A stretch of 64,000 nt of DNA, taken from Trichocoleus desertorum NBK24. GTDB taxonomy: Bacteria > Cyanobacteriota > Cyanobacteriia > FACHB-46. The first letter of the stretch is position 1. Each line of letters starts with the position of its first letter. This document shows positions 1 to 64,000 of the stretch, piece by piece. A program made the position numbers and the translations under genes. The stretch covers positions 3,511,628 to 3,575,627 of the forward strand of contig NZ_CP116619.1 in assembly GCF_030409055.1 (NCBI RefSeq), written 5' to 3'. Below the pieces are notes generated by a model. The model did not search any database and was not told where the DNA came from. It saw nothing but the letters and a program-made list of their open reading frames with translations.

Positions 1-1
1 G

Positions 2-1048
2 CGGCCAGAAACATTGCAGCAGTTGTTGCAAACGCATCAGCAACACCAGAACGCTGCAACAATTTTGACGGCTCAACTGCCTAATCCTAAAGGGTATGGG
101 CGGGTCTTCTGCGATAGCCAAAACGTTGTGAAGCAAATTGTGGAAGACCGAGACTGCACCCCTGCCCAGAAGCAAAATCATCGAATTAATGCGGGAGTCT
201 ACTGTTTTCGCTGGCCTGATTTGGAGCGGGTACTCCCCCAGCTAAAAGCAAACAATGATCAACAAGAGTACTACCTCACAGACACGGTCAACTTCTTAGA
301 GCCAGTCATGTCGGTGGACGTAGAAGACTATCAAGAAATTCTGGGCATTAACGACCGTAAGCAATTGGCGGGTGCCTATGAGATTTTGCAGACTAGGGTA
401 AAAGATGACTGGATGGATGCAGGCGTTACTCTAGTAGACCCAGACAGCATCACGATCGATGAAACCGTACAGATTGAACCGGATGTGGTGATTGAACCCC
501 AAACCCACTTACGCGGTAAAACCACGATTCGTGCGGGCGCTCGTATTGGTCCTGGTAGCTTGATTGAGAATAGTGAAATTGGTGAAAAAGTCACCGTTCT
601 TTATTCTGTTGTTACGGACAGTACGGTGAAGTCTGCGGCTCGGATTGGTCCCTATGCTCATCTTCGGGGCCATGTAGAGGTAGGTTCTGGCTGCCGCATT
701 GGTAACTTTGTCGAGATCAAGAGCAGTACGTTAGGCGATCGCACTAATGTGGCTCACCTGTCTTACCTCGGTAACGCAACTCTAGGTGAGCGAGTGAATA
801 TCGGGGCAGGCACCATTACCGCCAACTACGATGGGGTGAACAAGCATCCGACCGTGATTGGCGATCGCACTAAAACAGGTTCCAATAGCGTACTGGTAGC
901 TCCCGTCACCTTAGGGGCAGATGTCACTGTGGCAGCAGGTTCCGTCGTGACCAAAGATGTCTCCGATGATTCTCTGGTGATTGCTCGTGCCCGTCAGGTG
1001 ACCAGAGCAGGCTGGCGCATGAAACCGCAAGCTGGAAGTGAGGAGTGA
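2..1048 (+). CDS. glmU: Bifunctional GlmU, 3' part (UDP-GlcNAc pyrophosphorylase / GlcN-1-P acetyltransferase)
   Basis: Truncated at the left edge of the window; the open frame runs in from base 2 with no start codon visible. GlmU acetylates glucosamine-1-phosphate and then uridylates it, giving UDP-GlcNAc for peptidoglycan and outer-membrane glycans in the cytoplasm. The visible part holds the end of the nucleotidyltransferase domain ([10 protein letters not shown], then INDRKQLA) and the whole C-terminal left-handed beta-helix of hexapeptide repeats. The conserved acetyltransferase stretch with [13 protein letters not shown] followed by [11 protein letters not shown] is intact. The extreme C-terminus ends in a short basic tail, as in the family. 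The stop lies 43 bases before the end of the convergent small gene. Identification is secure; only the missing N-terminus is unknown. Confidence 0.96.
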
Positions 1049-1091
1049 GAGTTATACTTTATCTCTCAACTTTCCTCCTATCCCTTACGCT

Positions 1092-1391
1092 CTAAGCCGC
1101 ACAGCTCTGAAAAATTAACTGATGCCAAACTTGTTTGAGCACTCTAGCAATTAAGATTCGTTCTTCAATTGAGCAGTGGAACTGGTCAAGTAAAGGCGCA
1201 ACTTGACGTGCTTCCTCACTTGAGATGCCGTAACGAAGTAGCTCTTGCTCGTAGGCTTGGTCTTTCATCTCTTTAACTGGATCTCGTCCCTGAGCCAAAA
1301 GCTCTAGGTATTCCTCATCGGACATACCCAAGTCAATGATTTGCGGTTGATTGTTTGGTGAATGGTGCAGCACAGTTTGGCTCTTCAGCAT
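1092..1391 (-). CDS. Hypothetical 99-residue protein
   Basis: I do not recognise a family. The 99-residue product has an acidic central stretch (DLGMSDEEYLELL) and a predicted helical second half rich in E, L and R, with no signal peptide or membrane segment. It lies downstream of nadE on the same strand, 115 bases away, with a perfect 20-bp inverted repeat filling the gap. I considered an antitoxin-like role because of size and charge, but there is no partner toxin ORF next to it. The start ATG at 1391 is the only good one. It is a plausible real gene from its compact open frame and codon use, but function is unknown. Confidence 0.6.
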   Translation of the reverse strand: MLKSQTVLHHSPNNQPQIIDLGMSDEEYLELLAQGRDPVKEMKDQAYEQELLRYGISSEEARQVAPLLDQFHCSIEERILIARVLKQVWHQLIFQSCAA

Positions 1392-1414
1392 TGCGTAAGG
1401 TAACTCTAAGCACC

Positions 1415-1462
1415 CAGGCTACTTAATTGAGCAGGTTAGTCACTGCTCAATTAAGTAGCCTG
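1415..1462. repeat. Perfect 20-bp inverted repeat with 8-nt loop
   Basis: The left arm CAGGCTACTTAATTGAGCAG (1415-1434) pairs base for base with the right arm at 1443-1462, leaving the loop GTTAGTCA. It lies between the nadE stop and the start of the 99-residue gene, both on the minus strand. No T-run follows on either strand, so it is not a textbook terminator. It could be an operator dyad, an mRNA-processing hairpin or a small palindromic repeat element. Confidence 0.9.
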
Positions 1463-1506
1463 ATAAATTGCTTCCATTCAGAGTGCCCGTTTAAGCCCTA
1501 TAGTGC

Positions 1507-3264
1507 TCAGATCTCAGACCTTAGGGGAGTACTAGCTGCAATCCAACGGCTAGCAATAGGCATACGCCATCCCGTACCAAAGGCGCGATCGGTAATTTTG
1601 ATGCCTGGAGGCGCTTGACGGCGCTTGAACTCAGACCGTGTGACCATTTTGACGACGCGATCGACCACGGCAGCATCATGCCCCGAAGCCACGATCGCAT
1701 CCGGGGGTTGGTGCTCATGAATAAAGCGATCGAGAATATCGTCGAGTATGTCGTAGGGTGGCAAAGAATCTTGGTCTACCTGTCCGGGCTTGAGTTCAGC
1801 ACTAGGAGGCTTGGTGAGGACGTGAGTAGGGACAACCTCAGCTTGGGGATTTTGAATTTTGGATTTTAGATTGGAGAACTGATGGGAGCCGCACGGGGAG
1901 TTGAGCCACTCACAAAGGGCATAAACGCAGGTTTTGGGTACATCGGCGATCGCGGCTAAGCCACCGTTCATGTCACCGTAGAGGGTGCAGTAGCCTACCG
2001 CCATCTCAGATTTGTTGCCCGTCGAGAGCAGCAAGTGACCAAACTTATTCGCGATCGCCATCAACAAGTTGCCCCGAATCCGGGATTGAATATTTTCTTC
2101 AGCGATTCCAGGAGCAGTGCCTGTAAATAAGTCGGTTAGAACTTGGTCGTAGTCCTGCATCAAGTTACCGATGGGCAGGGTATGAGTCTTGATCCCCAAG
2201 TTGTTGGCTAAATCCAGGGCATCGGTGATCGAGTGGTCGGAACTGTGGGGAGAGGGCATCAGCACGCCCAGGACATTTTCTGGTCCCAAAGCTTCGGCGG
2301 CGATCGCGGCTACCAAGGAGGAGTCAATGCCACCACTCATGCCCAGCACCACTTGAGAAAAGCCACACTTGCGGGCATAGTCCTGAACCCCTAGAACTAG
2401 AGCCGACCAAATTTCTGCGGTTTCGGAGCTTGGGTTAGAGGCGAGCGCCGCCGTAGGTGAATTCAGCGCTCTTAAATCCTGTTGTTTGGAGTCGTATTCC
2501 AGTAGCACCAAGTCAGTAGCAAAGGCTTTCGCTTGAGCAATCAGCTCTCCTTGCCGATTCAGCCCGAAGCTGTTGCCATCAAATATCAAGTCATCATTGC
2601 CGCCCACTTGATTGGCGTAAATAATTGGCTGCTGATAGCGAGTGGCACTATGGCGCAACATAGCAATGCGGGTTTGCTGCTTGCCAACGCTGTAAGGAGA
2701 AGCGGAAAGGTTGATGGTGAAGGCGACGCCTGCTTTAGCTAAGTCAGCGATCGGGTTGGTGGTGTAACTGCGCTTGCCCCAAAATTCCTCATCGTTCCAG
2801 AGGTCTTCGCAGATGGTGACGCCGACAGGCACAGAGTCGAGCTGAAAGTGATTGATTTGGCGACCTGGCGCGAAGTAGCGATCTTCGTCAAAGACATCGT
2901 AAGTAGGCAAGAGCCGCTTGTGAAAAATCTGCTGTACCTGTTGCCGCTCTAGAAGGGCAGTGCTGTTAAATAACGGTTTGCCGCCTTCTTCCAGCGATCG
3001 CTCATTTAACTCCACCGTTCCGACTAAAGCCGCTAGTCCGGCAGGTAAGTCCTGGGCCAACTGCTGCAATACTCGCTGCATCGCTTCAATAAAGCTGGGA
3101 TCGAGCAGCAGGTCGCGGGGTGGATAGCCGCACAAAGAGAGTTCTGGAGTCAGGAGTAAACGCGCCCCTTGAGCCGCTGCTTGTTGGGCTGCTGCCAGAA
3201 TTCGCTGAGCGTTCCCAGTCAAATCGCCAATGGTGGGATTAAGTTGAGCGATCGCAATTTTCAT
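1507..3264 (-). CDS. nadE: Glutamine-dependent NAD+ synthetase
   Basis: Catalyses the last step of NAD biosynthesis: amidation of deamido-NAD with ATP, using ammonia released from glutamine. The N-terminal nitrilase-type glutaminase domain (about 1-260) shows the expected triad E41, K116 and C152 (in ICEDLW). The C-terminal synthetase domain begins around residue 285, with the ATP-pyrophosphatase motif SGGIDSS at 310-316 and the downstream STGNKSE and KPPSAELKPGQ motifs. The 585 residues are slightly longer than usual because of roughly 18-20 extra residues after CEWLN (about 455-475). That insert contains a heptanucleotide repeat translated in frame. Start ATG at 3264 matches the family N-terminus (MKIAIAQLNPTIGD). 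Assignment is secure. Confidence 0.96.
   Translation of the reverse strand: MKIAIAQLNPTIGDLTGNAQRILAAAQQAAAQGARLLLTPELSLCGYPPRDLLLDPSFIEAMQRVLQQLAQDLPAGLAALVGTVELNERSLEEGGKPLFNSTALLERQQVQQIFHKRLLPTYDVFDEDRYFAPGRQINHFQLDSVPVGVTICEDLWNDEEFWGKRSYTTNPIADLAKAGVAFTINLSASPYSVGKQQTRIAMLRHSATRYQQPIIYANQVGGNDDLIFDGNSFGLNRQGELIAQAKAFATDLVLLEYDSKQQDLRALNSPTAALASNPSSETAEIWSALVLGVQDYARKCGFSQVVLGMSGGIDSSLVAAIAAEALGPENVLGVLMPSPHSSDHSITDALDLANNLGIKTHTLPIGNLMQDYDQVLTDLFTGTAPGIAEENIQSRIRGNLLMAIANKFGHLLLSTGNKSEMAVGYCTLYGDMNGGLAAIADVPKTCVYALCEWLNSPCGSHQFSNLKSKIQNPQAEVVPTHVLTKPPSAELKPGQVDQDSLPPYDILDDILDRFIHEHQPPDAIVASGHDAAVVDRVVKMVTRSEFKRRQAPPGIKITDRAFGTGWRMPIASRWIAASTPLRSEI
1849..1872. repeat. Heptanucleotide short tandem repeat inside nadE
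   Basis: Three consecutive heptamers read ATTTTGA, ATTTTGG, ATTTTAG, then a partial ATT. On the minus strand they are translated as NLKSKIQN (residues 465-472 of NadE). This A/T-rich heptamer type is common between genes in filamentous cyanobacteria; here it sits within an open frame without breaking it. Confidence 0.85.
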
Positions 3265-3433
3265 CTACAGCTTGCTTAAATCTTTTGAGGCTTGGCTGTT
3301 TTCAGTTTAAAGGAGTTGTCAGATTAGTTCTGGTTTAGGTAAGCCGAATCGAGGTGTTGCCCAACCTCGACCCATCCACGCTACAGTTTTAATGGATTTG
3401 GTTTGGCTTGGCTTGTGTCTGAAGCAATAGGCA

Positions 3434-3922
3434 ATGGAACTTAATCGTTTACTCTACGAGAAATCAGTCCCTGACAAAGGCCATTTGATTATTCCATTTG
3501 TCTTTGGCATGGCAGACACAACCTATATTTACTCCTACAGGCTTTTAGCAGAGGCAGGGCATAAAAGTGAGTGGCATCAAGCCGAAAATCCAGCGCAGAT
3601 GTACTCTAGCTCCCTGAAGGAAATTATCTGTATTGCTCAGGAGCATTTAGCCCAAAACTCTTTCTGTGAGAGCAGCGCAGAGAGTTTCAAGCACCGATAT
3701 ACCTACTGTCATAACTTGATTGTTGTCTCAGAAATGGCAGGTAAATATTTCTACGATCACTATCCCCCTAGCCAACTCACTAACATCGCTGCCCCCAAAA
3801 TCTTTGGGAGTGAAGCTGAGTGTATCAACTGGGTACAGCAAGGTTTAGATCACTCTCGCGCTAGCTCCAAAACAGAAAGCCGAACAGAAACTGTAGAGCC
3901 CGGTTTGTTGCCGCCCGACTAA
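3434..3922 (+). CDS. Hypothetical cytoplasmic protein, 162 residues
   Basis: Not recognised. The protein begins MELNRLLYEKSV and has a compact, probably globular body with several aromatic residues and cysteines, then a low-complexity Ser/Thr/Glu-rich tail from about residue 140. There is no signal peptide or membrane helix. It lies between the divergently placed nadE promoter region and the 3' end of priA, so it is probably monocistronic. The start ATG at 3434 has no strong ribosome-binding site, only AGG a few bases upstream. The open frame length and normal codon use support a real gene. Confidence 0.7.
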   Translation: MELNRLLYEKSVPDKGHLIIPFVFGMADTTYIYSYRLLAEAGHKSEWHQAENPAQMYSSSLKEIICIAQEHLAQNSFCESSAESFKHRYTYCHNLIVVSEMAGKYFYDHYPPSQLTNIAAPKIFGSEAECINWVQQGLDHSRASSKTESRTETVEPGLLPPD

Positions 3923-3952
3923 TGTTTTGATTGTGTTTTGGTTGCGCTGAAT

Positions 3953-6481
3953 CTAAAGCAAGTTTAATGGATCGACATCGACGGTCATGCTGACGTTGGG
4001 TGGGCAGAGCGATCGCAGCTCATTCCAGTCGGGCAGTTCCACCGCTTGATCCAGCGGTAACTTGAGAAGAACTTGCCAACGATACCGCCGCGCGACTCGC
4101 AAGATACTGGCGGGAGCGGGACCCAACAATTCGTAGCCTGACTCCGCTTGTTGAGGCACCAGCACAGCGGCAATGCGTTTAGCAGTTTTCTGCACTGCTA
4201 ACGGATCAGGACTACTAAACTTCAGCAGCACGAGGCGATTGTGGGGTGGGAACCGCAGGGTTTGGCGTTGCAGTAACTCAGCGGCTACAAACGGCTCATA
4301 CTCGTGCCGTTGCACCGCTTCCACCACAAAATGTTCCGGCGAGTAAGTTTGAATAATCACTTGTCCCGGTTCATCCCCCCGCCCCGCTCGGCCTGCGACT
4401 TGAGTCAGCGTTTGAAAGGCCCGCTCACTAGCGCGGAAATCTGGCAGATGAAGCAACCCATCGGCTGCGATCACCCCAACCAGCGTCACTTGCGGCAGAT
4501 CAATTCCCTTGGTGAGCATCTGCGTACCCACCAACAAATCTGCGTCGCCTTGAGCAAACTGCGTTAATAAAGCTCGGTGCGATCCTTTGGTGCGGGTGGT
4601 ATCGCTATCAAACCGGAGGCAGCGCAAATCGGGCAGATGCTTCGCTAGTTCCTGGGTGACTCGTTGGGTGCCACTGCCAAAGAACTTTAGGTAAGGGGAG
4701 CCACACTCTGGGCATTGGGGCGGATGCAGAGTCGTGTGGTTGCAGTAATGACAACGCAGTAACTGAGTTGCCTCAGCATGAGTGTGATGGTAGGACAAGG
4801 AAACATCACAGTTGGGGCAATCTACCACGTAGCCGCAACTACGACAGGAAACAAAAGTGCTGTGTCCCCGGCGATGAATAAACAGAATGCCCTGCTGGCC
4901 TCGTTCTTGCAGCCGTTCTAGAGCCACCTGCAAAGCCCGACTGAAGATAGTGCGGTTCCCCTGCTGAAATTCCTGCCGCATATCCACCACTTCGATGGGT
5001 GGCAAAGGCCGCGATCGCACTCGACTAGGTAAAGCCAGATAATGCGATCCAGAGGAGTTAGCCTCTAGGCTGGCCTTGGCACTAACCCAGGTTTCGATCG
5101 CGGGTGTGGCAGAACCGAGAATCAAAGGACAATCGACTAACTCCGCTCGCCATTGCGCCACCGTGCGGGCATGGTAGCAGGGTGCAGGTTGGTCTTGCTT
5201 AAAACTGGAGTCGTGCTCCTCATCCAAAATAATCAGGCCAAGCTGAGGCAACGGCGCAAATACCGCCGATCGCGTCCCAATCACGACTTGTGGGCTACCG
5301 CTGAGCATTTGCCGCCAAGTGTCGTACCGCTCTCCCTCTGAGAGGGCACTGTGATACACACAAACCTTGCTGCCAAACCTAGCGCGAAAGCGATCAGTCA
5401 ATTGTGGGGTTAAGCCAATTTCTGGCACCAGCACCAGCGCTGACTGACCGCGTTGTAGGACGGGTGCGATCGCCTGTAAATATACCTCTGTCTTGCCAGA
5501 ACCCGTCACCCCATGCAACAAAACCTGAGCAAAGCCAGAGAGTGAAGTGATAGCCGCCAGGGCTTGAGCTTGATCGGGCGTGAGTTCTTTGGGTTGGTCA
5601 GGCGCGATCGCGACCCCTGCTTCGGCCCGCAAAATTTCACGCGGCTGAATGACAATGCAACCTTTTTTGGCTAGGGTTTGCACCGTACCCGAACTAGTCC
5701 GACAAAGTTGGAGCAGATCGCTGAGCCACAGATCTCCCCCTTCTCTCCGGAGGGTTTGAATGATTTCTTGTTGGCGTGGGCTCAGGCTTGCTTCTAGTTG
5801 GGTCGTAGCGACTAAAGTCACGGCTTGGCGTAGCTTGGGCTGCACTGCACTGGGAGGTTCCAAGTAGCTCTCTACCAAACCTTGTTTCAGCAGTTCTCTA
5901 AGTCCGCGAGCGGCCCCCGGAATCTTTTGTTGTAAGTACTGCCAAGTGTAACTACCTTGTTTTTGGGCTTGGAGCCTGCTTAAAACTTGTTGGGCAACTG
6001 GGCTTAATTCACTGAGATCAATTGGATCTAAACCTTTCAGCTCGATCAGGCGCACTCGTCGTTGCGATCGCCCCAACAAACCGGGGGGAAGTGCTACCCG
6101 AATCACCGCCATCAGGGAGGTGCAGTAGTATTCAGCCACTTGATTGAGCAAGGTCCAATAGGTAGCGGGAAAGAACCCAGTGCTGACGACCTCTTCTATC
6201 TCTCTAACCTGCGTCAGAGGTAAGTCTGGGGGAAGCTGAGCTAAAAGGTGAATTGCGATCGCTCCCACCTGCTGCGCCCCGAATGGCACCGTCAAGACAT
6301 CCCCTGGCTGTACCGTTAACCCAGGCGGCAAAGCATAGGTAAACAGCCCTTGGGCTCCAGGGCAATCTACTAAAACCTCCACCCAAGACTGTGTAGTAGG
6401 GCCACAAGAGTAGCTAATTCCAGACTCAGCCAATACTGGAGTCGCAAGACCAAGACCGGAATCAGACATACCAAAACGCAT
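3953..6481 (-). CDS. priA: Primosomal protein N' (replication restart helicase PriA)
   Basis: PriA recognises stalled forks and reloads the replicative helicase. The 842-residue product has an N-terminal 3'-end-binding region, then a superfamily 2 helicase core with Walker A GVTGSGKT at 324-331 and the DEEH box at 420-423. The zinc-binding insert carries eight cysteines in pairs (546/549, 555/558, 577/580, 590/593), enough for the two zinc sites of the family. The motif QMLTKGIDLPQVTLVG and the QVAGRAGRG motif VI are intact. Start ATG at 6481 gives about 30 residues before the conserved WVEVLVD; a later in-frame ATG (residue 5) is possible. Monocistronic by context. Confidence 0.97.
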   Translation of the reverse strand: MRFGMSDSGLGLATPVLAESGISYSCGPTTQSWVEVLVDCPGAQGLFTYALPPGLTVQPGDVLTVPFGAQQVGAIAIHLLAQLPPDLPLTQVREIEEVVSTGFFPATYWTLLNQVAEYYCTSLMAVIRVALPPGLLGRSQRRVRLIELKGLDPIDLSELSPVAQQVLSRLQAQKQGSYTWQYLQQKIPGAARGLRELLKQGLVESYLEPPSAVQPKLRQAVTLVATTQLEASLSPRQQEIIQTLRREGGDLWLSDLLQLCRTSSGTVQTLAKKGCIVIQPREILRAEAGVAIAPDQPKELTPDQAQALAAITSLSGFAQVLLHGVTGSGKTEVYLQAIAPVLQRGQSALVLVPEIGLTPQLTDRFRARFGSKVCVYHSALSEGERYDTWRQMLSGSPQVVIGTRSAVFAPLPQLGLIILDEEHDSSFKQDQPAPCYHARTVAQWRAELVDCPLILGSATPAIETWVSAKASLEANSSGSHYLALPSRVRSRPLPPIEVVDMRQEFQQGNRTIFSRALQVALERLQERGQQGILFIHRRGHSTFVSCRSCGYVVDCPNCDVSLSYHHTHAEATQLLRCHYCNHTTLHPPQCPECGSPYLKFFGSGTQRVTQELAKHLPDLRCLRFDSDTTRTKGSHRALLTQFAQGDADLLVGTQMLTKGIDLPQVTLVGVIAADGLLHLPDFRASERAFQTLTQVAGRAGRGDEPGQVIIQTYSPEHFVVEAVQRHEYEPFVAAELLQRQTLRFPPHNRLVLLKFSSPDPLAVQKTAKRIAAVLVPQQAESGYELLGPAPASILRVARRYRWQVLLKLPLDQAVELPDWNELRSLCPPNVSMTVDVDPLNLL

Positions 6482-7228
6482 CCAATGCTTAAAAACTTGA
6501 GGCGACCGTCAATTGGCCTTCCTCATTTTCGCCTAACTTGACCCGATCCAGAAATTCAGGGTGTTGAAGTTTCGTTTAAATTATCTTAAAAGAGCAAAAT
6601 AGCAAGTTTTGCCCTAAAAACGGCAAGTCTAATTGCTGAGTTCGTATTAACCAGCCTCCACATAAAATTAATATTAAATAAGAAAAATTTTTAACTGTTC
6701 AGACTTCAATCTAAGGGGCAGAGGGCATTTCTCCCCAACGGTAGAGAAGGATGTTTTTGTCAATATGAGATCCTATTGTTAAAGAAAAGTTGATCAATCC
6801 AACTTTAAAACTAAAAAAGTTAAATGATTCTATTGCACCTACTGGGAGATTCTTTTAAGTGCTAGTACTTTTTCTAACTAGTTACTACGGATATGAGCAC
6901 CTTTCTTGACAGAATGAGTTGCTTGAAGTGGTTGTGAGATAAGGGTGTAGGTCGATTCCCCCGTCGGCTTCAGAAGACCCAGGTTGACTTTTTAACACTC
7001 GCACTTGGGAAGCAGGCGCTAAAAAATAGTTTTTAGCCAGCTTTGTTCTCAAAGTATCTAATATTTCCGCTGGAGCAACTTACCCTCTGGTGATTTACGT
7101 AACCTATTTCAAAACCGGAATCAAATATCACTTATATGGTTGTCCTTGGATTCAGTCTGAGTGAATGAAGCGCTTTAGCCGCCTAAAAAGCTTAAATCTT
7201 AGCCCCCAAAAGAATACTGCTAAGCCAA
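6482..7228. other. Gene-free gap between priA and the sigma factor gene
   Basis: About 750 A/T-rich bases separating two divergent genes. No open frame worth calling and no tRNA or known structured RNA was recognised. It must hold the priA promoter and the promoter and 5' leader of the sigma gene. A string at 6943-6976 resembles the T-arm and 3' end of a tRNA but lacks the rest. The gap is long enough for an unrecognised small RNA or a long regulated leader. Confidence 0.5.
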
Positions 7229-8479
7229 GTGCCACCTTGTTATATGTATCCACCCAATAGCCTCTCTAACACAGACACCCAGTTAGATTTTGATATGCGC
7301 TTTTCTGAGTTTGACCCTAGCAATACCTTACAAATCGGAACAGAACCTGACTTCGTAAGTGTTACAACTTTTGAGGAGTCTCACCTAGCGGAAGGCGAAG
7401 CAGAGCCAAATGCTGCCGAACTAGCCACCCCTGATGCACTGGACTTGGGAGACACTAACCTCTTAGAGTTAGACGACCCAGACGCCACAGTCCAAATCGC
7501 TACTAGACTTTCGGGTTATAACAAAACTGTTTCGGATGATGCGGTCGGTGCCTTCTTCAAGGAGATGGCGCGCTACCCCCTACTCAAGGCAAACGAAGAA
7601 ATTGAGTTGGCGCGTCGAGTGCAGTATCTAGTCGAAATTGATGAACTGCATGAGCGTTTGAAAGGCGAATTAGGTCGGAATCCAACCAAAGCGGACTTAG
7701 CAGCAGCTCTTGAATTAACCGAGCGACAGCTAGAACACCGTCTTTATCAGAGTCGAGTCGCCAAACGCAAGATGATCCGCTCCAACTTGCGCCTAGTGGT
7801 TTCGATCGCCAAACGATACTTGAACCGGGGCGTGCCTTTCCTGGATTTGATTCAAGAAGGGGCTTTGGGTCTTAACCGCGCCACTGAGAAGTTTGATCCC
7901 GACAAAGGCTACAAGTTTTCTACTTACGCTTACTGGTGGATTCGCCAGGGGATTACTCGGACGATTGCCAATGATGCCCGGACGATTCGTCTGCCGGTGC
8001 ATGTGGTGGAAAAGCTGAATAAGCTGAAAAAAGTCCACCGCGATCTAAAGCGAGAACTAGGTCGTAACCCTAGCGAGGAAGAAGTAGCAGAAGCTCTGGA
8101 AGTTTCGCCTAGACAGTTACGTGAACTGCAACAGGTGCGTCGGCGATCGCTCTCCCTCAACCACCGCGTCGGTAAAGGGGAAGACACTGAGCTGATGGAT
8201 TTGCTGGAAGATGGCAACACCCAATCACCAGAAGCTCAAATCAGCGAAGTGATGATGAGCCAAGATATCTGGGAAGTGTTGGCTGATGTGCTGACCCAGC
8301 GAGAGAAGGATATTATCTCTCTACGCTACGGCTTGGCGACTGGAGAACCTTGCACCTTGGAAGAAGTGGGCGGGTTGTTTAACCTCTCGCGGGAACGGGT
8401 GCGCCAGATTCAAAGTAAAGCCATGCGAAAACTGCGCCGTCCCCAAGTAGCGGCTCGGTTGAAAGGCTGGTTGAAATAA
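7229..8479 (+). CDS. sigC: Group 2 sigma-70 family RNA polymerase sigma factor, SigC-like
   Basis: The first ~95 residues are acidic and non-conserved. Region 1.2 (DDAVGAFFKEMARYPLL) follows, then region 2 with the core-binding and -10-melting segments (RSNLRLVVSIAKRYLNRG, FSTYAYWWIRQGI), region 3, and region 4 ending with the helix-turn-helix (CTLEEVGGLFNLSRERVRQI). It lacks the long N-terminal part and the region 2-4 wording of the principal SigA. The KEMARYPLLKANEEIELARR stretch is what I associate with cyanobacterial SigC, so the subtype is inferred from memory. Start: GTG at 7229 or ATG at 7244; neither has a clear ribosome-binding site. It follows a long leader, suggesting regulated expression. 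Confidence 0.9.
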   Translation: MPPCYMYPPNSLSNTDTQLDFDMRFSEFDPSNTLQIGTEPDFVSVTTFEESHLAEGEAEPNAAELATPDALDLGDTNLLELDDPDATVQIATRLSGYNKTVSDDAVGAFFKEMARYPLLKANEEIELARRVQYLVEIDELHERLKGELGRNPTKADLAAALELTERQLEHRLYQSRVAKRKMIRSNLRLVVSIAKRYLNRGVPFLDLIQEGALGLNRATEKFDPDKGYKFSTYAYWWIRQGITRTIANDARTIRLPVHVVEKLNKLKKVHRDLKRELGRNPSEEEVAEALEVSPRQLRELQQVRRRSLSLNHRVGKGEDTELMDLLEDGNTQSPEAQISEVMMSQDIWEVLADVLTQREKDIISLRYGLATGEPCTLEEVGGLFNLSRERVRQIQSKAMRKLRRPQVAARLKGWLK

Positions 8480-8493
8480 GACCTAACCCCTAG

Positions 8494-8537
8494 CCCCTTC
8501 CCTGCCTAGCTTGCTTCCCCGTAGGGGTGGGAAGGGG
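8494..8537. terminator. C/G-rich hairpin after the sigma gene (dispersed repeat type)
   Basis: CCCCTTCCC (8494-8502) pairs with GGGAAGGGG (8529-8537). Inside, CCCC (8517-8520) pairs with GGGG (8524-8527). It starts about 15 bases after the sigma factor stop and has the wording of a dispersed cyanobacterial repeat (CTAACCCCTAGCCCC...). It probably serves as the 3' end of the transcript, although no long T-run follows. Confidence 0.6.
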
Positions 8538-8633
8538 AACAAGAATAAGATTCAACTAGCTACGGTAGGCTAAAGCGAGGGCTTTTTAGTACTGGCTAAT
8601 TTGCCCTTGAGCTGTCTACCGTTTTGAATCTTT

Positions 8634-9152
8634 ATGACCCTGTCTGCTTCTTCCTGTGTGGTGCGTCCTGCGATCGCCGCTGATGTCCCCACGATTTTTG
8701 CCTTGATTCAAGCCTTGGCGGAGTACGAAAAGTTGTCGCATGAGGTGGTGGGTAGCCCAGAAGCGCTAGAGTCGCATTTGTTTGGCGACCGCCCTTATGC
8801 CGAAGCGATTGTGGCGGAAGTGACAGGTCAAGGTGTGGGGTTCGCGCTGTTTTTTTACAACTATTCTACCTTTCTGACCCAACCAGGACTCTATCTAGAA
8901 GACTTGTTTGTGCTGCCAGAGTACCGAGGGCAGGGGATCGGCAAAGCACTGCTAACGTACCTAGCTCAGTTGGCAGTTACTCGAAACTGTGGGCGTTTAG
9001 AGTGGAGCGTTTTGGATTGGAATGCTCCGGCGATCGCGTTTTATGAGCGCATGAGAGCCGATGTCTTACCCGATTGGCGCACTTGTCGAGTTACAGGGCA
9101 GTCTTTAGCGAATTTGGCCGCGATCGCTCCTGCTACAACTCAACCCAGTTAG
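8634..9152 (+). CDS. GNAT N-acetyltransferase (diamine/thialysine acetyltransferase-like)
   Basis: Transfers an acetyl group from acetyl-CoA to an amine substrate. The GNAT fold is clear: beta1 VVRPAIAADVPTIF, then LYLEDLFVLPEYRGQGIGKAL, the acetyl-CoA pyrophosphate-binding loop R-G-Q-G-I-G, and the C-terminal WNAPAIAFYER motif. The YLEDLFV and LEWSVLDWN wording matches the spermidine/thialysine acetyltransferase branch rather than ribosomal-protein acetylases; the true substrate cannot be told from sequence. The 172 residues include a short Ala/Thr tail. Start ATG at 8634 is the first in frame. Downstream genes are not obviously related. Confidence 0.88.
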   Translation: MTLSASSCVVRPAIAADVPTIFALIQALAEYEKLSHEVVGSPEALESHLFGDRPYAEAIVAEVTGQGVGFALFFYNYSTFLTQPGLYLEDLFVLPEYRGQGIGKALLTYLAQLAVTRNCGRLEWSVLDWNAPAIAFYERMRADVLPDWRTCRVTGQSLANLAAIAPATTQPS

Positions 9153-9294
9153 GCCCAAAATTTTGGGGACATACCAATGCAGGTACCAAGGGAATTGTTA
9201 AAAAGGATACGGTTTTTCTTGCTCTGAGCCATCCTATCCTGTAGAAATTTCTTTTAGATAGAATAGTAAACCCAAAGCTTGGAGACACAACCCT

Positions 9295-9501
9295 ATGAAA
9301 ATTTGGGTAAACGAACAAATCGATCCCTCTGGTATCCTCTACTCTTGCATTGCCTCTTGCAGCGAAGATCATGCAAAAGATTGCCACGAATCGTTTGAAA
9401 GCAACCTCACTGAAAACCAGAAAAAAGCAGGTTGGGTGGCTACCATGCGAACCGTTAACTCCTGGGACGAAGTGCCTGCTAGCGCTCTGAAGCTGAACTA
9501 G
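9295..9501 (+). CDS. Hypothetical small protein, 68 residues
   Basis: A short, probably soluble protein beginning MKIWVNEQIDPSGIL, with three cysteines (YSCIASC, then DHAKDC) and a tryptophan-containing C-terminal half. I do not recognise a named family, although the look is that of a conserved cyanobacterial small protein. GGAG at 9281-9284 lies 10 bases upstream of the ATG, supporting this start. It precedes the Anbu gene on the same strand by 83 bases; no functional link can be shown. Confidence 0.65.
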   Translation: MKIWVNEQIDPSGILYSCIASCSEDHAKDCHESFESNLTENQKKAGWVATMRTVNSWDEVPASALKLN

Positions 9502-9584
9502 TTCTCTGCGGGGTTTGAAGATGTTTTCCACCAGAACGACTCTGGCTCTACAATCTAGAAAAATTCTTCATCCCCGAACCCACC

Positions 9585-10352
9585 ATGACTTACTGTCTGG
9601 GAATCCTGACTAAATTTGGTTTGGTCATGGCTGCGGACTCGCGCACCAATGCTGGCGTTGACTATATCTCTACTTACCAAAAGCTGTTTGACTTGTCTCA
9701 GCCGGGAGAGCGGATTCTGTTGCTCTGTACCTCCGGGAATCTCTCGGTGACGCAAGGCGCTTTAACCCTGCTGCGGCAAGACCTCCAGTCTGGGGCGGAA
9801 GTGAATCTGCATAACTTGCCCAACTTCTATGAGATTGCCCGTTACATTGGCGAAAAACTGCGTCAAATTCAGGAGCAAGACCGCTCTTGGTTGCAGCAAG
9901 ATGGCATTGATGCTACCTGTACTGTGATTCTTGGTGGCCAAATTAAAGGGCACGAACCAGAGCTGTATATGATTTACAGCCAGGGCAACTGCATCCATGC
10001 CACTAAAGACACCCCATTCCTGCAAATTGGCGAAACCAAATATGGCAAGCCGATTCTCGATCGCACCCTGACCTTTGACACGCCTCTAGAATCAGCGGCT
10101 AAATGTGCCTTGTTGTCGATTGATTCCACCATGAAATCTAACATCTCGGTGGGGCCGCCGATTAGTTTGATCATGTACGAAACCAACACATTCAAGATTA
10201 AGCATGAACTGCGGCTCCGGATTGGCGCACCTTACTTGGCTCAAATTCGCAGACATTGGGAAGCCTGCCTGCGCGATGCTTTTAACTGCATGCCAGAGAT
10301 TGAGTGGGAGCACGCTCTGCAAGACTCAAACGAAGACATTCCTATTGATTAG
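9585..10352 (+). CDS. Anbu (ancestral beta subunit), proteasome-related Ntn hydrolase
   Basis: An N-terminal-nucleophile hydrolase related to proteasome beta subunits and HslV. The product starts MTYCLGILTKFGLVMAADSRT. Removal of Met exposes Thr2 as the nucleophile, and D18 and K33 fall where the proteasome family has its catalytic aspartate and lysine. The 255-residue length and the C-terminal RRHWEACLRDAFNCMPEIEW segment fit Anbu. The family is established by comparative genomics and crystal structures, but its natural substrate is not known. The gene converges on a transglutaminase gene with a 6-base gap; the associated alpha-E and ATP-grasp genes follow on the opposite strand. Usually these genes share one direction; here the peptidase is transcribed towards the others. 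Confidence 0.9.
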   Translation: MTYCLGILTKFGLVMAADSRTNAGVDYISTYQKLFDLSQPGERILLLCTSGNLSVTQGALTLLRQDLQSGAEVNLHNLPNFYEIARYIGEKLRQIQEQDRSWLQQDGIDATCTVILGGQIKGHEPELYMIYSQGNCIHATKDTPFLQIGETKYGKPILDRTLTFDTPLESAAKCALLSIDSTMKSNISVGPPISLIMYETNTFKIKHELRLRIGAPYLAQIRRHWEACLRDAFNCMPEIEWEHALQDSNEDIPID

Positions 10353-10358
10353 AAACGA

Positions 10359-11261
10359 TTAAGCGTTCGTGGCAAATTGGGACATGCCAAAATCTGTGCG
10401 GGCTTGAATCGACAAGTGGTATTTCAGGCTAGATTGCACTGCACCCGCTCGGTTCAACGTGCCAGAAATGGGGGCTGCGTAACTGGGAGCGGCACTCGCT
10501 ACCAAGGCAATGTGATGATCCGCTACCGCTAAGCCTTGTGTGGGATCGTAGCCGCGCCAGCCTGCTCCAGGGAGATACACTTCGGCCCAGGCATGGAGAT
10601 GTCGCTCTGTAGCTTGGCGATCGCCCGCCTCATAACCACTGACAAATCGTGCTGCTAATCCGATCGCTCGACAAGCTTCCATAAACAACACGGTCAAATC
10701 ACGACAGGAGCCTAAGCGTTGCGCCCACGTGATCCCCGGCGCTAGAGGTTCACCAAATTCTCGGATCGTATGTTTACAGGTTTGGTGGATGCGCTGGCTC
10801 AGCTCGGAGAGAAACGCGATCGCATCTCCCCCAGTGGCTTGATGGATCTCCTGGGCCAATTTCACGGCGACGGGATCAAGGCTAGTGGAGTAATGCAGCG
10901 TTTGCCCACTTAGGTAAGGTTTGAGCTGTGTATGTAGGGAGGCAGGATAATCAATTGGCAACTTCAGCGCCCAAGCCTCCATCAAATAGTCGAAGGGGTT
11001 GATGCGGAGGGTTTCGACTTGCGACAACACCTGAACTTGCAAGCGATCGGTTAACTCTTGCTGAAACCACAGCTTAATCACCGCATTGCCATCTAAATCC
11101 GTGATCTGCGAGATACCTAGTGGTTTGGGATCAACGACCAACGAGAAAGATTGCAAGGATTGGCTGGCATCACAGCGGGGACGCAGCCTGACCAAGTGAG
11201 GAGCCAACGTCACAGGCTGACTGTAGCTGTAGGTGGTGGTGTGGGCGATTTGGTAATGCAA
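10359..11261 (-). CDS. Transglutaminase-like cysteine peptidase of the Anbu cluster
   Basis: Has the N-terminal beta domain of bacterial transglutaminase-like proteins (MHYQIAHTTTYSYSQPV, about 1-90) followed by the papain-like core. The catalytic triad is readable: C186 in GSCRDL, H223 in HLHAW and D239 in YDPTQG. Members of this COG1305 branch are predicted to hydrolyse or transfer peptide bonds; most have no measured activity. At 300 residues it is full length. It lies 205 bases downstream of the alpha-E gene on the same strand, separated by a palindromic C/G repeat, and ends 6 bases from the convergent Anbu stop. Its role is inferred from this repeatedly observed gene neighbourhood. Confidence 0.9.
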   Translation of the reverse strand: MHYQIAHTTTYSYSQPVTLAPHLVRLRPRCDASQSLQSFSLVVDPKPLGISQITDLDGNAVIKLWFQQELTDRLQVQVLSQVETLRINPFDYLMEAWALKLPIDYPASLHTQLKPYLSGQTLHYSTSLDPVAVKLAQEIHQATGGDAIAFLSELSQRIHQTCKHTIREFGEPLAPGITWAQRLGSCRDLTVLFMEACRAIGLAARFVSGYEAGDRQATERHLHAWAEVYLPGAGWRGYDPTQGLAVADHHIALVASAAPSYAAPISGTLNRAGAVQSSLKYHLSIQARTDFGMSQFATNA

Positions 11262-11326
11262 GGGAAGTCAGGAGGAGATAGAGAATTTAGAGGAGATCGG
11301 ACTTACTATGTCATACATTGCACTTT

Positions 11327-11398
11327 GCCCCCCTAGCCCCCCAATTCTGGGGGGAACTAGACTCTTGACTTCCCCCAATTTTGGGGGATTGAGGGGGC
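11327..11398. repeat. Compound C/G palindromic repeat between transglutaminase and alpha-E genes
   Basis: Two hairpins sit side by side: CCCCCCA-ATTC-TGGGGGG (11337-11354) and TCCCCCAA-TT-TTGGGGGA (11371-11388). Outer arms GCCCCC (11327) and GGGGGC (ending 11398) can close the whole element. This wording is a dispersed cyanobacterial repeat. Here it lies between two same-strand genes and could lower read-through into the transglutaminase gene. Confidence 0.8.
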
Positions 11399-11466
11399 CA
11401 ATGCAGGGAGTTTTCAGCAAGTCAGGACTTGTGGATAAATATTAGGGATATTAGGAAGCGATCGCG

Positions 11467-12420
11467 CTACACAGGATTGACTGCAACAAAGGTGGAAAAG
11501 ACCTTTTCGCCAATGTCATTCAGTTGCCGCTGAATTTTATCTAAAAACTCATGTAATCCTGCTTCAATGATGTCGTCAATCGTTAGGTAGCCAAGCTCGG
11601 AGCGTAGTCGCCCCACCGCCCGCTCGGCAGGATTGCTCCAAGTTCCGGTCGGCGTACCTGTGATTCGATGCAGCGATCGCTCCGCTTGCAGCACACAAAA
11701 CTGGATCGAGCGGGGAAATTCGCGATCGAGAACCAGAAACTCCGCTACGGCAGTGGGGTTAATTCGGTGCCGCTGCCGCTTACGGTACATTTCATAAGCG
11801 CTAGCCGACTTGAGCAACGCCATCCATTGCAACTCATCCAGGGTGGTGCCCACATCTTTGGCGGAGGGAAGCAGGATAAAGTATTTCACATCCAGAATCC
11901 GCGCCGTTTTGTCAGCTCTTTCTAGCAAGCGGCCAATCTGCCCAAAGTGCCAGCCTTCGCCGTGGGTCATCGTGGCATCCATGATGCCTACGAACAAGTG
12001 ACTCGACATTTTCACCTCAGCAAAGAAGTCTTGCCACTCTGGTAGCGAATCAGTCTCAGCCGCCTCTTTCACCATAAAGTAGAAGGCATTGAGCTGCTGC
12101 CACATCTCCGAGGAGATCACCTCTCGCACAGAACGGGCATTCTCTCGCGCCGCCGACAGACAGGAGAGAATGGAATTTGGGTAGTGGCGATCGAAGGTGA
12201 GAAACCGCATTACATTGTCTGCTGTCGCCTCGCCATAGCGCTGCTGAAACAAAGGCAAGTCGCCTGTCGTGAGAATCAGGGGTTCCCACTGCTGAGTTAC
12301 TCCAGCGGGAGAATCTAGCAATAAATTTAGATTCACTTCAATGAAACGAGCCACATTCTCGGCCCGTTCTACATACCGATTCAACCAATAAATTGAATCT
12401 GCAACTCGACTGAGCATCAC
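11467..12420 (-). CDS. Alpha-E domain protein (COG2307)
   Basis: A 317-residue, almost entirely helical protein with the family opening MLSRVADSIYWLNRYVERAENVARF and recurring arginine/glutamate-rich helices. The alpha-E family has no known activity; it accompanies circularly permuted ATP-grasp enzymes and transglutaminases, and is thought to assist peptide or amide-bond synthesis. Start is GTG at 12420 or ATG at 12417. AAGGAG (complement of 12427-12432) lies upstream and overlaps the TAA of the ATP-grasp gene, so the two are probably translationally coupled and co-transcribed. Confidence 0.92.
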   Translation of the reverse strand: MMLSRVADSIYWLNRYVERAENVARFIEVNLNLLLDSPAGVTQQWEPLILTTGDLPLFQQRYGEATADNVMRFLTFDRHYPNSILSCLSAARENARSVREVISSEMWQQLNAFYFMVKEAAETDSLPEWQDFFAEVKMSSHLFVGIMDATMTHGEGWHFGQIGRLLERADKTARILDVKYFILLPSAKDVGTTLDELQWMALLKSASAYEMYRKRQRHRINPTAVAEFLVLDREFPRSIQFCVLQAERSLHRITGTPTGTWSNPAERAVGRLRSELGYLTIDDIIEAGLHEFLDKIQRQLNDIGEKVFSTFVAVNPV

Positions 12421-12430
12421 TTTTATCTCC

Positions 12431-13864
12431 TTACTTGCAGACCACCCAAGTATCTTTGCTGCCGCCGCCCTGAGAGGAGTTGACGACGAGAGAGCCTTTT
12501 CTCAGCGCTACTCTAGTTAAACCACCAGGACTAACGTAGATGTTTTTGCCGTAGAGAATGTAGGGGCGCAGATCGACATGACAACCTTCGATTTGCTCGT
12601 CCATCAAGGTAGGCACACGAGACAGACAGAGCGTGGGTTGGGCAATGTAGTTGCGGGGGTTGGCCTTGATTTTCTCGGCAAAGGCTTCGCGCTCCGCTGG
12701 AGAGGCTTGGGAACCAATCAACATGCCATATCCCCCCGACTCGTTCGCTGCTTTAACTACCAGTTTGTCTAGGTTAGCCAAGACATGGCTTTGCTGTTGG
12801 GGTTCCCAGCAGAGGTAAGTTGGCACATTAGCCAGAATCGGTTCTTCGCCTAAGTAGTAGCGGATCATCTGTGGCACATAGGCGTATATGACTTTATCGT
12901 CAGCCACGCCCGTCCCTAGCGCATTGGCTAAACCCACTCGTCCAGCGCGATACACGTCCATCAGTCCCGGAACGCCTAGTAGCGAATCGGAGCGGAAGGC
13001 TAGCGGGTCGATAAAATCATCATCAATGCGACGGTAGATGACATCAACTCGCTGTAACCCTTTGGTGGTTCGCATTTGCAGATAGCCATCCGCCACTACT
13101 AGATCGCGCCCTTCCACCAGTTGCACACCCATCTGCTGGGCCAGGAAGGAATGCTCAAAGTAGGCTGAGTTATAGATGCCAGGACTCAGCACCACAACAG
13201 TCGGATCGCTCAGATACTCTGGTGCGAGGTTCAGCAGCGTTTCTAATAGGTGGCTGGGGTATTCCTCTACAGGTTGAATCGGCATCGTGTTGAAGAGTTG
13301 TGGGAAGGTACTCTTCATGACGCGGCGATTTTCTAGCACATAGGAGACGCCAGAGGGACAGCGGAGATTGTCTTCCAGGACATACCAGCGACCATCGCGA
13401 TCGCGCACCAAATCAGTTCCAGTGATGTGACACCAAATGCCTCCCGGCGGATTTAATCCGAGGCAAGGCTTCAGAAATCCGGTAGCTGAATGAATCAGCT
13501 CTGCCGGAATCACACTATCCCGCAGAATTTTTTGGTCGTTGTAGATGTCATGCAGAAACAGGTTCAGGGCGTAGATGCGTTGCTTTAAACCTTGCTCTAG
13601 TTCTTTCCACTCCTGCGCCGAGACAATGCGGGGAATAATATCAAAGGGCATAATCCGCTCGGTGCCCTGACCATCGCTGTAGACATTAAACGTTACGCCC
13701 AGCTTCATCAAGGCGATCTGGGCCGACTGCTGGCGACGTTTGATTTCACTGGGTGAGAAAGAATTAAACCGTTCGATCAAGAGGGTGGCTTCCGGACGGG
13801 GCTTACTTTTGGCAATGAACAACTCGTCATAAAAGCCCTCTGGATCATAGTGATCAAATCGCAC
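12431..13864 (-). CDS. Circularly permuted ATP-grasp enzyme (COG2308)
   Basis: A 477-residue member of the circularly permuted ATP-grasp family, predicted to form amide bonds with ATP hydrolysis via an acyl-phosphate. The family signature is present: [15 protein letters not shown], then [13 protein letters not shown], and the glycine-rich [10 protein letters not shown] nucleotide-binding stretch towards the C-terminus. The start is a GTG at 13864 giving [14 protein letters not shown], as in homologues, with AAGG-type bases a little upstream. It is the first gene of a minus-strand run with alpha-E (10 bases downstream) and transglutaminase. The reaction product is unknown; published predictions suggest a peptide or peptide tag. 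Confidence 0.93.
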
Positions 13865-14100
13865 GGCAAACCACCCACCTTGCTGGAGTCATTCATCCTT
13901 GATAGAGGTTGAGGGAGTTCGATACTGTAACCAGTGATACGAAATCGCCCTCTAAACCCTTGAGAGCCGAATAACACAACTTCTAGCGCTCGACGTTGTT
14001 CCTAGAACATACCAAAAACTTTTCTAGAGAATCTTAATACCCGTCTCGCTAACTTCCACGCTAATCTCTAGTGAACGCGATCGCTCTGCTTAACTGTCCT

Positions 14101-14682
14101 ATGGCTTATATTGGCAACCTCAGCAGCACGGATCAGCTCCAGGTGGAAAATATAGGAGTTCAGACTGCGATCGCCTTAACCACCTCCAGCGCTGGTCAGC
14201 AGCAAAGTCAGGGGACTAGCCTCACGACCGGGAATTGGGTAGTACCACCCACATTGTTCCGGACTGCAACCGGATGGATTCTGCGAATTGAGGCAGCTCA
14301 AGAGCAATTTTTTGTGCAATTGGCAGCAGGTCAGATGAATTTGCTGTCTGCGCCGCCAACCCTGCTAGGGGCGGAGATTTTGCCGCTGCAACCCGTGACC
14401 GTAACGAGTGCCAGTACCGCCGCTGCATCATCCATGCCACCAATGTCGTCGTTGCCACCGATGTCTCCGCTGTCCCCCATGCCGCCCATGCAGATGGGAG
14501 ATATGCAGATGCAGCTAGAACCCATGCAGATGCGAATGGGCAATATGCAAATGCAGATTGGCACCCCTCCCTCTATTCCAGCGCCCGAAACAACCCAGCG
14601 CTTCTGTTCCCAATGCGGCAAAGCTGTTAGTTTCAGCGATCGCTTTTGTGCTCAATGTGGTCATCAACTTACATCCCAGTAA
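14101..14682 (+). CDS. Met-rich zinc-ribbon protein
   Basis: Three parts are visible. The N-terminal ~105 residues look like a small beta-rich domain (MAYIGNLSSTDQ, later GWILRIEAAQEQFFVQL). A Met/Pro/Gln-rich linker follows, with 13 methionines within 40 residues (bases 14434-14553). The C-terminal zinc ribbon has two CxxC knuckles (RFCSQCG and RFCAQCG). The reading frame is open from a GTG at 14071, but the ATG at 14101 gives the more natural N-terminus; neither has a clear ribosome-binding site. The stop lies 7 bases from the convergent K+ channel stop. Function is not known. The methionine cluster could bind soft metals or simply be low-complexity linker; the zinc ribbon is secure. Confidence 0.75.
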   Translation: MAYIGNLSSTDQLQVENIGVQTAIALTTSSAGQQQSQGTSLTTGNWVVPPTLFRTATGWILRIEAAQEQFFVQLAAGQMNLLSAPPTLLGAEILPLQPVTVTSASTAAASSMPPMSSLPPMSPLSPMPPMQMGDMQMQLEPMQMRMGNMQMQIGTPPSIPAPETTQRFCSQCGKAVSFSDRFCAQCGHQLTSQ

Positions 14683-14689
14683 CCAGGCT

Positions 14690-15778
14690 TTAAGTATGCT
14701 TGGGGAGACGGGGTACGCGATGGCGAATTGGCCCCAGGACTTGATTGAGTTCGCGCAGTTGCTCAGCGGTTCCTATAGAAATAAGCACATCCCCACTCAT
14801 CAAAGTGGTGTCGGCAGTGGGACCCGCAATTAAGCTCCCATCGGCGCGGCGAATTGCTAACACTAAGGCTCCCGTCTGCCCGCGCAGACGAGCTTCCCGT
14901 AAGGTTTGGCCGACATAGGGGCAGGTTCCTGGCTCCAGCAAGCACTCTTCCATGTAGAATGCTCGGTCTGTCCCGGTCAAAATGCCATCGACAAAATCCA
15001 TCACTTGCGGCCTGAGAGCTGCGGCTGCCATACGTTTCCCCCCGGTGATGTAGGGAGACACGACGGCATCTGCGCCACCACGTTGCAGCTTTTTCATCGC
15101 TTCTTCGGTACTGGCTCTGGCGATCGCTCGGACTTGGGGATTCAGAGTTTTGGCTGAAAGCACTGTGTAGAGATTTTCGGCATCGGATGGCAAAGCGGCA
15201 ACGAGGCAAACTGCTTGCTCAATCCCCACACCAATTAGCACCTCGTCGAGCGTGGCGTCTCCTTGAATTGCGTTATAGCCTAGCTGTTGCGCTTCGTGAA
15301 CTTGGTTTAGGTCAGAGTCGATGGTAATGAAGGGAATTTCTTCCGCCTGAAACTCTTGGGCAATCTGACGGCCTGTACGCCCAAATCCGCAAAGAATATA
15401 GTGTTGCGAGAGTGATTCCATGATGCGTCGTCGCTGCTGTAGCCGCAGTCCTGCTTGAAAGTATCCTTGAATTAATGCTTCGATGAACCGATTGACGATA
15501 TAGCCGATCGCCACTACTCCCATCAAGATCAGGACGATCGTGAATAACCGTCCGCGATCGCCCAACTCGTTGACTTCCATGAAGCCGACCGTGGAGAGAG
15601 TAATCACGGTCATATAGGCGGCATCGGGCCAGCGCCACCCCTCGATCCAGTGATACCAAACCGTACCCGTCAGAAACACTCCAGCCAGAGCGATCGCGCC
15701 GCCAATCAGTTCAGCTTGGATGCGCCGATATCTTAGCTCAATGGTGGTTTGAGAGTTAAAGAAGTTGTCGGGATTCAC
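14690..15778 (-). CDS. Two-TM potassium channel with RCK (TrkA-N/TrkA-C) domains
   Basis: The N-terminus has two membrane helices (about 24-45 and 78-100) flanking a pore loop. A cytoplasmic RCK domain follows, with the Rossmann motif GFGRTG at 131-136 and acidic ligand residues around 153-155, then a TrkA-C domain from about 270. This is the MthK-like layout of a ligand-gated K+ channel. The pore filter reads TVGFMEV (63-69) instead of the usual TVGYGD, so conduction or selectivity may differ; the change is in the sequence, its effect is inference. The GTG start at 15778 gives MNPDNFF. A TrkA-type gene reads divergently 163 bases away. Confidence 0.9.
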   Translation of the reverse strand: MNPDNFFNSQTTIELRYRRIQAELIGGAIALAGVFLTGTVWYHWIEGWRWPDAAYMTVITLSTVGFMEVNELGDRGRLFTIVLILMGVVAIGYIVNRFIEALIQGYFQAGLRLQQRRRIMESLSQHYILCGFGRTGRQIAQEFQAEEIPFITIDSDLNQVHEAQQLGYNAIQGDATLDEVLIGVGIEQAVCLVAALPSDAENLYTVLSAKTLNPQVRAIARASTEEAMKKLQRGGADAVVSPYITGGKRMAAAALRPQVMDFVDGILTGTDRAFYMEECLLEPGTCPYVGQTLREARLRGQTGALVLAIRRADGSLIAGPTADTTLMSGDVLISIGTAEQLRELNQVLGPIRHRVPRLPKHT

Positions 15779-15941
15779 ACAACAACACTGAAGGGTCTAT
15801 GTTTGCAGCATACCCGCGATCCTAGGGTGTAGCACAAAAGCGTTGTAGGCTCATCCCTCAGGGCTGCGTGACTTGTCGTACAGTCGGGAGTTGTTCACAG
15901 CTTGTACAGTAAAGCAAAAGGGCCATCATCCAAGGAAATCA

Positions 15942-16619
15942 ATGTACGTACTCATTGGGGGAGCAGGGCTGATTGGACTCAACTTAGCCCAGAGATTAGT
16001 CGATTTAGGACATACGGTAGCCGTAATTGATATTGACCCGGTTGCTTGTCGCTACGCCCGCGAGCAAGTGGGAGTCATGGCTTTCGAGGGCAGTGCTGTC
16101 AGTACAGAAGTTTTACTGGAAGCGGGGATTCGCAAAGCCGATGCCTTAACTGCGGTTTTACGAGATGATGCTCTGAATTTGGCAATGGCGACTTTAGGTA
16201 AGCACTATGGAGTGCCGCAGATCATGGTGCGGATGCGACATCGAGATTTTGGCGAGCCTTACCGAATTGCGGGTGCGACTCATGTGATTAATGCGATCGA
16301 ACTCGCGGTCTCGACAATGGTGAATGCGATCGAGTATCCCGAAGTGGAGTCGATCATGCACTTTGAGCAAGGCCAGATTGAAGTGTTGAAGCTGGCAATT
16401 CCTAACCAATGTCATGTGGTGGGGCGCAGCGTAGCGGAAGTCGCGCAAGATCAACGTTTTCCCACTGGATCTCTGATTATTGGCTATCAGCCCCACCCTC
16501 AGATGGCCCTAACTATTCCCAATGGCAGCACAGTTCTAGAACCCGGTTCAACCATTCTGATTGCTACCAAACCAGGGGCGTTGCATGAAGTGATTGACTT
16601 TGTGCAAGGTTGTACTTGA
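15942..16619 (+). CDS. KtrA/TrkA-type regulatory subunit (RCK domain protein)
   Basis: A 225-residue soluble protein with an N-terminal nucleotide-binding RCK fold (MYVLIGGAGLIGLNLAQ, then VIDIDP ending beta2 with an acidic residue) and a C-terminal TrkA-C domain (about 140-222). Such proteins gate Trk/Ktr potassium transporters in response to nucleotides. The frame is open further upstream, but AAGGA at 15932-15936 sits 5 bases before the ATG at 15942, deciding this start. It is divergent from the K+ channel gene. No KtrB/TrkH membrane partner lies in the window. Confidence 0.87.
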   Translation: MYVLIGGAGLIGLNLAQRLVDLGHTVAVIDIDPVACRYAREQVGVMAFEGSAVSTEVLLEAGIRKADALTAVLRDDALNLAMATLGKHYGVPQIMVRMRHRDFGEPYRIAGATHVINAIELAVSTMVNAIEYPEVESIMHFEQGQIEVLKLAIPNQCHVVGRSVAEVAQDQRFPTGSLIIGYQPHPQMALTIPNGSTVLEPGSTILIATKPGALHEVIDFVQGCT

Positions 16620-16768
16620 TACAAAATTCTGGCAAAGAAGATATGCCATGTGGTGGAACTCCTAGATGGAGTTAGCCCTGTATTTCTGTGCTTGAGATAG
16701 AGAAAATTCGAGAACTCAAACTATTAAGATGAGACTAGAAATACCTAATAACAAACGCAGTTATTTTT

Positions 16769-16894
16769 ATGAAACCCGAATTTGCTATTCCTTATCAAAC
16801 AGGCGCTAAAGTACCCCAGCTTCCTGATGATCAGGTGAAATCAATTCTGCCAGTCCCACCTAATACTCAAGAGCCTGCTAAAGGACAGAAGTAA
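16769..16894 (+). CDS. Putative small protein, 41 residues
   Basis: A short open frame starting MKPEFAIPYQTGAKVPQLPDDQ and ending in TAA at 16892-16894. It is proline-rich and hydrophilic, with no membrane segment. A clear Rho-independent terminator follows about 110 bases later, showing that this stretch is the 3' part of a transcript with no other coding candidate. No strong ribosome-binding site is seen (the leader before the ATG is T-rich). It could be a real small protein or a chance frame in a non-coding RNA. Confidence 0.45.
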   Translation: MKPEFAIPYQTGAKVPQLPDDQVKSILPVPPNTQEPAKGQK

Positions 16895-17001
16895 AGCAAT
16901 TGTTTGTTGGGATTGGTAGCTCTTCAAAAGAACTGAAACTAGGTATCTACTCAGCTTCTGAAAAGATAGAGTAGGACGAGTACAAGCAAAAAGCTAATGA
17001 G

Positions 17002-17040
17002 AATCCCTTCTAGGTCAATTTGGAAGGGATTTTCTTTTTG
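17002..17040 (+). terminator. Rho-independent terminator
   Basis: AATCCCTTC (17002-17010) pairs perfectly with GAAGGGATT (17023-17031) over a 12-base loop, followed by TTTCTTTTTG. It faces plus-strand transcription, closing the transcript that carries the 41-residue ORF (or the KtrA-like gene). Confidence 0.85.
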
Positions 17041-17147
17041 TGTTTATCCTGACTTCTATTGAGGGAGTGCTTATCGTTAAGTGCTTCAGCGATCGCGGCG
17101 ACTCATTCTGTTTTTGAAATGAAGCAATGAGAAATTGAATGCTTGCT

Positions 17148-18797
17148 TTAATCGTCTTCTAGCTTTAGAAGTTGTTCATCAATTTGATGCAGACGCGATC
17201 GCACGATCTCCGGAGACAGAATCCGTTTCCGCAACGCATCATTCAAGGCTCCTTTCTCGACTAAGAGTAAGCGTCTACGAATCGCGTCGAGCTTGATGCG
17301 ATCGCCAAACGTTTCTGCCGAGCCATGCCCTACGACTGCTGGATCAGTGCGACGGTTGAACAAGTCGCGTAAGTTTTTCTCCGCCGAAACTACCTGCACC
17401 TGGTAAGCAGAGCGCATTTCTTCAAAAATCGAGCGAGGTAATACTCCCGTTTTCAGCAAACCATCTAATTCATCTTGAGCGGCTTTGGCGGCAATGAGTT
17501 GTGCCTGTAACTCCTCTACTTGCTGGCCTGCATGGGAGATGGGAGACAGTTGCAACTGCCGAACCACCCAAGGCAAGCCCAAGCCTTGCACCACCAATGA
17601 AATCAGTACCGCTCCAAAGACCAAGATAATTAATTCGCCCCGTCCGGGTAAGCTGGCGGGCAAACTGAGTGCTAAGGCCATTGATAGCGACCCTTTGATG
17701 TTGCCGAGAAACAGGACATGCTGCCACCGCAACGGCACAGCGCGATCGAACCTGCCCACAATGGCTAACAAGGGATACACACAGAGCGATCGCCCCACTT
17801 GGTAGGCCAAAACTCCCAGCAACACCGCAGGCAAGGTACGCCATAGCGTTGGCAGATCGATTTCTAAGCCAATCAGCAAAAAGATAAACGTATTAACTCC
17901 AAACCCCGCATAATCCCAGAAACTCAATAGCGTGATGCGGCTGGAAGCAGACACCCCTCGCGACAAGCCTAAGTTGCCGAGAATTAGCCCCGCCACGACG
18001 ACCGCTACCACCCCAGAGACGGCAATCAGTTGGGAAAGCTGAAAGGCTCCGAGCGCCACGGCTACGGTGAGCAGAATGCTACTGAGTGGGTCATCCGAGC
18101 GTACAAACAGCCCTGTGCTTAAGTACCCTAAAGCAGCTCCGACTAAAGAGCCACCGATAATCACCACGATCAGTTCTTGGATACCCTCGCCCACAGTGAG
18201 CGATCCTGTTTCGTAAACCTGCAAAATCAAGCTGAATAAAACTAGGGCTACCCCGTCATTAAATAAGCTCTCGCCTTCTACGATGGTGGACAGTCTCCCT
18301 GGAACTGGGACTTCCTTAAACACAGCAATGACTGAAACCGTATCTGTAATCGCTAGAATTACGCCGACCAAGAGCGCTGGAATCCAGGCAAGTTCCAAAC
18401 CAAATTTGAGGATAATGGCGGTCACCCCCGACGCGATCGCCACCCCAGGCCCAGCCAGTAACACAATTGGCTTCAGCATGCTGCGGAGACGACTGATGTC
18501 AGTGTTGATTGCCGCTTCAAACAACAAAATGGGCAGAAACAAATTCAGAATCAGAGAGGAATCTAGACCGATGCGGCTGGGTAAGAATTCAGCGATCGCG
18601 AGTCCTGCCAACACCAACCCAGTCACATAAGGAATCCGAAATCGCCGTGACAACAAAGCAACGACCGTAGCGACAAGCAAAAGAATAATCAGCGTGGGTA
18701 CTAAGGCTGCAACTTGCCCTTGATTGGAACTGATCAGCAATAACGGTACGTTTCCAAAAAATCCAGTCAGTTGGCTCAAGTGCATGGTTTGGGACAT
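17148..18797 (-). CDS. CPA1-family Na+/H+ antiporter (NhaP-like)
   Basis: A cation:proton antiporter of the inner membrane. About 12 hydrophobic helices fill residues 20-420. The family motifs are present: FLPILLFEAAINTD in an early helix, and VILAITDTVSVIAVFKEV with ESLFNDGVALVLF, which contain the acidic residues used for ion exchange. A hydrophilic C-terminal tail of about 130 residues has coiled-coil character (VEELQAQLIAAKAAQDELDG) and is probably regulatory and cytoplasmic. The frame extends to a TTG at 18830, but the ATG at 18797 (MSQTMHLSQLTG) is the more likely start. Ion specificity cannot be set from sequence; it fits salt and pH homeostasis next to K+ transport genes. Confidence 0.9.
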   Translation of the reverse strand: MSQTMHLSQLTGFFGNVPLLLISSNQGQVAALVPTLIILLLVATVVALLSRRFRIPYVTGLVLAGLAIAEFLPSRIGLDSSLILNLFLPILLFEAAINTDISRLRSMLKPIVLLAGPGVAIASGVTAIILKFGLELAWIPALLVGVILAITDTVSVIAVFKEVPVPGRLSTIVEGESLFNDGVALVLFSLILQVYETGSLTVGEGIQELIVVIIGGSLVGAALGYLSTGLFVRSDDPLSSILLTVAVALGAFQLSQLIAVSGVVAVVVAGLILGNLGLSRGVSASSRITLLSFWDYAGFGVNTFIFLLIGLEIDLPTLWRTLPAVLLGVLAYQVGRSLCVYPLLAIVGRFDRAVPLRWQHVLFLGNIKGSLSMALALSLPASLPGRGELIILVFGAVLISLVVQGLGLPWVVRQLQLSPISHAGQQVEELQAQLIAAKAAQDELDGLLKTGVLPRSIFEEMRSAYQVQVVSAEKNLRDLFNRRTDPAVVGHGSAETFGDRIKLDAIRRRLLLVEKGALNDALRKRILSPEIVRSRLHQIDEQLLKLEDD

Positions 18798-18983
18798 GGG
18801 TAGTTGCAGACGACAAGATTGATGGGGCAACCTGAAGTTGCCTTACGCTCAGTCCAAAGTTTAAGTCGTTACCAAACCTTGAATAAACTCTGCCTAGAAG
18901 CTGCACAGGTTTTTGCAAAATTCGATTAATCTAGGAGTTTAATTAGTTCTTCGCAGTTTAGTACTCGTACAAGGATTAAGTCT

Positions 18984-20252
18984 GTGAGCCCAGAAACGCT
19001 AGTTCCGAATCTTCCTGTAGAGCCCTCAGCGACTACTTTTAGTGCGGCTGAGTTTGATGAATATGTCATGACCACCTACGGTCGTTTTCCCTTGGCACTA
19101 GAGCGAGGATTAGGTTGCCGCGTTTGGGACACAGAAGGCCGAGAGTATCTAGACTTTGTGGCGGGAATTGCTACCTGCACGCTGGGTCATGCTCATCCTG
19201 CTTTGGTAGCCGCTGTGACGCAGCAAATCCAAACGTTGCACCATGTCTCGAACCTCTATTACATTCCGCAGCAAGGTGAATTGGCGAAGTGGTTGGTGGA
19301 GCATTCCTGTGCCGATCGCGCCTTTTTCTGTAACTCTGGGGCGGAAGCCAATGAAGGAGCGATCAAGTTAGCTCGAAAGTATGCCCACACCGTTCTAAAT
19401 ATTAGTGATCCGGTGATCATCACCGCTCATGCCAGCTTCCACGGGCGTACCTTAGCAGCGATCACAGCCACAGGTCAGCCCAAATATCAGAAGAATTTTA
19501 ACCCGTTGGTACCAGGGTTTCACTATGTGCCCTACAACGACTTGGCTGCACTAGAAGCGGCGATCGCGGAGTTAGACAGTCAAGAACGGCGCGTGGCAGC
19601 AATTCTACTGGAGCCGTTGCAAGGTGAAGGCGGCGTAAATCCTGGTGATGTCGCTTATTTCCAGCGAATTCGCGAAATTTGCGACCAGACAGGCATTTTA
19701 TTGATGCTGGATGAAGTGCAAGTAGGCATGGGCCGCTCTGGGAAGCTCTGGGGCTATGAGAACCTGGGAATTGAACCGGATGTCTTTACGTCTGCCAAGG
19801 GTTTGGGTGGCGGTATCCCGATTGGAGCGCTGCTGTGCAAGTCTTTCTGTGATGTGTTTGAAGCAGGGGATCATGCCAGCACCTTTGGTGGCAATCCCTT
19901 TGTTTGTGGGGTAGCGTTGAGTGTCTGCCGCACCCTAGAGCAGGAGAACTTGCTGGCGAATGCTCAAGCGAGAGGGGAGCAGTTACGGACTGGGTTAGAG
20001 GCGATCGCTCAGCGTTATCCGACCTTGCTCACTGAGGTGCGGGGTTGGGGGTTGATTAATGGTTTGGTGTTGCAGCCAGAGGTTAGCTTAACTGCTGGGG
20101 ATATTGTGAAGGCGGCGATGGCGGAGGGGTTGTTGTTGGTTCCGGCGGGGCCTAAGGTGTTGCGGTGGGTGCCACCGTTGATTGTGAGTGAGGCGGAGGT
20201 GGATTTGGCTTTGCAGGCAGTAGAGCGGGCGATCGCGAAGTTGGCGGTTTAG
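18984..20252 (+). CDS. argD: Acetylornithine aminotransferase
   Basis: A class III PLP-dependent aminotransferase that converts N-acetylglutamate semialdehyde to N-acetylornithine in arginine biosynthesis. At 422 residues it is full length. Landmarks are FCNSGAEANEGAIKLARKY (phosphate-binding), LDEVQVGMGRSG (the PLP aspartate) and the Schiff-base lysine in TSAKGLGGGIPIGALL. The GTG start at 18984 is preceded by AAGGA at 18971-18975 at 8-base spacing. It is probably monocistronic, since its 3' flank is a 230-base repeat-rich gap facing the convergent antiporter gene. Confidence 0.95.
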   Translation: MSPETLVPNLPVEPSATTFSAAEFDEYVMTTYGRFPLALERGLGCRVWDTEGREYLDFVAGIATCTLGHAHPALVAAVTQQIQTLHHVSNLYYIPQQGELAKWLVEHSCADRAFFCNSGAEANEGAIKLARKYAHTVLNISDPVIITAHASFHGRTLAAITATGQPKYQKNFNPLVPGFHYVPYNDLAALEAAIAELDSQERRVAAILLEPLQGEGGVNPGDVAYFQRIREICDQTGILLMLDEVQVGMGRSGKLWGYENLGIEPDVFTSAKGLGGGIPIGALLCKSFCDVFEAGDHASTFGGNPFVCGVALSVCRTLEQENLLANAQARGEQLRTGLEAIAQRYPTLLTEVRGWGLINGLVLQPEVSLTAGDIVKAAMAEGLLLVPAGPKVLRWVPPLIVSEAEVDLALQAVERAIAKLAV

Positions 20253-20276
20253 TTCTACTTTGGGTAAATCCGAGCC

Positions 20277-20323
20277 TTGGGGGCACTCGCCCCCAAACCC
20301 CCGCTGAGGGACGGTTGCGTCCC
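20277..20323. repeat. Twin C/G hairpins after argD
   Basis: TTGGGGGC-ACTC-GCCCCCAA (20277-20296) and GGGACG-GTTG-CGTCCC (20308-20323) are two compact hairpins in a typical dispersed cyanobacterial repeat. They are the likely 3' end of argD transcription and could also stop the convergent antiporter transcript. Confidence 0.75.
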
Positions 20324-20392
20324 CCAGACCCCCTCCAAACGAAGCTGAGTGTGAGTGTTTCGAGTTTGCGATCGCTACCGCTTAATTTCTGG

Positions 20393-20476
20393 CTCCTGAC
20401 TCCTGACTCCTGACTTCTAACTCCTCACCCCTCACTCCTCACTGCTCACCTTTCATCCCTCCTCCTTCATCCCTCT
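20393..20476. repeat. Degenerate heptanucleotide tandem array (12 units)
   Basis: Units of seven run without gaps: CTCCTGA three times, then CTTCTAA, CTCCTCA, CCCCTCA, CTCCTCA, CTGCTCA, CCTTTCA, TCCCTCC, TCCTTCA, TCCCTCT. This matches the short tandemly repeated sequence type of cyanobacteria. It ends 4 bases before the antiporter stop codon. Confidence 0.9.
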
Positions 20477-20479
20477 TCT

Positions 20480-21577
20480 CTACGCTGGATGAAAGTAAAA
20501 CGCTGCCCCTAGGACTGTGTAGGTTGCTAAAAGTAGTGCGCCTTCTAGCCAGTTGGATCGTCCGTCTAGGCTGATTAGGTTGGCGACAACGACAGCGATC
20601 GCGACGGCGACGATCTCAAAGGGGTTGAAACTGAGGTCCATGGGTTGACCAATGAACTGACCGACTAAAACTAGGATGGGGGCGACTAGGAGGGCGACTA
20701 GGAGGCTGGACCCCATTGCTACGGAGACGGACAGGTCCATGTTGTTTTTGATGGCAACGCGAACGGCGGTCACATATTCTGCGGCACCACCCACTAGGGG
20801 TAGCAGAATAACGCCAGTGAATAGGGGGGTGAGTCCTAAGCCTGCGGTAGCTTCCTCGACGACGCCGACAAACAATTCTGACTCGAAGGCGACTCCCAGC
20901 GTGGCTATGATCAGGACTCCAATCCAGAGCGGTAGGCTGGGTTTGTGTGTAGTTGCCTCGGAGTGCGAAGGTTGGGCGGCGGTTGATTCTTCTAAATCCG
21001 ATAGCCCGACTTCATAGAGATAACTATGAGTTTTAAGCGAAAACAACAAAGTTAAACCGTAAACGATGATCAGAACTGCGGCAACGGTGAGGGAAAGGTT
21101 GGTCATCGCCTTTGGTTCAACGCCATCCGAGGTGTAGAGCACGACCGCAGGTAAGACGAGTGCGGTCACTGCCAGGGTCATGGAGGAACCATTTACTCGC
21201 GCCACAATCGGTTGAAAGTCTTGCTCTTTGTAGCGCAAACCACCCAAAAACATCGACAGGCCCATTACCAAAAGTAGGTTACTGATGATGGTTCCTGTGA
21301 TGCTGGCTTTGACAATATCAATTAGACCTGCCCGAAGTGCAACCAAGGCAATAATCAACTCGGTGGCGTTGCCAAAAACGGCGTTTAATAACCCACCGAT
21401 GGAGGGGCCAGTAATGACAGCGACTTCTTCGGTGGCTGTACTCAACCAAATTGCCAAGGGAACGATCGCGATCGCTGAGGTGATAAAGACGGCCAGTGAT
21501 CCCCAGTGCAGTTGTTCTGCCGCAATGGAAATAGGGATAAAGACTAATAGACCAAGCGAAAACAGTTTTTTTACCAT
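20480..21577 (-). CDS. cax: Ca2+/H+ antiporter of the CaCA superfamily
   Basis: Exports Ca2+ in exchange for protons. The product has about 11 membrane helices and the two inverted alpha repeats of the family: GNATELIIALVALRAG in the first half and GGAAEYVTAVRVAIKNN with SVAMGSSLLVALLVAP in the second. A hydrophilic loop near residues 195-215 separates the halves. The 365-residue length is normal for bacterial CAX proteins. Start ATG at 21577 (MVKKLFSLGLLV) places a hydrophobic helix at the N-terminus. Cation preference is inferred from family. Confidence 0.93.
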   Translation of the reverse strand: MVKKLFSLGLLVFIPISIAAEQLHWGSLAVFITSAIAIVPLAIWLSTATEEVAVITGPSIGGLLNAVFGNATELIIALVALRAGLIDIVKASITGTIISNLLLVMGLSMFLGGLRYKEQDFQPIVARVNGSSMTLAVTALVLPAVVLYTSDGVEPKAMTNLSLTVAAVLIIVYGLTLLFSLKTHSYLYEVGLSDLEESTAAQPSHSEATTHKPSLPLWIGVLIIATLGVAFESELFVGVVEEATAGLGLTPLFTGVILLPLVGGAAEYVTAVRVAIKNNMDLSVSVAMGSSLLVALLVAPILVLVGQFIGQPMDLSFNPFEIVAVAIAVVVANLISLDGRSNWLEGALLLATYTVLGAAFYFHPA

Positions 21578-21679
21578 AAAGCCACTTGTGGCGTGGATGA
21601 GATAACGGGCATTGCCAATCTAGCAGGCTAGATTAGAATATGCTGCCTATACACTTCAATTTCGTTGGTGGCATTTTCG

Positions 21680-22713
21680 ATGATTTCCAGCCAACCCAAA
21701 ATTGTTGCAGGCATCTACGAAGTTTGTATCGGTGTGGTGGACCCACTAGCACCGATTCAGTACTGGGAGCAATTTGGCTATCGGATTGGGCAAATTGGCG
21801 AGTTAACGGCAGAAACCGCTCAGCAATTGTACGGCGTGAATTCAGCGGTGCGATCGCTGCGGTTGTACCACCAAAATGCCGATCATGGCCTGATTCGTCT
21901 GATGGTTTGGGAACATCCCAACAACGAAGGCTTGGGGTTAGATTCTATGAAGGTGAAAGGCAATCGCTGGGCCACAACCATGACCGCCGATGCCCTCACT
22001 TTGTGGAACCATGCCGAAGAAGCAGCTATTACGGGATGGCCCATCCGTTACATCCAACCACACTGGGAAGTCATCTACAACAAAGATCGCAAAAGTCAGC
22101 CTTTTACCGGAGATGCGATCGGCGTGCGCGAAATGCTGCTGCTGCAACCTCTAGCGCGGCAAGTCTTATTTCAGCGATTCGGCTACAGCCTGCCCACTAC
22201 GGCACCATTCACGAACATGCCTGCTTCAAAACCAGCCAGTTCACCCACATGGGCTTGGTGATTCAAGACGACAGCAAAACCACCCTCAAGTTCTACGAAG
22301 ATGTGCTGGGTTTAGTGCGAGTGCGTGACGACGTAGAAACCAGCTACGAAAGCTCACCTGCCGGACGCCAGATCTTTGACCTAGAACCCGGAGAGCGCTT
22401 CCTCGTCACTGCCTTCGATGAACCCCGCTCATCCCCAACAGACCTCCAATCTGCCCGCTCTGGTAGACTCTACATCATTCGTTTTCCTGAATCTATCCCA
22501 CTCCGCGATCGCTACACCCATGCTCAACTCGGAAGCTTAGGCATGTCACTCTACACCTACCGAGTCCAAGGACTAGAAGCGTTCCGCGATCGCATTCAAT
22601 CTAGTTCAGCCAAGCAACTCACCCAGATCATCCCCAACGAGTTCGGCGAACCCAGCTTTTCTTTCACCGCTCCTGATGGCTACGTTTGGACTTTAGTGGG
22701 TGAGGAGGGATGA
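21680..22713 (+). pseudogene. Frameshifted two-domain VOC (glyoxalase-fold) protein
   Basis: The N-terminal half (MISSQPKIVAGIYEVCIGVV...) reads in one frame from the ATG at 21680 and runs out at 22261. The C-terminal half (HACFKTSQFTHMGLVIQ... to TLVGEEG) reads in another frame up to 22713. The two join naturally near 22192-22197: FGYSLP followed by YGTIHEH requires one base that is absent after CCC. Together they form a protein of about 344 residues with two vicinal-oxygen-chelate domains, presumably a metal-dependent lyase, isomerase or dioxygenase of unknown substrate. Both halves keep normal coding character, so the lesion is recent or is a sequencing error. The next gene overlaps its stop by 4 bases. 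Confidence 0.85.
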
Positions 22714-23186
22714 GAGTTAAAATCATGGCTTCACTTGATTCAGGATGTAATCTATTGGCTGGCTGGACTCAGCTACCGCTCAAAATTAGTAGTTTAGGCT
22801 TACGCACTCCGACTTTGAAAATACGAATCAGTTGGGCGATCGCGGCTTTAATCACAAGTAGTATGAATCTTTTCCTAGCTGCACCTGGAACTGCGGGTGG
22901 GCTAGGGGGAGCTTGGTCAGAGTGGTTGCCGTCAGGAACGACTAATCAGAGTGCTTGTTTGAGTAAAGCCCGACAATTTCTGCTAGCTCAGCGCTTAGTC
23001 CGAGTAGCATCTGACGGTACTGTAACTTACGGCGATTTCAATTCCAAGTTAAATATCACGGTGTTTATGATCTGCTCCGATTTGGGCGATCGCGTTTTGC
23101 TCTTGCTGAGCAGTCGAGATGTTAGCCAAGCGGAGCTACAAAGAATTCGTACCAGCATGACCAACAGTTTTCGGACTCAACCTTGA
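22710..23186 (+). CDS. Hypothetical exported protein, 158 residues
   Basis: Not recognised. A hydrophobic segment at about 42-63 (ISWAIAALITSSMNLFLAAPGTAGG) looks like a signal peptide or anchor, so a later start would be natural. In-frame starts are the ATGs at 22710 and 22725. The mature part is small and contains two cysteines and a conserved-looking GDRVLLLLSSRDVSQ. Its first ATG overlaps the stop of the frameshifted VOC gene (ATGA), and GAGG just upstream could serve ribosome binding, suggesting co-transcription. Function unknown. Confidence 0.65.
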   Translation: MRVKIMASLDSGCNLLAGWTQLPLKISSLGLRTPTLKIRISWAIAALITSSMNLFLAAPGTAGGLGGAWSEWLPSGTTNQSACLSKARQFLLAQRLVRVASDGTVTYGDFNSKLNITVFMICSDLGDRVLLLLSSRDVSQAELQRIRTSMTNSFRTQP

Positions 23187-23271
23187 TCAGAGGAGACAGG
23201 CAGAATTGATAATAGTCGGATGGCTATTGCCGCTTTTCCTCCCGTTTTCTTCGCCGCATCCTTGGGCCACA

Positions 23272-24171
23272 ATGCAGAAATTAATTTCTAAAGACGGTGC
23301 TTTCAGACAACAGCTAACTCCCTACTTATTTCTGTTGCCAGCGCTGATTGTTCTGAGCTTGACCGTTTTTTGGCCTGCTCTACAGGCGTTTTATCTTAGT
23401 TTTACCCGCTTTGAATATGACCTGACCCAACCGCCGCAATGGGCAGGATTCAGCAATCTCCAGCGCCTCTGGACTGATCCTGTATTTTGGCAAACTCTAC
23501 GCAACACGGTGCTTTATCTAGTTTGTGTCGTACCGATTTTAGTCGTAGCACCACTGGGCTTAGCCATCTTAGTCAACCAAAAGCTGCGCGGCATTCGTTG
23601 GTTTCGGGTGGCATTCTACACACCTGTCGTAATCTCAATGGTGGTGGCTGGGATTGCTTGGCGCTGGCTCTACGCCGACAACGGTCTGCTAAATCAATTT
23701 CTCAAGGCGTTGGGGATGACGGAAGGGATTCCTTGGTTGACTAGTCCTCGGTTTGCCCTGTTCAGTGTCATGGCAGTCACGATTTGGAAGGGCTTGGGCT
23801 ACTACATGGTGATTTATCTGGCAGGGCTACAATCGATTCCGGCAGATTTATATGAAGCCGCAGCGATCGATGGCTCCGATGGTATTAAGAAGCATTGGGA
23901 CATCACCGTTCCCTTGATGCAGCCCTACTTGTTTCTTGTGGCGGTGATCTCCTCTATTTCTGCCACCAAAGTCTTTGAGGAAATTTACATCATGACCCAA
24001 GGTGGCCCGCGCAATAGCTCTAAGACGATTGTGTACTACCTCTACGAGCAGGCTTTTCAAAACTTAGAGATGAGTTATGCCTGCACGATTGGCCTAGTGC
24101 TGTTTCTAATTATTCTGAGCTTATCCATTGTGCGCTTGTGGATTGGCGGTCAAGAATCAGCGGTAAGCTGA
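23272..24171 (+). CDS. Sugar-type ABC transporter permease (MalF/UgpA-like)
   Basis: One membrane subunit of a carbohydrate-uptake ABC transporter. About six helices are visible, beginning LTPYLFLLPALIVLSLTVFWPALQAFYLSF. The EAA loop that docks on the ATPase is readable as YEAAAIDGSDGIKKHWDITVPLMQP. The frame opens further upstream at a TTG (23206) that has AGGAG 10 bases before it; the ATG at 23272 gives about 299 residues, typical of UgpA. No partner permease, binding protein or ATPase lies in the window, so partners must be encoded elsewhere. Substrate cannot be predicted. Confidence 0.88.
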   Translation: MQKLISKDGAFRQQLTPYLFLLPALIVLSLTVFWPALQAFYLSFTRFEYDLTQPPQWAGFSNLQRLWTDPVFWQTLRNTVLYLVCVVPILVVAPLGLAILVNQKLRGIRWFRVAFYTPVVISMVVAGIAWRWLYADNGLLNQFLKALGMTEGIPWLTSPRFALFSVMAVTIWKGLGYYMVIYLAGLQSIPADLYEAAAIDGSDGIKKHWDITVPLMQPYLFLVAVISSISATKVFEEIYIMTQGGPRNSSKTIVYYLYEQAFQNLEMSYACTIGLVLFLIILSLSIVRLWIGGQESAVS

Positions 24172-24174
24172 GCC

Positions 24175-24864
24175 CTAAACGATGCCTGAGGTTGTTGGTG
24201 TAGGAGGCGATGTGGTTAAAGCTACTTCTGGCAGAGGCGGTCGCAGACAGAGGTAGATCAGCGGCCCAAACAGAGGAAGTAGAGCGGCTAGCCAAAAAAG
24301 TGGTGGGTTATGCAGACCCCGTCGGGCCATGTCATCGTTTAACAAGGTCGATATGGGAAAGATCAGGCACATTAGGCAAAAGTCGATGCTGATCAAATGC
24401 ACAAAAGACCTGGTTTGCCACTGCTGCACGAAGTCTGTCCAATCTCCCACTATCAAGGCATAGGTAATCAAAGCGATCGCGCAAACCGTTAAGCCAATCC
24501 CCATCAAGCGGGAATCTAACATTTGCAACCAATTGTCTTTAGGTCCAGAAAAGTCTTGATTGGGTTGCCGTAACCCTAAGTAAGGCAACAAACACAACAC
24601 TCCTGTCCCGTTGGAGCCGAGAAAGTAAGGCCACGCTGGAATCGATTGCATCCGCCCATCTGCAAACATCAAGCAGGCATAGATCATCGGCCACACTCCC
24701 ATCAGCCAGAAGATCACCACAAGATAAGTATTCAAGTCTGCCCACTGGAGGGTGAGCAACTTGCGGGCGATCGCCCAAGTATCGGGTTGATCGAGCGGTG
24801 CTAAGCGGATGGTGTATACGACAAACCCTGCCCAAATCCACCACAGCAATATTTTTCTGATCAT
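24175..24864 (-). CDS. Hypothetical multi-pass membrane protein, 229 residues
   Basis: Not assigned to a named family. Five or six hydrophobic helices are spaced over residues 5-215, with the N-terminus MIRKILLWWIWAGFVVYTIR and a proline/threonine-rich cytoplasmic or lumenal tail. Short polar loops hold GLRQPNQDF and DDMARRGLHNPP. The protein resembles conserved membrane proteins shared by cyanobacteria, but I cannot name a role. It converges on the ABC permease with 3 bases between stops. Confidence 0.75.
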   Translation of the reverse strand: MIRKILLWWIWAGFVVYTIRLAPLDQPDTWAIARKLLTLQWADLNTYLVVIFWLMGVWPMIYACLMFADGRMQSIPAWPYFLGSNGTGVLCLLPYLGLRQPNQDFSGPKDNWLQMLDSRLMGIGLTVCAIALITYALIVGDWTDFVQQWQTRSFVHLISIDFCLMCLIFPISTLLNDDMARRGLHNPPLFWLAALLPLFGPLIYLCLRPPLPEVALTTSPPTPTTSGIV

Positions 24865-24996
24865 GACCGGAAAGCGTCTGAAGTAACGCTCAGTTCATTG
24901 ATGTCCGCTCAGTCTAAAGTAGAAACGCAACGTGCTACGTCTGCCTGAAGTCAAATCAAAAGTTAAATCAGCAGTCTAGTTGAATGGAGGTTGAAG

Positions 24997-25341
24997 ATGG
25001 AGCCAGAAACTACCCAGCGCTACGGAGTTGTTTTCGTGACAGCGACCTCCCAAGCAGAAGTCGAGGCGATCGCAGAAGCCTTGATTACAGCGAAGCTAGC
25101 AGCTTGTGTCAGTTTCACCCCGATTCATTCGGTTTACACCTGGCAAGGGCAGGTTCACAAAGACCAAGAATGGCAGCTTTTAATCAAAACCGATTTAACA
25201 AAATTTGCAGCTTTGGTCGCTAAAGTGCAGGAAGTACATTCCTACGATGTGCCGGAAATTATTGCTTTGCCTATCGTGGCAGGTTCACCTTCTTATCTAC
25301 AGTGGATAGGCGAGCAGGTGGGAGAAGAGCTTACGAGTTGA
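24997..25341 (+). CDS. cutA: CutA divalent-cation tolerance protein
   Basis: A small trimeric protein of the CutA1 family, widespread and linked to copper tolerance in E. coli, though its molecular role is debated. The body shows the ferredoxin-like fold wording: VVFVTATSQAEVEAIAEALI, KLAACVSFTPIHSVYTWQGQV, and the C-terminal VPEIIALPI. GGAGG ends at 24990, 6 bases before the ATG at 24997, so this start is preferred over the upstream TTG. The length of 114 residues is normal. Monocistronic by context. Confidence 0.95.
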   Translation: MEPETTQRYGVVFVTATSQAEVEAIAEALITAKLAACVSFTPIHSVYTWQGQVHKDQEWQLLIKTDLTKFAALVAKVQEVHSYDVPEIIALPIVAGSPSYLQWIGEQVGEELTS

Positions 25342-25521
25342 TCGTTGCTTAGGTATTATTTTATATGGTGTGCTTGCGTATTAATACTAGTCGCCTTAGA
25401 ATTTGATGCATAATTCCAGTTGGCGATCGCTTTCGCTCTTTAGTCCCCTCTAGTCCCCTGATCCAGAGAACATAAGAGAGTTAAACGATTTCCTGAACTA
25501 ACCCAATAATTTTAGTTTGCA

Positions 25522-25572
25522 AGAATTTTAGGGGGTGCTCTACCTGTTATTCCTAACCCCCAAAATTCTTTT
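25522..25572 (+). promoter_or_regulatory. Long hairpin ending next to a start codon
   Basis: AGAATTTTAGGGGGT (25522-25536) pairs with ACCCCCAAAATTCT (25556-25569) over 14 base pairs with one bulged A, followed by TTTT. The structure ends 6 bases before the ATG of the 119-residue membrane protein gene. In the mRNA it would occupy the ribosome-binding region; as DNA it resembles the C/G palindromic repeats elsewhere in the window. Confidence 0.6.
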
Positions 25573-25575
25573 GAA

Positions 25576-25935
25576 ATGTCAGAAATAGAGCCTGTTGATC
25601 CTTCCAGTAGCAAACCGGATGATGGAGCTGCGATCGCTTCCAAACCTTATTTAGTTCAGCTACCTTGTTTCGTTCAGCCACGAAGGACTCAAAAAACACA
25701 TCGCTCCAGCCCAACCCTACTTCAACTTTTCGCCCTTGGCCTTCAGGTAGCGCTCTTCTTGGCTGCTAGCGCCAGTGTTGTGTATGGCCTGTTCTACTCG
25801 CCGCTGTCTCTACTGTCTTCAGCGGTTTACCCAGCCGGAATTCCTTGGCTAACTACCCCAGACAGTTGTGAACAAACTGGACGCACTTGGCATCAAGGCC
25901 GTTGTTTCGATTATGACCACAACCCATTGTTTTAG
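25576..25935 (+). CDS. Hypothetical single-span membrane protein, 119 residues
   Basis: Not recognised. The hydrophilic N-terminus (~50 residues, Ser/Pro-rich) is followed by one hydrophobic helix at about 51-72 (LLQLFALGLQVALFLAASASVVYG). A C-terminal part has two cysteines (DSCEQTGRTWHQGRCFDYDHN) that could form a disulphide if the tail is outside the cytoplasm. No ribosome-binding site is visible because a hairpin abuts the ATG. The neighbours (cutA upstream, phosphate transporter convergent) give no functional hint. Confidence 0.65.
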   Translation: MSEIEPVDPSSSKPDDGAAIASKPYLVQLPCFVQPRRTQKTHRSSPTLLQLFALGLQVALFLAASASVVYGLFYSPLSLLSSAVYPAGIPWLTTPDSCEQTGRTWHQGRCFDYDHNPLF

Positions 25936-25981
25936 CTAATTCGGTTTAGCTGCTTTTGCTGAGTTACTTGGGGTGATCGCT

Positions 25982-27250
25982 TTACAGCCAGAAGAATCGA
26001 ATACTGGCAAAAATTAAGGCTGATAAGGCAGCAGCAACGGGAATAGTTACCAACCAAGCCAAGCCGATCTCTCGGAGGGTGGCAAACTTGATGGAACGCC
26101 AACTTTTCACCAATCCCACGCCTACTACGCCACCTACTAGCGCATGAGAGGTGGAAACGGGTAGACCTAAGCGCGAAGCCAGCAGAACGGTGGCAGCGGT
26201 GGCTAACTCAGCACAGAATCCTCCACTGGGTTGCAGGGCGGTGATGCCTTCCCCAATCGTCGCGATCACCTTTTTGCCCAAAACCGCCAAACCCGCCACA
26301 ATGCCAACCCCACCAATCACCAAAATCCATAGAGGAACACTGAAATTTTGGGTCGGCACTAAACCTGTTTGCTGAATGTAGGCGATCGCAGCCAAGGGAG
26401 CAACGGCATTCCCCACATCATTAGAGCCATGAGCAAACGCCACAAAGCAAGCACTGAGCACTTGAAATTGCCCAATTTGCCGCTCTACCTGCCTCGTCGC
26501 ATCCTCTAGTTGTACCCGCCCTGCCAGTTGTTGCCAGTTCACCCAGGTTAATCCCGTTGTGGCGATCGCTCCGATCAGCAAGGGAATATCGTGCTGGGGC
26601 AAGGTAATACCGAGGCGAAACACTAAAAACTGCTGAATTGGCTGGCTCAGGGATGGTAAAACAATCACCCCAAACACGCTGAATAGCGCCACACTCAGCC
26701 AAGGAATCCATTCATCCAAACATCGAATCGGATCGGCTTGATCCAAAATCCAACGCTTGACCAAGCTGTAGAAGCAGGCCGCGATCGCCCCGCTAATCAA
26801 GGGTGTAATCACCCAGGTCAAAGAAATTAGGCCAATGGCCTGCCAATCGACTGCTTGTGACCCAACGGCAACCCAACCAAACCCTGCTAAAGCACCGACC
26901 ACTGCATGGGAGGAAGATACAGGCAAACTTAAGCTGGTCGCGATTTGCAGCCACAGACCACAACTGATTAAAACCGCAACCATACCCGCGACTAGTACTT
27001 GTGGCCTAGTGGCAAACAACTCTGGGTTGACGACTCCAGTCGCCAGCGTCCCAGCTACCTCATGCCCAAATAAAACCGCGCCCGTAAACTCCAAAATGCC
27101 TGCAATCACCAGTGCTTGCCGCAAGGTGACGGCTTGGGAACCAACCGAGGTGCCCATCGCATTGGCTACATCGTTGGCTCCCAAGTTCCAGGCTAAATAG
27201 AGGGCTAGTAAACTCGTCAGTACCAGTGGCAGAGATGCTTGATTCAGCAT
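25982..27250 (-). CDS. PiT-family inorganic phosphate transporter
   Basis: A low-affinity phosphate:cation symporter. The duplicated PiT signature is present: WNLGANDVANAMGTSVGSQAVT near the N-terminus and FAHGSNDVGNAVAPLAAI in the second half, each followed by an SxPVSxSHAxxGGxxG-like motif (LPVSSSHAVVGALAGFG and LPVSTSHALVGGVVG). About 10-12 membrane helices. A TTG opens the frame at 27265, but AGGA lies just upstream of the ATG at 27250, giving 422 residues. It is the window's second phosphate uptake route beside the high-affinity pst operon. Sulfate transport is a less likely alternative within this family. Confidence 0.93.
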   Translation of the reverse strand: MLNQASLPLVLTSLLALYLAWNLGANDVANAMGTSVGSQAVTLRQALVIAGILEFTGAVLFGHEVAGTLATGVVNPELFATRPQVLVAGMVAVLISCGLWLQIATSLSLPVSSSHAVVGALAGFGWVAVGSQAVDWQAIGLISLTWVITPLISGAIAACFYSLVKRWILDQADPIRCLDEWIPWLSVALFSVFGVIVLPSLSQPIQQFLVFRLGITLPQHDIPLLIGAIATTGLTWVNWQQLAGRVQLEDATRQVERQIGQFQVLSACFVAFAHGSNDVGNAVAPLAAIAYIQQTGLVPTQNFSVPLWILVIGGVGIVAGLAVLGKKVIATIGEGITALQPSGGFCAELATAATVLLASRLGLPVSTSHALVGGVVGVGLVKSWRSIKFATLREIGLAWLVTIPVAAALSALIFASIRFFWL

Positions 27251-27289
27251 GAATCCTGGGATCAATAATGCACTATGCTAAGCATCCTA

Positions 27290-29149
27290 CTAACTCGCCT
27301 TCGGTTTTATTTGTCCTCGCATCCGTTCAAAGTTCAAACCCGCTACTCCCAACGTCACCAACAAAACCCCAAGCCACTGGCGGCTTTGCAGTTGGTCTTG
27401 AATAATCAACCAAGCGAGAACAGCGGTGAAGGCTGGCCCTGTGGCACTAATGATGGAGGCGGGAGCCGCACCAATCAAACGAATCCCAATATTGGTAAAG
27501 AGATAGCCGAGCAAAGTCGCAGTTCCTAAGACCAGACAACCCACCATGAAAGCAGGCCACATGGCTGGCTGGATTTTGACCGTCAATGCTTGGGCGGGGA
27601 ACATCAAAACCAGGCTGGAGAGCACAAAAATCGTGACAAATTGAATGAGGCTGACTGGCACTGGATGCAGTTTCCGAGTACACAGGCCAGTCAAAATCAC
27701 ATAGCCAGCAAAGGCGAATCCCGAAGCAGCAGCAGCCATGCTCCCTAGCCAGAGATTACCCGTTGCAGGCCCCGTGACTTGAGGCAAAGCTAAAATGCCC
27801 CCTGAGCAAATCACCGCCATGACGATTAATCGAAATAGGGTGGGGCGATCGCCAAAGATCTTCCAAGCCAAGAACACGGTAATGGTGGGATAGATAAAGA
27901 AAATGGTAATGGCGGTTCCAGCAGCAATCTGGGCTAGGGCGGTGTAGATCAAAACTTGCGATAGAAACAGAAACGCACCACTACCCACGACATTGCGTAA
28001 AGGACGGCGATCTGGGGCCAGCAAAAACCGTTTAATTTCTTGCCACATGGGTGGATAAAGTACGGGTGCCAGCAAAGCCAACAGAGGCACGACAATCAAC
28101 ATCCGCATCCACAGGATGAGCAAGGAGTTGCCCAAACCGGGCGTAATGACTCCCCCCAACTGACCAATGCCAAGAACCATGTGGGACTTAAACAGAACCT
28201 TAACCACTACGTTGTGGAATGACAGCGCCACGGATGACAGCAGCACCAAGATCAAACCCACCTGCACTTGCGAGGGTCGCTTGGCTTGGGCCTTAGTTTG
28301 GGCAGGAACGGTCGGTGGCTCTTGGGCTCCTTGAGCGCTGGGTAACGGCGAAGGTAAGGAGGGTTCTGTACTAGAACTTGGTCTGGGTTCCAGTGGCCGA
28401 TTGACTGACTGGGATGTGCTTTGAGGCAGCGATCGCGCTTCTCTGTTGGTATCTGGAGTAAAGCGATCGCCTGATAACAGTTGCGCAGGGTTACTTTCTT
28501 CTGAGTGAAGTTGTTGGCGCAAACGTTGGACGAGTGCGGCTAAAATCGTTTCTCCCTGTTGCTCCAGACTGTGCATGCGATTGAGCTGTTGTGACAACGA
28601 GCTTTGGTAGCTGTTTAGCTCCTGCTGCAAAGTCCTGAAGGTAGTGCTAAAGGTTGTTTCTAAAGACGCCAAGATTTGGTAGATCTCAGCATTGTTAGCA
28701 CTATTGGCGTTGACGCTATTGGGAGCACCGTCAGACTTAAGGGAACGGTTGGCATCTGCGACCGTCTGCTCCAAATTCTGCCGAGAACTGATGCCCGATT
28801 GATTTAGGCGTTGCATCAAAAAGATTTGCAAATGATCGGCGATCGCCTGAGCCAGTTGCTTCGCCCAAGCCTGCTGTTGAGCTAGTTGACGTTGTTCTAA
28901 GGCTTCATGACTTTCCGCTTGCAACTGCTGATGCTGGCCGCGCAGTTGATCAATGTCTTCGATTAAGTGAGATTTTTCGGCCTGAAGGCGGGCAATATCT
29001 TGGGCAAACTGCACAATTAAGTCTTGATGCAGGCGCTTGAGTTCCTGCGACACGGCTTTGAGCGTCTGCTCTGTCTGTGGCTCTCCTGCTTCCACGCTTG
29101 CCAATGGATCGCGGAGCGGTTCTGATGGAGTGTTGTTCAATTGCCCCAT
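27290..29149 (-). CDS. DMT/EamA transporter with a long N-terminal coiled-coil region
   Basis: Residues about 25-120 and 160-215 are charged, Gln/Glu/Leu-rich and coiled-coil-like. A Ser/Pro/Gln-rich linker spans about 220-295, and ten hydrophobic helices from residue 297 onward form two EamA repeats of a drug/metabolite transporter (WMRMLIVVPLLALLAP in the first half; final helix VLLVTLGVAGLNFER). EamA proteins are normally about 300 residues, so the N-terminal 295 residues are extra. Both parts lie in one uninterrupted frame with no internal start better than the ATG at 29149, so the fusion looks genuine. Substrate is unknown. Confidence 0.87.
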   Translation of the reverse strand: MGQLNNTPSEPLRDPLASVEAGEPQTEQTLKAVSQELKRLHQDLIVQFAQDIARLQAEKSHLIEDIDQLRGQHQQLQAESHEALEQRQLAQQQAWAKQLAQAIADHLQIFLMQRLNQSGISSRQNLEQTVADANRSLKSDGAPNSVNANSANNAEIYQILASLETTFSTTFRTLQQELNSYQSSLSQQLNRMHSLEQQGETILAALVQRLRQQLHSEESNPAQLLSGDRFTPDTNREARSLPQSTSQSVNRPLEPRPSSSTEPSLPSPLPSAQGAQEPPTVPAQTKAQAKRPSQVQVGLILVLLSSVALSFHNVVVKVLFKSHMVLGIGQLGGVITPGLGNSLLILWMRMLIVVPLLALLAPVLYPPMWQEIKRFLLAPDRRPLRNVVGSGAFLFLSQVLIYTALAQIAAGTAITIFFIYPTITVFLAWKIFGDRPTLFRLIVMAVICSGGILALPQVTGPATGNLWLGSMAAAASGFAFAGYVILTGLCTRKLHPVPVSLIQFVTIFVLSSLVLMFPAQALTVKIQPAMWPAFMVGCLVLGTATLLGYLFTNIGIRLIGAAPASIISATGPAFTAVLAWLIIQDQLQSRQWLGVLLVTLGVAGLNFERMRGQIKPKAS

Positions 29150-29503
29150 GAGCGTTTAACCTCTAACCTCTTAGCCATTGAGCGATCGCCGTCCTTAGAA
29201 CTGATTCAGCTTCTTTGCCAGTATTCCCAATCAGTATGCCCAAGTCGTTTTTAGAAATGTAAGTTAAGGGTTGCAATGGGCTGATTGCTTCATGATCGAG
29301 CTTTTGTCGTCATTTTATTGCAGCAGTGCAGTGGGTGAGTCAAAGCAAGTCAGTAGGTGCCCGAACCGAAATCCCTTGAGATTATCAGATTCAGGCTCTC
29401 TTTTGGTTTATCTCCGGGGTTTTGGCGCGTATCTACAGAAATTTTTAACACCTGGCGGATAGTCGTATCGCAATGTTGCTGGAGCCATAAACGCGAGTTC
29501 TAG
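29150..29503. other. Gap between diguanylate cyclase and DMT genes
   Basis: Both flanking genes are on the minus strand. The gap holds the promoter and leader of the DMT gene. No convincing gene, terminator or repeat was recognised in it. Confidence 0.4.
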
Positions 29504-30541
29504 CTAAGCGGAGGGGGCCGAATCTGGCGTTAAAGGTCGAGTGCAAGGCTGAGGCCCACTCACCGCTCGATTTCTACCTTCAGATTTAGCTTGCAACAAG
29601 TTTTGGTCGGCTCGTCGCAACAAGCTAATGCCTTTGGGATCATCATCTGGCTCTAAAGAAGCAACACCAGCACTGATCGTGGCTTGAATTTCTAAGGTGG
29701 CGTCAATGCTAAAGGCTTGATCACTTACGAGACGGCAAATGCGTTGCCCGACGATTGGCGCTTCTTCAGCATCCGTGTTACTCAAAATAATCACAAATTC
29801 TTCGCCACCATAACGAAACGGGGTGTCATAAAAGCGGAGGTTGTGCCGCAGACGAGCCGAGAGCAGCTTCAACATGCGATCGCCTACTAGATGGCCGTAG
29901 GTATCATTGACCGCTTTGAAATAGTCCACATCCAACATCACCAAGCTCAGAGGTAGAGAACGGGTGCGGGCGTTTTGAATCTGACGCGGCAATTCCCACT
30001 CTAAAGCTCGACGATTATTCAGTTCAGTGAGGGGATCGGAAAGGGCGATCGCTGATAACAGGTCATTGGCTCGCATCAGCTCACGATGATTTCGCACCAT
30101 CCGTAATCCAGCCTGAATCTGAGCCTGTAACAGGTGGTTTTGCATCGTGACAGATTCAGCAGGTAGCAGTTCACTGGTTTGGCAGTTGAAGTTCATCGCC
30201 AAATAAGCATCTGCTCCCTGTTCTAGAGCCTCTACTTGTCGTTCCAGGCTCCTACTAGCAGACAGCTCTGTTGTCGCATGGCTCACAGTTGCATCAGGCT
30301 CTGCAATCAGGAGGCAATAAATCCAAGCCAGCCGCGCTTGTTCTTTAATCTGTTGGCACAAATAGAGGCTAGCGGCACTAGCCTGCAAGACGAGCAAATC
30401 GGGCTGCTGAGCCTGAATCAGGGGAATTGCTTCGCCCGGAGTAGGTGCTGTTTCAACAGTGCAGTCTGCCAGATCGTGGAGCCGATCTAGCAGTGCGTCT
30501 AGAAAATAATTTTCCCCAACTATCAGGATCGAAGCAGTCAT
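29504..30541 (-). CDS. Diguanylate cyclase with degenerate receiver domain
   Basis: Makes the second messenger c-di-GMP. The C-terminal GGDEF domain (about 165-330) has the active-site motif GGEEF at 245-249 and the inhibitory I-site RFYD (236-239) exactly five residues before it, so it should be active and product-inhibited. The N-terminal 1-120 has a receiver-like layout (ASILIVGEN, PDLLVLQAS), but the phospho-acceptor position reads Gln (Q53), so it is a pseudo-receiver, probably a protein-interaction or ligand-sensing module. No cognate histidine kinase lies adjacent. Start ATG at 30541. Confidence 0.93.
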   Translation of the reverse strand: MTASILIVGENYFLDALLDRLHDLADCTVETAPTPGEAIPLIQAQQPDLLVLQASAASLYLCQQIKEQARLAWIYCLLIAEPDATVSHATTELSASRSLERQVEALEQGADAYLAMNFNCQTSELLPAESVTMQNHLLQAQIQAGLRMVRNHRELMRANDLLSAIALSDPLTELNNRRALEWELPRQIQNARTRSLPLSLVMLDVDYFKAVNDTYGHLVGDRMLKLLSARLRHNLRFYDTPFRYGGEEFVIILSNTDAEEAPIVGQRICRLVSDQAFSIDATLEIQATISAGVASLEPDDDPKGISLLRRADQNLLQAKSEGRNRAVSGPQPCTRPLTPDSAPSA

Positions 30542-30954
30542 TGGCGTTGTAGAAGCCTGGTGAAAAAATCAAGGCCGTAACCTTTGCAAATGCAAATTCC
30601 AAAATCTGCTACTGCTGTTAACGCCTAGATCTGGCAAATCCGCATTCGGGGTGAGACCCTGCCTCTAGGTGTTACTGAGTGTGCTCATGCTGCAACTATT
30701 TACACCTAACACTAAGAACGATCCGCAACCAGCAGTCGAATTACTGATTCCCTCAGCTAGGCCGAGGCTTTTTGCTGGAAGGCAACCCGTATATTTCCCA
30801 AGGAAAGGGAATACGTGGGTAGGATTGAGCTTTGACCAAAATCACGCTATTTCTCTTTAGAACTTCATGCGGCTAAAGCCCAGAGTTGGTCGAATCATGC
30901 GGCATCATAGATGAGAGGTCATTGTTCAGTCTGAATTCGCTTTAAAAAGGTTCC
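30542..30954. other. Divergent promoter gap between diguanylate cyclase and alaS
   Basis: About 410 bases. It must contain both promoters. A small inverted motif (TTTCCC...GGGAAT near 30794-30812) is visible. A 63-residue open frame at 30669-30860 has no supporting features. An alaS ribosome-binding sequence AAAAAGG lies just before 30955. Confidence 0.4.
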
Positions 30955-33585
30955 ATGGTTACCCCCCTCAGCGGCGCTCAAATTCGGCAAAAGTTTCTTG
31001 ATTTTTATGCAGCCAGAGGCCATCAGATATTACCGAGCGCCTCCTTGGTTCCCGAAGATCCAACGGTGCTGCTGACGATCGCGGGTATGTTGCCCTTTAA
31101 GCCGATTTTCTTGGGACAGCGATCGCCGGAATTTCCTAGAGCGACGACATCTCAAAAGTGTATCCGCACTAATGATATTGAGAACGTGGGTCGCACCGCC
31201 CGCCATCACACTTTTTTTGAGATGTTGGGCAATTTCAGCTTTGGGGATTATTTCAAAGAGCAAGCGATCGCTTGGGCATGGGAACTGGCGACTGAAGTGT
31301 TTGGGCTGCCACCAGAGCGCTTGGTCGTGAGCGTGTTTGAAGAAGACGACGAAGCGTTTGCCCTGTGGCGGGACAAAATTGGCATTCCAGCGCACCGAAT
31401 TCAGCGCATGGGAGAGAAGGATAATTTCTGGGCATCTGGCCCCACTGGCCCTTGCGGCCCCTGCTCGGAGATTTACTACGACTTCCACCCCGAAAAAGGC
31501 GATGACCACATTGACCTAGAAGATGACACTCGGTTTATTGAGTTCTACAACCTGGTGTTCATGCAGTACAACCGGGATGCAGAAGGCAATCTGACTCCAC
31601 TGCAAAACAGGAACATTGACACAGGGTTGGGCTTGGAGCGGATGGCCCAGATCCTGCAAAAAGTTCCGAATAACTACGAAACCGATTTAATTTTCCCCAT
31701 CATTCAAACCGCTGCTGAAATTGCAGAGATCGACTACAGCAAGGCTGATGACTCTACCAAAGTCTCGCTGAAGGTGATTGGAGATCACGTCCGGTCAGTG
31801 GTTCACATGATTGCCGATGGCATTGCGGCTTCTAATATCGGTCGCGGTTATGTGTTGCGGCGTTTGATTCGGCGGGTGGTACGGCATGGTCGCTTGATTG
31901 GCATTGAAGGCGAATTCACCACACGAGTCGCAGACGCCGCGATCGCCCTGGCTGATTCCGCTTACCCGAACGTACGGCTGAAGGAAAACAGCATCAAGAC
32001 TGAGTTGCAGCGCGAAGAAGCCCAATTCCTCAAAACCCTCGATCGCGGTGAAAAGTTGCTGGCAGAAATCTTGGAGCGCGAAACGGTTCAAGTTTCTGGT
32101 CCTGATGCCTTTAAGCTCTACGACACCTATGGTTTCCCGGTCGAACTGACCCAAGAGATTGCCGAGGAGAAAAACCTCACCGTGGATCTCCAAGGCTTTG
32201 AAGCCGAAATGGAGAAGCAGCGCGATCGCTCTCGTGACGCTCACGAAACCATCGACCTCACCGTCCAAGGCTCCCTCGACACTCTGGCGGAACATGTCCA
32301 TGCCACCGAGTTTTTAGGCTATGTGGAGCGCTCGGCCACCGTTCAAGTTGCCGTATTGCTAGTCGATGGCAAATCGGCTGACGCGGCTGAAGCAGGCACT
32401 GAAGTCCAGATTATCTTGGACAAAACGCCCTTTTACGCAGAATCCGGTGGTCAGGTCGGCGATCGCGGTTATCTGTCTGGGGATGCGGTGCTGGTGCGGG
32501 TCCATGATGTGAAGAAAGAATCCGATTTCTTTGTCCACTTTGGGCGAATTGAGCGCGGTACGCTGCAAGTAGGTGACACAGTTACAGCGCAAATTGACCA
32601 AGCTTGTCGGCGACGCGCCCAGGCCAACCACTCCGCCACTCACCTGTTGCAAGCCGCGTTGAGGAGATTGGTCGATGACTCGATTTCTCAAGCAGGTTCT
32701 TTGGTAGCCTTCGATCGCCTGCGGTTTGACTTCAACTGCCCTCGCCCTCTGACTCCAGAGGAAGTGCAACAAGTTGAGGAGCAGGTCAACCTGTGGGTGG
32801 CTGAAGCGCATACGGCGCAAATTGAGGTTCTACCCATTGCGGAAGCCAAAGCTAAAGGCGCGATCGCCATGTTTGGTGAAAAGTATGGCGATGAAGTTCG
32901 GGTGCTGGATTTCCCTGGCGTTTCGATGGAGCTGTGCGGTGGCACTCATGTCAGCAACACGGCAGAAATCGGTGTGTTCAAAATCATTTCTGAAACGGGC
33001 GTGGCTTCTGGGGTGCGGCGGATTGAAGCGGTAGCTGGCCCGTCAGTTCTGGACTACCTGAATGTTCGCGATCGCGTGGTGCGGGATCTGAGCGATCGCT
33101 TTAAAGCCAAGCCAGAAGAACTGACTGACCGTGTTACCAGTTTGCAAAACGAACTCAAAAACACCCAAAAGCAATTGGAAACTGCAAAAGCTGAACTAGC
33201 TCTAGCCAAATCTGATCAACTATTGGGCCAAGCTGAGTCAGTCGGTGACTTCAAACTCATAGTGGCGCAACTGGAAGGGGTTGATCCGGAGTCGCTCAAG
33301 ACGGCGGCAGAGCGATTAGGGCAGAAACTAGGGGAAGGTGCTGTCGTGCTCGCCTCGGTGCCTGAACCCGACAAAGTTAGTTTGGTGGCTGCTTTCAGTC
33401 CTGCTGTGGTTAAATCTGGCTTGCAAGCAGGGAAGTTTATTGGCGCGATCGCCAAACTCTGCGGTGGTGGTGGCGGTGGTCGCCCCAACTTAGCGCAAGC
33501 AGGGGGACGAGATGCTAGCAAGCTCCCCGAAGCTCTGGCTGAAGCCCGCAATCAACTGCAATCTAGTTTGGGCAACACGAAATAA
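30955..33585 (+). CDS. alaS: Alanyl-tRNA synthetase
   Basis: Charges tRNA-Ala and edits mischarged Ser/Gly. The 876 residues are full length. Domains in order: class II catalytic core (about 1-250; [33 protein letters not shown]), tRNA-recognition helical region, editing domain with the zinc ligands HSATHLL (about residue 560) and CGGTHVSNT (about 660), then a coiled-coil linker and the C-terminal C-Ala/DHHA1 domain with [16 protein letters not shown]. Start ATG at 30955 matches the family start and has AAAAAGG upstream. It converges with the M41-like gene with only 2 bases between stops. Confidence 0.98.
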
Positions 33586-33587
33586 AC

Positions 33588-34295
33588 CTAATCCCCTGTC
33601 CCTTCCCTAGTAGGGAAGGGGAGCCGCTGTTCAATGATTTTGCAGCATTCCGCTACGTTCATTTCTTGTTTCAGCGCCTCTACTAAAGCTGTGTAGGCTT
33701 CTTGGTGTTGTTGCAGCAGATTGCGGGCTTTGAGAACTGCCCAGCGTTCCTTTTCCTGCCCTTCCCGGTTAGGACGACGCAGTTGTGTCCAGATAGTGCG
33801 AAACTTTCTCAAGTCATCTGCACCCCCTTCTGCATCGCCGTAGACCAGCGTTTCTGCTACACCCCCTGCCATCCAAACCGTAGAGTAGCGCTCTAGCAGT
33901 TGGACAGAAAGGGTGCCCTGCTGTAACTCTGCTTCTAGTTCCTCGCAGTCAAAGGTGACTCCGCCTTGCCCCGCTTGGCCTTGACGGAGAGCATCCCAAG
34001 CACTTAAGGCATAACCTGTGACTGGAATATTGAGCAGATAAGCCACTAGAAAGTGTCCTGCTTCGTGGTGAATGACGCGATCGCGATGGGCAGGTGAGCG
34101 TCTGGCAAACCAATCGACGACTAGGATGCCGCCTGTGCCTTGCCAAGCTAAGCGATCGACCGAGACCAAACCCATCAGGACGACTACAGCAAGCGCTGGA
34201 ACCAAGGGTGAGAGATGAATCAGCGGCCCTAAGAGGGTGGTCATCGTCACCGTAAAAATAGAAATAGCAACTATGTTAAGCGTGATTTGACTCAT
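33588..34295 (-). CDS. M41-type (FtsH-like) membrane metalloprotease without AAA+ domain
   Basis: Residues 1-47 contain two membrane helices. The protease-like part follows with an intact zinc-binding motif HEAGH at 77-81 and a candidate third ligand at D160/D161 (EGGADDLRK). FtsH proteins carry a ~200-residue AAA+ ATPase between membrane helices and protease; here it is missing, so the enzyme, if active, would be ATP-independent or need a partner. Similar stand-alone proteins occur in cyanobacteria and plastids (inference from family memory). The last dozen residues (RLPFPTREGTGD) are encoded by a palindromic dispersed repeat. The downstream VanY gene is on the same strand but upstream in transcription. 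Confidence 0.85.
   Translation of the reverse strand: MSQITLNIVAISIFTVTMTTLLGPLIHLSPLVPALAVVVLMGLVSVDRLAWQGTGGILVVDWFARRSPAHRDRVIHHEAGHFLVAYLLNIPVTGYALSAWDALRQGQAGQGGVTFDCEELEAELQQGTLSVQLLERYSTVWMAGGVAETLVYGDAEGGADDLRKFRTIWTQLRRPNREGQEKERWAVLKARNLLQQHQEAYTALVEALKQEMNVAECCKIIEQRLPFPTREGTGD
33600..33620. terminator. Palindromic repeat hairpin at the alaS / M41 convergent ends
   Basis: CCCTTCCCT (33600-33608) pairs with AGGGAAGGG (33612-33620) over a 3-base loop. It lies 15 bases past the alaS stop and inside the 3' end of the convergent gene. It probably acts as the alaS terminator; no T-run follows on the plus strand. Confidence 0.65.
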
Positions 34296-34334
34296 GAACC
34301 TGACCGAATCACCAAGCGGAGGACAACTGAAAAA

Positions 34335-35153
34335 CTACTGGGGGCTATCGGTGCTACTGGGGGCAGCAGGCACTGGATTTCTAGCTTTATAGAAGGTTTC
34401 TAAGCTGGTGCGATCGCCCACAAACCTCCAATGCCAAGGTTCATAGCTCACTCCCTGAGGGTTGCCTTTGTCAAAAGAAATTTCAAAGTTATAGCGGGCC
34501 GCATTATTTTTGAGCCACTGAAAAGCTGTGGTTTCTTCAAAGCTAGTACTCAAGTTGGTATCTGGTGCATTGGCATCGCCTATGTCAATGGCATAGCCCG
34601 TGTGGTGCTCACTGTATCCGGGTGGAGCGCTAACCTCAGCCCGCTTGGGTGCATCTTGGCCCCGCTCTGCTTTGATATCAAAAAAGACATGCTGCTGATC
34701 TGCCAATGAGCGAAACCCCGAAATCGGGACAAGGGTCACGCCCTCGGCCTCAGCGGCTGCTACCATCGACTCAAACGCTGTCGCTGCTGCTCTCCTCAGT
34801 CTGATATTGCCATCCATCGACAGAGGTTCTAGCTCTGCAACGGGCGCTTCTGGATAAGGTAAGTGTCCCAGCAAGGTCTCGCCATTCTGGCCTACCGTTG
34901 GCTGTGCCTGGGGCGAGGCCACTGTACCATTAGAAATTTCTGGAGTGGGTGCAGGAGTTTTTTGGGCTTGGGAGAATAACCAAACGCTGCTCAGGAGAGC
35001 GATCGCGCTTAGTCCCACCGCTCCTCCAACCAGCCATTGTCGAGGCAGTTTAGGTTGAGGTTGAATCTCTGGGGTCTCCCGCACTGCTTCGGGGATGTCG
35101 CCCAGTGAAGCAGGAACTTGCGGTGGTTTTCCAGGCAGATCAGGATTATTCAA
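34335..35153 (-). CDS. D-alanyl-D-alanine carboxypeptidase, VanY/LdcB type (peptidase M15B)
   Basis: Trims peptidoglycan stem peptides outside the cytoplasmic membrane. An N-terminal membrane anchor (about 40-66, WLVGGAVGLSAIALLSSVWLF) is followed by a Pro/Thr linker and the M15 zinc peptidase domain. Zinc and catalytic motifs are present: SGFRS, then SEHHTGYAIDIGD (His and Asp ligands) and EPWHWRFVG (catalytic Glu and third His). The 272 residues are full length. Start ATG at 35153. It lies 39 bases upstream of the M41-like gene on the same strand, so the two could form a transcription unit acting at the cell envelope. Confidence 0.92.
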   Translation of the reverse strand: MNNPDLPGKPPQVPASLGDIPEAVRETPEIQPQPKLPRQWLVGGAVGLSAIALLSSVWLFSQAQKTPAPTPEISNGTVASPQAQPTVGQNGETLLGHLPYPEAPVAELEPLSMDGNIRLRRAAATAFESMVAAAEAEGVTLVPISGFRSLADQQHVFFDIKAERGQDAPKRAEVSAPPGYSEHHTGYAIDIGDANAPDTNLSTSFEETTAFQWLKNNAARYNFEISFDKGNPQGVSYEPWHWRFVGDRTSLETFYKARNPVPAAPSSTDSPQ

Positions 35154-35277
35154 AGTTCAACTCCTGCCTTGAGGTCGCAGCATAACAACTCAAGCGATCG
35201 CAATTTACGATCGCAATATTAAAAATTGTAGACCGGAGCCGATCGATCAATCGTACTCGTCCGCCTTTGATCCCGCC

Positions 35278-36249
35278 ATGCCTAATTTAGGAATTAACCT
35301 CTTAAAACTTTATGTGCCCTTGATTGGCTGGGTACTGCTGGGGCTAATTCTAGGCCAACGCCTCCCCCCTGCGATCGCCACTATTTTAGGCAAATTTCTC
35401 TTTTGGATTGGCGTCCCGATTAGTATCGTGGCATTTTTGCGGCAGGCTAGCTTGAGCGGCCCCATTTGGATTGCTCCCATTGCTGCCTGGGTCGCCATGC
35501 TTTTGGGGGTAGGGCTGGCTTGGTTGTGGTGGCAACATTACCATCTCCAAGACCCTCCACATCTCAATTGGGGTTTAGGATTGGCAGACAGGGCTTCTAG
35601 TGTCAGCCAACCTACCCAAGGCAGCTTTTTATTAGCGGCAATGGTAGGGAATACCGGATATTTAGGCTACCCAGTCATCCTGACTTTGGTTGGGTCAAAA
35701 TACTTTGCTTGGGCACTTTTCTATGATTTACTCGGAACCACTTTAGGCGCTTACGGGCTGGGTGTGGTGATGGCGGCTCACTACGGCATCGGCAGCAAGT
35801 CTTATCGATGGTTAGCTCAAGTTCTGATCAAAAACCCAGCGCTTTGGAGTTTAGGGCTGGGGTTAATGTTACGAACTGTGCCTTTGCCCCTAGCAGCAGA
35901 GCAAAGCCTTTATTTGGCTGCTTGGAGTAATGTAGCTTTGTCTTTAATTTTGATTGGAATGCGATTGAGCCAGGTGTCTTCTTGGCGCAGTCTTCGGCTC
36001 GCTTCCATCAGTATTGGCATCAAAATGCTGCTAGTGCCCTCGGTGCTCGGCTTGGGGTTGTGGCTGATTGGCATCCAAGGGCCAGCACAGATGGTAATTG
36101 TGCTGCAAATGGCGATGCCCCCTGCCTTTGCCACGCTCGTAATTGCCGAAGCCTATGACCTGGATCGAGATTTAGCCGTGACCGCTTTGGCAGTGGGTTC
36201 CACAGGTTTCTTATTTACTTTGCCTCTTTGGTTATGGCTGTTTCAGTAG
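35278..36249 (+). CDS. AEC-family transporter (auxin efflux carrier-like permease)
   Basis: A 323-residue membrane protein with about ten helices. It starts MPNLGINLLKLYVPLIGWVLLGLILGQRLPP, with the family glycine/proline pattern in helices 1 and 6 (VALSLILIGMRLSQ, MAMPPAFATLVIAEAY). Bacterial AEC proteins export or import small organic acids or amino acids; substrate is unknown here. The start ATG at 35278 has no strong ribosome-binding site. Monocistronic by context; the downstream gene is convergent. Confidence 0.88.
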   Translation: MPNLGINLLKLYVPLIGWVLLGLILGQRLPPAIATILGKFLFWIGVPISIVAFLRQASLSGPIWIAPIAAWVAMLLGVGLAWLWWQHYHLQDPPHLNWGLGLADRASSVSQPTQGSFLLAAMVGNTGYLGYPVILTLVGSKYFAWALFYDLLGTTLGAYGLGVVMAAHYGIGSKSYRWLAQVLIKNPALWSLGLGLMLRTVPLPLAAEQSLYLAAWSNVALSLILIGMRLSQVSSWRSLRLASISIGIKMLLVPSVLGLGLWLIGIQGPAQMVIVLQMAMPPAFATLVIAEAYDLDRDLAVTALAVGSTGFLFTLPLWLWLFQ

Positions 36250-36285
36250 CTTTATCTCTAGACTAGCCGAGACTCCATGCCTTTT

Positions 36286-36678
36286 TTAGCCAACCCAACT
36301 CACATCTTCCCCAGAACTATTGATTGCTGGCAGGGGTTTACTGATGAGGGCTTCTCGCCGTATATCTTTTGAGGTTCCTGGCTGAGGCGATCGCTCTCTA
36401 GGCACCTGATCTAGAGTCTTAGGTGGTTGTAATGAAGCTTGCCGCTCTGGCACAATCACTTTTTGCATCAGATACTCAATGGTTTGCTGCTTGACCCAGC
36501 CGCGCATGACCAAAATATCGCCAAAGCGCATTCCCGTTAGCCTTTGGTCATTTAAGGCCACATCAATTTGTCCAGGGGTGAGCAAGCCAGCTTCCACCAA
36601 ATACCCGCCTAACCGCTTCATGTGACTTGCGTGATCTGGCATTGCTTGCCTCTCCGAGCGATCGCTTCTGTTGGGCAT
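36286..36678 (-). CDS. Stand-alone GspE/MshE N-terminal-like domain protein
   Basis: The central stretch (RLGGYLVEAGLLTPGQIDVALNDQ, then RFGDILVMRGWVKQQTIEYLM) matches the repeated pattern of the N-terminal domain of type II secretion / type IV pilus ATPases. That domain type can bind c-di-GMP in some proteins (family knowledge; not shown here). There is no ATPase part: the C-terminal 50 residues are Pro/Arg/Ser-rich and apparently disordered. The frame extends upstream to 36708; the ATG at 36678 is chosen, with 36642 as an alternative. A diguanylate cyclase is encoded 6 kb away, which may be coincidence. Confidence 0.7.
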   Translation of the reverse strand: MPNRSDRSERQAMPDHASHMKRLGGYLVEAGLLTPGQIDVALNDQRLTGMRFGDILVMRGWVKQQTIEYLMQKVIVPERQASLQPPKTLDQVPRERSPQPGTSKDIRREALISKPLPAINSSGEDVSWVG

Positions 36679-36784
36679 TTGTTTGGCGTTGTGATCACAG
36701 TCTATCAAGCTGCTTTGGGGCTACTTCACAGTCCGAAATCTTAATTCCCGAAATTTACGGAGCCTATATCAACCTAAATTGATT

Positions 36785-37330
36785 CTAGATTGATTGAGAT
36801 TGAGCATTGGCGGGCGGCGCGATCGCCTGAGGCGCTACTAAATCCGCTGGGTTCATTTGCTCATACTTCTCAAAGGGCTGATGAATCCAGGGATTGTCGG
36901 GTAAGTAATCTACGTAATAGTCTGGGGTAATCACAGAACAAGCTTTATACCAAATCGCAGCCGTTCGGACTTCTTCCACATAAAAGCCATATTTGCGATC
37001 GAGCCAAGTTAAGGTGCGCTGTAGCGTGATCCCCGAGTCTACTAGGTCATCAACCAGCAGAATATGGCTGCCCAAGTTGGGTGTGGTCATGGTGAGGTCG
37101 CGGGAGAAGGTGATCGAGCCTCTGACTTGATTGTTCAACCCGCCATAAGAGGAAGTAGCCAAAATTGCTAAAGGTTGGTCATAGATCCGCGACAAAATAT
37201 CACCGACCCGCAAACCACCTTTAGCCAAGCAAATAATTTGATTGAACTGCCAGTTTGACTGGTAAATATTAGCGGCAAGCGCTTCAATTTTTTGATGGTA
37301 CTCAGCCCAAGAAACGTAAAGATCCACCAT
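36785..37330 (-). CDS. Phosphoribosyltransferase (type I PRTase, Gpt-like)
   Basis: Has the PRPP-binding loop ILLVDDLVDSGITL and an upstream flexible-loop region with SSYGG, as in hypoxanthine/xanthine-guanine phosphoribosyltransferases. It begins MVDLYVSWAEYHQKIEALA at the ATG at 37330, where homology-like sequence starts. An open frame continues 71 codons further upstream to 37543, but that stretch looks non-coding and Ser/Arg-rich. The 181-residue product would salvage a purine base with PRPP, or be a regulatory homologue; base specificity cannot be read. Confidence 0.87.
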   Translation of the reverse strand: MVDLYVSWAEYHQKIEALAANIYQSNWQFNQIICLAKGGLRVGDILSRIYDQPLAILATSSYGGLNNQVRGSITFSRDLTMTTPNLGSHILLVDDLVDSGITLQRTLTWLDRKYGFYVEEVRTAAIWYKACSVITPDYYVDYLPDNPWIHQPFEKYEQMNPADLVAPQAIAPPANAQSQSI

Positions 37331-37558
37331 GTTGCTTGAGGAAGAAATAGGAATAATACATCTGTGAACTGGCAAAGGCATCGCCACCTGCCCACCAGAG
37401 CTGTTAGGTTCCTCGTCGATTTGTGAGAGTAGAAACCTACGAGTTATCTGTAACCAGTTAAAGCCAAGAGAACGTGCTTTGTAGTATTTTGTAGTACAAT
37501 CGGTTCGGTTTAGAGATCTTGTTGCTACTGAAATGCATGGCAACTTCCCAACCTCAGT

Positions 37559-38047
37559 ATGCCAGAGTTAACCATGATTCGACCAACGACGCTAGATGAT
37601 ACCCCCGCTTTGCTGGCCCTAGCTGATGCAACCGGACTCTTTCCAGCAAGTGCCCTGGAGTTGTTGCGTCAGATGCTGGTCGATGCTTTAGAGGGAGACA
37701 GTGACGCGGAACAGTTTTGGATTACTGACGATAACAATGGGCCTGTCGGCGTTGCTTACTGCGAGCCAGAACGGATGACAGATAGAACTTGGAATCTTCA
37801 ATTGATCGCGATCCACCCTGATCTTCAGGGCCAAGGACGCGGGGTAAAACTGCTACGTTATGTCGAGCAGGCATTGAGGGAGCGTGATGGGCGCGTATTG
37901 CTGGTGGAAACCTCTGGGTTGCCCAGCTTCGATCGCACGCGGTCATTCTACAAAAAGTGCGGCTTCGAGGAGGAGGCACGCATTCGCGACTTCTATGCAG
38001 CAGGCGATGACAAAGTTGTGTTCCGTAAGGTGTTGAACGCACACTAA
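37559..38047 (+). CDS. GNAT N-acetyltransferase
   Basis: A 162-residue acetyl-CoA-dependent transferase. Motif A is clear (LIAIHPDLQGQGRGVKLLRYVEQ, with Q-G-Q-G-R-G for the pyrophosphate), and motif B ends with SFDRTRSFYKKCGFEEEARIRDFY. The wording resembles stand-alone single-domain GNATs annotated as ribosomal-alanine-type, but the substrate is unknown. Start ATG at 37559, with a second ATG at 37574 (MIRPTTLDD) equally possible. It is divergent from the phosphoribosyltransferase gene across a 230-base gap. Not closely similar to the other GNAT enzyme at 8.6 kb. Confidence 0.88.
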   Translation: MPELTMIRPTTLDDTPALLALADATGLFPASALELLRQMLVDALEGDSDAEQFWITDDNNGPVGVAYCEPERMTDRTWNLQLIAIHPDLQGQGRGVKLLRYVEQALRERDGRVLLVETSGLPSFDRTRSFYKKCGFEEEARIRDFYAAGDDKVVFRKVLNAH

Positions 38048-38131
38048 AACAAAGTCTAGAGTAGGGGATGGAGTGGGTCTTTGCTGCGGGCACTCTAACC
38101 TTAATCTTTCGTGAAGTCGCTTCCGGTTCGG

Positions 38132-39436
38132 ATGCAAAAGAAAAAGTTGGTTTTGTGGGTTTGTGGGGGCTGTATTGGCTTTGCTAGCTTGCCTGGGCTG
38201 TGGATCTTTGGCAGCAATTGGGTCGCTCACCAACAAGAACAGCGATCGCAGCAAGAATGGCAAGCGCTTACTGCCCAGTTTGCCCATCCAGGTGCCAACC
38301 AAACGGCCTTACAGCTAGAAGACTTAAGTGCGAGTTTGGGGATTAATTTGCTGGGGATTAAAAGCGATCGCCTTCCTCTGTCTCCAACAGAAACTAAGCA
38401 GGCTGAGTCGATTCATCAAGAACTACAAGCATTTTTAGAGCGGCAACTAGAAGATAATACCGATGCGATTGAGCCACTTCCTCAGCGCTTGCAGAACTAT
38501 CTGAAGGTGCATGCAACCCAGCTAGAGGCTATCCGTCAGCAAGGATTACAGGGTGAAACGCCACGTTGGGAGTCAGCCACGCCTTACCCTGATGTCACGC
38601 AAGTACGGCCTAACTTCGCGGGCTTCGTTAAGCTTCAGCGCCTGCTGGTTGCGGATGCCTTAGAGAAACATCGAATAGGCCAAACCGAAGCCGCGATCGC
38701 CAGTTTAGAAGCAAGCTGGAAGCTGAATCAAGCCTTGCGCGATCGCCCAGAATTGATGAGCCAAACTGTGGCTCTGATTGTGACCAAAACTCAAGCAGGC
38801 ACCCTCCGCAAAATGGATCGCCTACCCCCCATCTGGCAGCAACGCCTGATGGAGCACGACTATCGTCAATCTTTTCTAGCCGCACTGAACTGGGAAAGTT
38901 GGCTCGTGGCTGACGTGATTCGTAAAACTGATTTACAAACTCAGCCAGAATCCTTATCGGGGTTATCAAGATTTTGGTATTCGCTCCGCCAACCCTACTT
39001 ACGCTTGGCAGCTTTGGATGCAGCTAGCAAAATGCGACAAGCTTACCAATCCCTCCCCCAACAAAATGCCTGTGTCTTTGATGCTCCCACCTTCGATATG
39101 GACTTAGATACCTCATTAGCTAGCTGGAATGGCGAGCGAGGAGTCATCTTGTTTGGGTTTGCTCAACAGTGGCGAACGGCAGGCTTCTTGATGATCGATC
39201 TAGAACTAACCCAGAAAGTTCTAAAGACCAAAGCCGCGATCGCCAATCCCCAGCCAGAACTCATGAATGTGGCCCATCGGCCCTCTCTGGTTTGTCCCCA
39301 AGCTCGGTGGGTTTATCAAGCTTCTCAGGATCGCGGTTGGTCCCTCACCTTTAACCAGCCGCTAGAGCGACCCGTCCCCGAGGTGAAGGGGTTAGTTCTA
39401 CCGTTAACTTATCGTGCTAAAGCACAGAAACTCTAA
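38132..39436 (+). CDS. Hypothetical membrane-anchored protein, ~434 residues
   Basis: Not recognised. The ATG at 38132 gives a lysine-rich N-terminus and one hydrophobic helix (LVLWVCGGCIGFASLPGLWIFG), then about 400 mainly helical residues predicted outside the cytoplasm. The helical part has repeats of Leu/Gln/Glu-rich segments and a later stretch with IDLELTQKVLKTKAAI. A GTG start at 38111 is possible. No motif for an enzyme is visible. It precedes the sugar symporter gene on the same strand, 96 bases before its ATG, without evidence of a functional link. Confidence 0.7.
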   Translation: MQKKKLVLWVCGGCIGFASLPGLWIFGSNWVAHQQEQRSQQEWQALTAQFAHPGANQTALQLEDLSASLGINLLGIKSDRLPLSPTETKQAESIHQELQAFLERQLEDNTDAIEPLPQRLQNYLKVHATQLEAIRQQGLQGETPRWESATPYPDVTQVRPNFAGFVKLQRLLVADALEKHRIGQTEAAIASLEASWKLNQALRDRPELMSQTVALIVTKTQAGTLRKMDRLPPIWQQRLMEHDYRQSFLAALNWESWLVADVIRKTDLQTQPESLSGLSRFWYSLRQPYLRLAALDAASKMRQAYQSLPQQNACVFDAPTFDMDLDTSLASWNGERGVILFGFAQQWRTAGFLMIDLELTQKVLKTKAAIANPQPELMNVAHRPSLVCPQARWVYQASQDRGWSLTFNQPLERPVPEVKGLVLPLTYRAKAQKL

Positions 39437-39532
39437 GAGTTTCTGATAGTTTTGATAAACCCTTCGTGAGTGAGCAAAGACCTGGTCTCATTCCATACCA
39501 AGGGTTGCTCTTTTTTGCCTTTTCTAACTGCT

Positions 39533-41017
39533 ATGAACGACCCGTTCCCTACTGCTGACGCTGCCAACGTTTCAGAAGACAAGCTGAGTTTGAGTACTAA
39601 GCTGGCCTATGGCGCAGGAGATTTGGGGCCTGCAATCACAGCGAATTTGCTGGGCGTATTTTTGTTGTTCTTCTTTACTAGTGTGGCAGGGCTGGGGGCA
39701 GGGTTAGCTGCGAATATCCTGATGATTGGCAAGGTGTGGGATGCAGTCAACGACCCAGTCGTTGGAACATTGAGCGATCGCACGCAGAGTCGCTGGGGAC
39801 GGCGGCATCCTTGGATGATTTTTGGAGCCATACCCTTTGGTATTTTCTTTTTTTTGCAGTGGCTGGTGCCCCGCTTTAGCGATAACCCTGGAACCAATCA
39901 GTGGGGGCTGTTCTGGTATTATGTCGGCATCTCGGTTCTGTTCAACACGTTTTACACAGCCGTCAATCTACCGTATACCGCCTTAACGCCAGAGCTGACC
40001 CAGGACTACAACGAGCGCACCAACCTCAACAGTTTTCGCTTTGCCTTCTCCATTGGTGGCAGCATTCTCTCCTTGGTGCTAGCGCTCGCCGTCTTTAATA
40101 CAGTCAAGGCTGACTCCGCCCAGCAGTATCTTGTTCTTGCTGGGGTCTGCACCATCTTGTCAGTGTTGCCCATCTACTGGTGTGTTTGGGGTACCAGAAA
40201 ACGAGTGGCTGTCACTGAGCAGCAGCGCCAAGCGAGTAGTGATGGCACCGAACCTTTACCTTATTTGGAACAGCTACGCATTGTCTTTAGCAATCGCGCG
40301 TTTCTCTTTGTAGTTGGTATTTATCTTTGTTCTTGGATCGCGGTGCAAAATACAGTCGCGGTGATTCCTTATTTTGTCGTCAACTGGATGGGTCTGTCCC
40401 AAAACACTTTCACTCAGGTGGTGCTTGTTATTCAGATAACTGCCTTAATCATGCTGTTTGTTTGGAGTCGAGTGAGTGAGCGGCTGGGTAAAAAAGCGGT
40501 TTACTTCATGGGCATGAGCTTGTGGATCATCGCTGAAATTGCTTTATTTTTCCTTCAGCCAGGGCAAGTAGTGCTGATGTTTTTTCTGGCCTTTCTGGCG
40601 GGATTTGGCGTTTCGACGGCCTACCTGATTCCTTGGTCTATGATGCCCGACGTGATTGAACTAGACGAGCTACAAACTGGACAACGCCGTGAAGGAATTT
40701 TCTATGGCTTTATGGTGCTGCTCCAGAAAGTAGGACTCGCTTTCGGCTTATTTATGGTCGGCAAAGTTTTAGATGGAGCGGGGTTTATTGCGACGACTTC
40801 GGGCCAAGAGGCACCCCAGCAACCTGAATCTGCTTTATTGGCAATTCGCTACCTAGTGGGGCCGTTGCCCATCGCGTTTCTGCTTGTGGGATTAGGCTTG
40901 GCGTATTTTTATCCCATTACTCGCGAAGTTCATGCGGAAGTTCTCTTAAAGCTTAGAGAGCGCAAAGCGAACCAAGGTAAAAGTCCTCACTCCGATGCTC
41001 CTGAGTCAAGCCTTTAG
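39533..41017 (+). CDS. MFS transporter of the glycoside-pentoside-hexuronide (GPH) family
   Basis: A cation:sugar symporter-like permease with 12 membrane helices. The family opening is LSLSTKLAYGAGDLGPAITANLL, followed by the conserved DAVNDPVVGTLSDRTQSRWGRRHPW loop and the mid-protein FYGFMVLLQKVGLA. The MFS signature RWGRR matches melibiose-type carriers. The frame is open from 39470, but homology begins after the ATG at 39533 (494 residues). The stop codon TAG (41015-41017) overlaps the stop codon of the convergent histidine kinase. Substrate unknown. Confidence 0.9.
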   Translation: MNDPFPTADAANVSEDKLSLSTKLAYGAGDLGPAITANLLGVFLLFFFTSVAGLGAGLAANILMIGKVWDAVNDPVVGTLSDRTQSRWGRRHPWMIFGAIPFGIFFFLQWLVPRFSDNPGTNQWGLFWYYVGISVLFNTFYTAVNLPYTALTPELTQDYNERTNLNSFRFAFSIGGSILSLVLALAVFNTVKADSAQQYLVLAGVCTILSVLPIYWCVWGTRKRVAVTEQQRQASSDGTEPLPYLEQLRIVFSNRAFLFVVGIYLCSWIAVQNTVAVIPYFVVNWMGLSQNTFTQVVLVIQITALIMLFVWSRVSERLGKKAVYFMGMSLWIIAEIALFFLQPGQVVLMFFLAFLAGFGVSTAYLIPWSMMPDVIELDELQTGQRREGIFYGFMVLLQKVGLAFGLFMVGKVLDGAGFIATTSGQEAPQQPESALLAIRYLVGPLPIAFLLVGLGLAYFYPITREVHAEVLLKLRERKANQGKSPHSDAPESSL

Positions 41018-44000
41018 GTATCGCTGGAGGCTTCATAGCTGGGCTGAATCGGCAGGGTGAGCAAAAAGGTAGTCCATCCTGCTCCGCTCTCTACTCGAAT
41101 ATTGCCTTTTAGTCGCTCTGCCAGTCGTTGGACTAAAGCCAAACCCAAACCTGTGCCACCTTGCTTCCAGGGGTCAGCATTCGGCACTCGATAAAATTTT
41201 TCAAAGATCCGAGGCAGCTCGGCGGCAGGAATTTCTACTTGATTACGAAACGCCAAAGTGACGCTGGCTTTGTTTCCAAGTAGGGGATTGAGGGGCTGGT
41301 AGTCAACCTGGAGGACAATTTGGCCTTGGGGTGGGGTGTATTTGCAAGCGTTGTTGAGCAGTTCCGCAATGATCCGGTTGAGGCTGGCTCGATCTGACAC
41401 TAAGGGTGGAGGTTGTGACAAGAACTCTAAGCGCAGGATTTGTTGGTGCTGTTGCGATCGCGCCCGAAATGGTTCTAAGAGTTCGGGGAGCCAATCCTGC
41501 AAATTGAGTGACTCTACCAGAAACATGGGATAAGAAGCAGCTTCAAGCCGCTGTAAATCTAGCAGATCGTTGATCAGCTCCGCTTCACGGGTACATTCAG
41601 TCTGCAAAATCTGTAAGTAGCGTTCTTGCCGCTCTGGACTGGGCGCTATCCGTAGCATGTGAATCGCCATTTTCATGTTGGAGATGGGAGTCCGAAGCTC
41701 ATGAGACACGGTGCTGAGGAAGTCATCTTTGAGCCGATTCAGCATCTCCAGCTCTGCCACCTGAGTTTGAGCTTTTTGGTAAAGGCGGGCTTGGCGGATG
41801 GCGATCGCGCACTGGTTAGCCACTTGTTGCACTAAGCGAATTTCTAGCTCATTAAAGATTGAGCAATTGGAACGAAAAAGCCAGAGATCTCCGAGCACTC
41901 CTTGATCATCCAAGATCGGGCAAGCCAGGATGGTAGATTCATGCTGGATCTCTCGTACTGTAAAACCTGAATAGATAGAGAATTGTAAGTACTGACCTTG
42001 TAAAAGCCACTGGTAAACTTCTGGTCTATCAGCCATCTGAATGATGTGACCAACCCCTGAAGGGCCAGTGCTGTAATCATGACTGATGGTAGAAGCTGTG
42101 TGGTCAGCCTTGTAGAGTCCAGTGTCACAGCAGATCGTACCCAAGCCCTGAGCTAACTCCTTAACGGTTGTGCTCAAGATGTAGTCTTCATCCAAACTAT
42201 CGCGTACCTTATCGGTGATCCGCTTTAGCAGCGCTTCAAAATCTAGGGCTTGCTGTAGTTGCACCGTACGCTCTGCCACTTGCTGCTCTAGATCGGCATT
42301 TAAGCGTTGTACTTGCTCGTAAAGTTCCGATTGTTGAATCGCGATCGCTAGTTGAGTGACGAGTCTCTGGAGTGAGTCAATTTCAAACGTTTCCCAATGA
42401 CGCGATGCAGAGCATTGGTGAACACACAGCAAACCCCACAGTTGATCATTAGAAATGATGGGTACTAGCAGATTCGCTCGGATTTGAACGCGCTCTAGCA
42501 GTTCCAGATAGCAAGGCAGATAATTTGCTTGGTAAATATCATCAACCGCAGAAATCCGCCCCTGCTGATATTGGCTACTGTACTTTCGATCAAAACAGGG
42601 ATCTTGGAGTGCAACATCCAGCACGGATACACAATTCGATGCCACAGATTCCACAATGAACTGCCCAGATTGCCCAGGAATAATCTGATAAATGGCAGCC
42701 CGCTCAACTTGGAGCAGGTTCCGCACTTCAGTCACAGCGGTCTGGAGAATGTCATTGAGCTGGAGCGATCGCCGAATTCGCAAAGCAATATCAGCCAGTA
42801 AGCGATCGCGTTCCACCTGTTGCTGGATCTGTAGTTCTGCCCGCTTGCGTTCGGTAATATCCTTAAATGTGACAACCGCACCTTTCAAGACCCCTTGCTC
42901 GTGGATGGGCGTACTTGTGTATTCCACCGAAAACAGCGTGCCATCCTTGCGCCAAAACACATCTTCTAAGCCCTGCCGCACCACCCCATCCGCAAATACA
43001 GCATAGATTGGGCAGTCTGCTTCCAAATGAGGCGTTCCATCTGCCTTGGAGTGATGAATCATGGCATGCATGGGTTTTCCGATCAACTCCTCCGCTTCCC
43101 AACCCACCATCCTAGAAGCCGCTGGATTCACGAAAGTAACGCGGCCTTGAATATCTAAGCCGTAAATACCTTCCCCTGCCGAGTTTAGAATCAGCTGGTT
43201 TTGATGGCTGAGGTGTTCTAGCAACTCCTGCGATCGCTTTTGCTCGGTAATATCTGCAATCATCGCGATCGTGCCACTGACCTGTCCTTCAACGTTATAC
43301 AGCGGCCCGACAGACATGCTCAAATCAACCTGGGTATTATCCTGCCTTTGGCGATGCACCTGTAAACCCGTGAACGTCTTGCCCTGGCGTACATCTTGAT
43401 AGAGCTGTTCAAATTCGCCCTGTTTACCATCAGGCACAATGGGCAGGGGTTGCCCCACCACGGCTGCGTTTTCCCAGCCAAACAAAGCTTCGGCAGCAGC
43501 ATTCCATAGCTTCACATTACCCGCCTCATCCAGAGCCACAATAGCCAAGGGAGCAGCTTGGATCAACGCTTGCAAAACCTGATTCGTTTCCTGTAATACT
43601 GCCTCAATGCGTTGGCGCTGAGCAATCTCCGTCAGAAGCTGTTGCTCATGATTTTGCGTTTCTAAATTTACCTGTTGGCGGTATTGACGAAAAAATCGGC
43701 TCAGCCTTGGCGCTTCTTGCAGGAGTAGATCTAGATGTTTTTGCGCCCGTTGATCAAATTCATACGTAACTTCAGGATGCGTCTCTACCCAAACATGGCA
43801 CAACTTTATGTAAGCGAGAAGTGCGCTTAAATGGTTATAGTGGTAAGCCCCCAACACTCGACGCATCTCACTTTGGCAATCTTGGGAAAGATCCAAGTTT
43901 AGGAAGACGTAAATTGCCCCATTGAGAATACTTTCTTCCAGCAATGAGTTGGGTTCAGGCCATGTGATCAAAGGTACAGTTTGAGCCGCCAAAATATCAA

Positions 44001-44313
44001 GGTAAAATTTGATACTGGTTGCTTTAGGAGGCGGAGACTCTAATAACTTGACCACCTCAGAAGCTGACATTCCTAAGGGCCGCAAGGCGCAACTGTGGCA
44101 AATCATGCAGTAAGGAACGGCACAGTAGCGGGACAGGTAAGCTGCGAGCTTCTCTTTAAATAAAAGTGGTAAGGGATTGTTAAGATAAGCGAACAAAGTC
44201 TGTTGCCAGAGATTCTCTAAAATTTCTGGAGTTGGCTGAGCAGGAGCAAAGAAAGGTGGAAAAAAACCTAGCCGTCCTTCTATTTCTGCCTGGATTTGTT
44301 CGCTAGTTCGCAT
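41014..44313 (-). CDS. Hybrid-sensor histidine kinase: AhpD-like, PAS-PAS, CBCR-like GAF, GAF, HisKA-HATPase
   Basis: A 1099-residue soluble kinase. Order of domains: an N-terminal helical region with CxxC (C69/C72, plus C64 and C75) that resembles the AhpD/carboxymuconolactone decarboxylase fold; PAS at about 235-360; PAS with PAC at about 365-495; a GAF at about 505-665; coiled coil; a second GAF at about 690-845; then HisKA with the phospho-histidine H871 in TVSHELRTP and the ATPase with N box ELLNNACKYTP and G box GGTGLGLAL. The first GAF has DPCF (571-574) and a cysteine C601 followed by Tyr, both positions used for bilin attachment in DXCF cyanobacteriochromes. No response regulator gene lies adjacent. 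Confidence 0.9.
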   Translation of the reverse strand: MRTSEQIQAEIEGRLGFFPPFFAPAQPTPEILENLWQQTLFAYLNNPLPLLFKEKLAAYLSRYCAVPYCMICHSCALRPLGMSASEVVKLLESPPPKATSIKFYLDILAAQTVPLITWPEPNSLLEESILNGAIYVFLNLDLSQDCQSEMRRVLGAYHYNHLSALLAYIKLCHVWVETHPEVTYEFDQRAQKHLDLLLQEAPRLSRFFRQYRQQVNLETQNHEQQLLTEIAQRQRIEAVLQETNQVLQALIQAAPLAIVALDEAGNVKLWNAAAEALFGWENAAVVGQPLPIVPDGKQGEFEQLYQDVRQGKTFTGLQVHRQRQDNTQVDLSMSVGPLYNVEGQVSGTIAMIADITEQKRSQELLEHLSHQNQLILNSAGEGIYGLDIQGRVTFVNPAASRMVGWEAEELIGKPMHAMIHHSKADGTPHLEADCPIYAVFADGVVRQGLEDVFWRKDGTLFSVEYTSTPIHEQGVLKGAVVTFKDITERKRAELQIQQQVERDRLLADIALRIRRSLQLNDILQTAVTEVRNLLQVERAAIYQIIPGQSGQFIVESVASNCVSVLDVALQDPCFDRKYSSQYQQGRISAVDDIYQANYLPCYLELLERVQIRANLLVPIISNDQLWGLLCVHQCSASRHWETFEIDSLQRLVTQLAIAIQQSELYEQVQRLNADLEQQVAERTVQLQQALDFEALLKRITDKVRDSLDEDYILSTTVKELAQGLGTICCDTGLYKADHTASTISHDYSTGPSGVGHIIQMADRPEVYQWLLQGQYLQFSIYSGFTVREIQHESTILACPILDDQGVLGDLWLFRSNCSIFNELEIRLVQQVANQCAIAIRQARLYQKAQTQVAELEMLNRLKDDFLSTVSHELRTPISNMKMAIHMLRIAPSPERQERYLQILQTECTREAELINDLLDLQRLEAASYPMFLVESLNLQDWLPELLEPFRARSQQHQQILRLEFLSQPPPLVSDRASLNRIIAELLNNACKYTPPQGQIVLQVDYQPLNPLLGNKASVTLAFRNQVEIPAAELPRIFEKFYRVPNADPWKQGGTGLGLALVQRLAERLKGNIRVESGAGWTTFLLTLPIQPSYEASSDT

Positions 44314-44863
44314 AAGGCGCGCGAGTGGGATGCGGAAGAAAATTTCTGTTTGGTGTCTGTCGCTGATTTAAGCTCACGCCCATTCCTAAAGTAACAACTT
44401 CGAGCTTACCAATCTCTCAACCATGGCCCTCAAGCTGAGTCATGCGACAAAACATTTCTTAAATATTTCTGCCTATTTTGTTGGCCCGCAACCTTTATTT
44501 GAATTCGATATAGTTACTTTAGGCCAGGTGTCATTCTTGAGGTTTATTTCAACACACCAGCTTTCAAGTTTAACTGAAAAATTAATTCAGTCCTTAAAGC
44601 TAACCCACTTCACTAATTCAGTTAATTCAGTTTAATTTGTAGACAGAGACAAATATTAACTTGATAGGCACCGAGACTGAGTAAGCGTCACAAGCTCTTC
44701 AGTGGCTCTGCTAGTCGTTCTCAAAAAATAAGATCTGATTTTAGGTTTTGCCCTAAAGTTCTAGGAATTCTCATGCTCTTGTTAACCTAATCTTTACACT
44801 TTAGTTGTATTCTTCTCCTCGTTTGGTAGCAAGCAGTTCAGTAAAATTACCCGGAACCTGACC
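44314..44863. other. Divergent gap upstream of the pst operon
   Basis: About 550 A/T-rich bases between the histidine kinase start and pstS. It must hold the pst promoter. Several TTAA-containing words occur (44590-44660 and 44780-44800). A 70-residue open frame at 44423-44635 is low-complexity and I do not call it. Confidence 0.5.
44781..44800 (+). promoter_or_regulatory. Candidate Pho box upstream of pstS
   Basis: GTTAACCTA and CTTTACACT start 11 bases apart, resembling the tandem 8-bp half sites of cyanobacterial Pho boxes (consensus about PyTTAAPyPyT/A). The match is imperfect in both units. The position, 64-83 bases before the pstS ATG, is suitable for PhoB-type control. Confidence 0.35.
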
Positions 44864-45994
44864 ATGTCGCTTCACTTCAATCTTGCTCGTCGAGCTTTCC
44901 TGACCTCCGCGATCGCACTGACGGTCGGTCTGGCCTCTTGCCAACAAACTCCCCCCAGTGGTCCCCAAGGTGCTGGTGCGCCAGGTACTAATACTGCTGC
45001 CAACAACGCAGGTGGCGGTCAAACCATTGCTTTAAGCGGTGCTGGCGCTAGCTTCCCTGCTCCGTTGTATCAGCGCTGGTTCTCTGAATACAACAAGGAA
45101 AATCCCAACCTTCAAATCAGTTACCAATCGGTTGGTAGTGGTGCTGGCGTTAAGCAATTTCTGGCCCAAACCGTAGACTTCGGTGCTACAGATGCACCTC
45201 TCCAAGCAGAGGAGCGACAAGGATTCCCTGCTCAGCGCGGCCAAGCCATTCAAATTCCTATGACAGGTGGCGCGGTTGTGTTTGCCTACAATCTAGATGG
45301 TGTCGATAACCTCAGGCTATCGCGGGAAGCTTACTGCGGTATTGTTCAAGGTAATATCAAATCCTGGAATGATCCTCTCATTGCCCAAGCCAACCCCGGT
45401 GTAACTCTACCCAGCACCCCCCTAACTTTCGTTCACCGCTCTGATGGCAGCGGCACTACCTTTATCTTTACGACTCACCTCAAAGCTGCCTGCCCTAACT
45501 GGACTGCGGGTGCTGATAAGTCGATAGAATGGCCTGCTGGTTTCGTCGGCGCTAAAGGTAATGAAGGTATCACCGCTCAAGTACAGCAAACTCAAGGTGC
45601 TATCGGCTATACCGAGTACTCCTACGCCAAAGAGAACAACCTCAAATCAGCCGCAGTCCAAAATAAAGCAGGCGAATTTATCGCCCCCACCCCTGAATCA
45701 TCTGCTCAAGCTTTTGCAGGCGTGACAGTTCCAGAAGATTTTGCCTTGGTGATTCCTGATCCAGAAGCTAAAGAGGCTTACCCCATCAATGGTCTTACCT
45801 GGTTGCTGCTTTACAGTCAGTATGACGATCCAGCCAAAGCAGATGCGTTGAAAAACATGGTCAAGTGGGCACTCTCGAATGGGGATCAATATGCTCAAGA
45901 GTTGGGCTATGTGCCATTACCAGATGATCTAGCCAACCGAGTCGTTGCGACTCTTGATACCATTAAAGTTGCCGCAGCAACCCCAGCCCAGTAA
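44864..45994 (+). CDS. pstS: Phosphate-binding lipoprotein of the Pst transporter
   Basis: Captures phosphate in the periplasm and delivers it to PstCAB. It has a signal peptide with lipobox LASC (Cys26), a Gly/Pro/Asn-rich linker, and the binding domain starting ALSGAGASFPAPLYQRW. The ligand motifs GSGAGVKQF, GATDAPLQ and RSDGSGTTFIFT match the family. Start ATG at 44864 (MSLHFNLARRAFL) gives a twin-arginine-like RR followed by a hydrophobic core; export by Sec is more usual for the family. First gene of the pst operon; a terminator-like hairpin follows. Confidence 0.96.
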   Translation: MSLHFNLARRAFLTSAIALTVGLASCQQTPPSGPQGAGAPGTNTAANNAGGGQTIALSGAGASFPAPLYQRWFSEYNKENPNLQISYQSVGSGAGVKQFLAQTVDFGATDAPLQAEERQGFPAQRGQAIQIPMTGGAVVFAYNLDGVDNLRLSREAYCGIVQGNIKSWNDPLIAQANPGVTLPSTPLTFVHRSDGSGTTFIFTTHLKAACPNWTAGADKSIEWPAGFVGAKGNEGITAQVQQTQGAIGYTEYSYAKENNLKSAAVQNKAGEFIAPTPESSAQAFAGVTVPEDFALVIPDPEAKEAYPINGLTWLLLYSQYDDPAKADALKNMVKWALSNGDQYAQELGYVPLPDDLANRVVATLDTIKVAAATPAQ

Positions 45995-46005
45995 TCCATC
46001 TGGTT

Positions 46006-46046
46006 TTCCGTAGGCGGCTCTCCAGCTCCTACGGAACGTTTTTATT
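46006..46046 (+). terminator. Intercistronic terminator-like hairpin, pstS-pstC
   Basis: TTCCGTAGG (46006-46014) pairs with CCTACGGAA (46028-46036), followed by CGTTTTTATT. It lies 11 bases after the pstS stop and 14 bases before the pstC ATG. A partial terminator here would give more pstS than pstCAB mRNA, the usual need for a binding protein. Confidence 0.8.
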
Positions 46047-46059
46047 AGTAGAGGAAATC

Positions 46060-47013
46060 ATGACTTTGCTGGCCAGAGATTCTCAAGCACCACTTCGGGC
46101 GCAATCTCCAGTTTCCCGGTACATTGATATTGGCTTTAAGGGGCTTACGGGCTTCTTTGGCATTGCTATCGGTCTAACCCTACTGGCGATCGCTTGGCAG
46201 GTAGCGAACCAATCCTGGCCTGCAATTCAGGAATTTGGTTTGGGTTTTTTGACATCTACCACTTGGAACCCCGTTACTAACCAATACGGAGCTTGGCCAG
46301 CTATTTACGGCACTCTGGTCAGCTCTTTTATTGCCCTGCTCCTGGCGTTACCTGTTGGAGTGGGAGTGGCGCTGTTTCTGAGCGAAGATTTTTTACCTCC
46401 TCGTATCCAACAGCCTTTAGTTTTTCTGATTGAGTTACTCGCAGCCATTCCTAGTGTCGTGTACGGATTGTGGGGGATTTTCGTCCTGATTCCCTTTCTC
46501 GGCAAGCAGGCACTTTGGCTCCATCAAAATTTCGGCTGGATTCCGTTCTTTAGCACTCCGCCTAGAGGGCCAGGGATGTACATCGCAGGGGTCATTCTAG
46601 CGATTATGACTCTGCCAATTATTGCTGCAATTTCTCGCGATGCGTTAGTGTCAGTGCCGCCTGAACTTCGGCAAGCTTCCTATGGTTTGGGTGCAACTCG
46701 TTGGGAAACAATTTTTAAGGTTATTCTGCCGTCTGCTTTTTCCGGAATCGTTGGCGCTACAATGCTAGGCTTGGGACGAGCCTTGGGTGAAACAATGGCT
46801 GTCACGATGGTTATCGGCAACGCCAACACCGTCAGCCCATCAGTCTTTTCTCCAGCTACCACGATCGCCTCTCTTCTAGCGAATCAGTTCGCTGAGGCAT
46901 CTGGATTACAAATTTCTTCGTTGATGTACACAGCCCTAATCTTGTTTGGCTTAACGCTAGTAGTGAATATTCTGGCTGAAGTCTTAGTACGGACGATGCG
47001 GCAAAGCTTGTAG
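46060..47013 (+). CDS. pstC: Phosphate ABC transporter permease PstC
   Basis: One of the two membrane subunits for high-affinity phosphate uptake. It has six helices, starting after an approximately 20-residue polar N-terminus (GLTGFFGIAIGLTLLAIAW). The permease loop is readable as LRQASYGLGATRWETIFKVILPSAF, and RALGETMAVTMVIGNA is the Pst-family signature after it. Length 317 is normal. Start ATG at 46060 has AGAGGAAATC just upstream. The gap to pstA is 55 bases. Confidence 0.96.
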   Translation: MTLLARDSQAPLRAQSPVSRYIDIGFKGLTGFFGIAIGLTLLAIAWQVANQSWPAIQEFGLGFLTSTTWNPVTNQYGAWPAIYGTLVSSFIALLLALPVGVGVALFLSEDFLPPRIQQPLVFLIELLAAIPSVVYGLWGIFVLIPFLGKQALWLHQNFGWIPFFSTPPRGPGMYIAGVILAIMTLPIIAAISRDALVSVPPELRQASYGLGATRWETIFKVILPSAFSGIVGATMLGLGRALGETMAVTMVIGNANTVSPSVFSPATTIASLLANQFAEASGLQISSLMYTALILFGLTLVVNILAEVLVRTMRQSL

Positions 47014-47068
47014 TTTTACCGCTTAATTGCAGATTTAGTCGGAATCAGATCTAGCAAATAGTGCTTAT

Positions 47069-47959
47069 ATGGCTAATCTTCCACCTTCCTTATCGTCGGA
47101 GCCTTCGTCTCGCAGCTTGATGCGATCGCCGACTTCACCCCGGACTCTGTTTTCCACAGCCATGACTGGGTTGGTGTTTTTGGCAGCGGCGATCGCTTTA
47201 CTACCTTTGATCGCAGTGCTCACCTACGTCATCATCAATGGTGCGGGTCGCCTGAATCTAGACCTGTTTACCCAATTGCCGCCCCCCCCATTAGTGAAGG
47301 GAGGTGGGTTTGGTAATGCCATCGTTGGCACCTTGCTCACCGTCGGCATTGGAGCCGCTATCAGTATTCCGGTCGGAATCTTAGGGGCAATCTTTCTCTC
47401 AGAGTTTGCTAGAGATACCACTCTCGCCTCTTGGATTGACTTCTTCAACAATGTGCTCAGCGGCGTGCCTTCCATTGTGGTCGGTGTTTTCGCCTACGGC
47501 GTTGTAGTACTCACTACAGGCACCTTCTCAGCAGTCGCGGGGGGTGTTGCCCTAGCCGTTCTGATGTTGCCCATTATTGTTAGAACCTCAGCAGAGTCCC
47601 TTGAATCAGTTCCAAATGAAACTCGCCAAGCTGCCTTGGGTTTGGGCGCGACCCAATTCCAAACTGTGACACGTGTCGTTTTTCCTGCGGCGATCCCAGC
47701 CATTCTGACAGGTGTAATGTTGTCCGTTGCGCGGGCTGCGGGTGAAACTGCTCCGCTTATCTTTACGGCTTTGTTTAGCCAGTACTGGGCTCAGGGTATT
47801 ATGCAACCAACCCCGACCCTATCCGTACTGATTTTTAATTACGCCATCGCACCTTACAAAAATCAGCAAGAACTTGCTTGGGCTGGATCACTAGTTCTTC
47901 TTACCTTAGTGTTAGTTACCAGCATTCTGGCTCGTTGGATCACTCGGCGCAAAAGTTAA
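47069..47959 (+). CDS. pstA: Phosphate ABC transporter permease PstA
   Basis: The partner of PstC. Six helices, with the EAA loop as TRQAALGLGATQFQTVTRVVFPAAIP and the family motif ARAAGETAPLIFTALFSQYW. A Ser/Pro-rich hydrophilic N-terminus of about 30 residues precedes the first helix. The first periplasmic loop reads LPPPPLVKGGGFG; PPLVKGG is also the translation of a common dispersed repeat, but length and context here are normal for PstA, so I do not call an insertion. Start ATG at 47069. The gap to pstB is 281 bases, long for an operon. Confidence 0.96.
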   Translation: MANLPPSLSSEPSSRSLMRSPTSPRTLFSTAMTGLVFLAAAIALLPLIAVLTYVIINGAGRLNLDLFTQLPPPPLVKGGGFGNAIVGTLLTVGIGAAISIPVGILGAIFLSEFARDTTLASWIDFFNNVLSGVPSIVVGVFAYGVVVLTTGTFSAVAGGVALAVLMLPIIVRTSAESLESVPNETRQAALGLGATQFQTVTRVVFPAAIPAILTGVMLSVARAAGETAPLIFTALFSQYWAQGIMQPTPTLSVLIFNYAIAPYKNQQELAWAGSLVLLTLVLVTSILARWITRRKS

Positions 47960-48130
47960 TTAGGGATTGATTAATTTTACTTAGCCGCGTGAAAAGAAAG
48001 GTTGAATAGAATGTAAGATAGCGGTGCGTACTCATAGATGTTTGATGTTTGCGATCGCCTGCTTTGAGAGTTGGCTGCACCCGGAGATTTGGGTCTCAAG
48101 TTTATGACTTAATTGCTAAATATGTTTGAT

Positions 48131-48162
48131 AGCAACGCTTTGCCATCTAAAGCAAGGTTGCT
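48131..48162 (+). other. Hairpin in the pstA-pstB gap
   Basis: AGCAACGCTTT (48131-48141) can pair with AAAGC (48149-48153) plus GTTGCT (48157-48162) with a 3-base bulge. No T-run follows directly. It could be a processing site or a weak terminator within the pst operon. Confidence 0.45.
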
Positions 48163-48240
48163 GGCTTTAATCTGAATACAAAGCATTCTGAACCATCTCA
48201 ACGACTTAGAGGCGAACTAAATCCATACTTGGGTTGATTT

Positions 48241-49047
48241 ATGCATACTAATACTCCAGTTGCCAGTCAAACTGAAACCGTTCTACACACAGAAAATCTA
48301 AATGTGTACTACGGCAATTTCCGGGCTCTCCGCAATATCTCAATGGATATCGCCAAAAACCAAATCACAGCCCTCATTGGTCCCTCTGGCTGCGGTAAAA
48401 GTACCTTACTTCGATGCTTCAATCGCCTCAATGACTTGATCAAAGGGTTTAGAGCAGACGGTAAAGTTTATTACCATACTCAAAACCTTTACGCTTCAGA
48501 AGTTGACCCCGTAGAAGTAAGACGCCGGATTGGCATGGTGTTTCAAAAGCCCAATCCTTTTCCTAAATCAATCTACGATAATGTCGCCTTTGGTCCTCGG
48601 CTGGTGGGTTACAAAGGTGACATGGATGAGCTAGTCGAGCAATCGTTGAAGCAAGCAGCCATTTGGGATGAAGTCAAAGACAAACTCAAAGACAGTGGCT
48701 TAGCTTTGTCCGGTGGTCAACAACAACGGTTGTGTATTGCCCGCGCGATCGCAGTTCAGCCCGATATCATCTTGATGGATGAACCTGCTTCAGCGCTGGA
48801 CCCCATTTCTACCCTCCGCATTGAAGATTTAATGCAGGAGCTAAAGCAGCAATATACAATCGTGATCGTGACGCACAACATGCAGCAAGCGTCTCGTGCC
48901 TCCGACCGAACTGCTTTCTTCAACGTTGAAGAAAATGAGAAAGGCGGACGCAGCGGCTACTTGGTTGAATACGATCGCACTGAAATTATTTTCCAAAGTC
49001 CGCAACAGCAGATTACTCAAGAATATGTCAGCGGTCGCTTCGGTTAA
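48241..49047 (+). CDS. pstB: Phosphate ABC transporter ATP-binding protein PstB
   Basis: The ATPase that drives phosphate uptake through PstCA. Walker [11 protein letters not shown]-loop [14 protein letters not shown] signature [15 protein letters not shown], Walker [13 protein letters not shown] and the switch histidine in [10 protein letters not shown] are intact. Length 268 is slightly longer than E. coli PstB because of a few N-terminal residues. Start ATG at 48241. No phoU or pho regulator gene follows in the window. Confidence 0.97.
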
Positions 49048-49277
49048 CCAGCGCTAGCTCTACGCTTGAGTGTTAGCAAACCTGAGCTGACAAATTTGAA
49101 TCGTTGCACTTAATTTCTGTATCCAGCAAAATCTTTTTTGTCTGGATTATTTTTTTGGGAGAATTTCGTATTTGCGCTTGATACCTATCTCTAAGGAAGG
49201 TGATCCCCTAGTACCGATACAAGATAGGATTACGTTAATTTTGTTATTCAATCCTGTTCTTTTTCGGTTAATAAATT

Positions 49278-49673
49278 ATGAAGCGTTATCTATCACGTTT
49301 GCTAGCTTTGATTTTAGTGGTTACGGTGGGTCTGACAGGATGCAGTGGTGGCGACCAGCTCAGCGGCAACTATCGTCAAGATACCCTTGCTCTCGTTAAC
49401 AGTTTGAGAGAAACCATTGAGCTGCCCCAAGATGCTCCTAATCGCGTTCCCCTCCAAACAGAAGCTCGGCAAAAAATCAATGACTTCGCCTCCCGGTACC
49501 GCCGCGATAGCTCCGTAACCAAGCTTAGTTCTTTCACCACGATGAGAACAGCCTTAAATGCTCTGGCTGGTCACTATAGCTCTTACCCCAACCGTCCTCT
49601 ACCCCAGAAGCTCAAAGACCGTCTGAAGCAGGAGCTGACTCAAGTGGAGACGTCTCTCAACCGAGGTGCTTAA
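49278..49673 (+). CDS. psb27: Photosystem II assembly lipoprotein Psb27
   Basis: Binds lumenal photosystem II (CP43 side) during assembly and repair. It starts with a signal peptide and lipobox LTGC (Cys22, in VTVGLTGCSGG), then a four-helix domain with the family wording QDTLALVNSLRETIELP, YRRDSSVTKLSSFTTM and the highly conserved ALAGHYSSYPNRPLP. Length 131 is normal. Start ATG at 49278. Monocistronic, after the pst operon and before a convergent gene. This gene alone marks the genome as that of an oxygenic phototroph. Confidence 0.96.
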   Translation: MKRYLSRLLALILVVTVGLTGCSGGDQLSGNYRQDTLALVNSLRETIELPQDAPNRVPLQTEARQKINDFASRYRRDSSVTKLSSFTTMRTALNALAGHYSSYPNRPLPQKLKDRLKQELTQVETSLNRGA

Positions 49674-49796
49674 CTGCCTAACTTAAAATATAGCCAGTTG
49701 ACATCGTAACTTTCGCCGCAGATTTTAAGATCTCCCCGTTAGTTAACGGCTTGCGATCGCATTTTTGGCATTTATTTTATTTCTTCAATCACCAGA

Positions 49797-49833
49797 ATCG
49801 CCGTAGACCCGAATCTCCTGGATCTACGGCGAT
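49797..49833. terminator. Bidirectional hairpin between psb27 and the deaminase-family gene
   Basis: ATCGCCGTAGA (49797-49807) pairs perfectly with TCTACGGCGAT (49823-49833) over a 15-base loop; part of the right arm is a HIP1-like core. It lies between two convergent genes and has no T-run, so its terminator role is by position. Confidence 0.5.
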
Positions 49834-49868
49834 CGCCTTATTAAGAAGTTGGTTTGTAAGAAGTTGGC

Positions 49869-50921
49869 TTACTTGGCTACACTCCGAACCAACTCGGATG
49901 ACTTCTCATCTTCCCGGAGCACTTCGGTCAAGATGGAAGCAGGGCGTTGCCTGTGAGGCCAAGCAAACGCATGGTTAAACGCGGCATCCTGACAAGCTTG
50001 GAGTTCCTTAAAACCGATGACGTCGTAGGTCAATAGGTTCTCGTATTCAAACGGGAGACGGACATTGTGCAACCCCGCATTGTCGGTACAGATGGCAATA
50101 TCTACGCCTGCTTCAAAGCAGCGATCGAACACGACTTTAAGTTGCCGAATGTCTTCTAGAGTGCCAGTTTTGAGATACGTTGTTGGGCAAACTTCTAAAC
50201 ACTGATTTTGCTGAGCCAGCTCTGGCAAGAGTTCTGGATACCGCAGCGGAATCTGAATGCCATGACCAATTCGCATCAAGTAAGGCAAGAGTTTTGGATA
50301 ACTGCCATCTTTGGTTTCGTACACATGTCCAGTCGTGTTGAGACCCAGCGATCGCGCATAGGCATACAACTCAGTAAACTCATCCAAGCGATCGGCATAG
50401 TAAGCATCACCCCCTGCCAAATCAATGCCGCAAACATAATTAGACATTTGGGCTGCTAAATCGACAATGGCCCGATTCACCGCATAAGGCAGGCGGGAGT
50501 GCATACACAAAATTTGGCTGGTAACGATTGGGTATTCGCTCAGCTGACTGGCTTGCCCCACAATCTCCACAATCTGAGCCATCTGGTCAATGCGTTCGGT
50601 CTGAGATAAGTGATCGGGCGTCCGTAGATAAGGCGTGTAGCGCAACTCTAGATACGCCAGATTCTCGAAGATATAAGCACCCCGAATCAGGCGATAGATA
50701 AAGTAAGGTAATGTTTTCGCGGTCTGGACATTTTCTACCAGCGTATGTAATTCTAGATACTCATCTAGGGTTTTACGAGGCCGAGTGTAGAATTCCTCAA
50801 ACTCTGGGTACTCTGGAAAGCGCTGAGCTAAATCTGACTGACTGCGATGAAAGTAGCGCCAGAGAACCCGGGGGACAACTGAACCGCCTAAGTGACGGTG
50901 TAGCTCAGCATATAAAGCCAC
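49869..50921 (-). CDS. Adenosine deaminase-family metal-dependent hydrolase
   Basis: An amidohydrolase-fold protein of the adenosine/adenine deaminase family. The metal-binding HxH reads HRH (8-10, in AELHRHLGG). Further landmarks are GIDLAGGDAYY, TGHVYE (metal His and catalytic Glu), IGHGIQ and the strand with CTDNAGLHN, where typical deaminases have STDDP. Thus the second Asp of the usual pair is Asn, so substrate or activity may differ. Length 350 is normal. Start ATG at 50921. It stands alone, divergent from purA by 290 bases; a role in purine turnover is plausible. Confidence 0.85.
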   Translation of the reverse strand: MALYAELHRHLGGSVVPRVLWRYFHRSQSDLAQRFPEYPEFEEFYTRPRKTLDEYLELHTLVENVQTAKTLPYFIYRLIRGAYIFENLAYLELRYTPYLRTPDHLSQTERIDQMAQIVEIVGQASQLSEYPIVTSQILCMHSRLPYAVNRAIVDLAAQMSNYVCGIDLAGGDAYYADRLDEFTELYAYARSLGLNTTGHVYETKDGSYPKLLPYLMRIGHGIQIPLRYPELLPELAQQNQCLEVCPTTYLKTGTLEDIRQLKVVFDRCFEAGVDIAICTDNAGLHNVRLPFEYENLLTYDVIGFKELQACQDAAFNHAFAWPHRQRPASILTEVLREDEKSSELVRSVAK

Positions 50922-51191
50922 GGCAACCTCTTGTTCAATAGTTTAAAGTTGACAATCGCCTGCCTGCCTAGGGAGAAAAGTAGCAGATTGACCTAGCAAA
51001 CGATCTGCCATGTTTAGCCCCAGTCAGTGGCTTCCGCTAAATTGTGTGAATCCTTCTTTAACTATAGACAAATCTCTTGGAGACAGGAGGGGGTCACCCG
51101 AAGGCCAATTAGGCCATAAACAGACTTGATCAACTTCGATTTTGGAGTTGACACTTGTCACGTTGGTTGCCGATAATCGTAATTTGTGTGA

Positions 51192-52553
<1,362 letters not shown>

Positions 52554-52706
52554 GCCAATCGCTCCTAGCTCCAGCCATTAGGGACTATTGGAGAGAGATT
52601 GGAAGGATAAGCCTGGGTGGATGCGGGCGATCGCTTCTAGGTTGCCCAAGTTCTAGTGCATCTTAGATGTCAAACCTCTCTCTATCCCTAGTAGGGTTTT
52701 AATCAG

Positions 52707-52752
52707 TGTGCTCTGTGCTAGGCTTAAGGGCCATAGCCGAGCACATTTTTTT
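52707..52752 (+). terminator. Terminator-like hairpin and T7 tract abutting the L25 ATG
   Basis: TGTGCTC (52707-52713) pairs with GAGCACA (52739-52745); inside, GCTAGGC (52717-52723) pairs with GCC-A-TAGC (52730-52737) with one bulged A. Seven T follow (52746-52752), and the ATG of L25 begins at 52753. The structure looks like a factor-independent terminator, so termination here would prevent any L25 mRNA from an upstream promoter. Confidence 0.85.
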
Positions 52753-53367
52753 ATGCTACTGAACCTGGAATGTCAAAAACGGGAACCTGGAACCAAGCCC
52801 AGAGCGTTACGACGGGCTGGTAAAGTTCCTGCTGTCTTGTATGGGCATAAAGGGGCAGAGTCAATTTCCTTAACCCTGAGCGCCAAAGTAGCAGAAACCT
52901 TAGTTGAAAAAGCTACCTTAAACAACACATTGGTGCAACTGAGCATCCCCAGCTTGGGGTGGAATGGTAAGACATTATTGAGAGAAATCCAGACCCATGC
53001 TTGGAAGCCCTCAATTTATCACCTCAGCTTTTTTGCGATCGAGTCTCAGTCCAGCATTCATGTTGAGGTTCCTATCCATCCGATGGGCGAGGCCCCAGGC
53101 GTCAAGCTAGAGCAAGGCTCTCTAGATACGGTTTTGACCTCAGTCCAGATTCAATGCCCTCCTGGCAGTATTCCTGACTTTATTGAAGTTGATATTTCCG
53201 AACTCCATGTGGGCGATATGGTTCATATCAAAGATCTAAAGTTGCCTGAAGGCGCGGCTGCTCTAGAAGATGCGGAGCAGGTGGTGATGATTGTTATTGG
53301 CCCCAGAACTACTGCTGCAGCGGATCAGGATGCAGAAACCACTGCTGACGCTACCCCAGCCAGCTAA
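52753..53367 (+). CDS. rplY: 50S ribosomal protein L25 (general stress protein Ctc family)
   Basis: Binds 5S rRNA on the large subunit. The N-terminal L25 domain (about 1-90) reads LNLECQKREPGTKPRALRRAGKVPAVLYGHKG. The C-terminal Ctc/TL5 beta domain follows (IHVEVPIHPMGEAPGVK..., DVHI-like DVSELHVGDMVHIKDLKLPEG), then an acidic Ala/Thr tail. The frame is open back to a GTG at 52708 across the hairpin, but homology starts at the ATG at 52753 (204 residues). No Shine-Dalgarno sequence is possible because a T7 tract directly precedes the ATG. Confidence 0.92.
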   Translation: MLLNLECQKREPGTKPRALRRAGKVPAVLYGHKGAESISLTLSAKVAETLVEKATLNNTLVQLSIPSLGWNGKTLLREIQTHAWKPSIYHLSFFAIESQSSIHVEVPIHPMGEAPGVKLEQGSLDTVLTSVQIQCPPGSIPDFIEVDISELHVGDMVHIKDLKLPEGAAALEDAEQVVMIVIGPRTTAAADQDAETTADATPAS

Positions 53368-53406
53368 ACCTGAGATAGAATTCCGAACTAAACAAAGTTA
53401 CAGCAG

Positions 53407-53439
53407 CCAGGCTTACACCTGGTTTTTTTGTGGTGTAAG
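53407..53439 (+). terminator. Terminator after L25 with an overlapping alternative hairpin
   Basis: CCAGG (53407-53411) pairs with CCTGG (53418-53422), followed by seven T (53423-53429): a compact terminator. Alternatively CTTACACC (53412-53419) can pair with GGTGTAAG (53432-53439), which would disrupt the terminator stem. Confidence 0.75.
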
Positions 53440-53474
53440 TTGTTTTGGACTGAATTTACTGGATATTAGAAGGT

Positions 53475-55010
53475 ATGACAGACACTTCTCTTCCTCCCTT
53501 TATTCAACAGATGCTGGAGCCAGGATTTTATCCGCATCCTGTCGTAGAGCCGATCCAGCTGATTCAGACTCATGTTTCCTATGTGCTGCTGACGGGTGAC
53601 TATGCCTATAAAGCCAAAAAACCCGTCAACTTTGGCTTTTTAGACTTCGATACCCTAGAAAAACGCTGCCATTTCTGCGAAGAAGAAATCCGCCTCAATC
53701 AACGGGGCGCGGCTGAACTGTATCTAGAGATTCTGCCATTGACCCAAGATGGCGATCGCTACCAACTAGGCGGCTCCGGCGATCCGGTTGAGTACGTGAT
53801 TAAGATGCGGCAGTTTCCCCAAGAAACGCTATTTACTAATTTGTTCGATCGGGGCGAACTAACGGCTGCGCGTTTGGTGGAGCTAGCTCAGGAACTGGCA
53901 AGCTTTCACGCTAAGGCAACTAGCAGCGACTATATTCGGAGTTTTGGTGAGGTAGACCAGATCCGAGTGGCGATCGATGAAAACTATGACCAAACCCTGA
54001 AGTATGTGGGTGGGCCGCAGACTCAGCAGCAACTGGACGAAACCCGAAACTACACCGATCGCTTGTTTGCCGAGCACAAAGCTTTATTCGATAGCCGTAT
54101 TCGCAACGGTTGGATTCGTGAGTGCCACGGTGATGTGCATTTGCGAAACATTTGTCTATGGCAAGACAAAGTTTTGCTGTTCGACTGTATTGAATTCAAT
54201 GAGCCTTTTCGCTTCGTTGATGCCATGTTCGATGTGGCTTACATCGTCATGGATCTGGATGCCCGCGATCGCCCAGACTTGAGCAACGTTTTCTTGAACG
54301 CCTATGTGGAGCAAACTGGTGATTGGGAAGGATTGCAAGTTCTACCTTTCTATCTCAGTCGGCAATCTTATGTCCGTGCCAAAGTCACTTCATTCTTGCT
54401 GGACGACCCCACTGTACCTGAAGTTGAGAAGCAAGCCGCCAAAGAGACCGCAGAGCGCTACTACCGCTTGGCGTGGCAATATACCCAACCGCAGCAAGGA
54501 CAGTTGATTTTGATGTCTGGGCTGTCTGGAGCGGGCAAGAGTACCACGGCTCGACAGGTGGCGGGTGAGATCAGTGGCATTCATATTCGCTCCGATGCGG
54601 TGCGGAAACATTTAGGTGGCATTCCGCTCCATCAGCGAGGGGGTGCGGATCTTTATACGCTGGAGATGACCCAGAAAACTTATGATCGCCTGCTCAAGCT
54701 CGGCACAACCTTAGCATCAGCAGGCTTCCCGGTCCTTTTGGACGCTAAATACGATCGCCAAGTGTTACGGGCCGAGGCGATCGCTCAAGCTCAAGCTCAT
54801 CAATTGCCGCTGAAGATTCTCTATTGCACCGCTCCAGAAGAGGTGTTGCGCGATCGCTTGCAGCAACGCACTAATGACATTGCCGATGCTACGGCGGATT
54901 TGCTGGCTCAACAGCAGATGGAGTCATTTACGGCGGATGAGCAAGCTTTTGTGACGAACTTGGACACGACCCAAGATTTGGCATCTCAACTGAAGCAGGT
55001 TCTGAAGTAA
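53475..55010 (+). CDS. Two-domain kinase: aminoglycoside-phosphotransferase-like + P-loop kinase (COG2187/COG0645)
   Basis: Residues about 1-320 form a protein-kinase-fold phosphotransferase domain with CHGDVHLRNI at 217-226 (catalytic Asp D220) and DCIEFN (metal-binding Asp, about 237). Residues about 340-511 form a P-loop kinase domain, Walker A GLSGAGKST at 349-357, with further motifs HIRSDAVRKHL and an LID-like LQQRTNDIADAT. This two-part architecture is widespread in bacteria and functionally uncharacterised; substrate unknown. Start ATG at 53475. It may be read through or controlled by the preceding terminator; the next small membrane protein gene follows after 24 bases. Confidence 0.9.
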   Translation: MTDTSLPPFIQQMLEPGFYPHPVVEPIQLIQTHVSYVLLTGDYAYKAKKPVNFGFLDFDTLEKRCHFCEEEIRLNQRGAAELYLEILPLTQDGDRYQLGGSGDPVEYVIKMRQFPQETLFTNLFDRGELTAARLVELAQELASFHAKATSSDYIRSFGEVDQIRVAIDENYDQTLKYVGGPQTQQQLDETRNYTDRLFAEHKALFDSRIRNGWIRECHGDVHLRNICLWQDKVLLFDCIEFNEPFRFVDAMFDVAYIVMDLDARDRPDLSNVFLNAYVEQTGDWEGLQVLPFYLSRQSYVRAKVTSFLLDDPTVPEVEKQAAKETAERYYRLAWQYTQPQQGQLILMSGLSGAGKSTTARQVAGEISGIHIRSDAVRKHLGGIPLHQRGGADLYTLEMTQKTYDRLLKLGTTLASAGFPVLLDAKYDRQVLRAEAIAQAQAHQLPLKILYCTAPEEVLRDRLQQRTNDIADATADLLAQQQMESFTADEQAFVTNLDTTQDLASQLKQVLK

Positions 55011-55034
55011 CCGTAGAGGTGGGAGAAAAAGGCG

Positions 55035-55361
55035 GTGGCTATGGCTTCTAGGTTTTCGGGCGGATTTGCAGTTGGACTGAAGTGGTCTTTATTCTTTCTG
55101 CTCTGCTTTTTCGTCCTGGGTTACTCCGCCGTCTTTAGTATCCTCTTGGCCTCTATGGGCGGATTTGCGACGAGTTTGATTACAGATTGGTGGAATGCTA
55201 AAGGAGAACCCTCCCCTCCCACCACTTCGGATGCAGCAGGAAATCGAGAGAGTCAGCCTAAGGCGGAACGAATCCTAACCCGCGCTGAAAAATGGCAACG
55301 AGTCACTGGTAATCGTCACAGGCGTCTCCCTAGATTAAAGTGGCCGTTTGGCAAAAGGTAA
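55035..55361 (+). CDS. Hypothetical membrane protein, 108 residues
   Basis: Not recognised. Hydrophobic segment(s) at about 15-50 (LKWSLFFLLCFFVLGYSAVFSILLA) form one or two membrane helices; the C-terminal half is hydrophilic and strongly basic (RHRRLPRLKWPFGKR). Start is GTG at 55035 or ATG at 55041. It lies 24 bases after the two-domain kinase gene and its stop overlaps the upstream extension of the next transporter frame, so the three are probably co-transcribed. Function unknown. Confidence 0.7.
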   Translation: MAMASRFSGGFAVGLKWSLFFLLCFFVLGYSAVFSILLASMGGFATSLITDWWNAKGEPSPPTTSDAAGNRESQPKAERILTRAEKWQRVTGNRHRRLPRLKWPFGKR

Positions 55362-55371
55362 AATCAACTTT

Positions 55372-56487
55372 ATGACTAACTCCCCTAATAAAGTGCAGCG
55401 ATGGCTGGCCTTGGGTTTGCCGTTTCCGTTGATTGTGCTCAACGCTTGGGTTGCTCTTCGGGTCTTCGATTATTTTGAGCCATTGGTCACGGTCTTTGGC
55501 CTCTCTGTTCTGTTAGCTTTCATCTTGAACTATCCGGTACGGTTTCTACACCAGCGCGGCATGGGACGCAATCGAGCCGTTTTCTTGACTTTTTTAGTCG
55601 CCCTCATCATGGTGATTGCGGTGGGGGTGACGCTGATTCCGATTTTGCTAGAGCAACTGAGTGAAGTGCTCAGAGTTTTGCCCAGTTGGATTGCTTCGGG
55701 CAGTACCAAGCTGGAGCGACTCAACCAATGGTTAGCCACGCGCAACTTACCGTTAGACCTGAGTCATTTAGCCACTCAACTTACCGATCACTTCCCCGAC
55801 GAAGTCCAAGCTCTGGCTGAAGAATTGCTCACCTTAGCGTTAGATGCCGTCAACAGTGTTTCCGATGTGCTGCTGACGACTGTGTTGACGTTTTATCTGT
55901 TGTTGGACGGCGATCGCATCTGGAACGGTTTGTTTCGCCGCTTGCCCAGTCGCTTCGGGGTGCCAATTCAGCGATCGCTCCAACAAAACTTTCAAAACTA
56001 TTTTCTGGGTCAAGTCACTCTCGCAGCCCTCGTCGGTACTGCCATGACCTTGGCTTTTTTAGCTTTGAGGCTGAAATTTGCCTTGCTGTTTGGCCTTGGT
56101 ATTGGGGTCATGACCCTGATTCCTTTTGGGGATGTCTTGAGCTTTACTTTGGTAGGTCTAGTGATTGCGGCTCACGATTTTTGGTTGGGTGCCAGAACTT
56201 TGGGGGTGGCTGTGGTGGTGGATCAAGTGATTGACCAAGCGATCGCGCCTAGGCTGTTGGGCAGCTTTACAGGTCTGAGTCCGATCTGGGTAATTGCTGT
56301 TTTGGTCATTGGCACAAAAATTGGAGGGTTGTTAGGACTCCTGATTGCCGTCCCGATTGCCAGTTCAATCAAAAGTTTGTTGGATATTAGCTTCAAGCCT
56401 GCTCCTGAGGACAACGGTCGCGAATTTGAGCCTTCTCAGCTCAATCCCATGCAACTTGCGCCCTCGGAATCTGATCCTTGTCCGTAG
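55372..56487 (+). CDS. AI-2E family transporter (PerM/YdiK type)
   Basis: A polytopic membrane protein with eight or so helices, starting WLALGLPFPLIVLNAWVALRVF and with the family signature GNRAVF-like MGRNRAVFLTFLVAL, the long periplasmic-type segment (130-190), and the C-terminal glycine-rich GLLIAVPIASSIK. Members have been linked to autoinducer-2 export or Na+/H+ antiport; the substrate cannot be set here. The frame opens at a TTG (55348), but the ATG at 55372, with AAAAGG upstream, is preferred (371 residues). Confidence 0.9.
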   Translation: MTNSPNKVQRWLALGLPFPLIVLNAWVALRVFDYFEPLVTVFGLSVLLAFILNYPVRFLHQRGMGRNRAVFLTFLVALIMVIAVGVTLIPILLEQLSEVLRVLPSWIASGSTKLERLNQWLATRNLPLDLSHLATQLTDHFPDEVQALAEELLTLALDAVNSVSDVLLTTVLTFYLLLDGDRIWNGLFRRLPSRFGVPIQRSLQQNFQNYFLGQVTLAALVGTAMTLAFLALRLKFALLFGLGIGVMTLIPFGDVLSFTLVGLVIAAHDFWLGARTLGVAVVVDQVIDQAIAPRLLGSFTGLSPIWVIAVLVIGTKIGGLLGLLIAVPIASSIKSLLDISFKPAPEDNGREFEPSQLNPMQLAPSESDPCP

Positions 56488-56576
56488 CAGCAAAGCATTC
56501 AGTAGGGGGTCTTGGGGCAATTGCTAGGGGGCTTGACCGTAAGCTTCGCCCTACCGCTCAATTCAGCACCTATTAG

Positions 56577-56618
56577 ATCTGCGAAATATCTGCGAACATC
56601 TGTGAACATTTGCGAAAT
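56577..56618. repeat. Four near-identical 10-11-base tandem repeats before the ydcF-type gene
   Basis: The units read ATCTGCGAAAT (56577), ATCTGCGAAC (56588), ATCTGTGAAC (56598) and ATTTGCGAAAT (56608). The array ends 4 bases before the ATG at 56623. Spacing near one helical turn fits cooperative protein binding; replication slippage without function is equally possible. Confidence 0.85.
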
Positions 56619-56622
56619 ATTC

Positions 56623-57414
56623 ATGTTCATATTTCTATCAAAGCTGCTGCCTTTATTTTTGTATCCGCTAGGGCTGACTTGTCTGCTTTTAGTCGTGGCC
56701 TTGTTGACGTTTTGGAAGCGTCCCCGGACTGCGGCTGGTGCGATCGCCCTTGCCCTCACCATTTTGCTATTGGGAGGGAATGGTTGGGTTGCTAATCAGT
56801 TGGTGCGATCGCTAGAGTGGCAAAATTTACCCGCAGCAGAACTACCAACCGCAGATGCGATCGTCGTCTTGGGTGGTGCTACCAAGTCTAGCGCCAAGCC
56901 CCGACCGGGAGTGGATTTGAGCGAAGCAGGCGATCGCGTCGTTTATGGGGCACAACTGTATCGAGAAGGCAAAGCCCCGCTCCTGATTCTGAGCGGCGGG
57001 CGGATTAACTGGCGAGGTGGGGGATCTCCAGAATCGGCTGATATGGCGGCTCTGATGCAAAGTTGGGGCGTACCCCAGTCGGCAATTCTGCAAGACCCGC
57101 GATCGCTGAATACCTACGAGAATGCCGTTAATGTGAAGCAAATCCTAAAATCTCACCAGCTTAAGCGGATCTTGCTCGTCACCTCAGCCATGCATATGCC
57201 GCGATCGCGACTGATTTTCCGGCGTCAGGGAATTGAAGCTGTTCCAGCTCCAACCGACTTTTTAGTCACAGAGCTAGAAGTGCAAGAGTTGCAGAGTAGC
57301 CCAGAATCGTTCTTACTCAATCTGCTGCCTGATGCCGATCGACTCCAACAATCTTCTCGCGTTCTGAAGGAGTATTTGGGACTGGTTATTTATCGCCTAC
57401 GAGGTTGGTTGTAA
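56623..57414 (+). CDS. YdcF/SanA-like (DUF218) membrane protein
   Basis: Two N-terminal membrane helices (about 4-25 and 33-52) are followed by the DUF218 domain. The domain shows DAIVVLGGAT, a ligand-binding region RVVYGAQLYREGKAPLLILSGG, EYADM-like ESADMAALMQSWG and the conserved NTYENA. The family binds S-adenosylmethionine in E. coli YdcF and is linked to envelope functions (SanA, ElyC). The open frame extends 37 codons further upstream through the tandem repeats, but the natural start is the ATG at 56623 (263 residues). Confidence 0.88.
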   Translation: MFIFLSKLLPLFLYPLGLTCLLLVVALLTFWKRPRTAAGAIALALTILLLGGNGWVANQLVRSLEWQNLPAAELPTADAIVVLGGATKSSAKPRPGVDLSEAGDRVVYGAQLYREGKAPLLILSGGRINWRGGGSPESADMAALMQSWGVPQSAILQDPRSLNTYENAVNVKQILKSHQLKRILLVTSAMHMPRSRLIFRRQGIEAVPAPTDFLVTELEVQELQSSPESFLLNLLPDADRLQQSSRVLKEYLGLVIYRLRGWL

Positions 57415-57432
57415 TGGATCTGTAGCGCTCAC

Positions 57433-58455
57433 CTACGCTCTACCATTAACCCCCACGGCCACAACCACTTCTGAGGTAGAGCTGATATTGGATACGACGG
57501 GATGCATCACTTGCAGCCGCAGCGCATTACGGAAATCAGGATCGAGGTAGCGCCGTTGGATCGGTTGCCAACTTTGCCACAGTTGTAGTTTTCTTTGTTG
57601 AATCTGCTCGTTCAAGCTGGGTAGCGCTGTCGCCAAGTCTGACTCTACCTCGGTGCTCAGGAACTCACTCAAAACTGAATAATCTTGAATTTGACCTAGC
57701 ACTTCCTGAATATTTTTGAAGTCTTCGACTTGGGCTGCATAGGCAGGCTCATAAAAGTCAGTAAAGAATTCTGTTTGATAGCGCACTCGCTTAAGTTGCT
57801 TGCGCAGATCATGCAGTTGGGCCTCCTGTTTTACCAGCAAGGCTTGAACGGTTTTGGCATCTAACTTGGATGAGTATTGAGTTTGGCCTAGGGTTGCTCC
57901 GACTAGCCAACCGGGATGCAGCAGCAATTGACTAATGAGAGGCAGTAACAAATCGGGGAGAACTTTAAGAATGGGTTCATTCGCGATCGCCTGATATTGC
58001 GGTTGTTTAACCCAATGGGAAAAGGCTTTTTTGAACTTTTGATAATGTCCGCGATGAAGGGTTTTTTCTAGCTCCGAAAAGTGATGCGATCGCTGCTTTT
58101 GCAGTTTTTTGAAGATGGCATCTAACTGTTTTTGTTCTGGCTTTTTAAGTGAAGGATAGTAACGATTTTTTAACTCGTCTTGAAGTACGTCTAAGTCTCG
58201 AACTGCTCCTAGCTTTTTAGCAATTTTACTAATCCGAGGAATATTAGTTGCCTTGGGTAAATCTAAAGCGGGGCCAAACACTTGCAGAGCAGTCCGGAGC
58301 CGACGCATCCCAACTCGCATTTGATGTAAATTTTCTGGCTCCGAGTCTTGCAGAACGGCTGCTTCAGGCTTTATAGACTTTTTGAAGTGCTGTTGAATTG
58401 CCGCGTGAGCATATTCTCCCAAGGTTGCCAGTTTTTCTGATGTCTGAATTTGCAT
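57433..58455 (-). CDS. CHAD-domain protein
   Basis: A helical protein with conserved histidines and charged residues. The family stretch HQMRVGMRRLRTALQVFGPAL (with its conserved His/Arg) begins near residue 44, and KLGAVRDLDVLQDEL follows. CHAD proteins bind polyphosphate; they often occur beside CYTH triphosphatases or in polyphosphate granules. No CYTH gene lies near. Length 340 covers a full CHAD domain plus a short C-terminal tail. Start ATG at 58455. It converges with the ydcF-type gene (18-base gap). Confidence 0.92.
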   Translation of the reverse strand: MQIQTSEKLATLGEYAHAAIQQHFKKSIKPEAAVLQDSEPENLHQMRVGMRRLRTALQVFGPALDLPKATNIPRISKIAKKLGAVRDLDVLQDELKNRYYPSLKKPEQKQLDAIFKKLQKQRSHHFSELEKTLHRGHYQKFKKAFSHWVKQPQYQAIANEPILKVLPDLLLPLISQLLLHPGWLVGATLGQTQYSSKLDAKTVQALLVKQEAQLHDLRKQLKRVRYQTEFFTDFYEPAYAAQVEDFKNIQEVLGQIQDYSVLSEFLSTEVESDLATALPSLNEQIQQRKLQLWQSWQPIQRRYLDPDFRNALRLQVMHPVVSNISSTSEVVVAVGVNGRA

Positions 58456-58801
58456 AGCTCTTGATCACAACGCTAAAGGTATCAGGATGGCAAATCTTGT
58501 CGCAGATTTTGTCAAGCTTTTACTACTATTTTGTTGCTTTCAACTGGCGAGTTGTTCATCCCTTAGACAGTTAAGTTTAGAACCGTCTATATAAAACTAT
58601 CTATATAAATTTGCCTAGGCAAAGAGAGCTAGTCAGGAAAGCGATCGCTTTTCTTCCAAAGCCTATCGTTTGAAGCATAGATAGTTAAACTATAAAAGCA
58701 TGAGCCTAGCGGTTAGATAACTTCCTCACACAGATAAGCCCGCAAAGTTAAAAAAATATTTATTAAAAGCAAATTAAAACCCTTAGAAATTAGAAGCTGA
58801 A
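58456..58801. other. A/T-rich divergent gap between CHAD and a small gene
   Basis: About 345 bases. It holds a perfect inverted repeat ATAGTT-A-AACTAT (58681-58693) and two copies of CTATATAAA-like words (near 58586-58608). No coding frame or structured RNA was recognised. It should contain both promoters. Confidence 0.45.
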
Positions 58802-59026
58802 ATGACTCAACCTCTGCATTGGCTGGTTCCCGCTCCTCCAAAGACTGCTGAGATTTTTGCGGTTTACCAAGCCACGCACGAATTCTATCGGGAGGCGCAG
58901 TATCGAGAAGCGTTGGAGGAGTATTACGAATGGTATGAGCAAACTGCTGCTGCTCATCAACGGGAGGCTGAGAAGATGCGGAGGGATATAAATATTTTTG
59001 GCTGGTTTAGTCGGCGCGATCGCTAG
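58802..59026 (+). CDS. Hypothetical small protein, 74 residues
   Basis: Not recognised. A charged, probably helical protein with an aromatic-rich central segment (YREAQYREALEEYYEWYEQ) and a basic end (FGWFSRRDR). No signal peptide. Start ATG at 58802 directly follows the A/T-rich gap; no clear ribosome-binding site. It looks like a conserved cyanobacterial small protein, but I cannot give a role. Confidence 0.65.
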   Translation: MTQPLHWLVPAPPKTAEIFAVYQATHEFYREAQYREALEEYYEWYEQTAAAHQREAEKMRRDINIFGWFSRRDR

Positions 59027-59130
59027 TCTCTAATCTGCTATGGCAGTCCTATAAAAGCCAAGAGCTTGGAGAACCTGTCCCCAAACCCCTGCTGAGAGAT
59101 TTACATCTTCAGACCTTTCCCACAAGAGGG

Positions 59131-59355
59131 TTAGGCTGTGACTTCTATTTCTGCTTCGTGCAGGTGAGCACGGAATTTTTTGTCAAATTTGACCTGAATG
59201 GGTAAGTTGGCACTGACAGGTCGCCCATGCCACTCTGTTACCACAGCTATCACTTCGCCTTCCTGACCTTTAATATCAAATGCTTGATTGCGATGGTCAG
59301 GGTGATGGTACACAATGACGGATTCTTTGACGCGAACGCGATCGCCAACTTTCAT
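59131..59355 (-). CDS. ftrV: Ferredoxin-thioredoxin reductase, variable chain
   Basis: The small subunit of the Fe-S enzyme that passes electrons from photosystem I-reduced ferredoxin to thioredoxins, switching carbon-fixation enzymes on in light. The sequence opens MKVGDRVRVKESVIVYHHPDHR and continues FDIKGQEGEVIAVVTEWHGRPVSANLP, the family's SH3-like beta barrel. Length 74 is normal for the cyanobacterial form. Start ATG at 59355. The catalytic chain (ftrC) is not in the window. Confidence 0.93.
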   Translation of the reverse strand: MKVGDRVRVKESVIVYHHPDHRNQAFDIKGQEGEVIAVVTEWHGRPVSANLPIQVKFDKKFRAHLHEAEIEVTA

Positions 59356-59483
59356 AATCCTCGTGTTTCCTCTTCAACAACCCGAACCAATACAGCGCTC
59401 AGCCGCAGCTAGCACGTGCAGACAACCTTTTTATCTTCACATAAGAGTGGCATTTATCTTCACACAAGAGTGGGACTTTCCGA

Positions 59484-61493
59484 TCAATTGGTAGGGGAAC
59501 TGGGGGGTAACGTTTGATTTAGGGGGTTGGGCAGGCGTTGCCGTAGTTGTTGGAAGCTTTGGGGATTGAGTTGCGACCAAGCAATTAAACCAGCGGTTCC
59601 TCCAGCCGCCAACAGGATTAATAAGCTGAGGACGACGAAGCGGTTGCGCTTGCGAGTTACCGTGCCGACCGGAGCACCAGTGACGGGGGCTGAAGTTTCA
59701 TCTGATTCGCCATAGAGTAGCGCCTTGGAGGCTTCGGACATGTCTGAGGGCCAATTGCCCGTGGCATTGGTCGTTCCTCGTTTGGGATCGAACCAGTTGA
59801 GCTGGAAGTCGGAAGAGACTCGACAGTGCATCAACACGACAGAAGTGTTGTCATAGCCGTTGTGTTGGTTGGCTAAATCAACCAAGGCTTGAACTGCGGC
59901 AGACAAAGATAATTTACCTTGCAGCACAGGTTCGGCGTAATCAACCCAGGCTCGCTCGATTAAACCGTTGTCGCTCAAGCCATCAGAGCAGAGCAAAAGT
60001 AGCCCATCTTCTTCGACAATAAAACGCTGTACTGTAGGTCGGAGAAAATCGGCATCTCTGGTGCCTAGGGCTTGCGTTAAAGCGCCTGCGTCGGGTCTTT
60101 GTAGCGCTTCGCGATAGAGGCTGCGGCCTAAGCGAACTTCTCTGGTGGTCACGTCGTCGTCTAGCGTCAAGCGATGGCAGTAGTGAGGGGTGATCCAGTA
60201 AGCGCGGCTGTCGCCCACATTGGCAATGTATAGTTCATGCGCATTGTCTGCGGTTGCGCCTGAGGTCAGTCTGACTCGTTGCGGTAATTGCAGGGCCATG
60301 ACTAAGGTGGTTCCCATCCGCTGCCGTGACTCTCGCCCTTGAGTATCGTTTTGGGCCGAAATTAGGTTGTTCACGACGCGAATGGCGGCTTCTAGCTGCT
60401 CCATAATTAATTCTGGGGACAGCAGTTCTTCTTGCTCTTCTACCTCAGCGAGAAAGGCACGAATTTGTAATTTGAGCGATCGCACCGCCAACTGACTTGC
60501 CACTTCACCGCCTTCATGACCGCCAATGCCATCACAGACGATCGCCAAGTGGGGCACTAATTTTTCTTTAGGGCGGGCTTGTCCTTCCCGCAGGTCGGCC
60601 ACCGTGGGGAAATAAGCATCTTCGTTCAGCGATCGCTGCTTGCCTGTATCCGATTCCCCCAGCAACTTGAGATGTAGAGGCAATTGAGAGGATTGTTCTA
60701 GCAATAATTGATTGAGCTGCGTGGCTACAGTGGTGAGCGAGGCTTCCCCAGTGCGTAATGGGTGCAAAACGATTTGTAGGGGATTGGCGACGACCACTTG
60801 AGCTTCCGAAGCCCAGGCAAAAAGAAATTCGCCAAATTCCTCTAGGGTCGGGGGCTGTGGCAACTTGCGATTTAAGAGCGATCGCGCTTGACCCGAAGCT
60901 TCAGGTGCATCGGCATACAGCTCTCGTAGTCGCACCCGCCAGCCTTCTACCCGCAGATTTTCTGGAAGCATTAAGCTAGAGGCCACACCTTGCTCGGATA
61001 GTGGTTGCCACAGTTGCAGCAATTGCCACAACCAATACACCTGCCGCATGGAAGTGGTTTGCGGCCATACCTCGGCCATAGAGGGGTGTAAGTTGCCTTG
61101 GGAGTCGAGCGGGGCACTGTCTAGTAGCACAATATCCCACTCAGCCATACCTTCCTGGCTGGCAGCAAATCCATATAACTCTGGCACATGCAATCGTTGC
61201 GGATAGAGGTGTAGATAAGCGGCTAGCTCATCGGGCCAGACTTGGGGGAGGTGAGGCAGCAGTCCGGGCTGGGTGTCGAGCCAAACTTGCGGCATCACCA
61301 CATAGTATCGACCTAGAACCAACTCTCCCGGCGATCGCTGAGTCGCACCGCTGCCACTGGCCCAAAGATAACGATAGATGAGCGGCGTTTCACAACTGTC
61401 ACAGAGCTTCTGGCCTAGCGGATTCTGCGGATTAGCACAGGCTAGGTTGGGGCAAGAAATTTTTAGCTCAGAACTGCTCATGTGTTCGCACAC
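59484..61493 (-). CDS. PP2C-type protein phosphatase with zinc ribbon, kinase-like region and C-terminal TM helix
   Basis: Residues 11-40 form a zinc ribbon (C14, C19, C31, C34). Residues about 60-250 are a divergent region with kinase-like order: a GRYYVV glycine-poor loop, then SSLMLPENLRVEGWRVRLREL where kinases have the catalytic and DFG segments, without the catalytic residues. The PP2C phosphatase domain spans about 280-570 with metal-binding Asp in NEDAYF, VCDGIGGHEGGEVAS, CSDGLSDNG and YDNTSVV, so it should be active. A single helix (FVVLSLLILLAAGGTAGLIAW) lies near the C-terminus. The start is ATG 61493 or 61481. Probably counteracts Ser/Thr kinases at the membrane. Confidence 0.9.
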   Translation of the reverse strand: MCEHMSSSELKISCPNLACANPQNPLGQKLCDSCETPLIYRYLWASGSGATQRSPGELVLGRYYVVMPQVWLDTQPGLLPHLPQVWPDELAAYLHLYPQRLHVPELYGFAASQEGMAEWDIVLLDSAPLDSQGNLHPSMAEVWPQTTSMRQVYWLWQLLQLWQPLSEQGVASSLMLPENLRVEGWRVRLRELYADAPEASGQARSLLNRKLPQPPTLEEFGEFLFAWASEAQVVVANPLQIVLHPLRTGEASLTTVATQLNQLLLEQSSQLPLHLKLLGESDTGKQRSLNEDAYFPTVADLREGQARPKEKLVPHLAIVCDGIGGHEGGEVASQLAVRSLKLQIRAFLAEVEEQEELLSPELIMEQLEAAIRVVNNLISAQNDTQGRESRQRMGTTLVMALQLPQRVRLTSGATADNAHELYIANVGDSRAYWITPHYCHRLTLDDDVTTREVRLGRSLYREALQRPDAGALTQALGTRDADFLRPTVQRFIVEEDGLLLLCSDGLSDNGLIERAWVDYAEPVLQGKLSLSAAVQALVDLANQHNGYDNTSVVLMHCRVSSDFQLNWFDPKRGTTNATGNWPSDMSEASKALLYGESDETSAPVTGAPVGTVTRKRNRFVVLSLLILLAAGGTAGLIAWSQLNPQSFQQLRQRLPNPLNQTLPPSSPTN

Positions 61494-61791
61494 CCTAAAG
61501 CTAAGTGGATCAAAGGGCTAGATCTCTAAAGGCTGAGATAGATTGGTTGTGGCGGCACTCAGTTTCCCACCAGCCTACTCCATCCTTTCTAAGAACCTAT
61601 CCGAAAACCCCATCCAAAGGTTTTTAATCCTCAAATTCTATCGAGTTTTTAGAGAGGCTCTTAGCCTAGGTTGAAGTACAAGACAGCAATCATAGCAGGG
61701 TTAGGGACTACCAGGAATTTGCGATCGCAGCAAACCAAGCTGGAATTTGGCTGAGTGTCTGTGAATCTATCTTCATCGCGCGGCGCAGGAT

Positions 61792-62229
61792 ATGGTTATG
61801 GCTTTCAGTCCTACAGTGCTTTGGTTACTGATAGGAGTTGGCTTTTGTTTAGTAGAGCTATTGGTACCCACTGCCTTTATCTCATCCGTGATGGGCGTGA
61901 GTGCGTTGATCGTTGCCCTCATTTCTCTAGTTTTGCCGCAACTCAGTTGGCAAATTATTCTCTGGATGATTATTTCTGTGGCCCTGGTCGTTTTGGTGCA
62001 ACGCTGGGTTCCCAAACAGAAGGCATCCGCACTCATGGATGATGTCGAGGCTGAAACGCTCACCGAAATTCTGCCTGGAAAGATGGGGCGGGTACTCTAC
62101 GAAGGCAACTCCTGGCAAGCGCGATGTGGCGATGAATCCTTAGCGATCGCACCTCAACAAAAGGTCTATGTGGTCGGTCGTAAAGGCAACACGCTGCTGA
62201 TCATGCCCGAAAACTTACTGCATCACTAA
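61792..62229 (+). CDS. NfeD-like membrane protein
   Basis: Three membrane helices (about 7-80) begin [28 protein letters not shown]-terminal soluble OB-fold beta domain follows, with [17 protein letters not shown] and [17 protein letters not shown]. NfeD proteins of this short type pair with stomatin/slipin proteins and are thought to assist assembly of membrane microdomains; no enzyme activity is expected because the ClpP-class protease domain of long NfeD is absent. Start ATG at 61792 or 61798. Adjacent to the slipin gene (28-base gap), a classic pair. Confidence 0.93.
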
Positions 62230-62257
62230 GGTTTCAAGCTTCAGGAGATTTAAATCA

Positions 62258-63283
62258 ATGAACCAATTTATATTAATGCTCTTTCTTGCCTTGGGTGGCG
62301 TGGGGCTTTCCGGCATAAAAACACTGAGCCAAGGGAATGAAGCGCTGGTTGAAACTTTGGGACGGTACAACGGCAAAAAGCTCAAACCGGGCTTAAACTA
62401 CGTCGTCCCTGTTTTAGATCGGGTCGTGTTTAAGGAAACTGTTCGCGAAAAAGTTTTAGACATTCCACCCCAGCAGTGCATTACCCGTGACAACGTCTCC
62501 ATCACCGTAGATGCCGTAGTCTACTGGCGCATTATGGACATGGAAAAGGCTTGGTACAAGGTGGAAAACCTCAGGTCAGCGATGGTAAACATGGTGCTGA
62601 CTCAGATCCGGGCCGAAATGGGCAAGCTGGAACTCGATGAAACCTTCACGGCGCGATCGCAAATCAGTGAAATTCTGCTCCGAGAGCTAGACATTGCCAC
62701 CGACCCTTGGGGCGTGAAAGTCACTCGTGTGGAATTGCGCGACATCGTTCCTTCTAAAGCCGTACAAGAATCGATGGAATTGCAAATGTCGGCAGAACGG
62801 CGGAAACGCGCCTCTATTCTGACTTCGGAAGGTGAGAGAGAATCAGCCGTCAACTCTGCTAGAGGCAAGGCAGAAGCTCAAGTGTTAGATGCAGAAGCGC
62901 GGCAGAAAGCGGTGATCCTTGAAGCCGAAGCACAACAAAAAAGCACCATCCTCCGCGCCCAAGCAGAGCGGCAGCAGCAAGTCCTCAAAGCGCAAGCTAC
63001 CGCTGAAGCCATCCAGATTGTCGCTAAAACCCTCAAAACTGACCCAGATGCTCGCGATACTCTGCAATTCTTGCTGGCTCAAAGCTATCTAGAAATGGGC
63101 ACTACCATTGGCAGCAGTGGCAGCAGCAAGGTGATGTTTATGGACCCGCGCAGTATTCCTGCCACCTTAGAAGGGATGCGATCGATCGTGGGCGATGGCA
63201 CCGCTCAGGCGAACAACCATGCCTCCAAGCTCGACTCTAACAATCTAGGAAACAATTTAGGAAATAATCTAGGGCTTTCCTAG
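62258..63283 (+). CDS. Slipin/stomatin-like SPFH-domain protein
   Basis: Starts with a membrane segment ([19 protein letters not shown]), then the SPFH/Band 7 domain (about 30-190) with [30 protein letters not shown] long Ala/Glu/Gln-rich coiled coil covers about 190-245, and a C-terminal tail ends in three NNLG repeats. Such proteins oligomerise into membrane scaffolds and usually pair with NfeD, here immediately upstream. Homologues act in stress tolerance and membrane protein quality control. Start ATG at 62258 has AGGAGAT about 10 bases upstream. Confidence 0.94.
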
Positions 63284-63357
63284 CCTTAAACTCGTCTCAA
63301 GGTTTCTGTGAAGGGCTACCTCTGCGATCGCGCCACCTATAGCCCTGCCGCCTATAC

Positions 63358-63377
63358 AGGTTGCTAATTAGCAACCT
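63358..63377. repeat. Perfect 20-bp palindrome over the end of the Fur-family gene
   Basis: AGGTTGCTAATTAGCAACCT is its own reverse complement. It spans the TAG stop of the repressor gene (63364-63366). A nearby 7-bp inverted repeat AGGGCTA / TAGCCCT (63312-63318 and 63340-63346) lies after the slipin stop. Either may end convergent transcripts; no T-runs follow. Confidence 0.9.
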
Positions 63378-63777
63378 CGCTGGTGCTATGAGCGATTTGG
63401 CATGGGTCGCAGAGGCCAAAAAACTCTAGGGTATGGTAATAGATTTTGAACTGATGCGATCGCTGTAGCTGGGTTTCTAGCTCATGAACAGGACATTCAT
63501 GAATGGGAATTGAGGCTCCACATTGTAGGCAAGTGAGATGGTGCTTATCTTCTTGGAGGCAGCTATACAGCGATTCACCACTCGCTAATGTGCGTACTTG
63601 TACCACACCCTCTAATTTCAGAGCATCCAAAGAGCGATAGACCGTAGCCAGACCCATACTTTGACTGTGGTTCCGCAATTCTACATAGAGATCTTGAGCA
63701 GAGACAGCTCGATTAAGAGTCTTCAGTAGGGCTAGAATGCGCTCCTGGCTGCGGGTGCGTTGAGCTTTCATAGACAA
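63364..63777 (-). CDS. Fur-family transcriptional repressor, Zur-like
   Basis: Dimeric metal-dependent repressor. The N-terminal winged helix includes RTRSQERILALLKTL and the recognition-helix stretch SMGLATVYRSLDALK. The C-terminal part has the structural zinc site with two CxxC pairs (CLQC and CDPC) and a regulatory region with HHLTC and HECPVHELE. The wording matches my memory of the cyanobacterial zinc-uptake repressor (FurB/Zur), but Fur subtype is not firmly set by sequence. The start ATG is at 63777 (alternative at residue 3). It is divergent from purS and convergent with slipin. Confidence 0.9.
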   Translation of the reverse strand: MSMKAQRTRSQERILALLKTLNRAVSAQDLYVELRNHSQSMGLATVYRSLDALKLEGVVQVRTLASGESLYSCLQEDKHHLTCLQCGASIPIHECPVHELETQLQRSHQFKIYYHTLEFFGLCDPCQIAHSTSEVAN

Positions 63778-63930
63778 ACGTTCTCAAGCGGGATTTTGGG
63801 TGAGGACGCAGTCGGTCCTTATCTTCCAAGCTAAACGATCCAGACTGCACAAATTGGAAATCGCAGCCTTAGAATTAGGAAGGCTACGGTGTATAAGCCG
63901 TCCATTCACTCTTTAAGTTAAGGCGCTGCT

Positions 63931-64000
63931 GTGACTCGAAAGTATCAGGCTCGAATCTATGTTACCCTCCGCCCCTCCGTATTGGACCCAGCAGGCACCG
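63931..64000 (+). CDS. purS: PurS, small subunit of FGAM synthase (5' end only)
   Basis: Cut by the right edge of the window: only 23 codons are visible, reading MTRKYQARIYVTLRPSVLDP and then AGT. This matches the N-terminus of PurS, the small subunit that couples PurL and PurQ in formylglycinamidine ribonucleotide synthesis. The start is GTG at 63931. It lies divergently 153 bases from the Fur-family gene, sharing a promoter gap. Confidence rests on the distinctive RIYVTLRPSVLDPAG wording. Confidence 0.85.
   Translation, partial: MTRKYQARIYVTLRPSVLDPAGT

Follow-up and report, generated by a model that had tools for sequence, protein, structure and literature searches.

A perfect 20-bp inverted repeat between nadE and a 99-residue gene of Trichocoleus desertorum NBK24 as a candidate U-less 3'-end hairpin

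The nadE locus and its intergenic hairpin

The window, i.e. the whole analysed stretch of 64,000 nt, carries two neighbouring genes on the minus strand with a hairpin in the gap between them, which agrees with the placement given in the preliminary description. The upstream gene is nadE (1507-3264, minus strand), encoding an NAD+ synthase of 585 amino acids (NCBIfam NF010588; Pfam NAD_synthase). The downstream gene (1092-1391, minus strand) was found as an ORF and would encode a protein of 99 amino acids belonging to no named family. The hairpin is located 44 nt past the nadE stop codon and 23 nt ahead of the start codon of the 99-aa gene. On the plus strand, an ORF which we take to be glmU ends at position 1048. 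The window contains GCGATCGC-rich sequence, which we regard as a cyanobacterial mark, and a cyanobacterium is likewise indicated by those homologs of the 99-aa protein that carry a name.

For the 99-aa product, Pfam matches were below the cut-off only and no NCBIfam match was obtained. Judged by its conservation, the gene looks real, since the homolog in the congener G002 is 91% identical and matches were found in 12 of 242 genomes, the host and G002 among them. Two of these 12 matches (G094 and G038) contain internal stop codons.

The window was searched for inverted repeats, and ten pairs of length ≥ 14 at a distance ≤ 60 were obtained. The pair 1415-1434/1443-1462 is the only perfect one, the remaining nine being 76-93% complementary. 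Its left arm (1415-1434) and right arm (1443-1462) form 20 of 20 possible pairs around a loop of 8 nt (1435-1442), so that arms and loop were found exactly as previously claimed; nine of the 20 arm bases are G or C. Two short outer stems lengthen the fold, namely 1409-1412 with 1469-1472 and ACTCT at 1403-1407 with AGAGT at 1480-1484; both sides of both stems are the same in G002. The energy of the region 1395-1482 is -38.0 kcal/mol, compared to a mean of -17.0 for shuffled sequences (z = -7.05; 0/200 shuffles as good). On the nadE-sense strand, -43.7 kcal/mol was calculated for a 90-nt fold (z = -7.25; 0/200 shuffles as good) and -35.0 kcal/mol for a 56-nt fold (z = -9.89). Under a uniform base model, perfect 20-bp arms with a loop of 3-20 nt are expected about 1e-6 times per 64 kb and 9e-5 times per 5.46 Mb. 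The hairpin is far beyond chance.

On the nadE-sense strand, the 10 nt that follow the stem include three T, and the region 900-1700 contains no terminator-like site. The absence of a T-run reported earlier was thus borne out, and a canonical intrinsic (L-shaped) terminator with a U-tract right after the stem was not found. An Rfam covariance-model search of 900-1800 (E ≤ 5) gave no match.

Copy number and comparison with a congener

The host genome consists of a single contig of 5.46 Mb. When 88 nt containing the hairpin were used as the query against it, only the hairpin itself was recovered, the runners-up being 22 nt with 86% identity and 14 nt; being a single copy, the hairpin is not dispersed. 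Among the three genomes of the genus that were compared, a DNA search detected the site in the host and G002 only. In G001, neither the hairpin site nor the 99-aa gene was matched. A 17-bp match in G001 lies within an ORF and has no partner arm; it was taken as chance and rejected. When a stretch of 540 bp was searched against 30 genomes (E ≤ 1), 28 matched somewhere, mostly at the nadE end, and a strong alignment through the hairpin was obtained for the host and G002 only, with G017 matching weakly in the inner arms (E = 0.48). This G017 match (L055, ~2517-2543) is itself a hairpin with the arms ATTGAGCAG/CTGCTCAAT, which match the window repeat in its inner arms, and sits at the start of what we presume to be a regulator-like ORF; it is probably due to chance. 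A scan of genome contigs with the 99-aa alignment gave seven loci of 42-61% identity, none of which is usable as an outgroup for the hairpin.

A mobile palindromic element had been among the roles proposed earlier, and a short palindrome in an intergenic gap would suit a mobile or dispersed element of the REP or MITE type. Such elements occur in several copies, whereas this one has a single copy in its own genome and, in the two congeners compared, was found solely at the orthologous site of one. By sequence, this explanation appears largely refuted already, and we consider it hardly credible. The objection that identical copies might reveal a mere dispersed repeat falls with it, as the genome and congener searches gave one host copy and a degenerate ortholog in G002.

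The G002 site, the only ortholog found, occupies the corresponding position, with nadE on one side and the 99-aa gene on the other. Comparison of both genomes delineates a conserved stretch from the start of the 99-aa gene to the last nadE codons (1392-1520, of which 1507-1520 is nadE coding sequence in the host), with the hairpin inside. In G002, 5 nt of the left arm are missing, while the right arm carries GT instead of C and an altered last base, amounting to two substitutions and one extra base; the stem is imperfect. Its 56-nt fold reaches -15.3 kcal/mol, compared to -35.0 in the host, with a shorter, interrupted stem (4/200 shuffles as good). An 89-nt G002 stretch, which was truncated one base inside the outer stem, gave z = -1.71 (11/200 shuffles as good), and an 88-nt stretch shifted slightly gave -28.7. 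The stem of G002 being so much weaker, a strong stem would seem unnecessary in that genome.

The neutral level was taken from fourfold sites differing between the host and G002, which number 67 of 275 for nadE, 8 of 32 for the 99-aa gene and 96 of 438 for the ORF 3953-6481. In the hairpin flanks (1392-1414 and 1463-1520), 5 of 81 aligned sites differ (p = 1.7e-5 against the neutral level), and in the aligned arm bases 2 of 35 (p = 0.004), whereas the loop, with 3 of 8 bases changed, is not under the neutral level. By these counts, the hairpin stretch is under constraint, the arms more so than the loop. The region upstream of nadE is equally conserved (10 of 163 sites differ); hence, the flanks might instead be constrained as a promoter or 5' UTR belonging to the 99-aa gene. 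Indels within the arms of G002 argue against a strict constraint on pairing. Selection or a very recent origin had been put forward to account for the perfection of the repeat, and about half of this holds: the site is older than the split from G002, while the exact pairing is confined to the host, which may reflect either decay in G002 or correction in the host lineage.

Two further differences were observed beside the hairpin. At the 3' end of nadE (window 1507-1540 compared to 5440-5610 of G002 L054), 101 nt of G002 are missing in the host. Consequently, the last NadE residues differ, and the distance from the stop codon to the hairpin is 44 nt in the host and ~121 nt in G002. Next to the nadE stop codon (1503-1506), the host has GTGC and G002 has GCAC, which is either a 4-base inversion or merely two substitutions.

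The proximity to the 99-aa gene allows two readings in which the hairpin would serve that gene. As an element of its 5' untranslated region, the hairpin would limit access of the ribosome or protect the 5' end of the mRNA. The distance to the ATG, which is 23 nt or, counting the outer stems, 11 nt, and the conservation of both hairpin flanks are consistent with such a role. As a palindromic operator, it would be bound by a transcription factor that controls the 99-aa gene, and the perfect dyad within a conserved intergenic stretch could be cited in favour of this. Evidence on both came from the homologs of the 99-aa gene. Of 19 loci, 18 were scanned (L045 was left out) and eight, including those of the host and G002, could be scored by a conserved motif, while ten of the 18 remained unscored. 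In none of the six scored loci outside the genus was a comparable hairpin present up to ~290 nt upstream of the motif: L039 has two perfect 8-bp hairpins ~300 nt upstream, and the other five have none (arm ≥ 8, 350 nt). As the protein ends of L036 and L046 do not differ and both loci may stem from a single organism, the six loci may be five. In addition, no promoter-like site was found on the minus strand in 900-1700, and one was found on the plus strand. A 5'-UTR function is thus improbable. The operator, which had been proposed explicitly for the 99-residue gene, fares worse. One arm is 5 bp short in G002, the only ortholog, so that half-sites and spacing are not conserved; the sequence is a single copy in the genome; and hairpins of this class, described below, are sparse in divergent gaps. 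Operators are usually shorter than 20-bp arms with an 8-bp spacer. Together with the missing hairpins at the outside-genus loci, this makes an operator very improbable.

Perfect hairpins across the host genome

For a genome-wide view, 1.94 Mb of the host genome were sampled (77 separate 20-kb stretches and one piece of 400 kb; 36% of the genome). Perfect hairpins with a loop of 3-20 nt numbered 17 with arms ≥ 14 and 15 with arms ≥ 15; none with arms ≥ 15 occurred in a single 864-kb shuffle generated by a first-order Markov model. Their sequences are unrelated, with no common motif by eye. Extrapolated to the whole genome, these numbers suggest that perfect hairpins, each of unique sequence, amount to several dozen. 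Two sampled hairpins of the host (G000) have the longest arms, of 25 bp; they are located at C1:2972229 (L080:2229-2285) and C1:5196133 (L182), the former 68 nt from an ORF which is presumably transposase-like.

The location relative to genes was analyzed for perfect hairpins with arms ≥ 10 and loops of 3-20 nt, using gene ends from simple ORF calling (ORFs ≥ 99 aa). Edge hairpins lacking a gene on at least one side were excluded (three at arm ≥ 10 in one run), and the window hairpin was classed as tandem. Convergent gaps contained 25 hairpins in 34.9 kb, tandem gaps 32 in 166 kb and divergent gaps 10 in 80.9 kb, compared to means of 0.2, 3.6 and 0.8, respectively, in shuffled gaps. Hairpins are nearly six times denser in convergent than in divergent gaps (p = 6e-7). 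With the ORF limit set to 80, 100 or 130 aa, this excess kept its direction and rough size. On the G002 contig C2, the same direction was obtained with eight convergent hairpins versus one divergent (p = 5e-4). Half of the host hairpins (33 of 67) are U-less, defined as ≤ 3 T in the 10 nt past the stem, distributed as 11 of 25 in convergent, 18 of 32 in tandem and 4 of 10 in divergent gaps; for this subset as well, convergent exceeds divergent (11 versus 4, p = 7e-4), while the corresponding numbers for G002 (2 versus 0, p = 0.09) are too few. The class is mixed with respect to its U-tracts, and part of the convergent excess would therefore represent ordinary terminators. In hairpin density, tandem gaps do not significantly exceed divergent ones (p = 0.26, window hairpin taken out). 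As the gap with the window hairpin is a tandem one, the class supports a 3'-end role for it by analogy only.

Hairpins were also sought past nadE itself. The 3' flanks of nadE were collected from 21 loci, one of which (L022) was left unscored. A perfect hairpin (arm ≥ 11) is present within 300 nt past nadE in 5 of the 20 scored loci including the host, and in 4 of 17 loci outside the genus, where the hairpin sequences are unrelated. In the nadE 3' flanks of the congeners, no perfect arm ≥ 7 was found in G002 and none was found in G001. The locus L021 (G025) has three perfect hairpins (arms of 15, 14 and 12) within 300 nt past nadE, with CTCAAAA-like cores in common.

Perfect stems could also arise without any function, when template switching between imperfect inverted repeats makes or corrects the arms and the resulting hairpin simply persists in the gap. 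Template switching is known to perfect inverted repeats (PMC8794818, PMC8604942). The mismatched arms at the orthologous G002 site would suit this process, and 3 or 4 of the 17 perfect hairpins with arms ≥ 14, depending on which of two ORF rules is applied, lie in coding DNA. A second locus in the host (C1:3585799-3585843; L137:5799-5843) is similar: here, perfect 14-bp arms lie inside an ORF and are imperfect in both G002 and G001. The host departs from G002 at three arm positions, and each time its base closes a pair. G001 shares the base of G002 at two of these positions, which makes the change host-specific by parsimony, and at the remaining one each genome has a different base; as the two congeners stand equally far from the host at this locus (83%), the parsimony is among three genomes with no rooted outgroup. 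Since the locus was chosen for its perfection, it is biased. In the 400-kb comparison, two of the five host hairpins with arms ≥ 14 have a syntenic match in G002, and both are perfect in the host only; of the other three, one has a 78% match elsewhere and two have no match. The window site resembles stems repaired by template switching in having exact arms in the host, mismatched arms in the ortholog and a similar second case in the genome. It differs in that both arms deviate from G002, so that more than one template-switch event would be needed, and the comparison of host and G002 alone does not polarise the direction of change. Furthermore, mutation alone would not lead one to expect the conservation of flanks and arms or the excess at convergent ends. 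A purely mutational origin is regarded as unlikely, though as the most probable of the rival readings.

A putative 3'-end or intercistronic RNA hairpin

The hairpin is ordinary in kind and is best placed with U-less 3'-end hairpins. Our preferred reading, by analogy with such structures, is that of a U-less 3'-end or intercistronic RNA hairpin of a putative transcript running from nadE to the 99-aa gene, for which we estimate a probability of slightly below one half (about 0.48). It corresponds to the RNA-processing signal proposed in the preliminary description and is the best supported of the three roles named there because perfect hairpins concentrate at convergent gene ends and because arms and flanks are conserved; the gap in question is tandem, and the support is by analogy. 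The stability of the fold, the unrelated hairpins past nadE in other genera and the RNase III-domain matches of the host likewise favour it, and the much weaker stem of G002 counts against it.

The closest known structures are the I-shaped (U-less) terminators described with WebGeSTer for Synechococcus PCC 7002 and by Term-seq for Synechocystis PCC 7338. Like these, the window hairpin is a stem-loop shortly past a stop codon, with a loop of 8 nt, strong folding energy and fewer than four T past the stem. Its loop, its distance from the ORF end and its -35.0 kcal/mol are within the limits given in PMC7406221 (loop 3-8, ≤ 270 nt from the ORF end, strong energy), and its 3 T in 10 nt within the rule of fewer than four uridines near the end given in PMC8155712. 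In contrast, the stem of 20 bp exceeds the 12-bp limit of the PCC 7002 study (PMC7406221). Membership in a known terminator class had been named as an argument against a special role, and it applies weakly: the U-less (I-shaped) class fits by sequence, the canonical class with its U-tract does not.

A second comparison concerns the REP elements, which stabilise mRNA 3' ends in Escherichia coli (PMC13289151). As a U-less hairpin at a gene end, the window structure could likewise stall exonucleases; REP elements, however, are dispersed and have a consensus, and the window hairpin is one copy.

Thirdly, RNase III substrates have a size of about two helical turns of duplex. The window hairpin would supply approximately this length of perfect duplex between two same-strand genes, and RNase III-domain genes are present in the host, with three matches above the cut-off. 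The duplex is interrupted in G002, and the substrate in the window is putative. A perfect 12-bp hairpin was observed at host C1:4668912 (L178), located upstream of one RNase III-domain match (4668364-4668651, minus strand) at a distance of 261 nt, and is possibly a self-regulation stem of this gene. One to three genes for RNase III, together with a Mini-III, are usual in cyanobacteria (PMC10989914).

Under the 3'-end reading, minus-strand RNA would carry the stem-loop in the 3' untranslated region of nadE, just ahead of the 99-aa gene, and the hairpin would act via its structure rather than its sequence. The 20-bp duplex without a U-tract may block 3'-to-5' exonucleases, or RNase III may cut the duplex. 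Either event would set the 3' end of the nadE mRNA and separate nadE from the 99-aa gene. The hairpin may also pause RNA polymerase or terminate it in part. In addition to selection for a stem, template switching may have corrected one arm against the other and thereby made the pairing exact.

Published data on U-less ends in cyanobacteria vary. In Synechococcus elongatus, U-less 3' ends were assigned to 163 transcription units, 75 of which have a strong upstream structure; 54% of the U-less ends are without strong structure, and stabilising hairpins are called largely absent (PMC13289151). For Synechocystis PCC 7338, I-shaped ends were mapped by Term-seq and read-through at them was apparently uncommon (PMC8155712). 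In PCC 7002, I-shaped ends were associated with shorter half-lives than U-tract ends (PMC7406221).

The single hairpin alone changes little, and its link to 3'-end formation without Rho is modest. The genome-wide pattern is more interesting than the single hairpin. Cyanobacteria are without Rho, and canonical intrinsic terminators explain only 22% of the transcription units of S. elongatus in a 2026 study (PMC13289151). A wider proposal would be that perfect 3'-end hairpins of unique sequence, about half of them U-less, set transcript ends in the Rho-less host, while template switching re-perfects their stems; in this general form, we consider it rather unlikely. If it were true, U-less hairpins would belong to the non-canonical ways, so far unexplained, in which the phylum forms its 3' ends. 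The hairpins preferring gene ends, about half of them U-less, offer concrete sites at which to ask whether a U-less structure sets transcript ends, and the same set would be a testbed for template switching as a process which keeps stems perfect.

Follow-up and report, generated by a model that had tools for sequence, protein, structure and literature searches.

The window, by which we mean the whole 64,000-nucleotide stretch of the Trichocoleus desertorum NBK24 genome that was analysed, contains an open reading frame on its minus strand (41014–44313 in the ORF listing) coding for a sensor histidine kinase of 1099 amino acids. Genes for a phosphate-type ABC transporter (a PBP, two permeases and an ATPase; 44864–49047) lie on the plus strand, divergent from the kinase. 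Pfam matches, together with a predicted fold for the N-terminal domain, were used to establish the order of the kinase domains as AhpD-like, PAS, PAS, GAF1 (the cyanobacteriochrome, or CBCR, domain), GAF2, HisKA and HATPase, all encoded on the minus strand. The AhpD-like domain (residues 1–218; 43660–44313), identified using AlphaFold2 and VIA, is followed by two PAS domains detected by Pfam (residues 247–356, 43246–43575, and residues 376–493, 42835–43188), by GAF1 (residues 505–665; 42319–42801), by GAF2 (residues 711–840; 41794–42183; Pfam GAF_3 and sequence), and by the Pfam HisKA domain (residues 862–925; 41539–41730), in which His871 is the phospho-acceptor within the motif STVSHELRTP. 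The C-terminal HATPase_c domain (residues 974–1090; 41044–41394) was likewise found with Pfam, and its boxes were located by alignment. Two further species in the genus have orthologues that match the kinase along its full length (94% and 80% identity), while none was found beyond the genus at E ≤ 1e-240 among 390 genomes of the class, a collection in which the order is represented by this genus alone.

The earlier note had read 42319–42801 as a cyanobacteriochrome-like GAF domain of this kinase, and the Pfam match to GAF (1.5e-22) bears out that assignment. Its account of the motifs was exact in every position: a DPCF motif spans residues 571–574 (42592–42603, minus strand), with the second Cys at Cys573 (codon 42595–42597), and the canonical bilin-attachment Cys is Cys601, followed by Tyr602 (42508–42513, minus strand; codons 42511–42513 and 42508–42510), in the setting GRISAVDDIYQANYLPCYLELLERVQIRANLLVPI. 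When GAF1 was compared with PDB sequences using phmmer, the top 18 matches were all bilin-binding GAF domains; the best was the photosensory kinase PPHK (6oap; 6e-51), after which came RcaE, NpR6012g4, miRFP670nano, TePixJ, AnPixJ and Slr1393, among others. An AlphaFold2 model of GAF1, built from an alignment of 26 relatives, had a mean pLDDT of 87.7, and PPHK was again ranked first when this model was compared with known structures using Foldseek and VIA-align 2 (50% identity, Z 24.4). The note had named a position of Cys601 away from the bilin-attachment helix as the result that would speak against its reading; in the model this residue (model residue 97) sits in the first turn of that helix, residues 96–104.

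The motif Asp and Phe and the canonical Cys are invariant across the 26 aligned GAF domains, in which the second Cys is conserved at 90% or more, and the other two species in the genus retain both motifs, with both cysteines (GAF identity 94% and 83%). The dN/dS of GAF1 is 0.07–0.10, similar to that of the ATPase domain, and GAF1 is under strong purifying selection. For the structure of miRFP670nano, D56, F59, Y67, R71, T84, Y87 and H117 have been named as residues around the bilin (PMC6336887), and its attachment Cys has the number 86. A gapless phmmer alignment places these bilin-site residues at D571, F574, Y582, R586, L599, Y602 and H632 of the kinase, and the attachment Cys at C601, so that seven of the eight bilin-contact residues are identical, the sole change being T84 to L599.

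Judged from the sequence, the combination of DPCF and Cys601 is far beyond chance, since it aligns with solved CBCRs (6e-51) and is kept in two other species. GAF1, as assessed by phmmer, predicted fold and tree, almost certainly belongs to the DXCF-type CBCR family, as the note had proposed, with both cysteines correctly placed; such a domain makes it very probable that the kinase is a photoreceptor, which the note had raised as a possibility. A red/green (XRG) type was ruled out: the position of the Trp in the WXDXXL motif, two residues before the motif Asp, is occupied by Leu569, and Cys573 is present. It is because Cys573 lies within a DXCF motif and the XRG Trp is absent that GAF1 is placed with the DXCF CBCRs. 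GAF2 was also considered as a second photosensor and rejected, as its sequence contains neither a DXCF motif nor the canonical Cys; it is an ordinary GAF domain.

GAF1 resembles TePixJ (4glq, 3vv4) in its GAF fold (Z 22.4–22.7, VIA-align 2), in having DPCF with the second Cys and a canonical Cys where the attachment helix begins, and in the Leu and Asn at the positions of TePixJ Leu527 and Asn535. The two differ in that GAF1 has Tyr rather than His after the canonical Cys and Leu at the Gln526 position; their identity is only about a third, and the output is a kinase here but a chemoreceptor in TePixJ. PPHK, a dual sensor histidine kinase, is the closest solved domain in both sequence and fold and is also a kinase photosensor, although it carries DQYF, without the second Cys, and Cys-His (CH) at the attachment site. 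NpF2164g5 and the engineered miRFP670nano (NpR3784 with H87Y) share the Cys-Tyr (CY) of GAF1; unlike GAF1, however, miRFP670nano has DRYF and lacks the second Cys of DXCF, and NpF2164g5 is classed as a red/green (XRG) CBCR (PMC7504144, PMC9378818). GAF1 is a further member of the well-known two-cysteine type, and the domain itself is ordinary.

The genome encodes a single heme oxygenase and a single bilin reductase, the latter identified as PcyA by a curated cut-off (367.7 bits against 206); phycocyanobilin (PCB) is therefore the available bilin. From sequence, family, predicted fold and conservation, together with these enzymes, we infer that GAF1 binds a chromophore. In some DXCF CBCRs, PCB is retained and the photoproduct is yellow or orange. 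In typical members of the family, the DXCF Cys forms a second link at C10 and participates in the isomerisation of PCB to PVB, and the protein absorbs blue light in its dark state and green light once illuminated (PMC11284453). Leu606 of the kinase occupies the TePixJ Leu527 position, where Leu is associated with blue-shifted absorption (PMC7504144). Because GAF1 is of the DXCF type and has this Leu, a blue-absorbing dark state is likely, and the violet/blue-to-green colour suggested in the earlier note is plausible, but sequence does not fix the colour of the photoproduct, as DXCF CBCRs may carry either unaltered PCB or the PVB made from it, which shifts the photoproduct.

We consider it quite probable that GAF1 acts as a DXCF photoreceptor with a blue dark state and a green-to-orange photoproduct, and that it controls the kinase. 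GAF1 would bind PCB through Cys601 and, in the dark, Cys573 would add to C10 of the bilin to give the blue-absorbing state; light would then flip the 15,16 double bond, upon which the second link would open, yielding a photoproduct that absorbs in the green to orange. Where His is usual, GAF1 has Tyr602, which probably stacks on the bilin and tunes the yield, the dark reversion or the conversion of PCB to PVB. The signal would pass along a helical linker to HisKA and HATPase, joined by inputs from the AhpD-like, PAS and GAF2 domains. Like chromophore binding, the colours, the role of Tyr602 and the control of the kinase by GAF1 are inferred.

The note had singled out the Tyr beside the attachment Cys as unusual. 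This was not upheld: about a third of the DXC-type GAF domains collected have Tyr at this site, as do half of the nearest. The collection comprised 121 unique DXC-type GAF domains taken from 142 loci, of which 75 have CH and 42 have CY, and Tyr602 as a rare feature was ruled out on this count. By set, CY was found in 3/10 domains of the genome itself (one of the ten being a doubtful long-branch row), in 15/30 of the nearest relatives and in 25/83 from named genomes, three sets that were retrieved by similarity to the window GAF and may overstate the global frequency. A fourth set, added against this bias, was retrieved with a CH protein, TePixJ, and may understate it (3/72). The frequency of CY is, across these sequence sets, lineage-dependent, at about 4% near TePixJ, 30% among the named genomes and 50% around GAF1. 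For 158 GAF domains, a quick maximum-likelihood tree (LG+G4, with some long rows, used solely for the starred nodes near the window and for a lower bound on changes) indicated that CH and CY have interchanged at least 24 times, and placed GAF1 in a starred five-member clade (98) in which all members, from three families, have DXCF and CY.

Published CBCRs also include CY (PMC9378818, PMC6336887): it occurs naturally in NpF2164g5, and fluorescence improves when it is engineered in (PMC9378818), while the Tyr of miRFP670nano stacks parallel to the bilin (PMC6336887). On the basis of the set counts, the interchanges in the tree and these published cases, a Tyr beside the attachment Cys is a variant that recurs and whose physical role is known. 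The presence of both cysteines together, the point to which the note had drawn attention, was likewise not upheld as notable. DXCF with CY is a common state that switches to and from CH in evolution rather than the oddity of one protein, and the question it raises is what the Tyr does beside the attachment Cys when the second Cys is also present. Within the genome itself, GAF1 has matches at 41 places, about 10 of them DXC-type and three with CY (L001, L002 and L010); a related kinase (L011; G000:C1:3151341-3151814) has a CBCR-like GAF domain with PPLE instead of DXCF and PFCLNLL at the attachment site.

The published cases bear on a different role for GAF1, in which it binds bilin via Cys601 but the stacked Tyr602 acts as a clamp on the chromophore, making the domain fluorescent and poor in photoconversion, so that the other inputs mainly drive the kinase. 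Photoconversion could be weak because strong fluorescence accompanies a Tyr at this site in NpF2164g5 and engineered CBCRs (PMC9378818, PMC6336887): NpF2164g5, the red/green CBCR in which CY occurs naturally, is highly fluorescent and a His-to-Tyr change in SPI1085g3 increased both binding and fluorescence (PMC9378818), and it is H87Y that brings about the parallel stacking in miRFP670nano (PMC6336887). These fluorescent proteins, however, either lack the DXCF Cys or are engineered, and the occurrence of DXCF with CY across many lineages, with its repeated exchange with CH, fits a working variant. The strong purifying selection on GAF1 also argues against clamping, which we regard as unlikely. 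It is very improbable that GAF1 retains CBCR wording but has lost bilin binding, its two cysteines serving as a thiol or metal switch: the attachment Cys has been lost in several cyanobacterial GAF domains of the same sets, and the kinase does carry a Cys-rich AhpD-like domain, but both cysteines, the Asp and seven of the eight pocket residues are intact in GAF1, all three species and the five-member clade retain both motifs, and the dN/dS is low.

Residues 1–218 matched no Pfam family. The AlphaFold2 model of this region had a pLDDT of 94.9, and VIA aligned it with 6k40 over 167 residues (Z 14.3, rmsd 3.0 Å) and, at Z about 14, with 3c1l and 2pfx; the top 13 structural rows were all AhpD/CMD-type entries, a match to which the caution that VIA carries for helical folds applies. 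Weak sequence matches agree with this fold, namely TIGR01926 in 7/30 homologues of the domain (best 5e-4) and a YCxxxH motif aligned with 6k40 (E 0.11). The region can be confidently assigned, by modelling, a predicted AhpD-like all-helical fold. It contains Cys64, Cys69, Cys72, His73, Cys75 and the pair Cys172-His173; across 30 homologues there is no variation at Cys72, Cys75 or His173, and conservation is 90% or more at Cys64, Cys69, His73 and Cys172. When aligned with the relay and CxxC motif of peroxidase-related proteins (PMC3141380), Glu54, Tyr68, Cys69 and His73 are spaced like the AhpD proton-relay residues, and the catalytic Cys-X-X-Cys is absent, the position of its first Cys being taken by Val66. 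The domain shares its fold with AhpD-like peroxidase-related proteins (6k40, 3c1l, 2oyo; PMC3141380), but differs from them in Val66, in the additional Cys64, Cys72, Cys75 and Cys172-His173, and in being fused to signalling proteins rather than standing as a free enzyme.

This N-terminal domain was found in 28/390 cyanobacterial genomes, nearly always within long open frames; in the ten proteins scanned, it precedes PAS, GAF, kinase, receiver or GGDEF-EAL domains. The genome itself has two more copies (L055 and L056). Of 20 full-length proteins with the domain that were taken from other genomes, six contain a close CBCR-like GAF domain as well, so that light and AhpD-like input are, by domain content, a recurring pairing in cyanobacterial signalling proteins. 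A 2026 review of cyanobacterial redox signalling makes no mention of AhpD. We suggest tentatively, at somewhat less than even likelihood, that the kinase integrates light with thiol-redox state (or metal) by combining the DXCF photosensor with the Cys cluster of the AhpD fold (C-x4-C-x2-C-H-x-C plus C172-H173), beside the pst genes. An AhpD-fold input domain that has no Pfam model and is widespread before light-sensing kinases suggests that cyanobacteria may read light and redox state jointly.

As to output, the kinase has His871 and both the N and G2 boxes, but in all three orthologues the G1 box is RNQVEIP instead of DxGxG; in relatives of the kinase group it is often NSGVEIP. Because of this departure, the activity of the output is not certain. 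All three species have the divergent pst-type operon beside the kinase gene, which hints at a link between the kinase and phosphate. A dedicated phosphate kinase was tried as a candidate and rejected (NCBIfam PnpS, 215 bits against a cut-off of 400), the best-matching stretch being the common kinase core, residues 851–1088. In the neighbourhood, pstS-, pstC-, pstA- and pstB-like genes are followed by a Psb27 gene (44864–49673, plus strand), in the same order in all three species. On its other side, the kinase gene meets a convergent MFS transporter gene (39470–41017), their stop codons overlapping by 4 bases (41014–41017).
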